The notes beneath the pieces were generated by a model, which was not told the origin of the DNA, did no database searches, and worked only from the letters and a program-made list of their open reading frames with translations. The position numbers and the translations under genes were made by a program. Positions 1-40,009 of a stretch of DNA of 40,009 nucleotides are shown here, in pieces; position 1 is the first letter of the stretch; each line of letters begins with the position of its first letter. Source of the stretch: Gammaproteobacteria bacterium (GTDB lineage Bacteria; Pseudomonadota; Gammaproteobacteria; SZUA-229). The DNA is taken from contig WFMW01000049.1 in assembly GCA_015488885.1 (NCBI GenBank), positions 1-40,009 on the forward strand, read 5' to 3'.

Positions 1-12
1 AGTCTGATGTTC

Positions 13-28
13 GCCAGCTTATGCTGGC
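13..28. other. Short perfect hairpin near left edge
   Basis: Arms GCCAGC at 13-18 and GCTGGC at 23-28 flank a TTAT loop. No T-run follows on either strand, so it is not a convincing intrinsic terminator. It lies about 70 bp past the 3' end of the minus-strand tRNA and could be a processing or stability structure. The rest of 1-100 shows no gene. Confidence 0.3.
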
Positions 29-100
29 AATGGAACCATAAGTTGGCCAAAATGGACAAACTATGGGTTCGTGCACACTTATGATTTTAATGGAAATAAA

Positions 101-177
101 TGGTGGGCCTGGAAGGACTCGAACCTTCGACCTGCCGATTATGAGTCGGATGCTCTAACCAACTGAGCTACAGGCCC
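101..177 (-). tRNA. tRNA with CAU anticodon, probably tRNA-Ile2
   Basis: The reverse complement folds as a complete cloverleaf. The acceptor arm is GGGCCTG paired with CAGGCCC, the D arm is GCTC...GAGC, the anticodon loop is CTCATAA, the T arm contains GGTTCGAGTCC, and CCA is encoded at 101-103. The CAU anticodon fits elongator tRNA-Met or the minor tRNA-Ile2, whose C34 is changed to lysidine by TilS so that it reads AUA. Ile2 is favoured because the body resembles known Ile2 species and because E. coli also has ileX (tRNA-Ile2) near rpoD. It sits downstream of rpoD on the same strand. The tRNA call is very sure; the Met-or-Ile choice is inferred. Confidence 0.93.
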
Positions 178-242
178 ATTAACATGGGATATTTCTAAAT
201 TGTTGCGCGTACTATTGCTGTCCGGTTCGGCTAGCGCCTCAA

Positions 243-276
243 ATGCTCTAACCTTGCGGTGCCCCGCTACAGGCCC
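243..276 (-). pseudogene. Decayed 5' fragment of the neighbouring tRNA
   Basis: Two 11-nt blocks identical to the intact tRNA recur in the same order: 266-276 equals 167-177 (acceptor strand plus start of the D arm), and 243-253 equals 150-160 (rest of the D arm). They are 12 nt apart here and 6 nt apart in the functional tRNA. No anticodon or T arm can be recognised further left. This looks like the remnant of a tandem tRNA duplication or a recombination scar, not a working tRNA. Confidence 0.55.
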
Positions 277-372
277 TTAATTTACGGGTGGGTGTATTTT
301 AACGATGTTTGCGCAGGATGCCAGTATTAACTTGCTTTGCGTGCAGATTTTCCTGCGTTTATTGTTCCGGCC

Positions 373-2241
373 TTACTGTTCTTCGTTGTCGTTGAGGAAA
401 CTGCGCAGGTTTTCGGCGCGGCTGGGGTGGCGGAGTTTACGCAGGGCTTTGGCTTCGATCTGGCGAATTCGCTCACGGGTTACATCGAACTGTTTGCCGA
501 CTTCTTCCAGGGTGTGGTCGGTATTCATGTCGATGCCAAAGCGCATACACAATACTTTTGATTCGCGCGCGGTCAGGGTGGTGAGTATTTCCCGGGTTGA
601 TTCACGCAGTGATTCGCTGGTGGCTGATTCCATGGGTGCCATAATATTGATGTCTTCGATGAAGTCGCCGAGGTGTGAATCTTCGTCGTCACCAATAGGC
701 GTTTCCATGGAGATGGGTTCTTTGGCTATTTTCAGCACTTTACGTACTTTGTCTTCCGGCATTTCCATTTTTTCTGCAAGTTCTTCAGGTGTGGGTTCGC
801 GGCCCATTTCCTGTAGCATCTGACGGAAGATACGATTGAGTTTGTTAATGGTTTCAATCATGTGAACAGGAATACGAATGGTGCGCGCCTGATCAGCAAT
901 GGAGCGGGTGATTGCCTGCCGAATCCACCAGGTAGCGTAGGTGGAAAATTTATAACCGCGGCGATATTCAAATTTATCGACGGCTTTCATTAGCCCGATA
1001 TTGCCTTCCTGAATCAGGTCGAGGAATTGCAGGCCACGATTGGTATATTTCTTCGCAATGGAAATAACCAGGCGCAGGTTGGCTTCGACCATTTCTTTTT
1101 TCGCACGTCGTGCCTTGGCTTCGCCGATGGACATTTTGCGGTTTATTTCCTTGATGTTTGAAATCGTCAGCTTGTATTCCTTTTCCATGGCGCGAAGCTT
1201 TTGCTGGGTGATTTTTATATCTGGTGCAAGTTCTTTCAGTTTTTCAGAATATTCGTGGCCCTCACAAAACGGGTCAACCCAGTGGATGTCTACCTCGTTT
1301 TTAGGGAATGTGGTGATCATGGTTTTGCGTGGCATGTGTGCCTGATTGACGGCAAGGCTTAGAATATGCCGTTCCAGCATGCGTAATCTATTGATGGTTA
1401 TGTGTAAATTTTTTGTTAATCGGGTGACTAGCAGCGGGGTGTATTTAAATTCAAGAAAGACAGCAGACATCGTGGCACGGGCTTTTTCAATTTCAGCGGG
1501 GGTGCTGTTTTTCTTCTCAATAACATTAAGGCAACGGGTATGGGCGCGTTTAATCTTTGAGAAAACTTTTTTAACCCGTTCGATGTCGGGGCCGGTATCG
1601 GCGACTTCTTCTTTAGGTGTGGATTTACCGGCAGCGGCGAGGGCGGCTTCTTTGGCCGCGCGCTCAAGTGCTTCGGCTGCCATCCGATCCAGTTCTTCGT
1701 CGCTTTTGTGGAAATCGACAATCAGCTCATTAAGGCGTGCCTCACCCTGTTGTACACGTTCCCAGAGTAGCAGGGCGGTTTCAACGGAGCGCGGATTAGT
1801 GGACAGTGCGTGTAAAACCTGTTTTAAGCCTTCCTCGATGCGTTTGGCAATTTCAATTTCACCTTCGCGTGTAAGTAACTCGACACTACCCATTTCACGC
1901 ATATACATGCGTACCGGATCGGTGGTGCGACCAAGTTCGGTTTCGATTGAAGTTAGCACGGCAACGGCTTCTTCCGTGGTTTCGTCATCCGCTTCGCTTA
2001 CCGAGTTGTCGGTGAGCACCAGTGATTCGGCCTCTGGGGCGGTTTCGCATACCTTGATCCCCATATCATTAATGGTATTAATGATGTCTTCAATTAATGA
2101 GGGATCGACAATGCCTTCGGGCAGATGGTCGTTGACTTCTGCATAAGTCAGGTAGCCCTGTTCCTTGCCTTTGGCAATGAGTAATTTAAGGCGAGACTGT
2201 TTATCATGCTCAACTAATGGTGCTGACATAGAATTATTCAC
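373..2241 (-). CDS. rpoD: RNA polymerase primary sigma factor RpoD (sigma-70)
   Basis: Housekeeping sigma factor that directs RNA polymerase to -10/-35 promoters. It is about 620 aa, the normal length for gammaproteobacterial RpoD with the large non-conserved insert. Region 1.1 is near the N-terminus ([19 protein letters not shown]) and region 1.2 near 108-138 ([11 protein letters not shown]). Region 2 contains [35 protein letters not shown] and the -10 recognition segment. The C-terminal region 4 helix-turn-helix includes [20 protein letters not shown] for -35 contact. The 5'-most start is GTG at 2241; an in-frame ATG at 2229, giving MSAPLVEH, is equally plausible and neither has a clear ribosome site. 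dnaG, the usual upstream neighbour in many relatives, is absent here; a divergent thioredoxin-fold gene takes that place. Confidence 0.98.
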
Positions 2242-2421
2242 TATAGGTATATTTCATCGAATCAACCATTTTAACAGTTTTTAACGGTGTTTTCTATGTA
2301 TATAGAGAGTAAATAAGTCTGAATTAGTTCTGGAGTTGGCATGATTTTAGCTGTGGGGTTGGTTAAAAATGAGGTAAACTCTGGTATCTGTTTAATCTGT
2401 AGAGAGATAAGGAGAAGCAAA

Positions 2422-2973
2422 ATGGTATCACTAGAAACGCCTGTATGTGAATTTGATCAGCCTGTTGTGCCGTTTTCACTGACCGGTGTAGATGGAGAGG
2501 TCTGGACGGTGGAAAAATGTCGGGGCGACAAGGGTTTGCTGGTTATGTTTATCTGTAATCATTGTCCGTATGTGAAAGCGATTCGGGAGCGTTTAATACG
2601 TGATACCCGAGAGTTGATGGATTATGGCATCAATAGTGTGGCAATTATGTCGAATGATCCTACCGAGTATGAAGAGGATAGTTTTGAGAATATGCAACGT
2701 ATTGCGCAGCAATATAACTACCCTTTTCCTTATTTGTTTGATGAATCGCAGCAGGTTGCAAAAAACTTCGGTGCCGTCTGTACGCCGGATTTTTTTGGTT
2801 ATAACGCGAAGCTGGCGCTGCAATATCGTGGCCGTCTTGATGCCAGTAAAAAAACAACTGCCGCAGACAACGTGAAACGTGATCTGTTTGATGCAATGAA
2901 GCAGATAGCGCAAACCGGGCATGGGCCTAAGCAGCAGATTCCCAGCATGGGGTGTTCTATAAAATGGAAATAA
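2422..2973 (+). CDS. Thioredoxin-fold (redoxin/AhpC-TSA-like) protein
   Basis: 183-aa cytoplasmic protein of the redoxin family. It carries CNHCPYVKA, a CxxC motif typical of a widespread group of thioredoxin-like or peroxiredoxin-like proteins of unknown substrate. The downstream NDPTEYEEDSFENM and FDESQQVAKNFGAVCTPDFF segments match the same family, including a cis-Pro-like TPDFF loop. The start at 2422 is chosen because AAGGAG lies about 8 nt upstream; an upstream in-frame ATG at 2341 would add 27 residues and lacks such a site. It is divergent from rpoD and separate from tkt. A thiol-disulfide or peroxide-reducing role is inferred from fold and motif only. Confidence 0.85.
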   Translation: MVSLETPVCEFDQPVVPFSLTGVDGEVWTVEKCRGDKGLLVMFICNHCPYVKAIRERLIRDTRELMDYGINSVAIMSNDPTEYEEDSFENMQRIAQQYNYPFPYLFDESQQVAKNFGAVCTPDFFGYNAKLALQYRGRLDASKKTTAADNVKRDLFDAMKQIAQTGHGPKQQIPSMGCSIKWK

Positions 2974-3249
2974 TAGTGCTGTTAAATTTAAGTTTATTGA
3001 TGAAAATCAAGTTTTGATGGCCAACTTTAAAGCAAACTTGCTCAATAGAATGAATTAAGGGAAAATACGCGACCTCGATGCAGCAGTCACAATCATATAT
3101 TGTGTTATCTGGTCATGTTCCAGTATAGATATATCTGGCTAGTCCGTTGAATCCTGAAGAATTTTTATCGCCTCACGGGTGCTTTTTTTAATATCTGTGT
3201 CAGGTGTTAGCTTTATACAATCAGTTTAAAAACTTAACCGGAGAGCGCT
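2974..3249. other. Intergenic region before tkt, no gene seen
   Basis: About 275 nt that are A+T-rich, with no credible ORF, no RNA gene and no clear intrinsic terminator. It must hold the tkt promoter, but I cannot single out a -35/-10 pair. The tkt ribosome site GGAGAG is at its right end. Confidence 0.4.
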
Positions 3250-5253
3250 ATGCCTTCACGTAAAGACCTTGCAAATGCCATTCGTGCCCTGAGCATGGAT
3301 GCAATTCAAATTCCTAATTCTGGTCACCCAGGTGCCCCGATGGGTATGGCAGATATTGCCGAAGTGCTGTGGAATGGCCACATGAAACATAACCCAGTTA
3401 ACCCTCACTGGGTAGACCGTGACCGTTTTGTATTATCCAATGGCCATGCCTCAATGCTGCTTTATTCGCTGTTGCATCTAACGGGTTATGATCTGACGAT
3501 TGATGATTTGAAAAAATTTCGTACATTGCATTCAAAAACGCCGGGCCATCCTGAGTATGGTTATACGCCGGGGGTTGAAACAACGACCGGGCCGCTGGGT
3601 CAGGGTGTGGCAAATGCAGTTGGTATGGCGCTGGCTGAAAAAGTGCTGGCTACACAATTTAATAAAGATGGTCATGAAATTGTCGATCATAAAACCTTTG
3701 TGTTTCTTGGTGATGGTTGCCTGATGGAAGGTATTTCACACGAAGCCTGCTCACTGGCTGGTTCGTTTGGTCTGGGTAAGTTAATCTGTTTCTACGATGA
3801 TAACGATATTTCGATTGATGGTAATGTGGATGGCTGGTTTGCAGATGATACGCCAAAACGTTTTGAGGCTTATGGCTGGCATGTGGTGCCGAATGTTGAC
3901 GGTTATGATGCCGATGCAATCAATAAAGCGGTTGAAGAAGCCGTTGCCACCAGCGACAGGCCTTCTATTATCTGTTGCAAAACGGTCATTGGTAAAGGTG
4001 CGCCTAATAAAGAAGGCGGCCACCATGTGCACGGTGAAGCGTTGGGTGCAGATGAAATTGCCGCAACCCGTGAGAACCTGGGCTGGAATCATGAACCTTT
4101 CTCCATTCCAGATGAAATTTATGCTGGCTGGGATGCCAAACAGGCTGGTGCTACAGCAGAATCGGCATGGAATGAAAAGTTTGCTGCCTATAAAGCGGCC
4201 TATCCTGCTGAGGCAGCAGAATATGAACGTCGGATGGCAGGTGATTTACCAACTAACTTTGCCGCAGAAGCTGAAAAATTTATTGCTGCGGTCAATGAGA
4301 AAGCGGAATCACCAGCTACCCGGGTTGCGTCCAAAGGTGCGCTTAATGGCTATGCACCGATGTTACCGGAATTCCTTGGCGGTTCAGCCGATTTAACGCC
4401 GTCTAATAATACCTTTAATGACAAGAGTGTCAGAATTAATGATGATCACGGTTCCAGTGAAATGAATTTTGCTGGTAATTACATCTCTTATGGCGTGCGT
4501 GAATTTGGTATGAGTGCCCTTATGAATGGTGTTACCCTGCATGGCGGTTTCATTCCTTATGGCGCCACCTTCCTGATGTTCTCTGAATACGCACGTAATG
4601 CTTTGCGTATGGCTGCATTAATGAAGATCCGTAGCATTTTTGTTTATACTCACGATTCTATTGGTCTGGGTGAAGATGGCCCTACGCATCAGGCAGTGGA
4701 GCAGATACCTACTCTGCGGATGATTCCCAATATGTCTGTCTGGCGTCCCTGTGATACGGTTGAAACAGCCGTGGCATGGAAGTTTGCTATTGAGAACCAG
4801 TCAGGTCCAACAACACTGATCTTTTCTCGTCAGAGCCTGCCATTCCAGCAGCGCGATAATGCCACCATTGCCAATATAGCTAAAGGTGGTTATGTGCTTA
4901 AAGACACTGATGGCGTTCCCGATGTGATTGTGATTGCAACCGGTTCAGAAGTAGGTCTTGCTGTTGCCGCTGCCGAAGCATCGGCTAAAAAAGTACGGGT
5001 TGTATCGATGCCATCAGTGGATATGTTTGAGGCTCAGGATGATGCTTATAAAGAATCCGTATTACCAGCAGCAGTCAGTGCGCGTGTAGCCGTTGAAGCG
5101 GCCATTATGGATGGCTGGTGGAAATATGTCGGCAGTAATGGTGCAGTGGTAGGGATGACGACATTTGGTGAGTCGGCACCTGCTAACCAGTTATTTGAAG
5201 AGTTTGGTTTTACAGTTGAGAATGTGGTAAAAACCATCGACGGCGTTGCATAG
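3250..5253 (+). CDS. tkt: Transketolase
   Basis: Thiamine-diphosphate enzyme that moves two-carbon ketol units between sugar phosphates in the pentose phosphate and Calvin cycles. It is 667 aa, the usual bacterial length. The N-terminal domain has [10 protein letters not shown] with His26, and [13 protein letters not shown], the GDG...N-like cofactor and Mg-binding segment. The middle pyrimidine-binding domain contains [19 protein letters not shown], which supplies substrate-phosphate and cofactor contacts. The C-terminal domain has the [11 protein letters not shown] motif. GGAGAG precedes the ATG by 6 nt. It opens a run of five carbon-metabolism genes on the plus strand, but a terminator follows it, so it may be transcribed mainly alone. 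Confidence 0.98.
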
Positions 5254-5264
5254 TAAAACACAGG

Positions 5265-5294
5265 CGGGCGATGGTAAAACATCTGCCCGTTTTT
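5265..5294 (+). terminator. Intrinsic terminator after tkt
   Basis: CGGGCGATG at 5265-5273 pairs with CATC plus GCCCG at 5280-5289 (one bulged T) around a GTAAAA loop and is followed directly by TTTTT at 5290-5294. It starts 11 nt after the tkt stop codon. Confidence 0.75.
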
Positions 5295-5335
5295 GCAAAC
5301 ATTTATAAATTTTTTTATCAGGTTTATTTTTTTAA

Positions 5336-6361
<1,026 letters not shown>

Positions 6362-6380
6362 AGTTTGAGACCTCAGTGAC

Positions 6381-6420
6381 TGTCAGGCAGGGAGTCATCC
6401 CTGTCTGACATTATTATTTT
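6381..6420 (+). terminator. Hairpin terminator between gap and pgk
   Basis: A 13-bp stem, 6381-6393 with 6398-6410, with a single G-U pair in RNA and a GTCA loop, is followed by TTATTATTTTT. The stem starts 19 nt after the gap stop codon. It may terminate or partly attenuate, since pgk follows within about 40 nt on the same strand. Confidence 0.75.
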
Positions 6421-6450
6421 TAAGTCATAAAATAACTCAGGAGTTTAGCT

Positions 6451-7632
6451 ATGTCTGTCATCAAAATGACCGATCTGGACCTGGCCGGTAAACGTGTATT
6501 AATTCGTCAGGATTTAAATGTACCGATCAAGGACGGTAAAGTGAGCAGCGATAAGCGTATTCGTGCATCGATGCCGACTATCGAGCATTGTATAAAAGCC
6601 GGTGCACAGGTGATGCTGATGTCACATCTGGGGCGGCCAACTGAAGGTGAGCCTGCCGACGAATTTAGCCTGCAACCAGTTGCTACCCATCTGGCGGAAT
6701 TGCTGGGTCAGGATGTAAACTTAATCGCAGATTATCTTGAAACTGCACCGCAGCTAAATAATGGTGATGTTGTACTGCTGGAAAATGTACGTTTTAATGT
6801 TGGTGAAAAGAAGAACGATGAAGTGCTGGCAAAAAAATATGCCGGATTATGCGATATTTATGTGATGGATGCATTTGGTACAGCACATCGTGCCCAGGCT
6901 TCGACACATGGCGTTGGTCAGTTTGCTCCCATTGCCTGCGCCGGGCCACTGCTGGCTGGCGAACTGGACGCACTGGGTAAGGCACTGGATAATCCTGCCA
7001 GACCGATGGTGGCTATTGTTGGTGGTTCAAAAGTATCAACCAAGTTAACCGTGCTTGAATCGTTATCGAAAATTGTGGATCAGTTAATTGTGGGTGGTGG
7101 CATTGCCAATACCTTTATCGCTGCAGCGGGTCATAATGTGGGTAAATCTTTATATGAAGCTGATCTGGTTGAAACTGCAAAAAAATTAACCGTTGCTGCT
7201 GAGGCAAATAATGGTTCTATCCCGGTACCAACCGATGTGGTTTGTGCAAAAGAGTTTGCAGAAACGGCAGAGGCAACATTGAAGTCTGTTGAAGAAGTGA
7301 CGGATGATGATATGATTTTTGATATTGGCCCGGATAGTGCACAAGCCCTGGCAGAAGTCATTAAACAGGCCGGTACAGTCGTCTGGAATGGTCCAGTTGG
7401 TGTATTTGAGTTTGACCAGTTTGGTGAAGGTACCAAACGGATATCGATGGCCATTGCAGAATCCAGCGCGTTTTCCATTGCAGGTGGCGGTGATACGCTT
7501 GCTGCTGTCGATAAATATAATATCGCGGACAGGGTTTCCTATATTTCAACCGGTGGCGGTGCTTTTCTGGAATTTCTGGAAGGTAAAAAATTACCTGCGG
7601 TTGAAATGCTGGAAAAACGTGCTGCTGAATGA
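6451..7632 (+). CDS. pgk: Phosphoglycerate kinase
   Basis: Transfers phosphate between 1,3-bisphosphoglycerate and ADP, in reverse during carbon fixation or gluconeogenesis. It is 393 aa, a typical monomeric enzyme. The N-terminal substrate domain shows [13 protein letters not shown] and SHLGRP. The nucleotide domain shows [29 protein letters not shown] and the glycine-rich [12 protein letters not shown] with [13 protein letters not shown] near the C-terminus. CAGGAG precedes the ATG by 8 nt. It follows gap across a hairpin and is followed by pyk at an 80-nt gap with no clear terminator, so read-through from pgk into pyk is likely. Confidence 0.98.
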
Positions 7633-7712
7633 TTTTTCCTGACCAGCAAATATGAATTCTTACAGAGTATTGTAGATAAAGAAATTCCCTGATTCATATA
7701 TAATCAGATTTA

Positions 7713-9149
7713 ATGATAAAACCTCCTATGCGTCGAACAAAAATTGTTGCAACACTTGGCCCGAGTTCTAGCTCGGTAGAGCTTATTAGAGCAATGATTT
7801 CTGCTGGTGTGGATGTATTCAGACTAAATTTTTCTCATGGTTCGCATGAGGAGCAGGCGCAACGCACGAAGCTGATTCGTCAGTGTAGTAAAGAAAGTGG
7901 TCGTATTGTCGGCATACTGGCTGATCTGCAGGGGCCAAAAATACGTACCCATAAATTTAAAGATGCTGCCGTGCAGTTAATAAAGGGTGAAGCCTTTATT
8001 CTGGATGCTGATCTGGATGAAAATATGGGCACCGAGGAATGTGTTGGTATCACCTATAAGGATTTGCCCAATGATGTTAAAGCCGGTGATGTATTGTTGC
8101 TTGATGATGGCAGGGTTGAGCTGGAAGTCGATAAAATTAGTGGGTCACAAATTCACTGTATCGTGCAGTACACCTGCGTACTGTCAAATAACAAGGGTAT
8201 CAATCTTAAAGGTGGGGGCCTGTCGGCACCGGCTTTAACCGAGAAAGATAAGGCCGATCTTAAAGCCGCCGTTGGTATGGGGGTGGACTTTGTTGCTTTA
8301 TCGTTTGCCTGTACGGCAGATGATGTTCATAATTGCCGTAAACTGGTTCATGAAGCGGGTGGTGATGCGCATATTGTCACCAAGATTGAACGCGCTGAAG
8401 CCATTAAAAATATTGATGCCATTATTGATGCATCAGATGTTATTATGGTTGCGCGCGGCGATCTGGGTGTAGAAATGGGTGATGCTGAATTACCTGCTCT
8501 ACAAAAGAGCCTGATTAAAAATGCCAGAAGCCGTAATCGTGTGGTGATTACCGCCACACAGATGATGGAATCGATGATAGAAAACCCGATTCCAACGCGT
8601 GCGGAAGTTTTTGATGTTGCTAATGCTGTGCTGGATGGCACCGATGCCGTGATGCTATCGGGTGAAACGGCGATGGGGAAATACCCGGAAAAAGTGGTAC
8701 AGGCCATGGGTCGTATCTGTGAGCATGCCGAGCAGCAACGACTGGCTATGGTTTCGGATCACCGCGTTGATCTGGTGTTTGGCAGAATTGATGAAGCCAT
8801 TGCAATGGCTACCATGTACACCGCCAACCATGTAAAGACCAATCTGATTGCATCATTAACTGAATCGGGTGCAACCGTATTGTGGATGTCGCGGATTAGT
8901 TCAGGCATACCTGTTTATGCACTGACAACGCAGCGTGGTACGTTGCGTAAAGTGACCCTGTATCGAGGCGTTTATCCGGTGAGTATGGAATTTGACAGGA
9001 TAGACTCCTGTCAGGTGACAGAAGATATTCTGTCTTTGCTTAAACAGAAAAAAATAGCAAAATCAGGTGATAGAGTGATTATTACCCGGGGTGACAGAAT
9101 GGGCAGCCAGGGGGGAAGTAATACCATGAAAATCGTTACGGTCAGTTAA
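7713..9149 (+). CDS. pyk: Pyruvate kinase
   Basis: Makes pyruvate and ATP from phosphoenolpyruvate, the last step of glycolysis. It is 478 aa, close to E. coli PykA. The N-terminus reads RRTKIVATLGPSS. Further motifs are LNFSHGSHEEQ, ADLQGPKIR, the catalytic-lysine segment VTKIERAEAI, MVARGDLGVEMG, and the signature region MMESMI...PTRAEVFDVANAVLDGTDAVMLSGETA. The start at 7713 gives MIKPPMRRTK; an ATG at 7728 giving MRRTK is also possible, and neither has a good ribosome site. It lies in the same direction as pgk. A MITE-like element separates it from fba. Confidence 0.97.
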   Translation: MIKPPMRRTKIVATLGPSSSSVELIRAMISAGVDVFRLNFSHGSHEEQAQRTKLIRQCSKESGRIVGILADLQGPKIRTHKFKDAAVQLIKGEAFILDADLDENMGTEECVGITYKDLPNDVKAGDVLLLDDGRVELEVDKISGSQIHCIVQYTCVLSNNKGINLKGGGLSAPALTEKDKADLKAAVGMGVDFVALSFACTADDVHNCRKLVHEAGGDAHIVTKIERAEAIKNIDAIIDASDVIMVARGDLGVEMGDAELPALQKSLIKNARSRNRVVITATQMMESMIENPIPTRAEVFDVANAVLDGTDAVMLSGETAMGKYPEKVVQAMGRICEHAEQQRLAMVSDHRVDLVFGRIDEAIAMATMYTANHVKTNLIASLTESGATVLWMSRISSGIPVYALTTQRGTLRKVTLYRGVYPVSMEFDRIDSCQVTEDILSLLKQKKIAKSGDRVIITRGDRMGSQGGSNTMKIVTVS

Positions 9150-9175
9150 ATTACCCGCAATTAAATTAACTGAAT

Positions 9176-9343
9176 TATAAGAGAGCTTTGCACGATAGAA
9201 TCACAAGTAAAAATGGCTAAAATTCCGCTGCCTGTCGTTAGAAAACTTGCCAATATCCAGATATTAGCTGTGTTTCCTGCCTCAATCAGCAAAATTTTAA
9301 CGCATTTTTCTTTTGTAATTCTATCGTGCAAAGATCTCTATAA
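9176..9343. mobile_element. 158-bp MITE-like element with target duplication
   Basis: The element spans 9181-9338 and is bounded by 21-bp inverted ends, GAGAGCTTTGCACGATAGAAT on the left and its near-perfect partner on the right (one mismatch, G or T at position 5). Similarity continues inward: both ends read ACAA...AAAAATG...TAAAATT...GCTG for roughly 50 bp. The flanks 9176-9180 and 9339-9343 are both TATAA, a likely 5-bp target duplication. It has no ORF. It therefore looks like a non-autonomous derivative of a DDE-transposase insertion sequence, inserted between pyk and fba. The IS family is not identified. Confidence 0.75.
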
Positions 9344-9386
9344 GAAATTTTATTATTAAATTTTTATTCATTACAGGAGAGCTCAA

Positions 9387-10421
9387 ATGGCTTTAATTTC
9401 GATGAGACAGTTACTGGATCATGCCGCTGAAAATAATTATGGTATGCCAGCTTTTAATGTAAACAATATGGAGCAGGTGCATGCCATTATGCAAGCTGCT
9501 GATGAAACCAATAGTCCGGTTATTATGCAGGGTTCTGCTGGCGCGCGTTCTTATGCAGGCGAACCATTTTTACGCCATCTGATCAGTGCAGCCATCGAGA
9601 TGTACCCACATATTCCTGTGGTCATGCATCAGGATCATGGTTCTGAGCCAGCTGTTTGTTTGCGTTCAATCCAGTCAGGTTTCAGCTCGGTAATGATGGA
9701 CGGTTCATTAATGGCTGATATGAAGACACCTTCTTCCTTTGAATATAATGTCGAGACAACCCGGGAAGTTGTAAAATTTGCTCATGCTGGTGGCGTTTCT
9801 GTTGAAGGTGAGCTGGGTTGTCTGGGTTCGCTGGAAACCGGCGAAATGGGTGAAGAAGACGGCCATGGCGCGGAAGGCAAGCTGGATATGGATCAGTTAT
9901 TAACCGGCGTTGAAGAAGCCGCTGATTTTGTTGACAAAACCGGTGTCGATGCCCTGGCCATTGCAATCGGTACTTCACATGGCGCCTATAAATTTACCAA
10001 AGAACCTGATGGTGAAATTTTACGTATCGATCGTATTAAAGAAATTCATGCCCGCATTCCCAATACTCACCTGGTTATGCACGGTTCTTCCTCGGTGCCT
10101 CAGGACTGGTTGAAAATTATCAATTCCTATGGTGGTGATATGGGGCAAACCTATGGCGTACCGGTTGAAGAGATTGTCGAAGGCATCAAGAATGGTGTGC
10201 GTAAAGTGAATATTGATACCGACCTGCGGATGTCATCAACCGGTTCAATTCGTAAGCACCTGGCGGAAAATCCGGCAAACTTCGACCCACGTAAATTCCT
10301 TAAAGCCGCAACAGAGGGCATGAAGCAAATCTGTATTGCACGTTACCAGGCATTTGGCTCAGCCGGTAATGCATCTAAAATTACCCCTGTTTCACTGGAA
10401 AAAATGGTTGATAAATATTAA
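9387..10421 (+). CDS. fba: Class II fructose-bisphosphate aldolase, Calvin-cycle type
   Basis: Zinc-dependent aldolase that joins or splits fructose 1,6-bisphosphate, and in carbon fixers also makes sedoheptulose bisphosphate. It is 344 aa, the length of the CbbA-like subgroup. The zinc-ligand and catalytic motif [12 protein letters not shown] lies near 78-89. Further family segments are [39 protein letters not shown], and [13 protein letters not shown] for phosphate binding. The ribosome site CAGGAGAG is 7 nt before the ATG. It is the last of the carbon cluster and is followed by a strong terminator. The upstream mobile element means it probably needs its own promoter in 9339-9386. Confidence 0.97.
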
Positions 10422-10470
10422 ACTGACTATTTCTCCTGAATAAAGTGGGTCAGGAGCGTGTTTAAAAATT

Positions 10471-10496
10471 AAAAAGGGGGCTATTGCCCCCTTTTT
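10471..10496 (+). terminator. Strong intrinsic terminator after fba
   Basis: A perfect 11-bp stem, AAAAAGGGGGC at 10471-10481 with GCCCCCTTTTT at 10486-10496, has a TATT loop and ends in the T-run. The symmetric A and T tracts would let it act on both strands. Confidence 0.92.
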
Positions 10497-10536
10497 ATAT
10501 TTTTATTGGCTTTGATGCTTTATGTGGTAAGCCAGG

Positions 10537-10557
10537 CTATGGAATCTTAGTCCATAG
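10537..10557. promoter_or_regulatory. Inverted repeat upstream of FKBP gene
   Basis: CTATGGA at 10537-10543 and TCCATAG at 10551-10557 form a perfect 7-bp inverted repeat with a 7-nt spacer, 33 nt before the FKBP start codon. It could be an operator or a 5'-UTR hairpin. Its function is unknown. Confidence 0.35.
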
Positions 10558-10590
10558 TTGTTGAGTGAATAAACAATTTGTGAGGTAGTT

Positions 10591-10917
10591 ATGTCTGAAC
10601 TAAAAATTGAAGATCAGATTGTTGGCGAGGGTGATGAAGCTGTTGCTGGTCAAACGGTCGAAGTCCACTATACCGGCTGGTTAACGGATGGTACTAAATT
10701 TGACTCCAGTCATGACCGAAGTGAAACCTTCCGCTTCAAGCTGGGTGCGGGACAGGTTATTGCTGGTTGGGATCAGGGCGTGGCCGGCATGAAAGTAGGT
10801 GGAACACGTAAACTGACTATCCCTGCCGACATGGGTTATGGTGCACGCGGCGCAGGTGGTGTCATTCCGCCTGATGCAGTATTAATATTCAAGGTTGAAC
10901 TGATCGGTTTGAGCTGA
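10591..10917 (+). CDS. FKBP-type peptidyl-prolyl cis-trans isomerase
   Basis: A 108-aa single-domain FKBP without signal peptide or IF domain, therefore cytoplasmic. It speeds proline isomerisation during protein folding. The family core is intact: [43 protein letters not shown], the pocket segment [20 protein letters not shown], and the closing strand [10 protein letters not shown]. The length equals the stand-alone human-FKBP12-like bacterial form. GTGAGGT precedes the ATG. It converges on bioD with only 5 nt between the two stop codons, so the two transcripts' 3' ends must overlap. Confidence 0.95.
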
Positions 10918-10922
10918 TTGTA

Positions 10923-11678
10923 TCAGGAGGCAGCCTTTATGGTTGCTGCTTTTACGGTTGTAGTAGCAGCTGTTAGTGAATTAGCTGTTGATAAACTATC
11001 TGTTGATAAACTATCCGGGATGAGGGAATGAATCAGCGCATCGGGTAAATCAACGGTTGTTGCCTCGCAATATGCCTGCGGGTAAATTGGGCAATCAATA
11101 TGTCCACGCAGGTCTGCTGCGTTATCCATCTTCCCGGCTGGGTCATTGTCAAGACGATTTAAAATTACCCCGGCAAGTTTAAGGCCGCGTCGTTGAATGG
11201 CCTCAACATTAAGCAATACCTGATTGAGCGCACCCAGTGTATCGTTGACAACCAATAAAACGGGGAGTTGCAAAGCAATAGCCAGATCCGCATTCAGGCC
11301 ATTTTCAGCCAGTGGTGAATAAAAACCGCCTGCCCCCTCCACCAGTAAAAAACCCTCTTCACTGCCTTTCAGGCAGATATTGACCATTTGTTCGGTGGTA
11401 AAGATTCTATTGCCCAAATGGGCAGCACGTACCGGTGAAATCGGTGCCTGAAAACGAAACGGACATACATCAGCCAGGCTGCCGCTATAGTTTGCTGCCC
11501 GATGTAACGCCAGGGCGTCTTCAGGAATAAGCTGACCATTCTCTTCTTCGCAGCCTGATTCAATGGGCTTGCGTGGTATGACGGTGATGCCAAGCCGGGT
11601 TAATTGCCGGGCAAGATTAACGCCGGTAAAAGTTTTGCCTACATTGGTACTGGTGCCGGTAATAAAAACGCCATGCAT
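10923..11678 (-). CDS. bioD: Dethiobiotin synthetase
   Basis: ATP-dependent closure of the ureido ring of dethiobiotin from diaminopelargonic acid and CO2, the penultimate step of biotin synthesis. The P-loop is GTSTNVGKTFTG near 8-19. RKPIESGCEEENG carries the catalytic lysine and substrate contacts. VEGAGGFYSPLAENGLNADLA is the signature second motif. At 251 aa it exceeds the usual 220-230 because of a Ser/Thr/Ala-rich tail of about 35 residues that contains a repeated DSLST, the product of a 15-bp tandem duplication. It follows purC by 18 nt and is probably cotranscribed with it. No other bio gene is in the window. Confidence 0.95.
   Translation of the reverse strand: MHGVFITGTSTNVGKTFTGVNLARQLTRLGITVIPRKPIESGCEEENGQLIPEDALALHRAANYSGSLADVCPFRFQAPISPVRAAHLGNRIFTTEQMVNICLKGSEEGFLLVEGAGGFYSPLAENGLNADLAIALQLPVLLVVNDTLGALNQVLLNVEAIQRRGLKLAGVILNRLDNDPAGKMDNAADLRGHIDCPIYPQAYCEATTVDLPDALIHSLIPDSLSTDSLSTANSLTAATTTVKAATIKAAS
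10985..11014. repeat. 15-bp tandem duplication in the bioD 3' end
   Basis: CTGTTGATAAACTAT occurs twice head to tail at 10985-10999 and 11000-11014. The copies are identical and in frame, giving the repeated DSLST in the disordered BioD tail. Identity of the copies suggests a recent slippage event. Confidence 0.9.
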
Positions 11679-11696
11679 TAAAAAGTTGCTCCCGAT

Positions 11697-12587
11697 TTAT
11701 TCATTGTCCAGAAGTCGTTTCCTGGCTTCATTATATTTTTCTGCGGTTTTGTTCACAATTTGTTCCGGCAGTTGCGGGCCGGGTGCCGTTTTGTTCCAGT
11801 CCAGTGTTTCCAGATAATCTCGCACAAACTGTTTATCGAAACTCACCGGGCTGATGCCGGGCTGATACTGTGTCTGTGGCCAGAAACGTGAGGAATCCGG
11901 CGTTAATACTTCATCAATCAGGGTTAACTGACCCTGTTCATCAAGCCCGAATTCAAATTTGGTATCCGCAATAATAATACCGCGTTGTAGCGCATAATCA
12001 GCAGCCTGCTGGTACAGTTGTAAGCTGATTTGTTTCACCTGCTGTGCCAGTGTTTTGCCGAGCAGCTTCTGTGTTTGAGTATAGTTTATATTTTCATCAT
12101 GTAAACCAGCCGCCGCTTTTGTGGACGGGGTAAATATCGGCTGCGGCAGCCGGTCGGCGATCTGTAATCCGTCTGGCAGTGTGATTCCGCAAATAGCCCC
12201 CGTTGCCTGATAGTCTTTCCAGCCTGAACCAATAACATAACCGCGTACGATAGCCTCGATGGGCAGGGGTTTGAGTTTTTTTACGATCATGGCGTGGCGG
12301 CTAACTTCAGCGCGCTCGTCGGCATCTGGCAACACCTGTTCAAGGCTGCGTTCGCTGAGCTGGTTGGGAATGATGCTGGCGAACCGGTTCAGCCAGAATC
12401 GGCTCACGTCATTCAGAATTTTGCCTTTACCGGGGATCGGGGTTGGTAGGACGACATCAAAGGCAGAGATACGGTCGGTGGTAATAATCAGCATATGCCG
12501 GTCGTCGATGGCGTAAATATCACGCACTTTACCCTGATGTAATAAGGGTAAACTTTTAATATGGCTGTTATACAGTGATTCTGGCAT
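11697..12587 (-). CDS. purC: SAICAR synthase (PurC), long form
   Basis: Joins CAIR and aspartate with ATP in purine synthesis. It is 296 aa, the longer PurC form and not the roughly 237-aa E. coli type. Recognisable segments are LLHQGKVRDIYAIDDRHMLIITTDRISAFDVVL at the N-terminus (nucleotide and substrate binding), AIVRGYVIGSGWKDY, and the late TKFEFGLDEQGQLTLIDEVLTPDSSRFW. SFDKQFVRDYLETLDW near the end is typical of this form. It starts divergently from the amidotransferase gene 61 bp away and heads a probable purC-bioD operon. Confidence 0.97.
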   Translation of the reverse strand: MPESLYNSHIKSLPLLHQGKVRDIYAIDDRHMLIITTDRISAFDVVLPTPIPGKGKILNDVSRFWLNRFASIIPNQLSERSLEQVLPDADERAEVSRHAMIVKKLKPLPIEAIVRGYVIGSGWKDYQATGAICGITLPDGLQIADRLPQPIFTPSTKAAAGLHDENINYTQTQKLLGKTLAQQVKQISLQLYQQAADYALQRGIIIADTKFEFGLDEQGQLTLIDEVLTPDSSRFWPQTQYQPGISPVSFDKQFVRDYLETLDWNKTAPGPQLPEQIVNKTAEKYNEARKRLLDNE

Positions 12588-12648
12588 GGGTGGTTTTCTA
12601 TTCGGTTATAATAGCCGGGTATTCTAATCGTAAGTTCAGGAAAGATAA

Positions 12649-13380
12649 ATGAAAGTTAATGTTATTCGTCACCTTGCCTTTGAGGATCTGGGCAGTTTTG
12701 CCACCTTGCTCGATGAAAAGGCCGCAACTATCCGCTATTTTGAAGCTGGGGTGGATGATTTGGCAGCCATTGATACGGGCGCAGAAGATTTACTGGTTGT
12801 TCTCGGTGGGCCAATCAGTGTCAATGATGAAGCGGAATACCCCTTTCTGAAAGATGAAATCGGTTTATTAAAATCGCGGCTTGATGCCGACCTGCCGACA
12901 CTGGGGATTTGCCTGGGGGCGCAATTAATGGCGAAGGCTTTGGGCACAAATGTGTATGGCGGCACGCAGAAAGAAATTGGCTGGTTTGGTCTGCAGGTTA
13001 ATGAGCAGGGCAGACAGTTCGGTTTGCAATGGCTGGATGAAGCCAATACACAAATGTTGCACTGGCATGGTGAAACCTTTGATATTCCCGCCGGGGCGGT
13101 CAGGCTGGCCTCAAGCGAGCGGTTTGAGAACCAGGCGTTTGCCGTTGGCAAGCATTGTCTGGCATTGCAGTTTCATCCCGAGGTGACAGCAAGCGGGCTG
13201 GAGCGTTGGTACATTGGTCATACCGGTGAAATTCATGCTACCGAAGGCGTGTCTGTGGACGGATTGCGCGCCGATAGTGAGAAATATGCGATGACTCTAC
13301 AGGCTGGTGCTGCAAGGTTTTTTGACAGCATGCTGAACAGAATGGAGGCTGGTCAGACGCTGAGAAATTCGCTAAAATGA
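12649..13380 (+). CDS. Class I glutamine amidotransferase
   Basis: A 243-aa stand-alone GATase domain of the GMP-synthase-like group. The nucleophile is Cys88 in TLGICLGAQLMAKAL, and the partner residues are His176 and Glu178 in LQFHPEVT. VVLGGPISVND near 51-60 is the usual oxyanion-hole strand. Such proteins release ammonia from glutamine for a synthase partner, but no partner domain is fused or adjacent, so the acceptor is unknown; related proteins include gamma-glutamyl hydrolases. It precedes gltB on the same strand across 148 nt with no terminator seen, so a nitrogen-metabolism link is possible but unproven. Confidence 0.9.
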   Translation: MKVNVIRHLAFEDLGSFATLLDEKAATIRYFEAGVDDLAAIDTGAEDLLVVLGGPISVNDEAEYPFLKDEIGLLKSRLDADLPTLGICLGAQLMAKALGTNVYGGTQKEIGWFGLQVNEQGRQFGLQWLDEANTQMLHWHGETFDIPAGAVRLASSERFENQAFAVGKHCLALQFHPEVTASGLERWYIGHTGEIHATEGVSVDGLRADSEKYAMTLQAGAARFFDSMLNRMEAGQTLRNSLK

Positions 13381-13528
13381 GCGGCCTTGCCCGTCATTTG
13401 TGGTGTCCCCGATACGCCTGATCGGTGTGCAGGGTATCTGATTTTATTAAATAAATTCATGTTCTGGATTGCGTGTGGCGGTTTTCGTGTGCATGTATTC
13501 AAGGCATATGTCTGGTTGTGGGTTAAGC

Positions 13529-16500
13529 ATGAGCAATAAAAATACACAAAATCGTCAATCCTGTTTACCACGGTACGAGTTACCGCAAAAACAGGGGTTA
13601 TACGATCCGTCCTTTGAAAAAGAAAGTTGTGGTGTCGGTTTTGTTGCGCATATTAAAGGTAAATCCAGTCATCAAATTGTGGTGGATGCCGAGATTATGC
13701 TACAGCGCATGGAGCATCGCGGTGGTTGTGGCTGTGAGCCAAATACCGGGGATGGTGCCGGTATTCTGACTGGTATGCCGCATGATTTCTGTGTCAAGGT
13801 TGCCCGCGATGATCTGGCGGTAGATTTACCTGCCGCAGGTTTATATGCGGCGGGTAATGTGTTTTTGCCCACCGATAGCCAGCAGCGCCAGGCATGTATA
13901 GATGTCGTAGAGAAAATGATTGCTGAGCAGGGGCAGAAATGTCTTGGCTGGCGACAGGTACCGGTGGATACTGAAGGCGCGGATATTGGCCCGACTGCTC
14001 GTCTGGCGCAGCCGGTTATTTTACAGCTCTATATTGCAGCGGTGGGTATTGACGGTATCGCCTTTGAACGCCAGTTATATATTATTCGTAAGCGTTGTAC
14101 ACATTTACTGCGTTATGACAAATCGCTGTCACAGCGCAAAACGTTTTATATCTGCTCACTTTCCCCGCATATCATTATTTACAAAGGCATGCTTAATGCC
14201 CTGCAGGTAAAAACCTTTTATCTCGATTTGCAGGACAGCGATTATGCGTCGCATATTGCCATGGTGCATTCACGCTTTAGTACCAATACCTTCCCGTCAT
14301 GGGATCGGGCGCAGCCAAATCGTTATATGAGCCATAATGGTGAGATCAATACCCTGCTGGGTAATAAAAACTGGATGATGGCGCGCCAGGGCATGGTATG
14401 CAGTGAGGTTTTTGGTGATGATATTGAAAAACTGTTTCCCATTGCTGAAAATGACTGTTCCGATTCAGGTAACTTCGACAATGTTCTGGAATTTCTGTTG
14501 ATGTCTGGCCGTAGCCTGCAGGAGGCGGTGATGTTGATGGTTCCTGAAGCCTGGCAGTCAGATGAAAATATGGATGCGGCGAAAAAAGCTTTTTACCGGT
14601 TTAATTCGGCGATGATGGAACCCTGGGATGGCCCGGCCTCAATAGCTTTTACCGATGGTCATTATGTGGGGGCGGTGCTTGATCGTAACGGCCTGCGGCC
14701 AAGTCGTTATTACCTGACTGATGATGACCGGGTGATTATGGCTTCGGAAGTGGGCGTGGTCGATGTCGATCCGGCTAAAGTGATATTTAAAGGCCGCTTG
14801 CAGCCGGGTAAAATGTTTCTTATCGACTTCGATAAAGGGGAACTGATTGCTGATGAGGCGCTGAAAAAAGACTTCTCCACACGGCGTCCTTATACTGAGT
14901 GGTTAAAAAATCAGGAAATTAAACTGTCGGAGTTAAGCTGTGATAAAGAAGCCCATGGTTTTGACCCCGATACCATTATTCCGCGAATGCAGAGCTTTGG
15001 TTATAGTGTTGAAACCATGCAGTTTATGCTGTTGCCTCTGGTGCGTGAGTTACGTGATCCGGTGGGTTCAATGGGTAATGATTCCGCGCTGGCCTGTTTG
15101 TCGGATAAACCACGGATGATTTATGACTATTTCAAACAGCTGTTTGCTCAGGTGACCAATCCGGCTATTGATTCCATCCGTGAAGAAGTGGTGATGTCAC
15201 TGGAATGTTATATCGGCCCGGAAAGAAATTTACTGGAAGTCACTGAACAACATGCCAACCGTTTGCGGATGCCGCATCCAATTCTAACCAATGAAGAACT
15301 GGCTGCGCTGAAACATATCAATCATCGTGGCTGGCGCTCAAAAACCATTGATATCACTTATGAGAAAGCTCAGGGAGTGGCCGGGCTGAGCAAACGGCTG
15401 GATGGCATCTGTGCTGAAGTGAGCGAAGCAATTGCGCAGGGTGATAGCCTGGTGATCCTGAGTGACCGTAACATATCAGCTTCCCGGGTTCCGGTCAGTT
15501 CATTGCTGGCAACTGGTGCGGCACATCATCATCTGGTAAAAAATCAACAGCGTACGCGTATAGGTATTGTGCTGGAAACCGGTGAAGCCCGTGAAGTGCA
15601 TCAGCATTGTCTGTTAATCGGTTATGGCGCCGATGCTATTAACCCGTATCTGGCTTTTGAGGCGTTATTCCAGTCACAACGTGAAGGTATGCTGGATAAG
15701 GAAAAATACAATGACGCGGATATTGTAGCAGCCTATCGCAAAGCCGTGGGTAAAGGGATGCTGAAAGTCATGGCAAAAATGGGCATTTCCACTCTACAGT
15801 CTTATAAAGGGGCACAGATTTTTGAAGCCGTTGGACTGGGTGATGATGTCATCGAACGCTGTTTTAACGGCACCGCAAGCCGTATTAAAGGTGTAAGTCT
15901 GGACGTGCTGGCAGAAGAAGCATTACGTCGTCATGAACATGCTTATCCCGACCGTAACCTGGTGCGCCTGCCGGTACTGGATAATCCCGGTGATTTTCAC
16001 TGGCGTAGTGGCGGTGAGCTGCATATGTGGAACCCGCAGACCATCACCAGTATTCAGCAGGCGGCTCGTTCCAATAGTCGTGAAGCCTATAAACAGTTTG
16101 CTAAGGTATCGGATGACGATTCAACTCGCCGTGCTACCCTGCGCGGCTTATTAAAGTTCAAACCTGATGCGAATGGTGGGCCGATTTCACTGCGCGAAGT
16201 CGAACCAGCAAAAGAAATTGTTAAACGTTTTGTTACCGGTGCAATGAGTTTTGGTTCTATCTCGGCAGAGGCGCATGAAACCATGGCGATTGCCATGAAT
16301 CGTCTGGGGGGTAAATCCAATACCGGTGAGGGGGGTGAAGATACCGCACGTTTTACCCCGCTGCCCAATGGTGACTCCAAACGTTCGGCCATCAAACAGA
16401 TTGCTTCAGGTCGATTTGGTGTCACTAACTGGTATCTGGCCAATGCTGATGAGCTGCAAATTAAAGTGGCACAGGGTGCCAAGCCGGGTGAGGGCGGTGA

Positions 16501-18148
16501 ACTGCCGGGCGCGAAAGTAGATGTCAATATCGCCCGTATCCGTCATTCGACCCCGGGTGTCGGTTTAATCAGCCCGCCGCCGCATCATGATATTTATTCC
16601 ATTGAAGACCTGGCGCAGTTAATTCACGATTTAAAAAATGCCAATCCTGATGCGAGAATAAGTGTCAAACTGGTTTCTGAAATTGGTGTGGGAACCATTG
16701 CATCGGGTGTTGCCAAAGCTTTTTCTGACCACATTGTCATTGCGGGCCACGATGGTGGTACCGGTGCATCCCCTTTAACCTCGGTTAAACATGCCGGTCT
16801 GCCATGGGAACTTGGGGTGGCCGAAACCCATCAGACACTGGTGATGAATGATCTGCGTTCGCGGGTGGTTATGCAAACCGATGGTCAGTTAAAGACCGGG
16901 CGTGACATTACTATTGCGGCATTGCTTGGTGCTGAAGAATTCGGTTTTGCCACCGCACCACTGATTACTCTTGGTTGTATTATGATGCGTAAGTGTCACC
17001 TTAATACCTGCCCGGTTGGGATTGCCACGCAGGATCCTGAATTACGTAAAAAATTCACCGGCAAACCTGAGCATCTGGTTAATTACCTGTTTATGGTTGC
17101 GGAAGATATGCGTGAACACATGGCACAGTTAGGTTTTCGCACGGTTAATGAAATGATCGGTCGTGTAGATGTGCTGGAAGTGGATGCTGCTATTGAACAC
17201 TGGAAAGCCAGTGGTATTGATTTAACCGCAATGCTGTCGCCGGCACAAAAACCGCATGAAGGGGTCGAAGTTTACCATACCATCGCCCAGCATCACGGTC
17301 TGGAAAAAGCTCTGGATAATGCAATTATCAAAGCTGCACAGGCAACCATAATAAAAGGCGAAGCAGTTAGCATACAATTGCCGGTACATAACACTGATCG
17401 TGTTGTGGGTACCATGTTATCGCATGAACTGGCCCAGGCACGTCAGGGTGAACCTCTGGCTGATGATACGCTGCATATTAAACTCCGAGGTTCAGCCGGC
17501 CAAAGTTTGGGTGCCTGGTTATATCAGGGGGTGAGTATCGAACTTGAAGGCGATGCCAATGATTATGCTGGCAAAGGACTATCTGGTGGGCGGTTGATTA
17601 TCTATCCCGATAAAACCAGCCATTTTGCAGCTGAAGATAATATTATTGTCGGCAATACTGTTTTATATGGTGCGACTTCTGGTGAGGCTTATTTCAGAGG
17701 GGTTGCGGCGGAACGATTCGCTGTGCGTAACAGTGGTGCCAATGCCGTAGTTGAAGGTGTGGGTGACCACGGTTGTGAGTATATGACAGGTGGTCGTGTG
17801 ATCGTGCTTGGTTCAACCGGGCGTAACTTTGCTGCTGGAATGAGTGGGGGCATTGCCTATATCTGGGACAGAGGTGGCCAGTTTGCTGCCAACTGCAATC
17901 TGGGTATGGTAGAGCTGGAATCGCTGGAAGCCGATGAGGACATTGCAGAAGTAAAAATACTGATCGAAAATCATCTGCAATATACCGGTTCAGCTTTAGC
18001 GGAAATAGCATTGGATCAATGGTCTGAAACAGTGAAGCAGTTTGTTAAAGTGATGCCTACGGATTATAAACGGGTGTTGCAGGCGATGAATAAATCAGCA
18101 ATAACCCAAACCCAACAGGCTCCAGCAGTTGGCCAGGTAGTTAATTGA
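13529..18148 (+). CDS. gltB: Glutamate synthase (NADPH) large subunit
   Basis: With GltD it makes two glutamates from glutamine and 2-oxoglutarate. It is 1539 aa from the chosen start. The N-terminal Ntn amidotransferase begins at Cys34 (ESCGVGFVAHIKG), which must be exposed by removal of a 33-residue propeptide. The FMN domain shows GHDGGTGASPLTSVKHAG, and the 3Fe-4S cluster is in CIMMRKCHLNTCPVG. The C-terminal beta-helix has GLSGGRLIIYP and ATSGEAYFRG. The reading frame extends upstream to a TTG at 13469, but ATG 13529 gives a propeptide of usual size; ATG 13508 is an alternative. None has a strong ribosome site. gltD follows at 32 nt. Confidence 0.97.
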   Translation: MSNKNTQNRQSCLPRYELPQKQGLYDPSFEKESCGVGFVAHIKGKSSHQIVVDAEIMLQRMEHRGGCGCEPNTGDGAGILTGMPHDFCVKVARDDLAVDLPAAGLYAAGNVFLPTDSQQRQACIDVVEKMIAEQGQKCLGWRQVPVDTEGADIGPTARLAQPVILQLYIAAVGIDGIAFERQLYIIRKRCTHLLRYDKSLSQRKTFYICSLSPHIIIYKGMLNALQVKTFYLDLQDSDYASHIAMVHSRFSTNTFPSWDRAQPNRYMSHNGEINTLLGNKNWMMARQGMVCSEVFGDDIEKLFPIAENDCSDSGNFDNVLEFLLMSGRSLQEAVMLMVPEAWQSDENMDAAKKAFYRFNSAMMEPWDGPASIAFTDGHYVGAVLDRNGLRPSRYYLTDDDRVIMASEVGVVDVDPAKVIFKGRLQPGKMFLIDFDKGELIADEALKKDFSTRRPYTEWLKNQEIKLSELSCDKEAHGFDPDTIIPRMQSFGYSVETMQFMLLPLVRELRDPVGSMGNDSALACLSDKPRMIYDYFKQLFAQVTNPAIDSIREEVVMSLECYIGPERNLLEVTEQHANRLRMPHPILTNEELAALKHINHRGWRSKTIDITYEKAQGVAGLSKRLDGICAEVSEAIAQGDSLVILSDRNISASRVPVSSLLATGAAHHHLVKNQQRTRIGIVLETGEAREVHQHCLLIGYGADAINPYLAFEALFQSQREGMLDKEKYNDADIVAAYRKAVGKGMLKVMAKMGISTLQSYKGAQIFEAVGLGDDVIERCFNGTASRIKGVSLDVLAEEALRRHEHAYPDRNLVRLPVLDNPGDFHWRSGGELHMWNPQTITSIQQAARSNSREAYKQFAKVSDDDSTRRATLRGLLKFKPDANGGPISLREVEPAKEIVKRFVTGAMSFGSISAEAHETMAIAMNRLGGKSNTGEGGEDTARFTPLPNGDSKRSAIKQIASGRFGVTNWYLANADELQIKVAQGAKPGEGGELPGAKVDVNIARIRHSTPGVGLISPPPHHDIYSIEDLAQLIHDLKNANPDARISVKLVSEIGVGTIASGVAKAFSDHIVIAGHDGGTGASPLTSVKHAGLPWELGVAETHQTLVMNDLRSRVVMQTDGQLKTGRDITIAALLGAEEFGFATAPLITLGCIMMRKCHLNTCPVGIATQDPELRKKFTGKPEHLVNYLFMVAEDMREHMAQLGFRTVNEMIGRVDVLEVDAAIEHWKASGIDLTAMLSPAQKPHEGVEVYHTIAQHHGLEKALDNAIIKAAQATIIKGEAVSIQLPVHNTDRVVGTMLSHELAQARQGEPLADDTLHIKLRGSAGQSLGAWLYQGVSIELEGDANDYAGKGLSGGRLIIYPDKTSHFAAEDNIIVGNTVLYGATSGEAYFRGVAAERFAVRNSGANAVVEGVGDHGCEYMTGGRVIVLGSTGRNFAAGMSGGIAYIWDRGGQFAANCNLGMVELESLEADEDIAEVKILIENHLQYTGSALAEIALDQWSETVKQFVKVMPTDYKRVLQAMNKSAITQTQQAPAVGQVVN

Positions 18149-18180
18149 TAATTGTTTGATGCAGATGAGAGTAGATAATA

Positions 18181-19671
18181 ATGGGCAAACCCACAGGCTT
18201 TAAAGAATTTCAACGTCAAACGGAACCCTACCGCCCAGCCAGTGAGCGTATCAGGGACTATGCTGAGATTTATCGTGGTAAACACGATAAAAAACAGCTA
18301 GAGACACAGGGCGCGCGTTGTATGGACTGCGGTGTACCTTTCTGTCAGTCAGAAAATGGTTGCCCAGTAAATAATCTGATCCCTGAGTGGAATCATCTGG
18401 TTTATACCGGGCAATGGCAGCCTGCTTTGAACCGGTTACATAAAACCAATAATTTCCCTGAATTTACTGGCCGTGTATGTCCTGCCCCATGTGAGGGTGC
18501 CTGTGTATTAGGCATTAACAACCCGGCTGTAACCATTAAAAATATCGAACAGGTGATTATCGACACTGGTTTTACTGAAGGATGGGTTAAAGCCATGCCA
18601 CCTGAAAATCGTAGTGGTAAAAAAGTGGCGGTTATCGGTTCTGGCCCTGCTGGTCTGGCAGCGGCTGCACAGTTAAATAAAGTCGGCCACAAGGTGACGG
18701 TTTATGAACGTGCAGACCGTATTGGTGGTTTATTGATGTATGGCATACCCAATATGAAGCTGGGCAAAAATATTGTACAACGTCGTGTTGATTTATTAGC
18801 CGAAGAAGGTGTCGATTTTATTACCGATGCGGATGTGGGTGGTAAAGGTGACAATGCTGTGGATGTGCAACAGCTGAGGCAGCAAAATGATGCAGTATTA
18901 TTTGCTACTGGTGCAACCCGCGCACGGGATCTGGATGTGCCGGGAAGAAGCCTGAAAGGCGTGCATCTGGCAATGGAATTTTTAACAGCCAATACCCGCG
19001 CGTTGTTAAATTCCGATTCATTGACGCCAGATTTAAATGATAGTGCAATTATTTCTGCCAGGGATAAGAATGTTGTTGTGCTAGGTGGTGGTGATACAGG
19101 TACTGACTGTATTGCAACGGCGTTACGCCATGGCTGTAAATCTATGGTTAATTTTGAATTATTGCCACAGTCACCTGCTGAACGTGCCACAGATAATCAG
19201 TGGCCGCTGTGGCCGCGTATTCACCGGGTTGATTATGGTCATGACGAAAGCAGTGAGGTCTTTGGCAGTGATCCGCGTGAATATGAAATTCTTACCAAAG
19301 CCTTTATCGATGATGGGAAAGGTAACGTAGCTGGAGTAAAAATCATTGAAGTAAGCTGGAAAAAAGTGGATGATAACTGGGTGATGGAAGAAGTTGAGGG
19401 AACTGAAAAAATCTGGGAAGCAGATCTGGTTTTATTATCAATGGGGTTTCTCGGGCCGGAGCATTATGCAAGCGATGCCTTAAATCTTGATTATGATGCA
19501 CGTTCTAATTATCAGGCAAAACCTGGTGTGTATGCCGCCAGTGTCAAAGGTGTTTTTGCGGCGGGAGATTGTCGGCGCGGTCAGTCATTAGTCGTCTGGG
19601 GGATCCATGAAGGCCGTGAAGCCGCGCGTGAAATTGATCGTTTTTTAATGGGGGATACTCAGTTACCCTGA
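18181..19671 (+). CDS. gltD: Glutamate synthase small subunit
   Basis: Flavin and Fe-S subunit that takes electrons from NADPH and passes them to GltB. It is 496 aa, slightly longer than the roughly 472-aa E. coli protein. Cysteine clusters near the N-terminus ([10 protein letters not shown]...CPVNN and [12 protein letters not shown]) bind 4Fe-4S. The FAD-binding GXGXXG is in [14 protein letters not shown], the NADPH-binding one is [13 protein letters not shown], and the C-terminal FAD motif is [19 protein letters not shown]. It forms an operon with gltB. No convincing terminator follows; the convergent PilZ-like gene ends 40 nt further on. Confidence 0.97.
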
Positions 19672-19711
19672 GGGTTCGTAGCTTCTCTGAAAAGCGGCAG
19701 CTTTGGCAAAA

Positions 19712-20140
19712 TTAGAAATCGGTTAGATCTATCGTTTCAACTTTTATTTTTCTTTGCTGGTACAGGGAAAGGAAACTATCCAGAACCTGTTCAGTACCAT
19801 TTTCAAATCCGGTAAATGCCAGGTTCAGAGCAAATTCATTCTGTGATAGCCGTTGTACCGAAACAATTTTGCAGTGTGCATAAAGTTTGTTATGTGTATG
19901 ATTAACTGGCAGTTCAGCCACGGTCTTTAATTTTATATGACTCACTGAATGCACCTGAATACCGCGTGGTTCAATTTCATCCGTTACCCAGCTGTCACAA
20001 AAAACCTGAATGCCAGTCCCGGAAATAAAACGGGAGGTTGCAGGTAATATTGTGCCATTTTCCAGTACCAGATCAACGGCAAGTTTAATTTTGTGGCGTG
20101 GTGAGTGACGGCGTTCGCCTGTTTCGGGTATTTCTGACAT
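19712..20140 (-). CDS. PilZ-domain-like protein
   Basis: 142 aa from ATG 20140; the frame runs upstream to a TTG at 20176. The beginning ERRHSPRHKIKLAVDL carries the RxxxR feature of PilZ domains (Arg10/Arg11 to Arg15). A later ISGTGIQVF resembles the SxxG half of the second c-di-GMP motif, but the Asp/Asn two residues before Ser is Phe, so ligand binding is uncertain. The strands between fit a small beta-barrel. It lies alone, converging on gltD. A c-di-GMP-related role would pair with the GGDEF-EAL gene at 27828, but this is inference. Confidence 0.65.
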   Translation of the reverse strand: MSEIPETGERRHSPRHKIKLAVDLVLENGTILPATSRFISGTGIQVFCDSWVTDEIEPRGIQVHSVSHIKLKTVAELPVNHTHNKLYAHCKIVSVQRLSQNEFALNLAFTGFENGTEQVLDSFLSLYQQRKIKVETIDLTDF

Positions 20141-20332
20141 GATGAATGTATACAAAAGTTTACTTTTTATTATCAAGTGTAGTACAAGTATGTGAAACTC
20201 AACATATTTTTTGAAATATTGAGGTTATTTTCTGACATTGTGAACAAATGTTAAGGATGAAGGCGAATATATTTAGCATTAACTGTGGCTGTGATAATAT
20301 CGCCAGTCATTTTTATCGACAAATCATATAAC

Positions 20333-20368
20333 GAGTAACAGCTATTTTAGCTACTCATATTTTTTATT
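20333..20368 (+). promoter_or_regulatory. Terminator-like hairpin in the mscS 5' leader
   Basis: GAGTA (20333-20337) and GCTA (20341-20344) pair with TAGC and TACTC (20348-20356), with a bulged ACA and a TTT loop. ATATTTTTTATT follows. It ends about 15 nt before the mscS ribosome site AGGAG. No plus-strand gene ends nearby except gltD, 660 bp back, so it may attenuate mscS instead of ending an upstream transcript. Confidence 0.4.
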
Positions 20369-20382
20369 AACAGGAGAAAGTC

Positions 20383-21234
20383 ATGCCGGAGAATCTAAAC
20401 AGCCTGAGCCATATTAATATCCAGGAAATTCTGCAAAATTATATTTTACCCTGGGGGATTAATATTATTATGGCGATTGCCATTTTTATTATTGGTAAAT
20501 TCATTATCGGCATTCTGGTGAAGGTAGCCAGAAAAATAATGGCTAAAGCAAAAGTCGATAATATTTTAATTAACTTTATTGCTTCAATTATCAATACAGT
20601 ATTATTATTGTTTGTTGTGATTGCTGCGCTTGATCAGTTAGGTGTCGATACTACCTCGCTTATTGCATTAATTGGTGCCGCTGGCCTGGCTGTTGGTCTG
20701 GCATTACAGGGTACATTACAGAATCTGGCATCCGGTGTTATGCTGATTATCTTTCGCCCCTTTAATGATGGTGATTTTGTTGAGGCAGCTGGAGTTTCTG
20801 GTGTTGTTGAAGCGATTGGCATTTTTACTACTACTATGCGTACGGGTGATAATCGTGAAATTATCATACCTAATGGCACTATATTTGGTGGCACCATTAC
20901 CAATTATTCACGTAAAGGGACGCGTCGGGTCGATATGGTATTCGGCATTGGTTACGATGATGATCTGTTAAAAGCCAAAGCTTTAATTAAGAAAATACTC
21001 GATGAAGATAATCGTATTCTGGCTGATCCTGCACCTTCTATTGCGGTTGGCGAACTGGCGGACAGCAGTGTCAACTTCAATGTTCGCCCATGGTGTAAAA
21101 CCGCCGATTACTGGGGCGTGTATGGTGATATTCATGAAAAAATCAAACTTACCTTTGATGCAGAGGGCATTTCTATCCCTTATCCGCAGATGGAACTACA
21201 TCATGAAAACTGCCATCAGGATAAAGCAGCCTGA
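20383..21234 (+). CDS. Small-conductance mechanosensitive channel, MscS family
   Basis: Inner-membrane channel that opens under membrane tension to release solutes on hypo-osmotic shock. It is 283 aa, close to E. coli MscS. Three hydrophobic helices lie at about 22-45, 62-84 and 90-115. The pore-lining third helix has the Gly/Ala pattern LIALIGAAGLAVGLALQGTLQNLASG, followed by IFRPFNDGDFVEAAG. The cytoplasmic beta and alpha-beta domains include IIIPNGTIFGGTITNYS. GGAGAAAG precedes the ATG. The DUF481 gene follows at 57 nt on the same strand with its own ribosome site, so a two-gene operon is likely. Confidence 0.95.
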   Translation: MPENLNSLSHINIQEILQNYILPWGINIIMAIAIFIIGKFIIGILVKVARKIMAKAKVDNILINFIASIINTVLLLFVVIAALDQLGVDTTSLIALIGAAGLAVGLALQGTLQNLASGVMLIIFRPFNDGDFVEAAGVSGVVEAIGIFTTTMRTGDNREIIIPNGTIFGGTITNYSRKGTRRVDMVFGIGYDDDLLKAKALIKKILDEDNRILADPAPSIAVGELADSSVNFNVRPWCKTADYWGVYGDIHEKIKLTFDAEGISIPYPQMELHHENCHQDKAA

Positions 21235-21291
21235 ATTTTTAGCGGCAACAGGTTTTATAATGACAGGTTTTATTAACAACAGGAATATAAA

Positions 21292-22026
21292 ATGAGAAAC
21301 ACGTTACTTTTATTGCTCGCATCATGTCTGATGGTGGGTGCCGCAAATGCAGCCGATAAACCAGCTGCCTCACCCTGGAAGCGTTCTGCTGAACTGGGTC
21401 TTATCCGCACGACAGGTAATACACAAACTCAGACATTGGCAGCTAAAGCTGATGTCGTTTATGAAGTGGAAAAATGGCGTCATACTGGCCATGCTGAAGC
21501 TTTTGGACAGCAAACCACGGATAAAGGTACGGGTGAAACGGTTAATTCAGCCGAGCGTTATGAGCTATCGGGAAAATCGGATTATAAATTCAGTAAACTG
21601 GATTATATATTTGGCCTGGCAGATTTAAAGCGAGATCGATTTAGTGGTTTTGATTATGAATATGCCTTTTCCGCAGGTTATGGGCGTACCTTACTTAAAC
21701 GCACCAATATGCAGCTTGATGTAGAAATTGGCCCCGGTATTCGATTTTTCAAAGAAGATAAAGGAACGGCAGATAATGAGGCAATTTTGCGTCTGGCAGG
21801 TAAATACTGGTGGGCGATAACCGATAACTCAAAATTTACACAGAATTTATCGGTCGATATCGGCGAGCAGTTTACTACAACAAAATCCGTGAGCGGGTTG
21901 CAGGCAAATATCAGTAATATGCTGGCACTTAAGTTAACCTATACCTTGCTTAACAAGTCGAATGTGCCAACGGGTACAGAGTCAACGGACACTGAACTGG
22001 CAACGACGCTCGTTTATTCCTTTTAA
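21292..22026 (+). CDS. DUF481 outer-membrane protein (YdiY-like)
   Basis: 244 aa with a clear signal peptide: Arg3, a leucine-rich core, and cleavage after ANA near residue 20. The mature part alternates polar and aromatic residues in predicted beta strands (AELGLIRTTGNTQT, YELSGKSDYKFSKLDYIFG, YAFSAGYGRTLL) and ends in LVYSF. The final Phe is the usual outer-membrane barrel signal for the BAM complex. This matches the DUF481/YdiY family, whose function is unsettled; acid or salt stress links are reported for relatives. AGGAAT precedes the ATG. It follows the MscS gene, which hints at an envelope-stress or osmotic setting. Confidence 0.88.
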   Translation: MRNTLLLLLASCLMVGAANAADKPAASPWKRSAELGLIRTTGNTQTQTLAAKADVVYEVEKWRHTGHAEAFGQQTTDKGTGETVNSAERYELSGKSDYKFSKLDYIFGLADLKRDRFSGFDYEYAFSAGYGRTLLKRTNMQLDVEIGPGIRFFKEDKGTADNEAILRLAGKYWWAITDNSKFTQNLSVDIGEQFTTTKSVSGLQANISNMLALKLTYTLLNKSNVPTGTESTDTELATTLVYSF

Positions 22027-22064
22027 GGGATTCTTAAAACTTAAGGGATTTAAAACATTTTCAA

Positions 22065-22109
22065 GAAACTTTGTGCGATAGAGCTATAAATATATCGTGC
22101 AAAGGTTTC
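22065..22109. mobile_element. Short palindromic relative of the pyk-fba MITE
   Basis: GAAACTTTGTGCGATA on the left and TATCGTGCAAAGGTTTC on the right are near-perfect inverted ends around about 12 nt. The core CTTTGCACGATA equals the end of the element at 9181-9338. There is no internal region and no target duplication. It lies between the convergent DUF481 and DUF1631 genes, where the folded RNA could also end transcription from both sides. Confidence 0.55.
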
Positions 22110-22121
22110 TTTATGTCGTGT

Positions 22122-24611
22122 TTAGTACTTAAGTCGGGTAACGACCGATTTTAAGGCATGGTCAAAAGCGGAGTGACTCATAATAATTTTTGACTGCTCA
22201 GCGGCTATTTCAGCATTCAGTTCATCAAAGGATTTCTCTACGACCAGTTCCCCTTTATGATTAACAAACATCAGATTGGCATCTTCAGGGACAACCACAG
22301 AGAGCTTGCAACGGCGGGGAATCTGATCATCACCCATATAAAGTTGAAACCAGCTACCGGGTACGAAATTCTCGGGAATATCAGGGATGGGTTCTTTACG
22401 GGTTAGTTTTTCTCGAAGGTCATCTACCGGTGCTTCCATATCTGCTATGGCTTCCTCGGCTTTGTCAATTGCTTTAGCGCTGAAACTGGCGGCCTTAATA
22501 TGTGTCTCATAAGTTTGTTTTAACCCGGCGATAACTTTTTCAATATCCTGTGGTGATTTAATGGTTTTAGATAGATAGTCGTAAGTGGTAGTAATGATTT
22601 CGTCTTTATCTTCCAGTAAAATAGCCAGATCTTCAGCTGTATTTAGAGGTTGTATGCTTTCTATAATATCACGCAAGGTTTCAACCATATTAACCCATTC
22701 ATCATTTTCCTTACCAAATTGCAGATAATGGTTAAACATTAATGTTGGCCAGCGCCTTAATATAAGCGGATGAACGACTTCGGGCAATATTTTATCTCGG
22801 GTAACAAGGCGCAGGGCTTTAAGTACGGTTTTTCTGGCATGGTGACGTAATGTCTGCTGCTGGGCATCCGCTTCCTTCTGTCGAGCCATTTCTTCCAGTT
22901 TGTCAATAACCTTATTGAGTTCATCCAGAGCCTCCTGAAAGGTTTCAGTTGTCTGGTCATACTCATCAAGGATATGGTTGACTATCCTGTTTAGTTGAAT
23001 ATATATTTCATCGTTATGATCCGTAATGCCAACGCCGATTTCAGCAATTTTATCGAGTAAAATACGTGCTGCATGGTCATCATAAATGAAAAATTCCGGA
23101 TCGGACATGGACGCTTTGATAATCGGAATCTGTAAGCGTAATAACAATGTTTTTATGGTATCTGAAATTTCGGTATCATCAATAATGGCATCGAAAATTA
23201 ATTCGATAAAATCAATGGTTTTTTCAGCAATTTGATTAATACGTTTGCTAACCACCCCCCCGGATTTCTTTGCCAGTTCAGTGATAACCGCCTGTTTTAT
23301 AGCTGCTGCATCAAAATGTAGTTGCTGTGGCTGGACGAATTGCGATTGTGCCTGGAGACCAGATAGGGCCTGAATAATTTCCTGGTGGCCGAAATGTTGC
23401 GCAGTACTGGCTGGATAGATTGGGCTTCCGGCCAGGGCTGTTGGATCGCCTAGCGTTTCCTGATTAATCGGGGTACCAAGAAAGTTCCCCAGAATCTGAC
23501 TAACCTGGCTGGCTGGCATACCGGCTGTATAATGTTGAAATTCATTGCCTGATGCCGCGGTGCCGACTTGATTGGCCGATTGAGCCGCTGTTGGCTGGTT
23601 TCCAGAGCTAGATCCAAAACCAGTGCCGCCTGCTGAGCCAGCGGTTTGAGTTGGTATATTTCCATTTGTGGAGGTTGGCGATGGCTGTTGTTGAGGATAG
23701 TGATAGTTACCACCAGGGGCAGCAGTCATGGCATAACCGCCTGGGTTAAAACCACCAGCTGGATAATTGTCAGTTAATCCAGCTGTAGCAGTATTATCCC
23801 CGCCAGTATTTGCGGCACCGGGTATATTTCCACCATAACTTCCTTCAGCAAAGTTACCTTCTGGATACGATGGGGCTAACTGTTCATTCTCGCCGGGCTT
23901 CTGTTCAGGCAGAGTTTTCCTGTCAGTTTGTCTGCGTTGTTGCTGTTTCTGCAGCTGTAGTTTTATTTGTGGCAGGATACCAGCGTCAATCAGGCGGTTG
24001 TTGATGGAATCATAGAGTGATTCCAGTTTATTGATAACTTCCGCTTCAAACAGGTTAAAGAGAATTTTTTTATTTGTTGGGTCAAAGTGATCCTGCAGGC
24101 TATCATCAAAAGCCTGGCAGAAATTTATTGGGCTAAGCGCCTGTTTATCGAAAATGGTACTGGATTTTAATCCAAGATGTTCCAGCCTGGCTTCAAGGTG
24201 CGAAAGTTGTTCCCGATATTGGCTGGTCGCCCGCCCACCGATACTTTTTACCAGAACCATCCCTTCGATTTCATCGGTACCAATCAGGCTGAGTTCATCA
24301 GTTGCATTATTCTCTGATGTTCCCTCAGCCTGATACTTGGCGGCAGGTATCAGGTATTTTTTTGCTGCATCAAGATAGGCATCGGCAAGCTCGGATTTTA
24401 ACTGGCGAAGTTGATTCATCAGCTCAAAATAACGATTATGATCGGCATTATTTTTTGCTGCGCTGGCCATATCAAAAAGTTTATCTGGCGCAGTATTTAA
24501 CAATTTTGAAACCAGGTCACCTACGCGCGTGATGATGTTATTTTTGATGTCAATAACCAGTTTGTCATACTGATTTATGTTTGACTGGTGTTTCTGCCGT
24601 CTTTTACGCAT
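22122..24611 (-). CDS. DUF1631 family protein
   Basis: 829-aa cytoplasmic protein of the DUF1631 family, known mostly from beta- and gammaproteobacteria and without an established function; older databases sometimes call it a thymidine phosphorylase, which the sequence does not support. An alpha-helical N-terminal part (1-230) leads into a linker at about 240-360 rich in Gly, Asn, Gln, Pro and Ala. The helical core starts near 425 (AAIKQAVITELAKKSGG). The C-terminal segment PGSWFQLYMGDDQIPRRCKL...LMFVNHKGELV resembles a small beta-rich, PilZ-like end. No signal peptide or membrane segment is seen. It stands alone, divergent from the rhodanese gene. Confidence 0.82.
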   Translation of the reverse strand: MRKRRQKHQSNINQYDKLVIDIKNNIITRVGDLVSKLLNTAPDKLFDMASAAKNNADHNRYFELMNQLRQLKSELADAYLDAAKKYLIPAAKYQAEGTSENNATDELSLIGTDEIEGMVLVKSIGGRATSQYREQLSHLEARLEHLGLKSSTIFDKQALSPINFCQAFDDSLQDHFDPTNKKILFNLFEAEVINKLESLYDSINNRLIDAGILPQIKLQLQKQQQRRQTDRKTLPEQKPGENEQLAPSYPEGNFAEGSYGGNIPGAANTGGDNTATAGLTDNYPAGGFNPGGYAMTAAPGGNYHYPQQQPSPTSTNGNIPTQTAGSAGGTGFGSSSGNQPTAAQSANQVGTAASGNEFQHYTAGMPASQVSQILGNFLGTPINQETLGDPTALAGSPIYPASTAQHFGHQEIIQALSGLQAQSQFVQPQQLHFDAAAIKQAVITELAKKSGGVVSKRINQIAEKTIDFIELIFDAIIDDTEISDTIKTLLLRLQIPIIKASMSDPEFFIYDDHAARILLDKIAEIGVGITDHNDEIYIQLNRIVNHILDEYDQTTETFQEALDELNKVIDKLEEMARQKEADAQQQTLRHHARKTVLKALRLVTRDKILPEVVHPLILRRWPTLMFNHYLQFGKENDEWVNMVETLRDIIESIQPLNTAEDLAILLEDKDEIITTTYDYLSKTIKSPQDIEKVIAGLKQTYETHIKAASFSAKAIDKAEEAIADMEAPVDDLREKLTRKEPIPDIPENFVPGSWFQLYMGDDQIPRRCKLSVVVPEDANLMFVNHKGELVVEKSFDELNAEIAAEQSKIIMSHSAFDHALKSVVTRLKY

Positions 24612-24795
24612 TAGAATTTTCCCTTTATTTTTCAGGCACCCGTTCTTGGAAAGACTTCCTGATGGAAGCAGTCATTGTATTATTATAACGGTTTAAAGCA
24701 AAAAAAACCCGGTCTAAATTGATAAATATTTTGACAGTGCTTATTATCCAGCTACACTGTAAAATACAGAGGGTTAAAATGTTGATAAACTCTAG

Positions 24796-24833
24796 TTATC
24801 GAAATATTATCGAAATATTTTATTATCTAAATA
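24796..24833. repeat. 11-bp direct repeats upstream of the rhodanese gene
   Basis: TTATCGAAATA occurs at 24796-24806 and immediately again at 24807-24817; a variant, TTATCTAAATA, lies at 24823-24833. The 11-bp period is about one helical turn. They end 21 nt before the rhodanese start codon and overlap the A+T-rich promoter region, so they are candidate regulator sites. Confidence 0.6.
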
Positions 24834-24854
24834 TGATCCAGGCTCGCGCCAGTT

Positions 24855-25274
24855 ATGTCTGTTAAATTAAAGAATCTTTCATCCGAAGAAGCCTGGGATA
24901 TTTGCCAGGAAAATTCGCGAGCATTATTAATTGATGTGCGTTCAAGTATGGAGTATTTATTTGTCGGGCATCCCAAAGGCGCTATTCATATCCCCTGGAT
25001 TGATGAGCCGGACTGGGAAATTAATACCAGTTTTGTAGCCGAAGTACGCAAGCTGGCTCTGGGTGGGTTGCACGAATCTAAAGATGATGTGCCGATAATA
25101 TTAATTTGTCGTAGTGGCAATCGTTCAAAAGATGCTGGAGAAGTATTGATTGAGGCGGGTTTAAAAAATGTATCCCATATTGATGAAGGTTTTGAAGGTG
25201 AACTGGACGACGATCATCATCGGAGTACGGTTGGCGGCTGGCGTTACCATTGTCTACCCTGGGAGCAGTGTTAA
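24855..25274 (+). CDS. Single-domain rhodanese-like sulfurtransferase
   Basis: 139-aa cytoplasmic protein that probably carries sulfane sulfur as a cysteine persulfide. The active-site loop is CRSGNRS with Cys85. DVRSSMEYLFVGHPKGAIHIPW is the conserved family start and HIDEGFEGELDDD follows the loop. The C-terminal GGWRYHCLPWEQC adds two more cysteines and is shared by a group common in sulfur-oxidising and methanotrophic gammaproteobacteria as I recall. No ribosome site is obvious before the ATG. msrB follows at 56 nt on the same strand but has its own -10 element. The donor and acceptor of sulfur cannot be told from the sequence. Confidence 0.92.
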   Translation: MSVKLKNLSSEEAWDICQENSRALLIDVRSSMEYLFVGHPKGAIHIPWIDEPDWEINTSFVAEVRKLALGGLHESKDDVPIILICRSGNRSKDAGEVLIEAGLKNVSHIDEGFEGELDDDHHRSTVGGWRYHCLPWEQC

Positions 25275-25301
25275 CCATAAAACTGAAGTCACAGATTCAG
25301 G

Positions 25302-25307
25302 TATAAT
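25302..25307 (+). promoter_or_regulatory. Candidate -10 element for msrB
   Basis: A perfect TATAAT lies 24 nt before the msrB start codon. The -35 region at the usual distance is poor. msrB also lacks a clear ribosome site, its upstream sequence being only A-rich. Confidence 0.45.
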
Positions 25308-25330
25308 GGGTTCATATATAAGAAAATAAA

Positions 25331-25732
25331 ATGATTGAAAAAATAGAAAAAACTGATGCACAATGGCAGGCGCAGTTAACACCTGAGCAATTTCAGATAA
25401 CGCGCCGTGGCAGAACCGAAATGGCTTTTTCCGGTGAATGGCATGCACACACTGATAATGGCGTTTATCATTGTATCTGTTGCGGGCAGCTATTATTTTC
25501 TTCAGATACAAAATATGATTCGGGCACCGGATGGCCAAGTTTTTATCAACCGGCTGAAGCTGTTTTACTAAAAGAAATAAAAGATAGTCGTTATGGAATG
25601 ATACGTGTTGAAGTGCGTTGTCCAAAATGTGATGCTCATCTTGGACACGTATTTGAAGATGGGCCGCAACCAACAGGTTTACGTTACTGTATCAATTCAG
25701 CTTCACTGGATTTTATAGCCAGACCAGCATAG
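25331..25732 (+). CDS. msrB: Peptide methionine-(R)-S-oxide reductase
   Basis: Repairs oxidised methionine residues (R form), using thioredoxin as reductant. It is 133 aa, a stand-alone cytoplasmic MsrB. Zinc is held by Cys48/Cys51 (YHCICCG) and Cys97/Cys100 ([13 protein letters not shown]). The catalytic Cys120 is in RYCINSASL. The substrate motif TGWPSFYQP is intact. The upstream rhodanese gene and the downstream arsM gene make this a small neighbourhood of thiol and oxidative chemistry. It converges with arsM over a 59-nt gap without a clear terminator. Confidence 0.97.
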
Positions 25733-25791
25733 AGGCTTCTAAACAAGTCTGACTTTGCTGAACCTGATTTAGTGTGTGTTTGACGAGGCAA

Positions 25792-26622
25792 TCAGCAACA
25801 GCTATTGCAGCATGGCAGGGGTTTAATGGCCTCAATGGTGGCCGATAATACATACTCTTCCACACCACGACCGGGTGCCCAGTCTTTGATAAATGCTTTT
25901 GACTCATCTTTGGGCTGGATATTAATTTGTTCAAAGCCCAGTTGCTGGAGAATGTCCTGAAGTTCAGATACCTGAGAAGCGCCTGCCATACAGCCAGAAT
26001 ATAAAGCCAGGTCATTTCTAATGGCTTCGGGTAATGCCATACTGGCGACTACATCAGAAATAGCCAGACGGCCACCTGGCTTGAGGACACGGAAGGTTTC
26101 GGCAAATACCTGTTTTTTGTCCGGTGATAAATTAATCACGCAGTTGGAAATGATGACATCAACCGTCTCATCTGCCACTGGCATATGTTCAATCTCACCG
26201 AGGCGAAATTCTACTTGCGAATATTGCCCTTTTACTGCATTGGCGCGTGCTTTCGAAATCATGGAGGGGGTCATGTCAATGCCAATAACATGACCTGATT
26301 CGCCGATTTCTGTAGCGGCAAGAAAGCAGTCAAAACCACCACCACTACCAAGATCCAGCACCGTTTCACCCGGTGCAATACTGGCAATGGCACGTGGATT
26401 GCCACAGCCAAGCCCCATATCCGCGCCGCTGGGAACGTTATCCAGATCCCTTTGTGAGTAACCCAGGCGGGTGGAAACCAGAGTATTAATCGCGTCATCA
26501 TTCGATACACCACAACAACTGCTCTGGGTTCCACAACAATCACCCTGGTTACTGGCTTCAGCAACCTGAGTGTAACTGTTGCGTACTTGCTGGCGAATGT
26601 CATCTGCCTGTTTCTGGTTCAT
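25792..26622 (-). CDS. arsM: Arsenite S-adenosylmethionine methyltransferase
   Basis: Methylates trivalent arsenic with SAM to give volatile or less toxic products. It is 276 aa. The SAM-binding motif is VLDLGSGGGFDCF near 88-100, followed by VIGIDMTPSM. Cysteines at 73 (GLGCGNP), 161 (SNCVINL) and 211 (SGCMAG) match the conserved arsenic-binding set. Extra vicinal pairs lie at 29-30 and 36-37 and in a C-terminal CCNSCC (271-276), which may bind As(III) or a metal. GGAG precedes the ATG. Its promoter region at 26678-26711 holds a repeated motif around a TATAAT. No ars transporter is adjacent; an unrelated ArsR-type regulator lies 13 kb away. Confidence 0.95.
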   Translation of the reverse strand: MNQKQADDIRQQVRNSYTQVAEASNQGDCCGTQSSCCGVSNDDAINTLVSTRLGYSQRDLDNVPSGADMGLGCGNPRAIASIAPGETVLDLGSGGGFDCFLAATEIGESGHVIGIDMTPSMISKARANAVKGQYSQVEFRLGEIEHMPVADETVDVIISNCVINLSPDKKQVFAETFRVLKPGGRLAISDVVASMALPEAIRNDLALYSGCMAGASQVSELQDILQQLGFEQINIQPKDESKAFIKDWAPGRGVEEYVLSATIEAIKPLPCCNSCC

Positions 26623-26677
26623 GGAGTTCTCCGGTAAATTTAGTGAGACGGTTTTTTCAGGTCGAGTAACTGTTCAC

Positions 26678-26711
26678 ATCGAATATTTTCTGGGTATATT
26701 ATATCGAATAT
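26678..26711 (-). promoter_or_regulatory. arsM promoter with repeated ATATTCGAT motif
   Basis: Read on the arsM strand, a perfect TATAAT -10 (26703-26698) has ATATTCGAT directly before it (26711-26703) and a second copy 25 bp downstream (26686-26678), which falls near the start site. This is the placement expected for a repressor. No consensus -35 is visible. Confidence 0.5.
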
Positions 26712-26805
26712 AGTTAGATTGAGGGTCTAAATTGAAAGATAAGCGGTGATTAGCTGAATATTTGTTGTATGATTACAGAATAACGATAACATACCTGATA
26801 CCAAT

Positions 26806-27024
26806 ATGACTGAACCGTTAACAGATATAGAACGAGAAAGGCTGGAACAGCGCCTTTATGAGCTTAAGCTGGAACATCGTGATCTGGATGATGTGATACG
26901 GCGTCTGGTACTGCAGCCGGACGTGGAAGAACTGCAACTCAAACGGTTTAAAAAACGTAAATTAATATTAAAAGAGAATATCGCGAAAATAGCTGACCGC
27001 CTTATTCCTGATCTTGATGCATAA
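26806..27024 (+). CDS. DUF465 (YdcH-like) small coiled-coil protein
   Basis: 72-aa, highly charged helical protein of the DUF465 family, found throughout proteobacteria with no agreed function. LEQRLYELKLEHRDLDDVIRRL followed by KRFKKRKLILKENIAKI shows the typical two-helix hairpin with heptad leucines and isoleucines. No signal peptide. It starts divergently from arsM and is followed at 70 nt by a Nudix gene on the same strand; a weak ACCGGT hairpin at 27060-27077 lies between them. Confidence 0.88.
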   Translation: MTEPLTDIERERLEQRLYELKLEHRDLDDVIRRLVLQPDVEELQLKRFKKRKLILKENIAKIADRLIPDLDA

Positions 27025-27059
27025 TGACAGGTCTGTGGCCTGAATAATTTCAAGCTGTA

Positions 27060-27077
27060 ACCGGTTTCATTACCGGT
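27060..27077 (+). terminator. Weak hairpin after DUF465
   Basis: ACCGGT at 27060-27065 and ACCGGT at 27072-27077 can pair around TTCATT, followed by CTTTATAAATT. The stem is only 6 bp and the T-run is broken, so termination would be partial at best. Confidence 0.35.
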
Positions 27078-27094
27078 CTTTATAAATTAAAGTT

Positions 27095-27664
27095 ATGATG
27101 AATTTCTGTTCTTTCTGTGGTGAAAAAGTACGCCAGAAAATTCCCCAGGGGGATAATCGTTTGCGTTATGTGTGTGACAGCTGTCATACCATTCATTATG
27201 AAAATCCCAAAATTGTTACCGGTTGTATTCCTGAGTGGGAAGATAAGATTTTGCTTTGCCAGCGAGCTATTGAACCACGTTATGGGCTGTGGACATTACC
27301 GGCCGGATTTATGGAAAATGGTGAAAGTAATCGGGAAGGTGCCGCGCGTGAAACCTTTGAAGAAGCCAGGGCAAAGCTGGTTAATATGACCTTATTTAGT
27401 GTGTTCAGTATTGCGCACATTAATCAGATTTACACTATGTATCGTGGTGAACTGGTGGACGGAAAGGCTGATGTAGGTGAAGAAAGCCTGGATGTGAAAC
27501 TGGTGGGCGAAGCGGATATCCCCTGGAATGAACTGGCGTTTCAAGTGGTTGAAGAAAATTTGAAACTTTATTATCAGGATATGGCAGCAGGGAAATTTAT
27601 CACCCATTATGGGGAAATTCTAAAATCAGGGGATGATGGTTATCAGGTAAAGTATTTTCCTTGA
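27095..27664 (+). CDS. Nudix hydrolase with N-terminal zinc ribbon
   Basis: 189-aa hydrolase of nucleoside-diphosphate-linked compounds; the substrate is not evident. The N-terminal CxxC pair is CSFCG (near 5-8) and CDSC (near 28-31). The Nudix box is [23 protein letters not shown]: the Gly, first Glu, Arg-Glu and Glu-Glu positions are kept, but the usual Gly after EEx is Arg. The layout resembles the zinc ribbon plus Nudix part of NudC-type NADH pyrophosphatases, without their N-terminal domain. Two adjacent ATG codons (27095, 27098) could start it. A palindromic element follows its stop codon. Confidence 0.9.
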
Positions 27665-27672
27665 AGCTACTA

Positions 27673-27735
27673 TTAACCCGAATATTTCATGAGATTGCCA
27701 CAAAATCCTGCATTCCCATGAAATATCCGGGTTAA
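27673..27735. mobile_element. 63-bp palindromic MITE-like repeat
   Basis: Left arm 27673-27698 and right arm 27710-27735 are inverted copies of 26 nt (TTAACCCG, A or G, ATATTTCATG, and so on) with three mismatches, around an 11-nt loop. TTAA stands at both outer ends. There is no ORF. It looks like a very short non-autonomous element or an IS end pair, and as RNA would form a long hairpin after the Nudix gene. Family not identified. Confidence 0.6.
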
Positions 27736-27766
27736 CCACTTACCGTTTTCATAGGAGTATGAAAAT

Positions 27767-27826
27767 ATGAGAAACAGCGTTTCCCTTACCCTTTATTCAC
27801 CTGTTCAACTGATTAATCCAGAATGA
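27767..27826 (+). CDS. Possible 19-residue leader peptide
   Basis: ATG 27767 has AGGAG at 27754-27758, a good spacing, and opens a 19-codon frame (MRNSVSLTLYSPVQLINPE) ending with TGA at 27824-27826, one base before the ATG of the GGDEF-EAL gene. That downstream gene has no ribosome site of its own, so this small frame probably feeds ribosomes to it by coupling. No similarity to known attenuator peptides is seen, and no run of a single amino acid codon. Confidence 0.45.
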   Translation: MRNSVSLTLYSPVQLINPE

Positions 27827-27827
27827 T

Positions 27828-30827
27828 ATGTTGTTAGAATTCGCTGGTTTGCTGGTAGGTAGCGGCCTGCTTATGCTGGTTGTTGGCGCGTTTATTGCCA
27901 GGCAGTATACTCTGCGCTCGAAATTACTGACCGCGTTTCTGATTATTGTGCTGACATCGCTGGGTGTACTGGCATTCCTCGATAGTTATATCATGAGTGA
28001 AAATCTCAGCCAGAGTGCTAATAAGTTGTTGATTATGACAGCACGCAATTTTGCTGAGAAAATTGATGGTCTTACTCGTCAGAACAGTCGTTATATTCAC
28101 ACTGAAGCGGCCTTACCGGCAATCACACAATTTATAATAACCAAGGCAGCCCCCCCCTTTAACCGACACGCTATTCTGGAAATCCTGCATGCACTTCAGT
28201 TGCGTCAGGGCGCGCACATACTTTCTTATGCCATCCTGGATAAAAAAGGCATAAATATTCTCGATACCAATATAGAGGATATTGGTAAAGATGAAAGTAA
28301 GTGGCTGTATTATCAGCAGGTGCTAAAAAAAAGAGGCAGTTATCACTCGCCCGTTCTGTTTAAACACAACCGGCCATACATGGTTTATAGCAGTGCTATT
28401 CGTGATTTATCCGGTAAATTAATTGGTGTGTTGAGGGCAAAATATAGCACCAGTACTTTATCGACAATGTTTGATATGGTTCAGCGTACGGTTGGTCCAG
28501 GTGCCTTTGTGCTACTGCTGGACAGGAATAAGCTTAGACTGGCGGACAGTCGCCGTAAGGATTTTATCTATACCATGGCTGCTGCGCTGGACAAAAAAAA
28601 GCAAAACTTATTGAGACGCCAGCATCGTTTACCTGCAAGAGGCGGACAGGTTGAGAATGAATCGGCAGACTGGTTGAAAAAGCTTACCCTTGCTTCCTAT
28701 GACAGGCCGGTATTTAAAAGCCAGTATAAGGGTTTGGGGGATGCACAGTATTTATCGGCAGTATCCAGGCTGGAAACCATGCCCTGGACAATTATTGTTT
28801 CACAGCCTTTATCCATTATTCTTGAACCGGTAGAGGCGCAGAATAATAGTGCTTTTGTGCTGGTAAGCCTTATTGCTCTGGTTGTTGTATTAATTGTGTT
28901 GGCTTCAACACAATTAATACTTGGGCCGATTAAGCGTTTAACCGCCGTGGTTAAGCAGATTGCTGAGGGCGATCTGGCTGCACAGGCGACGGTAGAAGCT
29001 AATGATGAGGTTGGCACACTGGCGATTGCTTTTAATGAGATGACGCAGAGTGTTACTCATTTAATTGTTGATCTGGAAGATGAAGTAGACAGTCATAAAT
29101 TAACCGCCGACCGTTTACATAAGCTATCACAGGCGATTGAGCAAAGCCCTGTTTCCGTTATGATTACTGACCTTGATGGGGTGATTGAATACGTCAATCC
29201 ACAGTTATGTCGAACTACCGGGTATAAAGCAGATGAACTAATTGGCCAGACACCGCGGATATTTAAATCGGGATTGATGCCAGAAGTGCATTTTAAGAAC
29301 ATGTGGACGGCAATTAGTGTTGGGCAGTCATGGACCGGTGAGTTATATAATAAAAAGAAAAATGGTGACCTGTTCTGGGAAAATGTCACTATCTCACCGA
29401 TTAGAAATGCAAACCAGGAAATTACCCACTATCTGGCGATAAAAGAAGATATTTCCCTGCGTAAGGATTATGAAGAACGGCTGTTGTATCAGGCAAGTTA
29501 TGACAAATTAACCGATCTGCCAAATCGTAGTCTGGCTTATGACCGGATTCAGCAGGCGATTGCCAATGCGATTCGTGAAAACAAACATATTGCTTTGTTG
29601 TATCTTGATTTCGATCATTTTAAAAACATCAATGATACATTGGGTCATGCAGCCGGCGATGAGTTTCTGAAATATATGGCGGGCAGATTAAAGGCCTGTG
29701 TACGTGACTTTGATACGGTGGCGAGGCTGGGCGGTGATGAATTTTTAATCATGCTGATAGAAGTTGATAATGAAGATAACGATGAAAACGATTCTTTTAC
29801 CCGTGTAGTGAAACACAAAACGCAGCAAATTCTACATAGCGTCTCACAACCCTGTGTGATTCATGATATGGGTTTTTCGGTCACCGCCAGTATTGGTATT
29901 GCCATTTTTCCAGAAGATGGTGATGACCCGCATATTCTGTTACGTAATGCCGACACAGCAATGTACCGGAGTAAGCGCAAGGGCAGAGATACTTATGAAA
30001 TTTTTACCACTGAAATGAGTGATGTGGTGATGAAGCGTGTTGAGATTGACAACAAGTTGCGTGGTGCACTGGAAAATGGCGACTTTTACCTGAATTATCA
30101 GGCGTTACTGGATGCCAGAACACGGCGTATTGTGGGCGCGGAAGCCCTGATACGCTGGCACGATAAGACACTTGGTGAAGTTTCACCGGAAGAGTTTGTG
30201 CCGCTGGCAGAAGAAAGCGGTTTAATTGTCGATATTGGCAACTGGGTGCTTGATACGGTTTGCACCGATATTAAACGATGGCGTACCAATAATCATATTA
30301 ATGATTTATATATTGCGGTAAATCTGTCAGCACGTCAGTTTCGGGGCAAGGAAATTGTTAAAAATATTGCTGATACGCTGAAAAAACACGGCCTGCATGG
30401 TGATTGTCTGGAACTGGAAATTACCGAACGCCTGTTAATGAAAAATGTACCCCATGTGATTGCTATCCTTGAACAGTTTAAAAAGATGGATATTCGTTTG
30501 TCCATCGATGATTTTGGTACCGGTTATTCATCCTTAAGTTATTTAAAACGCTTTCCCTTTGACGTATTAAAAATTGATAAAGCTTTTATTGACGATATTG
30601 GCACCGACCCGGATGGTCAGGCATTATGTGATGCCATTGTTGCCATGGCGCACAGTCTGGGGCTGGGCATTATCGGCGAAGGCGTTGAGACTCAGGAGCA
30701 GTTTGACTTTTTGCGTGAACGTGGTGCTGAAACCATACAGGGTTATTTCGTCAGTAAACCACTGCAGGCGGATGAATTTATTCAGTTGATAAAAACAGCC
30801 GAATTGACTGAATCGGCGCAGGAATAA
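27828..30827 (+). CDS. Membrane c-di-GMP enzyme: Cache-HAMP-PAS-GGDEF-EAL
   Basis: 999-aa inner-membrane protein with both c-di-GMP synthesis and breakdown domains. Two transmembrane segments (about 5-25 and 35-53) precede a periplasmic dCache-like sensor of about 290 residues. A further segment at 343-365 leads to HAMP (366-418) and PAS (430-545). The GGDEF motif is intact at 635-639, with the inhibitory I-site RDFD at 626-629. The EAL domain keeps EAL at 772-774 and DDFGTGYSS further on. Both activities are therefore possible. A C8 run at 28150-28157 lies in the sensor part. Its last 46 bp overlap the convergent matrixin gene. Confidence 0.95.
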   Translation: MLLEFAGLLVGSGLLMLVVGAFIARQYTLRSKLLTAFLIIVLTSLGVLAFLDSYIMSENLSQSANKLLIMTARNFAEKIDGLTRQNSRYIHTEAALPAITQFIITKAAPPFNRHAILEILHALQLRQGAHILSYAILDKKGINILDTNIEDIGKDESKWLYYQQVLKKRGSYHSPVLFKHNRPYMVYSSAIRDLSGKLIGVLRAKYSTSTLSTMFDMVQRTVGPGAFVLLLDRNKLRLADSRRKDFIYTMAAALDKKKQNLLRRQHRLPARGGQVENESADWLKKLTLASYDRPVFKSQYKGLGDAQYLSAVSRLETMPWTIIVSQPLSIILEPVEAQNNSAFVLVSLIALVVVLIVLASTQLILGPIKRLTAVVKQIAEGDLAAQATVEANDEVGTLAIAFNEMTQSVTHLIVDLEDEVDSHKLTADRLHKLSQAIEQSPVSVMITDLDGVIEYVNPQLCRTTGYKADELIGQTPRIFKSGLMPEVHFKNMWTAISVGQSWTGELYNKKKNGDLFWENVTISPIRNANQEITHYLAIKEDISLRKDYEERLLYQASYDKLTDLPNRSLAYDRIQQAIANAIRENKHIALLYLDFDHFKNINDTLGHAAGDEFLKYMAGRLKACVRDFDTVARLGGDEFLIMLIEVDNEDNDENDSFTRVVKHKTQQILHSVSQPCVIHDMGFSVTASIGIAIFPEDGDDPHILLRNADTAMYRSKRKGRDTYEIFTTEMSDVVMKRVEIDNKLRGALENGDFYLNYQALLDARTRRIVGAEALIRWHDKTLGEVSPEEFVPLAEESGLIVDIGNWVLDTVCTDIKRWRTNNHINDLYIAVNLSARQFRGKEIVKNIADTLKKHGLHGDCLELEITERLLMKNVPHVIAILEQFKKMDIRLSIDDFGTGYSSLSYLKRFPFDVLKIDKAFIDDIGTDPDGQALCDAIVAMAHSLGLGIIGEGVETQEQFDFLRERGAETIQGYFVSKPLQADEFIQLIKTAELTESAQE
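28150..28157. repeat. C8 homopolymer inside the GGDEF-EAL gene
   Basis: Eight consecutive C residues encode the A-P-P part of KAAPPFNRH in the sensor domain. Such tracts can slip in replication; loss or gain of one C would truncate the protein before its catalytic domains. Confidence 0.9.
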
Positions 30828-32077
30828 TCGCTGTTCAGTCGTCGCATAAGCCACAGCAGCAGGCTGATGAGTAACAGGCTGAATAGATTAAGCTGGCCTC
30901 CACCGCTACCATTATTTACAGGTGTGCCATTGTCACCATTGCTGGTGAAATTAATGGTGATGATACCAGTTGATGCTATTGAACCCACTGTAATCACACT
31001 GGCATTCCCTGTTGTATTACCCTGATAGCTAACCGGATTAATCGGGTTGGGTGGCTGAAAGGATTTATCGGTCGGGTCGCTAGCATAGGGGCCAACCGCT
31101 GAACCAGCGATAAACTCCGGGTTAATCGCATTGGCATGTAGCGTGTAATTTCCCGGCGGTACAAATAACTGGTAGTGGCCATTATTTTGCCGCAAATAAT
31201 CCGATACGACACTAATGACTGCCCCGGTCGTGGTGTTTTCAGCCCAGATATTTGCGCCGAGGATAGCGTTACCCTGTGGGTCAACAAAAACACCCTGTAT
31301 TTCACCATATTGCTGATTGAAGTTTGTTGCCGGGTAGAGGGCAGATACGGCGCTAATATCATCAGCATGTAACGAAGGCGTAGAGCGACAGATAAAGGGG
31401 TACATCAGTGCATACTGATCAGCTGATCGGGTTGAACAAACCCGTGGGAAACCGGTGGCACTTTCCTGATTTGAAATATTGGTCTGCGTATGGTCAAGGC
31501 CAAATAAATGGCCTAATTCATGAGCAATAGTTATGACCATATCATTATTGGTTTTAAAACCAGGGATAGTGTTTTTACCAGTGATAACTGAATAACCCCT
31601 GACAAGCTGATTGCCGCTGAGAGTGGTGCTGGTAAAGCCGACCGTATTACTGCTCTGGTTTACCCCAAACTGCTTGTCAATAATACTGCCATCGCTGTCA
31701 TAGATAATAAAGCTGTCGGTGCTATTAATAAACTCGGGGCTACCTAAAAAAGTATTGAAATTACCAGCATTTATATCCTGGCTGATATCTGTACCTGGTA
31801 ATAGCTGAATGCTGGAGGTGATAATCTGGTTCCAGACATCAAAGGCCTGTTGCAGGAGAGCATCTGCCTGAGTATTGGTTCGATTACCTAATGCCCCGGG
31901 GTCGATATGTAACACAATATGGGGATTACTAAAAGCCGCAGGTTGATGGCTGGTGGAGACAAATAAGGGGCCGCCAGCGTTTACCGTGATGCTGTACAAA
32001 GCCAGCACAGGAAATAAAGGGTTAATGTTTTTGTGGCGCAGGAAGAGCGTTAAAAATAATTGAACGATGTACATCAT
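30782..32077 (-). CDS. Matrixin-like exported metalloprotease, GlyGly-CTERM tail
   Basis: 431-aa exported zinc protease. The N-terminus is hydrophobic with a likely signal peptide ending near residue 34. HELGHLFGLDH at 186-196 is the metzincin zinc site, and LMYP at 224-227 provides the Met-turn. A carboxypeptidase-regulatory-like beta domain follows (about 258-318). At 392-413 Gly-Gly-Gly leads to a hydrophobic helix and Arg-Arg, the GlyGly-CTERM pattern processed by rhombosortase and linked to type II secretion. Eighteen residues follow the Arg pair, which is unusual, and their codons overlap the neighbouring GGDEF-EAL gene. The start ATG overlaps the upstream stop by one base. Confidence 0.88.
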   Translation of the reverse strand: MMYIVQLFLTLFLRHKNINPLFPVLALYSITVNAGGPLFVSTSHQPAAFSNPHIVLHIDPGALGNRTNTQADALLQQAFDVWNQIITSSIQLLPGTDISQDINAGNFNTFLGSPEFINSTDSFIIYDSDGSIIDKQFGVNQSSNTVGFTSTTLSGNQLVRGYSVITGKNTIPGFKTNNDMVITIAHELGHLFGLDHTQTNISNQESATGFPRVCSTRSADQYALMYPFICRSTPSLHADDISAVSALYPATNFNQQYGEIQGVFVDPQGNAILGANIWAENTTTGAVISVVSDYLRQNNGHYQLFVPPGNYTLHANAINPEFIAGSAVGPYASDPTDKSFQPPNPINPVSYQGNTTGNASVITVGSIASTGIITINFTSNGDNGTPVNNGSGGGQLNLFSLLLISLLLWLMRRLNSDYSCADSVNSAVFIN

Positions 32078-32694
32078 TACTCTGTGTTCAGGGTGCGTAT
32101 GTGGTTGATGAAATCGCTCAGATAGGCCTTGCCAGGGTGGTCAGGGCTGGTGGCTAATGGTACGCTGATGGTCGTGCCTGCACGTGCCAGTTTGTTATTG
32201 CGTTGACGACTGTTTGTGGCTGTTGCTGAATGTCGGCTTGACACGGTTTTCTTACCATTAACCAGCGTTATCGCAAAACTACCCTGATACAGTCCTAGCG
32301 GGCTACAGAAGCCCGATTTTGAAGGGGTAGGTAAAAAGACCACATATTCCTTACCTACGGTAAAAGTTGGCACACCCTGTACATACATGGCAAGCGAACT
32401 ATGTGGTAGTTTGCCACCAATCTGCTTGATAGTGTATTGTTTCCCGGGCTGACCTTTAATGGCTTCAATAATCTGGAAATCGGTATAGGTGACAATTTGT
32501 CTGCTCAGCGGATCCTGCTTGACACGGTTGGCCAGTACCCTGCCATGAAAAATCATCGTTGCCTGCTGCGACAGCTGGGTTAAGTTGAGCGGGATAACCA
32601 TGGTGGCTTTTGCTGTAGCCATAAACAGGCTCAGTGAGATACTCAATAATAACAATGAGATATTTATATTAGCAATCATTTTTCTGTATGTCAT
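32077..32694 (-). CDS. Exported protein of unknown function, partner of matrixin
   Basis: 205 aa with a clear signal peptide (hydrophobic 10-25, cleavage near AKA at 28-30). The mature part starts MVIPLNLTQLSQQATMIFHGRVL and contains TYTDFQIIEAIKGQPG and FTVGKEYVVFLPTP, a pattern I recall from small exported proteins found beside matrixin-like proteases; no enzymatic motif is visible. Its TAA stop and the protease ATG share one base, so the two are translationally coupled. It could be an inhibitor, chaperone or substrate-binding partner of the protease; that is inference from coupling only. Confidence 0.7.
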   Translation of the reverse strand: MTYRKMIANINISLLLLSISLSLFMATAKATMVIPLNLTQLSQQATMIFHGRVLANRVKQDPLSRQIVTYTDFQIIEAIKGQPGKQYTIKQIGGKLPHSSLAMYVQGVPTFTVGKEYVVFLPTPSKSGFCSPLGLYQGSFAITLVNGKKTVSSRHSATATNSRQRNNKLARAGTTISVPLATSPDHPGKAYLSDFINHIRTLNTE

Positions 32695-33001
32695 CGGGTT
32701 GTTGGCAGGTATGATGTCAGGGTTTTATAAAAATACCAGTTATTAAAGAAGCTGACATTAAATAACGGTTATTATGAAAAAATCTTTAATGCTTTAACAC
32801 TGTCATAATATCTCTAACGTTTCTGTCTTACCTTTCGTTCCATGGTGGTTTATGCCTGTTATCGGTTTTGACATCGTATTATGGTATCTGTTCAATAGCA
32901 GGCAGTCTACGGTTTAAAAAATACCCGTGAAAAATGGGGTTTTGTGTCTCTGGTGTGCGTGTTATGATGGGTCGATTATAGCTATTTTTCCTGAGTAAAC
33001 G
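32695..33001. other. Intergenic region, divergent promoters
   Basis: 307 nt without a credible gene. TTGACA at 32868-32873 is followed after 17 bp by TTCAAT, a possible weak promoter toward the antitoxin-like gene. The left part is A+T-rich and must hold the promoter of the exported-protein operon, which I cannot place. CCTGAG 6-7 nt before 33002 is only a weak ribosome site. Confidence 0.35.
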
Positions 33002-33406
33002 ATGGATTCTCACCCGCTACAACAAAAAATTTATCGCACCCAGAAAGTGATGCATGCCGTTGATGAATGGGGCTTAAGCGGTGAACAAATTCTGGTGCTA
33101 CTGGATTTCCCCGTTGGCGAGCGAACGCGCCATCTACAGAAATACCGTAAAGATACCCCGTTCCCCGATGATGAAAAAATAAATTGCCGGGTGACCTTTC
33201 TGCTGGGTATTATCGATGCTCTGCGTACCACTTATCCTCGCAATGTTCATATGGGTGCGCGCTGGATGGCGATGCCGCATACTCGTCTGCAGAACCGTTG
33301 TCCGTTACAGGCGATGCTGGAGGATGGCGAACAAGGTGTGGTTGCCGTACTGTCGGAACTGGACTGTGCCTATGCGTGGGAGTTGAGCGGTTCCAGCATT
33401 TCCTGA
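33002..33406 (+). CDS. Orphan MbcA/ParS/Xre antitoxin-like protein
   Basis: 134-aa cytoplasmic protein. The C-terminal NRCPLQAMLEDGEQGVVAVLSELD segment matches the toxin-binding domain (formerly DUF2384) of MbcA/ParS/Xre antitoxins, and the N-terminal helical part (AVDEWGLSGEQILVLLDFP) fits the Xre-like region of the same group. In complete systems a RES-domain toxin gene lies next to it; here the next gene is the convergent djlA and upstream is the exported-protein operon, so no toxin partner is present. It may be a solitary regulator. Such stand-alone members are common. Confidence 0.72.
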   Translation: MDSHPLQQKIYRTQKVMHAVDEWGLSGEQILVLLDFPVGERTRHLQKYRKDTPFPDDEKINCRVTFLLGIIDALRTTYPRNVHMGARWMAMPHTRLQNRCPLQAMLEDGEQGVVAVLSELDCAYAWELSGSSIS

Positions 33407-33456
33407 GCTAATCTGTACCGTTATCGGCCATTGTTGTCGTAACCTTTCAACAGAGC

Positions 33457-34233
33457 TTATGATTTCTCTTTCCTGATTAATTCATAAGCCTTGCGAATTT
33501 CCTGGGTTTTTCGGGTAGCAATTTCAATCATTTCGTCTGGCAGGCCTTTGGAAACCAGTTTATCGGGATGATGCTGGCTCATTAAACGACGATAGGCTTT
33601 CTTGACTTCGGCTTCACTGGCAGAGGCATCCACACCAAGAATGGCATAAGCCTGTTTCAGTGTCAGGGCGTTATTCGAGCTTGCCTGTGCGCCACTGGCA
33701 ATACTAAACAGATGGTCGATATCAGCAATTGAAAAGCCCAGTGTCTGGCCAATAGCATAGATAATCTGCTTTTCTTTTGAGTCAATCCGGCCATCAGCAA
33801 GTGCCGTACCAATCTGAATTTCAACGAACATCTGAATCAGGTTGCGACGGCGATGACATTCCTGTTTTAACTGCAGCAAAATATCATTGAGCGGGAAGTC
33901 ATGCGCCTTGCCCTGCTCAAATAACTGGACTGCGGCTTTGCGTTGCTGGGCATTCAGTTGCATCTGTGCCATCAGGTTTTGTGCAGCCGTGATTTCCTGT
34001 GGGCTGACATGGCCATCCGCTTTGGCAATATGGCCCATGACCGAGAAGGTGGCAGTAAAAAAGGCCATCTGCACACGCTCCTGTCCGCCAGGGCCAAACT
34101 GAGGATTAAGTTTATCGCCCAGAGAGATACCGCGATCAAAGTTACCACCTAATGCCGCACCTAAAATTGCACCCAGCGGCCCACCCATCATCCATCCAAG
34201 TGCACCACCAATAACTGTTCCCCACCATGCCAT
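33457..34233 (-). CDS. djlA: Co-chaperone DjlA
   Basis: 258-aa membrane-anchored J-protein that stimulates DnaK and is linked to envelope and Rcs signalling in enterics. A glycine-rich transmembrane segment with GALGWMMGGPLGAILGAALGG lies at about 9-30. The central TerB-like helical domain (about 55-170) includes GHIAKADGHVSPQEI and ALADGRIDSKEKQII. The C-terminal J domain (about 193-258) has the essential HPD in LMSQHHPDKLVSKGLP. This order is diagnostic of DjlA. It is convergent with the antitoxin-like gene. Confidence 0.95.
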   Translation of the reverse strand: MAWWGTVIGGALGWMMGGPLGAILGAALGGNFDRGISLGDKLNPQFGPGGQERVQMAFFTATFSVMGHIAKADGHVSPQEITAAQNLMAQMQLNAQQRKAAVQLFEQGKAHDFPLNDILLQLKQECHRRRNLIQMFVEIQIGTALADGRIDSKEKQIIYAIGQTLGFSIADIDHLFSIASGAQASSNNALTLKQAYAILGVDASASEAEVKKAYRRLMSQHHPDKLVSKGLPDEMIEIATRKTQEIRKAYELIRKEKS

Positions 34234-34548
34234 AATTTTTCTGCCTCACTGGTAACCCGCTCAGCGATGATCTGTGCAGTTACACTTAATTGTACCTGAA
34301 AAAATCAGTTTAACATTTATGTCTTATGCTGTAATGATTGTATTGGATGGCACTGGATTCGATGGGCTGTATTGAATATGCCTGTATTGGCTAAGCTGAG
34401 TGTTCCTGTGCATGGCCAAATTATGAGTTTTAGATCAAAACTGTTTCTGTTTATTGATTTAAGTCATGTTATTAAACAGACCATGGGTGTTAGCATCAAA
34501 TATTCGGCCTGATATTACATTCCTTAAAATAAAGGTTATAATATACTT
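34234..34548. other. Intergenic region with perR-like promoter at its right end
   Basis: 315 nt without a gene, A+T-rich. The left part must contain the djlA promoter (minus strand), not clearly visible. The right end holds the -10 of the Fur-family regulator gene (described separately). I see no RNA gene or repeat. Confidence 0.4.
34514..34542 (+). promoter_or_regulatory. Promoter of the Fur/PerR-like gene, leaderless
   Basis: A perfect TATAAT at 34537-34542 has ATTACA (4 of 6 matches) 17 bp upstream at 34514-34519. The start codon is at 34549, seven bases after the -10, so transcription would begin at or next to the A of ATG. No useful ribosome site is present, in keeping with a leaderless mRNA. 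TTATAAT here is also one half-site of a PerR box, which could allow autoregulation. Confidence 0.6.
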
Positions 34549-34983
34549 ATGAATAATTTTGCAATCAGATTTCCGTTAGAACGTAGCAGCATCATTGAGA
34601 TGTTGCAGTATTATAATGTTTCGCCTACCCGTCAACGCATTGAAATCGCTGAGTTTTTATTTAAGGAGCCTCAGCATCTTTCTGCCGATAAAATTTTAGA
34701 TGGTGTAAAAGCAGAAGGTAAACGCGTCTCGCGTGCCACGGTTTACAATACCATGGGTTTGTTTGTTGAGAAAGGTATGGTGCGGGAAGTGTTAATTGAC
34801 CGTGAACGGGTATTTTACGATACCAATACCGACAACCATCAGCATGTATATAATGTTGATAGTGGTGAGTTAAAAGATATTTATGATATTGATATCAATC
34901 TGGCGGATAACATGGCCATACCTGATAGCTGTCAGGTGCTGGGAGCCGATATCGTTATTAAGGTTTGTTCAAGTCCTGCCTGA
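34549..34983 (+). CDS. Fur-family regulator with PerR-like metal site
   Basis: 144-aa DNA-binding metalloregulator. The winged-helix part has VSPTRQRIEIAEFL and the recognition helix SRATVYNTMGLF. His43, Asp91, His97, His99 and Asp110 reproduce in identity and spacing the PerR sensor ligands of B. subtilis (37, 85, 91, 93, 104). Asp110 stands where Fur has Glu, the residue tied to peroxide sensing. The two CxxC structural-zinc pairs of Fur/PerR are absent, as in Irr and related proteobacterial proteins. Its neighbour operon (rubrerythrin) has a PerR-like operator, so it is probably the local peroxide or iron sensor. Its last 26 bp overlap the convergent DUF3501 gene. Confidence 0.88.
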   Translation: MNNFAIRFPLERSSIIEMLQYYNVSPTRQRIEIAEFLFKEPQHLSADKILDGVKAEGKRVSRATVYNTMGLFVEKGMVREVLIDRERVFYDTNTDNHQHVYNVDSGELKDIYDIDINLADNMAIPDSCQVLGADIVIKVCSSPA

Positions 34984-35554
34984 GTGAATCCGCAATATTA
35001 TCTGCTAACGGGTTAACGCTGGCGGTGTAATTTTGATGTTCGACACCGGCAGCGATGGTCGCACCGGTCAGCGCGGCGTTAATCATTTCATCCTTTAATT
35101 CAAAGCGCAGAAAATGCACCGCTGAGGTTTTATCTTCGGTATCGCGTTCCAGGTCTTCATCGGCGATGGCAAAGACTTTGTCAAAACCTGCTACCTGCAT
35201 CCAGACCCGTGTTTCTATACCAATAAGCTGTGTTAGCATATGCTGGCGTTCGGTGACATCGGTGTACTGAATCATCATGGTGGCTTTCCAGTTGCTGCCA
35301 TCGGGAATCAGCGGGTTATAGGCAGCCAGTTCTTCTTCAATGCCCGCTGCATCAAATATTTTTTCTGCCTTCAGCATTTCCTGAACCTGATACTGCATAA
35401 TCAGTTTGTCTTCAAATAACAATAACAGGTGATCCCCCAGTTCGATACGGCGGCTTTCCTTGTGTTGTATCATTTTCTTACGAAACGCATCCCGAATTTC
35501 AGTATATCTTTCCAGGCTGTAGAGGTCTTCGCGTTGTAGTTTATTGTTGGTCAT
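34958..35554 (-). CDS. DUF3501 family protein
   Basis: 198 aa from ATG 35554 (MTNNKLQREDLYSLERYTEIR). An upstream in-frame start at 35602 would overlap the preceding gene and adds a stretch without family similarity. DUF3501 proteins begin with the same LxREDLxSLExY pattern and usually sit next to the Fe-S CCG-domain gene, as here, 26 nt behind it. The protein is soluble, rich in acidic residues, with no cysteines or cofactor motif. The function is unknown. As third gene of the rubrerythrin operon it may be an accessory of the Fe-S protein. Its 3' end overlaps the regulator gene. Confidence 0.85.
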   Translation of the reverse strand: MTNNKLQREDLYSLERYTEIRDAFRKKMIQHKESRRIELGDHLLLLFEDKLIMQYQVQEMLKAEKIFDAAGIEEELAAYNPLIPDGSNWKATMMIQYTDVTERQHMLTQLIGIETRVWMQVAGFDKVFAIADEDLERDTEDKTSAVHFLRFELKDEMINAALTGATIAAGVEHQNYTASVNPLADNIADSLRQDLNKP

Positions 35555-35580
35555 GGAGGGTTTTCTCGTCAAAGTAAAAT

Positions 35581-36906
35581 TTACAGGCCATAAGCAATAC
35601 ACAGCAGAGAAATCGGATGCACCGGTTTGCTGCCATCAGCCAGGCCAGCTTGAATATGGTGGCCGGCCATCGCGCAGTCACTGGTGTAATAATCCGCCGT
35701 TGCCTGTTTTACCCGCTTCACTACCGGGCGGCATATTTTCATCGCGGTATCATGGAACTCGGTTTTGAAGGTATAGGTACCATCATGGCCGGAGCAGCGT
35801 TCGATGGGCTGGACATCGGTATCAGGAATCAAATTCAGCATATCACGGGTTTTCATGCCAATTTTCTGTACCCGCTGATGGCAGGCAACGTGGTAGGCGA
35901 TTTTACCCAGTGATTGCTTAAAATGCGTATCCAGTTTGTTGCCTTTATGGCGTAACATCAGATATTCAAACGGGTCAAAAATAGCTGCCTTCACTTTTTG
36001 TACCTGTTTATCCTGCGGGAACATCAATGGCAGTTCCTGTTTGAACATCAGTGTACAGGAGGGGACCGGGGTTACGATGTCCCAGCCATCATCAACCAGT
36101 TGTGCAAGTATCTGGATATTGTGCTCTTTTAAACGGTTCACGGTATTCAGGTCGCCCAGTTCCAGCTTCGGCATGCCGCAGCACTGCGTATTTTCCACCA
36201 GCAGTACAGGAATATTATTGTGTTCAAAGACTTTAATCAGGTCTTCACCTATTTGTGGCTCGTTATAGTTGCCATAACAGGTGGCAAACAGGGCGACTTT
36301 CCCCGTTGTTGTGCTGGTAGCTTCAACAGGCAGGTCAGCCGGGGTGCGCCCGTGGTCACGTTTCACCAGGGTGGAGGTCTGATATTCAGGTAACAGGGCA
36401 TCGGGATGAATGCCCAGGGTTTTATCCAGCAGTTTACGTGCCAGACCATTTTTATTGACGGCATTGACCGTTTGGGTAATAACCGGAATGCTGGCCAATT
36501 TACCCAGTTTATCGGTTGAGGTAATTAACCGATCACGGAATTTTGTTTCACCTTTTTTATATTTAATGGCCTTGGCGCGTAACATCAGATGCGGAAAGTC
36601 CACGTTCCATTCATGCGGTGGTACATAAGGGCATTTGGTCAGATAACACAGATCACATAGAAAGCAGTCATCAACAACTTTCCAGTAATCTTCTTTAGCC
36701 ACGCCATCGACCTCCATCGTCGATGATTCATCAATCAGATCAAACAGGGTTGGAAAAGAACCGCACAGGCTGACACAACGACGACAGCCATGACAGATAT
36801 CAAAAACACGTTCAAGTTCGTCCATTAACCGGGATTCATCCCAGAATTCAGCCGTTTCCTGTCCCAGTGGATGTCGGGTTGGGGCTTCTAAATTACCTTC
36901 ACGCAT
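35581..36906 (-). CDS. GlpC/HdrB-like Fe-S oxidoreductase with CCG domains
   Basis: 441 aa from ATG 36906, which has GAGG 8 nt before it; a TTG two codons earlier is less likely. Two ferredoxin-like 4Fe-4S sites are at Cys38-41-44-48 ([11 protein letters not shown]) and Cys81-84-87-92 ([13 protein letters not shown]). Two cysteine-rich CCG domains follow: the first with Cys210, Cys242-Cys243 and Cys284, the second with Cys342, a CSG variant at 371-373, and Cys411. The plan is that of GlpC and heterodisulfide reductase subunits that pass electrons, but no flavoprotein GlpA/B or Hdr partner is adjacent. Between rubrerythrin and DUF3501, a reductase role for rubrerythrin is plausible. Confidence 0.88.
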
Positions 36907-37000
36907 ATACAATTCCTCAATGATATCAGTTTATTACTTATGTTGTGCCGTATGTGATGCGTATAAAAAGGCCGAGCCAGGACGTACCCCGGTTCAGCCC

Positions 37001-37052
37001 TGCCTGTTTTCGGGCAGGCTCCTGAGTGCCTGCCCGAAAACAGGCACTCAGG
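37001..37052. repeat. Nested, mutually exclusive inverted repeats after rubrerythrin
   Basis: Arms 37002-37019 and 37028-37045 are perfect 18-bp complements (19 with the outer T-A pair). Overlapping them, 37021-37032 and 37041-37052 form a perfect 12-bp stem with an 8-nt loop; 37002-37006 with 37015-37019 makes a third, 5-bp hairpin. The long and short folds cannot coexist. No T-run follows on the operon strand. It lies between the rubrerythrin and Fe-S genes and probably stabilises or processes the transcript. Confidence 0.8.
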
Positions 37053-37062
37053 GCGTAGCGGT

Positions 37063-37479
37063 TTACTCCATGCCGTCCAGTGCTTTCTGGAAACGGTTAG
37101 CGTGTGAGCGCTCGGCTTTTGCCAGGGTTTCAAACCAGTCGGCAATTTCATCGAAATTTTCTTCGCGAGCGGTTTTTGCCATACCAGGGTACATATCGGT
37201 GTACTCGTGGGTTTCACCAGCAATCGCTGATTTCAGGTTATCACTGGTGCCGCCAATAGGTAGACCAGTAGCTGGATCACCCGTTTCTTCCAGGTATTCC
37301 AGATGGCCATGAGCATGGCCGGTTTCGCCTTCAGCCGTTGAGCGGAAAACGGCGGATATATCATTATAACCTTCAACGTCAGCTTTGGCTGCAAAGTAGA
37401 GGTAACGACGGTTGGCCTGTGATTCGCCAGCAAAGGCATCTTTCAGGTTTTGTTCAGTTTTACTATCTTTTAATCCCAT
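37063..37479 (-). CDS. Rubrerythrin (erythrin type, no rubredoxin domain)
   Basis: 138-aa four-helix-bundle di-iron protein that reduces hydrogen peroxide. Iron ligands can be read as Glu19 (GES), Glu52 and His55 (ExxH in EGETGH), Glu89 and Glu92 (GETHEY), and Glu123 and His126 (ERSH). The usual C-terminal rubredoxin domain is missing, so electrons must come from another protein, possibly the Fe-S protein encoded next. GGAGAAA precedes the ATG. The promoter is strong-looking and carries a PerR-like box over its -10. First gene of the operon; a structured 156-nt spacer separates it from the second. Confidence 0.95.
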
Positions 37480-37537
37480 GATTTTCTCCAGATTAGGTGG
37501 GTTACAAAAAAAGTAGAATTACATCCAGACATTCACT

Positions 37538-37552
37538 TTAGAATGATTCTAA
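37538..37552. promoter_or_regulatory. PerR-like operator, 7-1-7 palindrome
   Basis: TTAGAATGATTCTAA is a perfect 7-1-7 inverted repeat. It differs from the B. subtilis PerR box TTATAATNATTATAA at one symmetric position in each half. It covers the -10 of the rubrerythrin promoter, the expected place for repression. Confidence 0.75.
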
Positions 37553-37574
37553 TGAATTGTCTGACGCATGTCAA
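37546..37574 (-). promoter_or_regulatory. Sigma-70 promoter of the rubrerythrin operon
   Basis: On the minus strand TTGACA (37574-37569), a 17-bp spacer and TAGAAT (37551-37546) form a near-consensus promoter. The start site would be near 37539, leaving a leader of about 60 nt before the rubrerythrin ATG. Confidence 0.8.
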
Positions 37575-37628
37575 GTATAGCTCTACAAAAAAGTAAAAAT
37601 CCAGCACTAAGTCATATTATGGATGACG

Positions 37629-37634
37629 TATAAT
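37629..37634 (+). promoter_or_regulatory. Candidate -10 of the flavoprotein gene
   Basis: A perfect TATAAT lies 39 nt before the chosen ATG at 37674. The -35 position is poor. Just upstream GTCAT (37611-37615) and ATGAC (37623-37627) form a small inverted repeat that could bind an activator or repressor. Confidence 0.45.
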
Positions 37635-37673
37635 ACAAAAATATTTTATCGATACAATAAACCGAGGTCTTTA

Positions 37674-39068
37674 ATGATACGTGAAGTAGAAGTAGCTATT
37701 TTAGGTGCGGGCAGTGCCGGTTTGTTTGCTCTGTCACAGGTCAAACGTCAGATGGATAACTATGTTCTGATCAATGGTGGCGAACTGGGCACAACCTGCG
37801 CGCGAGTGGGTTGTATGCCATCAAAAGTACTGATACAGGTGGCCGAAGATTTTCATCGTAAAAGCCTGTTTGAGCGCGAGGGTATTGATGGCGGTGAAGA
37901 ACTATCCATGGATATACCCGCAGGTATGGAGCATGTACAGGATTTACGTGATGTATTTGTTGATAAAACGCTTGGGGTCACGGATGCGCTGGATGAGGCA
38001 CACTTAATTGATGGTTATGCAAAATTTATTTCCACTGATACCGTTGAAGTTAATGGTGAGCAGATAAAAGCAGAAAAAATTATTATTGCCACCGGCTCAA
38101 CGCCGGTGATTCCGGCAGACTGGCAGGATTTCGCCGAGGACATTGTTACCACCGATGATTTTTTTGAGCTAGAAGATTTACCGACATCCATGGCCGTGAT
38201 TGGTCTGGGTTCTATTGGGCTGGAAATCGGCCAGTCATTAGCGCGACTGGGTGTAGATGTAGTCGGCATTGACCTGGTGAGTAAACTTGCCAAGCTGGAT
38301 GATGACGCCATCAATCAACAGGCACTGGCCATTTTTGGCAAGGCTTTTCCATTATGGCTGGGTGATCCGGTGGTGCTGGAAAAAACCGCTGATGGTATTC
38401 GCGTTAGTGCCGGGGAAAACACCATGGTGGTGGAAAAAATATTTGCCAGCCTCGGGCGCCGGCCAAATCTGGATAAGCTGAATCTGGAAGCGACTGACAT
38501 TCCACTTGATGAGCGTGGGATTCCAGTTTATAACCCGCTCACCATGCAGGTCGGTGAACTGCCGGTATTTATTGCCGGTGATGCAAATGCCGACCGCCCC
38601 ATTCTGCACGAGGCCGGTCATGAAGGTCGGGTCGCAGGTTACAATGCCGTACATGCATCGATACAGACATTCAAACGTAAAACGCCACTGGCAATAACTT
38701 TCTGTGATCCGAATATTGCTGTTGTTGGTGCAGCTCTATCAACACTGAATCCGGCTGAAACTGTCATTGGTGAGATGGCTTTCGGGCCGGTTGGGCGGGC
38801 GCTGATTATGGGTAAAAACCGTGGCTTGCTAAGAATTTATGTCAATAAAAAAGACGGTTTGCTACTCGGTGCCTCCATGTTTTGCGTGGCCGGTGAGCAT
38901 CTGGCGCATTTATTATGCTGGTCGATTGAACAGGGTTTAACCGTATTTGATATGCTCAAAATGCCGTTTTATCATCCGGTGATTGAAGAGGCATTACAGG
39001 CCGCTTTGTATAATGTGCTCGGTAAGCTGGATATAAAACAGGACGTGGTTGAATTACAGAAAATATAA
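37674..39068 (+). CDS. Dihydrolipoamide-dehydrogenase-like flavoprotein disulfide reductase
   Basis: 464 aa from ATG 37674, which has CGAGG upstream; the frame extends to 37623, without a ribosome site there. FAD-binding GAGSAG is at the N-terminus. The redox-active disulfide is in TCARVGCMPSK, NAD(P) binding is GLGSIGLEIG, and the second FAD motif is VFIAGDANADRP. The C-terminal YHPVIEEAL keeps the His-Glu pair of lipoamide dehydrogenases (usually HPTLSE), so a small disulfide substrate is likely. The atypical CARVGCMPSK differs from the usual CLNVGCIPSK. It lacks the MerA C-terminal cysteine pair and has no lipoyl domain. No 2-oxoacid dehydrogenase genes are nearby, so the substrate is open. 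Confidence 0.88.
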   Translation: MIREVEVAILGAGSAGLFALSQVKRQMDNYVLINGGELGTTCARVGCMPSKVLIQVAEDFHRKSLFEREGIDGGEELSMDIPAGMEHVQDLRDVFVDKTLGVTDALDEAHLIDGYAKFISTDTVEVNGEQIKAEKIIIATGSTPVIPADWQDFAEDIVTTDDFFELEDLPTSMAVIGLGSIGLEIGQSLARLGVDVVGIDLVSKLAKLDDDAINQQALAIFGKAFPLWLGDPVVLEKTADGIRVSAGENTMVVEKIFASLGRRPNLDKLNLEATDIPLDERGIPVYNPLTMQVGELPVFIAGDANADRPILHEAGHEGRVAGYNAVHASIQTFKRKTPLAITFCDPNIAVVGAALSTLNPAETVIGEMAFGPVGRALIMGKNRGLLRIYVNKKDGLLLGASMFCVAGEHLAHLLCWSIEQGLTVFDMLKMPFYHPVIEEALQAALYNVLGKLDIKQDVVELQKI

Positions 39069-39115
39069 AGTAGCCATGCATGTATCGCGTATGGATATTG
39101 GCGATAATACTGCCT

Positions 39116-39367
39116 TTATCCATTATCGTGTCCAAGTGCCTTTTTCATATCTTCATATTCATCCTTGCTGATTTCACCTTTGGCAAAGCGTTTATCTAAA
39201 ATTTCACGGGCACTTTCTGGTCGTGCACGGTTGCTTCTACTGTCTGATCGTGTGTTATTACACTGGCCAAACATACCGCGCATAAAAAACAGAAACACGA
39301 CAAAAAATAGAAGTGGAATAATCCACATAAAACCGAAACCGTGACCCCACCAGTAATTTTGATCCAT
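39116..39367 (-). CDS. Small membrane protein with SHOCT domain
   Basis: 83 aa. A single transmembrane helix (about 13-31, FMWIIPLLFFVVFLFFMRG) is followed by a basic, Ser/Arg-rich linker and a C-terminal SHOCT motif (SAREILDKRFAKGEISKDEYEDMKKAL), the short domain found at the ends of many membrane proteins. The N-terminal WWGHGFGFMW is typical of this small family, often located near metal or stress genes. AGAAATAAG precedes the ATG. Converges with the flavoprotein gene. Function unknown. Confidence 0.88.
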   Translation of the reverse strand: MDQNYWWGHGFGFMWIIPLLFFVVFLFFMRGMFGQCNNTRSDSRSNRARPESAREILDKRFAKGEISKDEYEDMKKALGHDNG

Positions 39368-39435
39368 CTTATTTCTCCGGTTAATTAAACTACATCATAA
39401 AAACTACATCATAAAAACTGTATCATAAAGTTTTA

Positions 39436-39780
39436 TTACTGAGTCGCTTTCTCTTTTCCTGTTATTGCCGAATGACTGCTACTGTGGTTTTCCGTCCACG
39501 CCTGAAAATCTTCTATAAGCTGAAGCAGTTTGGGATCTGGCAGGCAATAATAGATAAATGACCCTCTACGTTCAGGTCTTACCAGTCCCGCTTCACGCAG
39601 GATACGTAGATGAAAGGAGACATTTGTCTGGCTCATGCCCGTGGCATTGACGACATCCGAGACCGGGCGGCACTCCAGTCCCAGGCTGCACAGAATTTTG
39701 AGCCGACTAGGTTCTGACAGTAATTTGAAATGTTTGCTTAAACGTTTTATAGAGCTATCATTCTGGTTATTTTTAATCAT
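39436..39780 (-). CDS. ArsR/SmtB-family transcriptional regulator
   Basis: 114 aa from ATG 39780; the frame runs on to a TTG at 39801. The winged-helix HTH reads LSEPSRLKILCSLGLECRPVSDVVNATGMSQTNVSFHLRILREAGLV, followed by the wing RRGSFIYYCLPDP. Cysteines lie in the CSLGLEC segment and in YYCLPD, but not as the canonical ELCVCDL metal site, so the inducer may be a redox or sulfide signal or a non-thiol metal site. Its start overlaps the 3' end of the upstream GST gene by 8 bp, so the two are co-translated. The function of the pair is unknown. Confidence 0.92.
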   Translation of the reverse strand: MIKNNQNDSSIKRLSKHFKLLSEPSRLKILCSLGLECRPVSDVVNATGMSQTNVSFHLRILREAGLVRPERRGSFIYYCLPDPKLLQLIEDFQAWTENHSSSHSAITGKEKATQ

Positions 39781-40009
39781 GTTCGACTTCACCTTCAACA
39801 AAAGGTTTATATGCTTCTATATAGAAGTCATCATCACGTTGATTCTTTTTAACCGATGGGCGCTCACGCATAGCGGCTAGCCAACGATGTATGTGTTTAT
39901 GTTCTGCTGGAATATCAAACTGGCGGTAATGCGACAACACGGGGGCATGTTCAAAAAACGGGTAATAGGTGAGATCAACCAGGCTAAGCTGTTCGCCTAA
40001 CCAGTAAGG
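39773..40009 (-). CDS. Glutathione S-transferase, C-terminal part (truncated by window)
   Basis: The minus-strand frame is open to the window edge and encodes the last 78 residues of a GST. GEQLSLVDLTYYPFFEH is the conserved GST C-terminal helix motif (the N-capping S/T-x-x-D with D in SLVDL), and HKHIHRWLAAMRERPSVKK is the usual last helix pair. The 5' part lies beyond 40009. Its stop codon overlaps the ArsR start by 8 bp. Confidence 0.88.
   Translation of the reverse strand, partial: PYWLGEQLSLVDLTYYPFFEHAPVLSHYRQFDIPAEHKHIHRWLAAMRERPSVKKNQRDDDFYIEAYKPFVEGEVEHD

What the first reader, a model, noticed from the sequence alone, without database searches (positions are those of the whole stretch)
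30782..32694. Coupled two-gene export operon: unknown secreted protein plus GlyGly-CTERM matrixin
The stop of the first gene and the start of the second share one base (TAATG), a sign of linked function. The protease has the full HExxHxxGxxH site, a Met-turn and a GlyGly-CTERM-type tail, which predicts rhombosortase processing after type II export. The partner has a signal peptide and no known domain that I can name. A secreted protease with a dedicated partner would be a compact secretion or predation-type system.
Basis: partly seen in the sequence, partly recalled or inferred. Interest (0 to 1): 0.55.

Follow-up and report, generated by a model that had tools for sequence, protein, structure and literature searches.

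The report
Bacterial TIMP-like protein–matrixin gene pair
Some uncultured marine bacteria carry a secreted MMP-type protease genetically coupled to a small protein whose predicted shape is that of TIMPs, the proteins that hold such proteases in check in animals, so the pair is probably a protease with its own built-in safety catch.

Summary
In detail: two minus-strand genes share one base (TAATG), the second encoding a matrixin with HELGHLFGLDH, a Met-turn and a GlyGly-CTERM-like tail. The genome has a true rhombosortase (149 bits, cut-off 84) beside type II secretion genes. The pair is strongly conserved: in 27 of 27 assessable loci of relatives the protease lies directly downstream or, once, is fused; likewise in 8 of 8 further, mostly betaproteobacterial loci. 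In the host family the same 25 of 54 genomes hold both genes. The tail is an accessory: it varies, and betaproteobacterial versions lack it. The news is the partner. It matches no Pfam or NCBIfam family, but its AlphaFold model (pLDDT 84.8) has the NTR fold with N-TIMPs as best matches (Z 10.6), its predicted mature N-terminus falling on TIMP Cys1. The protease model is closest to karilysin and starts where active MMPs start, leaving no prodomain. Best explanation: a co-translated TIMP-like inhibitor keeps a prodomain-less matrixin silent until export. Inhibition and the zinc-binding N-terminus are inferred; a co-fold showed no docking. Precedents: potempin A–karilysin and Listeria Mtz–Tim. 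New variant of a known kind.

The parts
32077..32694 (-). Partner gene, 205 aa, exported NTR/TIMP-like protein (proposed inhibitor)
   Evidence: ORF; fold; no Pfam/NCBIfam family
32605..32694 (-). Partner signal peptide (aa 1-30, ending AKA before T31); judged by eye, -1 Ala invariant in 32 of 32 aligned rows
32080..32604 (-). Mature partner, begins T31-M-V-I-P; N-terminus aligns with TIMP-1 residue 1
   Evidence: model residue 2 on TIMP-1 residue 1
32075..32079 (-). TAATG stop/start overlap, one shared base (32077)
30782..32077 (-). Matrixin gene, 431 aa
31976..32077 (-). Protease signal peptide (aa 1-34, ending VNA before GGP), judged by eye
   Evidence: alignment A8
31316..31975 (-). Catalytic domain, no prodomain before it
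   Evidence: mature start of the L021 orthologue, model residue 196, aligns with karilysin residue 35
31490..31522 (-). Zinc site HELGHLFGLDH (aa 186-196)
31403..31405 (-). Met-turn methionine M225, invariant in 22 of 22
31124..31300 (-). CarboxypepD_reg domain (aa 260-318)
   Evidence: PF13620 33.6 bits, cut-off 32.3
30848..30904 (-). GlyGly-CTERM-like tail (sub-threshold match to TIGR03501, 10.7 bits)

Best explanation
The locus encodes a secreted matrixin and its own TIMP-like guardian. Both proteins enter the periplasm by the Sec route. The matrixin is made without a prodomain, so it could attack the envelope as soon as it folds. The partner, made just before it from the same mRNA and coupled to it in translation, has an NTR/TIMP-type OB-fold and binds the matrixin active site, probably with its conserved free N-terminus ((T/S/A/M)-(S/T)-V-L-P) in the cleft as TIMPs do. 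In this lineage rhombosortase then trims the GlyGly-type tail and the type II system exports the enzyme to the cell surface, where it becomes active after leaving or shedding the partner. Shown here: gene coupling, its conservation, the fusion, presence of rhombosortase and T2SS genes. Predicted: the two folds, the N-terminal register, the missing prodomain. Inferred: inhibition, binding mode, export order, activation.
For: Pairing: partner homologues in 29 of 193 genomes; 27 of the 29 have downstream DNA to judge, and in 27 of 27 a HExxH metalloprotease lies directly downstream on the same strand, 26 as a separate gene and 1 (G090) as a 643-aa fusion (fusion homology by hhalign 95.6%, E 1.2e-8). 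8 of 8 new loci, Candidatus Nitrotoga included, are paired, mostly with overlapping stop and start. The reverse search with the protease hits the same 25 of 54 family genomes and none of the other 29, and in G075, where the partner was not found by BLAST, an NTR-like ORF overlaps the matrixin by 4 nt (88.9%, E 2.4e-6; two unrelated proteins gave 0.2%). Fold: AF2 pLDDT 84.8, pTM 0.79; Foldseek top hit TIMP-2, E 8.3e-4, its first 23 rows all TIMP/NTR chains; VIA-align TIMP-1 Z 10.6, rmsd 2.7 over 114 residues, and N-TIMP-3 Z 10.6. The -1 Ala is invariant (32 of 32) and position +2 is Ser/Thr in 28 of 32. Protease: karilysin Z 12.6, MMPs next; domain start equals the predicted mature start.
Against: The single-chain co-fold of an orthologous pair (L021) gave pTM 0.62 with partner residues 1-4 below pLDDT 50, so no docking is shown. 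The NTR fold also occurs in agrin NtA, complement C3-C5 and PCOLCE, which are not known to me as MMP inhibitors, at Z 8-10. The TIMP disulphides are missing: no conserved Cys. One matrixin paralogue (G038, L136) has no partner upstream, and in G050 the partner frame is broken by two stops beside an intact protease. Partner and protease distances correlate hardly better (0.73) than partner and rhombosortase (0.71), so no special co-evolution is seen (14 genomes).
Confidence: 0.6

Rival explanations
1. The partner is a trans-acting foldase or secretion chaperone (a prodomain split off as a separate protein) that helps the matrixin fold and reach the type II system, and inhibits little or not at all.
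For: Upstream, co-translated position and one natural N-terminal fusion would suit a prodomain in trans; the protease has no prodomain of its own.
Against: The predicted fold is that of known inhibitors rather than of known steric foldases. Inhibition and folding help do not exclude each other.
Confidence: 0.17
2. The partner is a substrate or effector: the matrixin cleaves it and the released fragment acts on the envelope, as reported for Listeria Mtz-Tim.
For: Mtz cleaves the TIMP-like Tim and the pair changes the cell wall in trans (PMC8235301, passages and one section read).
Against: Tim is a lipoprotein encoded after the protease and loses about 50 N-terminal residues; here the partner comes first, has no lipobox cysteine, and its N-terminus is conserved.
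Confidence: 0.1
3. The NTR domain is a secreted adaptor or surface-binding module that travels with the protease and sets its target or location, without touching the active site.
For: Several NTR domains are binding modules (agrin NtA Z 10.4, PCOLCE Z 9.2); the co-fold shows no docking.
Against: One-to-one pairing with a metalloprotease in every assessable locus.
Confidence: 0.1
4. One reading: a compact rhombosortase-dependent secretion or predation system.
For: Rhombosortase and T2SS genes present; GG tail in 15 of 22 complete proteases.
Against: Pairing persists where the tail is absent; predation genes were not sought; rhombosortase is equally frequent without the pair.
Confidence: 0.03

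Closest known systems
Potempin A-karilysin (Tannerella forsythia; PDB 8B2Q)
   Same: Inhibitor gene directly upstream of the protease gene (PMC7296668, passages); the protease is a matrixin, and karilysin is the best structural match here (Z 12.6). Recalled, not from a call: potempin A is an OB-fold.
   Different: Potempins are small lipoproteins and KLIKK proteases have another C-terminal domain and export route (recalled); here the partner is a 175-residue protein without lipobox and with a TIMP/NTR fold, and the enzyme lacks a prodomain and bears a GlyGly-type tail. The partner profile matches no PDB chain by sequence but a designed protein.
Listeria Mtz-Tim pair (PMC8235301)
   Same: Secreted metzincin plus TIMP-like protein encoded side by side.
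   Different: Gram-positive, phage-associated, protease first, Tim a lipoprotein, TIMP likeness from Phyre2; reported to be cleaved by the protease.
Metazoan TIMP-MMP
   Same: Same predicted folds on both sides; predicted mature N-terminus of the partner on TIMP Cys1.
   Different: No disulphides, no Cys1, no C-terminal TIMP domain, no detectable sequence similarity.
GlyGly-CTERM/rhombosortase (VesB of Vibrio cholerae)
   Same: Tripartite tail, rhombosortase and T2SS in the genome; the path is taken from PMC6219818 and PMC3237569 (passages).
   Different: The tail scores below the TIGR03501 cut-off; VesB has a propeptide, this protease seems to have none.

Membership tests
Matrixin (MMP, M10) protease | HExxHxxGxxH and Met-turn | tested here: met
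   zinc-site residues and Met invariant in 22 of 22 aligned proteases; PF00413 32.5 bits over cut-off 24
Matrixin (MMP, M10) protease | MMP catalytic fold | tested here: met
   model of the L021 orthologue: karilysin Z 12.6, rmsd 2.6, 158 residues; MMPs Z about 12
Matrixin (MMP, M10) protease | Prodomain with a latency switch | tested here: not met
   domain starts at the predicted mature N-terminus (model 196 on karilysin 35); signal peptide end judged by eye
TIMP | N-terminal NTR/OB fold | tested here: met
   (prediction)
TIMP | Mature N-terminus at the fold position that chelates zinc | tested here: inconclusive
   register agrees with TIMP-1 residue 1; co-fold shows no docking
TIMP | Cys1-X-Cys3 and the disulphides | tested here: not met
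   no conserved Cys in 25 partners; motif from PMC9409782
TIMP | Inhibits metzincins | not testable with these tools
   needs purified proteins
Potempin | Gene directly upstream of its protease | tested here: met
   definition
Potempin | Lipoprotein signal | tested here: not met
   no Cys at the mature N-terminus in 32 of 32 rows; that potempins are lipoproteins is
Potempin | Sequence or fold homology to potempin A | tested here: inconclusive
   no sequence hit; potempin chain not among the listed fold matches of the partner
GlyGly-CTERM protein | Tripartite tail scoring over the TIGR03501 cut-off | tested here: not met
   10.7 bits against 15.5; the architecture itself is present
GlyGly-CTERM protein | Rhombosortase in the genome | tested here: met
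   149.3 bits, cut-off 84; GLSGVLHGLF stretch read in the ORF

The most novel reading that the evidence does not exclude
The MMP-TIMP couple is not an animal invention: bacteria hold it as a translationally coupled gene pair, once as one polypeptide, with the TIMP trick of a free N-terminus on the zinc working without any disulphide; animal TIMPs and MMPs, and the karilysin that has been called a xenologue of animal MMPs, may descend from such bacterial pairs.
Probability: 0.12. Interest if true: 0.88.

Novelty: new variant of a known kind. Interest (0 to 1): 0.62.

Why it matters
It gives a likely function to a protein family without a Pfam or NCBIfam model, shows a Gram-negative gene pair in which a protease lacking a prodomain may depend on a TIMP-like protein, and offers a simple system (two short genes, a natural fusion, no disulphides) to ask how little a TIMP-type inhibitor needs. 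It also makes the origin of the MMP-TIMP couple testable by structure.

Tried and rejected
Cysteine switch in trans: rejected, because the partner cysteine is not conserved. PDB sequence search with the partner profile: only a designed protein at E 0.017, taken as chance. Pfam, NCBIfam and PHROGs with the partner: no family (weak hits taken as chance). Plasmid search: no match. Phylum-wide draw: only the own genome in 398, so the family is rare. A first scan of named genomes with the window protein alone found nothing. A second GlyGly-CTERM candidate (C5) lies antisense in another gene and was dropped. Mirror-tree test on 14 genomes: no signal beyond common descent. Alignments A4 and A6 placed some rows wrongly and were replaced by A7. 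Potempin A was not listed among fold matches of the partner, which excludes nothing. The 2023 potempin structure paper was not found in the library; what I say of its fold is recalled.

Full report
Observation. The two genes are as described: partner 32077-32694 and protease 30782-32077, both minus strand, sharing base 32077 in TAATG. The protease has HELGHLFGLDH, a Met-turn, a CarboxypepD_reg domain and a glycine-hydrophobic-arginine tail. The tail scores 10.7 bits for TIGR03501, under the cut-off of 15.5.

Genome context. A rhombosortase (149.3 bits, cut-off 84) lies at G000:C23:95684-96136, divergent from a run of gspG- to gspN-like genes (names by my reading of the ORFs); a GspD is at C5. 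Of 58 genomes searched, 48 have a rhombosortase over the cut-off. Combining for the 54 genomes of the host family (G000-G053), it is present in 22 of 25 with the pair and 25 of 29 without; the three pair-bearing genomes lacking it are 84, 85 and 65% complete. Rhombosortase is thus available but not tied to the pair.

Pairing. Partner homologues occur in 29 of 193 relatives, the own genome included. Two loci (L022, L029) end at a contig edge; in both genomes the protease sits at an edge of another contig. In the other 27 the metalloprotease is directly downstream (26) or fused (1). The spacing runs from a 4-base overlap to 24 bases in most (L023 can be read as an 11-base overlap). In L011 the partner frame is broken by two stops. 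The protease search found 27 of 193 genomes; within the family they are exactly the 25 with a partner. Outside it, G075 has a partner-like ORF overlapping by 4 bases, missed by BLAST. Against the rule, G038 has two extra matrixins: L136 has no partner, L135 is cut by the contig edge.

The partner. The mature window protein, aligned with 31 relatives (A3), folds with pLDDT 84.8 and pTM 0.79. Foldseek ranks TIMP-2 first (E 8.3e-4) and its first 23 rows are TIMPs, agrin NtA and the PCOLCE NTR domain; its TM-scores are low (about 0.3-0.5). VIA-align gives TIMP-1 and N-TIMP-3 Z 10.6, NtA 10.4, complement NTR domains about 8-9.4. In most TIMP-1 rows model residue 2, the first residue after the predicted signal-peptidase site, aligns with residue 1 of TIMP; agrin NtA, not an MMP inhibitor to my knowledge, also aligns near its N-terminus, so the register alone proves nothing. 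The -1 Ala is invariant in 32 rows and +2 is Ser or Thr in 28. That TIMP residue 2 is Thr or Ser and residue 5 is Pro is recalled, not from a call. TIMP Cys1 coordinates the zinc (PMC9409782, passages). Here no cysteine is conserved, so if the mechanism is shared it works without the disulphide clamp.

The protease. In a one-chain model of the L021 pair (stop read as Gln, 30-row alignment A7) the catalytic domain matches karilysin (Z 12.6) and MMPs. The match begins at model 196, the predicted mature N-terminus, where active MMPs begin. Hence no room for a prodomain, and a reason for an external inhibitor. The same model did not dock the partner N-terminus (residues 1-4 pLDDT under 50; pTM 0.62), so the binding mode is not shown.

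The tail. Of 22 complete or nearly complete proteases (A8), 15 have GG by my pattern and 7 do not; one of 22 hits TIGR03501 at E up to 1. All seven without GG come from genomes with a rhombosortase over the cut-off. Six protease tails loci were printed (five betaproteobacterial, and L095, titled Ectothiorhodospiraceae): none has such a tail. Surface anchoring by the VesB route (PMC6219818, passages) is therefore likely for this lineage but not general.

Comparison. Bacterial protease-inhibitor operons with the inhibitor first are known as potempins (PMC7296668, passages; PMC13340143, passages), and a metzincin-TIMP-like pair is known in Listeria (PMC8235301, passages and section 4.1); that paper states that its authors found no record of bacterial TIMP-like proteins. 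My searches (a library of 5.39 million open papers) showed no description of this family, which does not prove there is none. Filing: the protease is a matrixin without a prodomain; the partner works like, but is not filed as, a TIMP or a potempin.

Verdict. The pair is real and conserved, the partner fold is a strong prediction, inhibition is the most likely function (0.6), and the binding mode is open.

Noticed in passing
window 33002-33406 (+): 134-aa protein with an Xre/MbcA/ParS toxin-binding C-terminal domain (PF09722) and no toxin-like gene obvious beside it: an orphan antitoxin-like gene.
   Followed up: no
L006, L012, L017, L020, L021, L023 protease tails: In one genus (g11) the glycine motif is replaced by an LFG/ILG-x-x-S/N stretch before the hydrophobic part although rhombosortase is present: perhaps a shifted recognition motif.
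   Followed up: partly
L136 1572-2816 (-): Matrixin paralogue without a partner, about 300 bases from a transposase-like ORF.
   Followed up: partly
L068 3641-5572 (-): Natural fusion of partner domain and metalloprotease with HEVGHSLLGQVH, one residue longer than the classical zinc motif.
   Followed up: partly
L011 (G050:C73): Partner frame broken by two stops beside an intact matrixin in a 65% complete genome.
   Followed up: no
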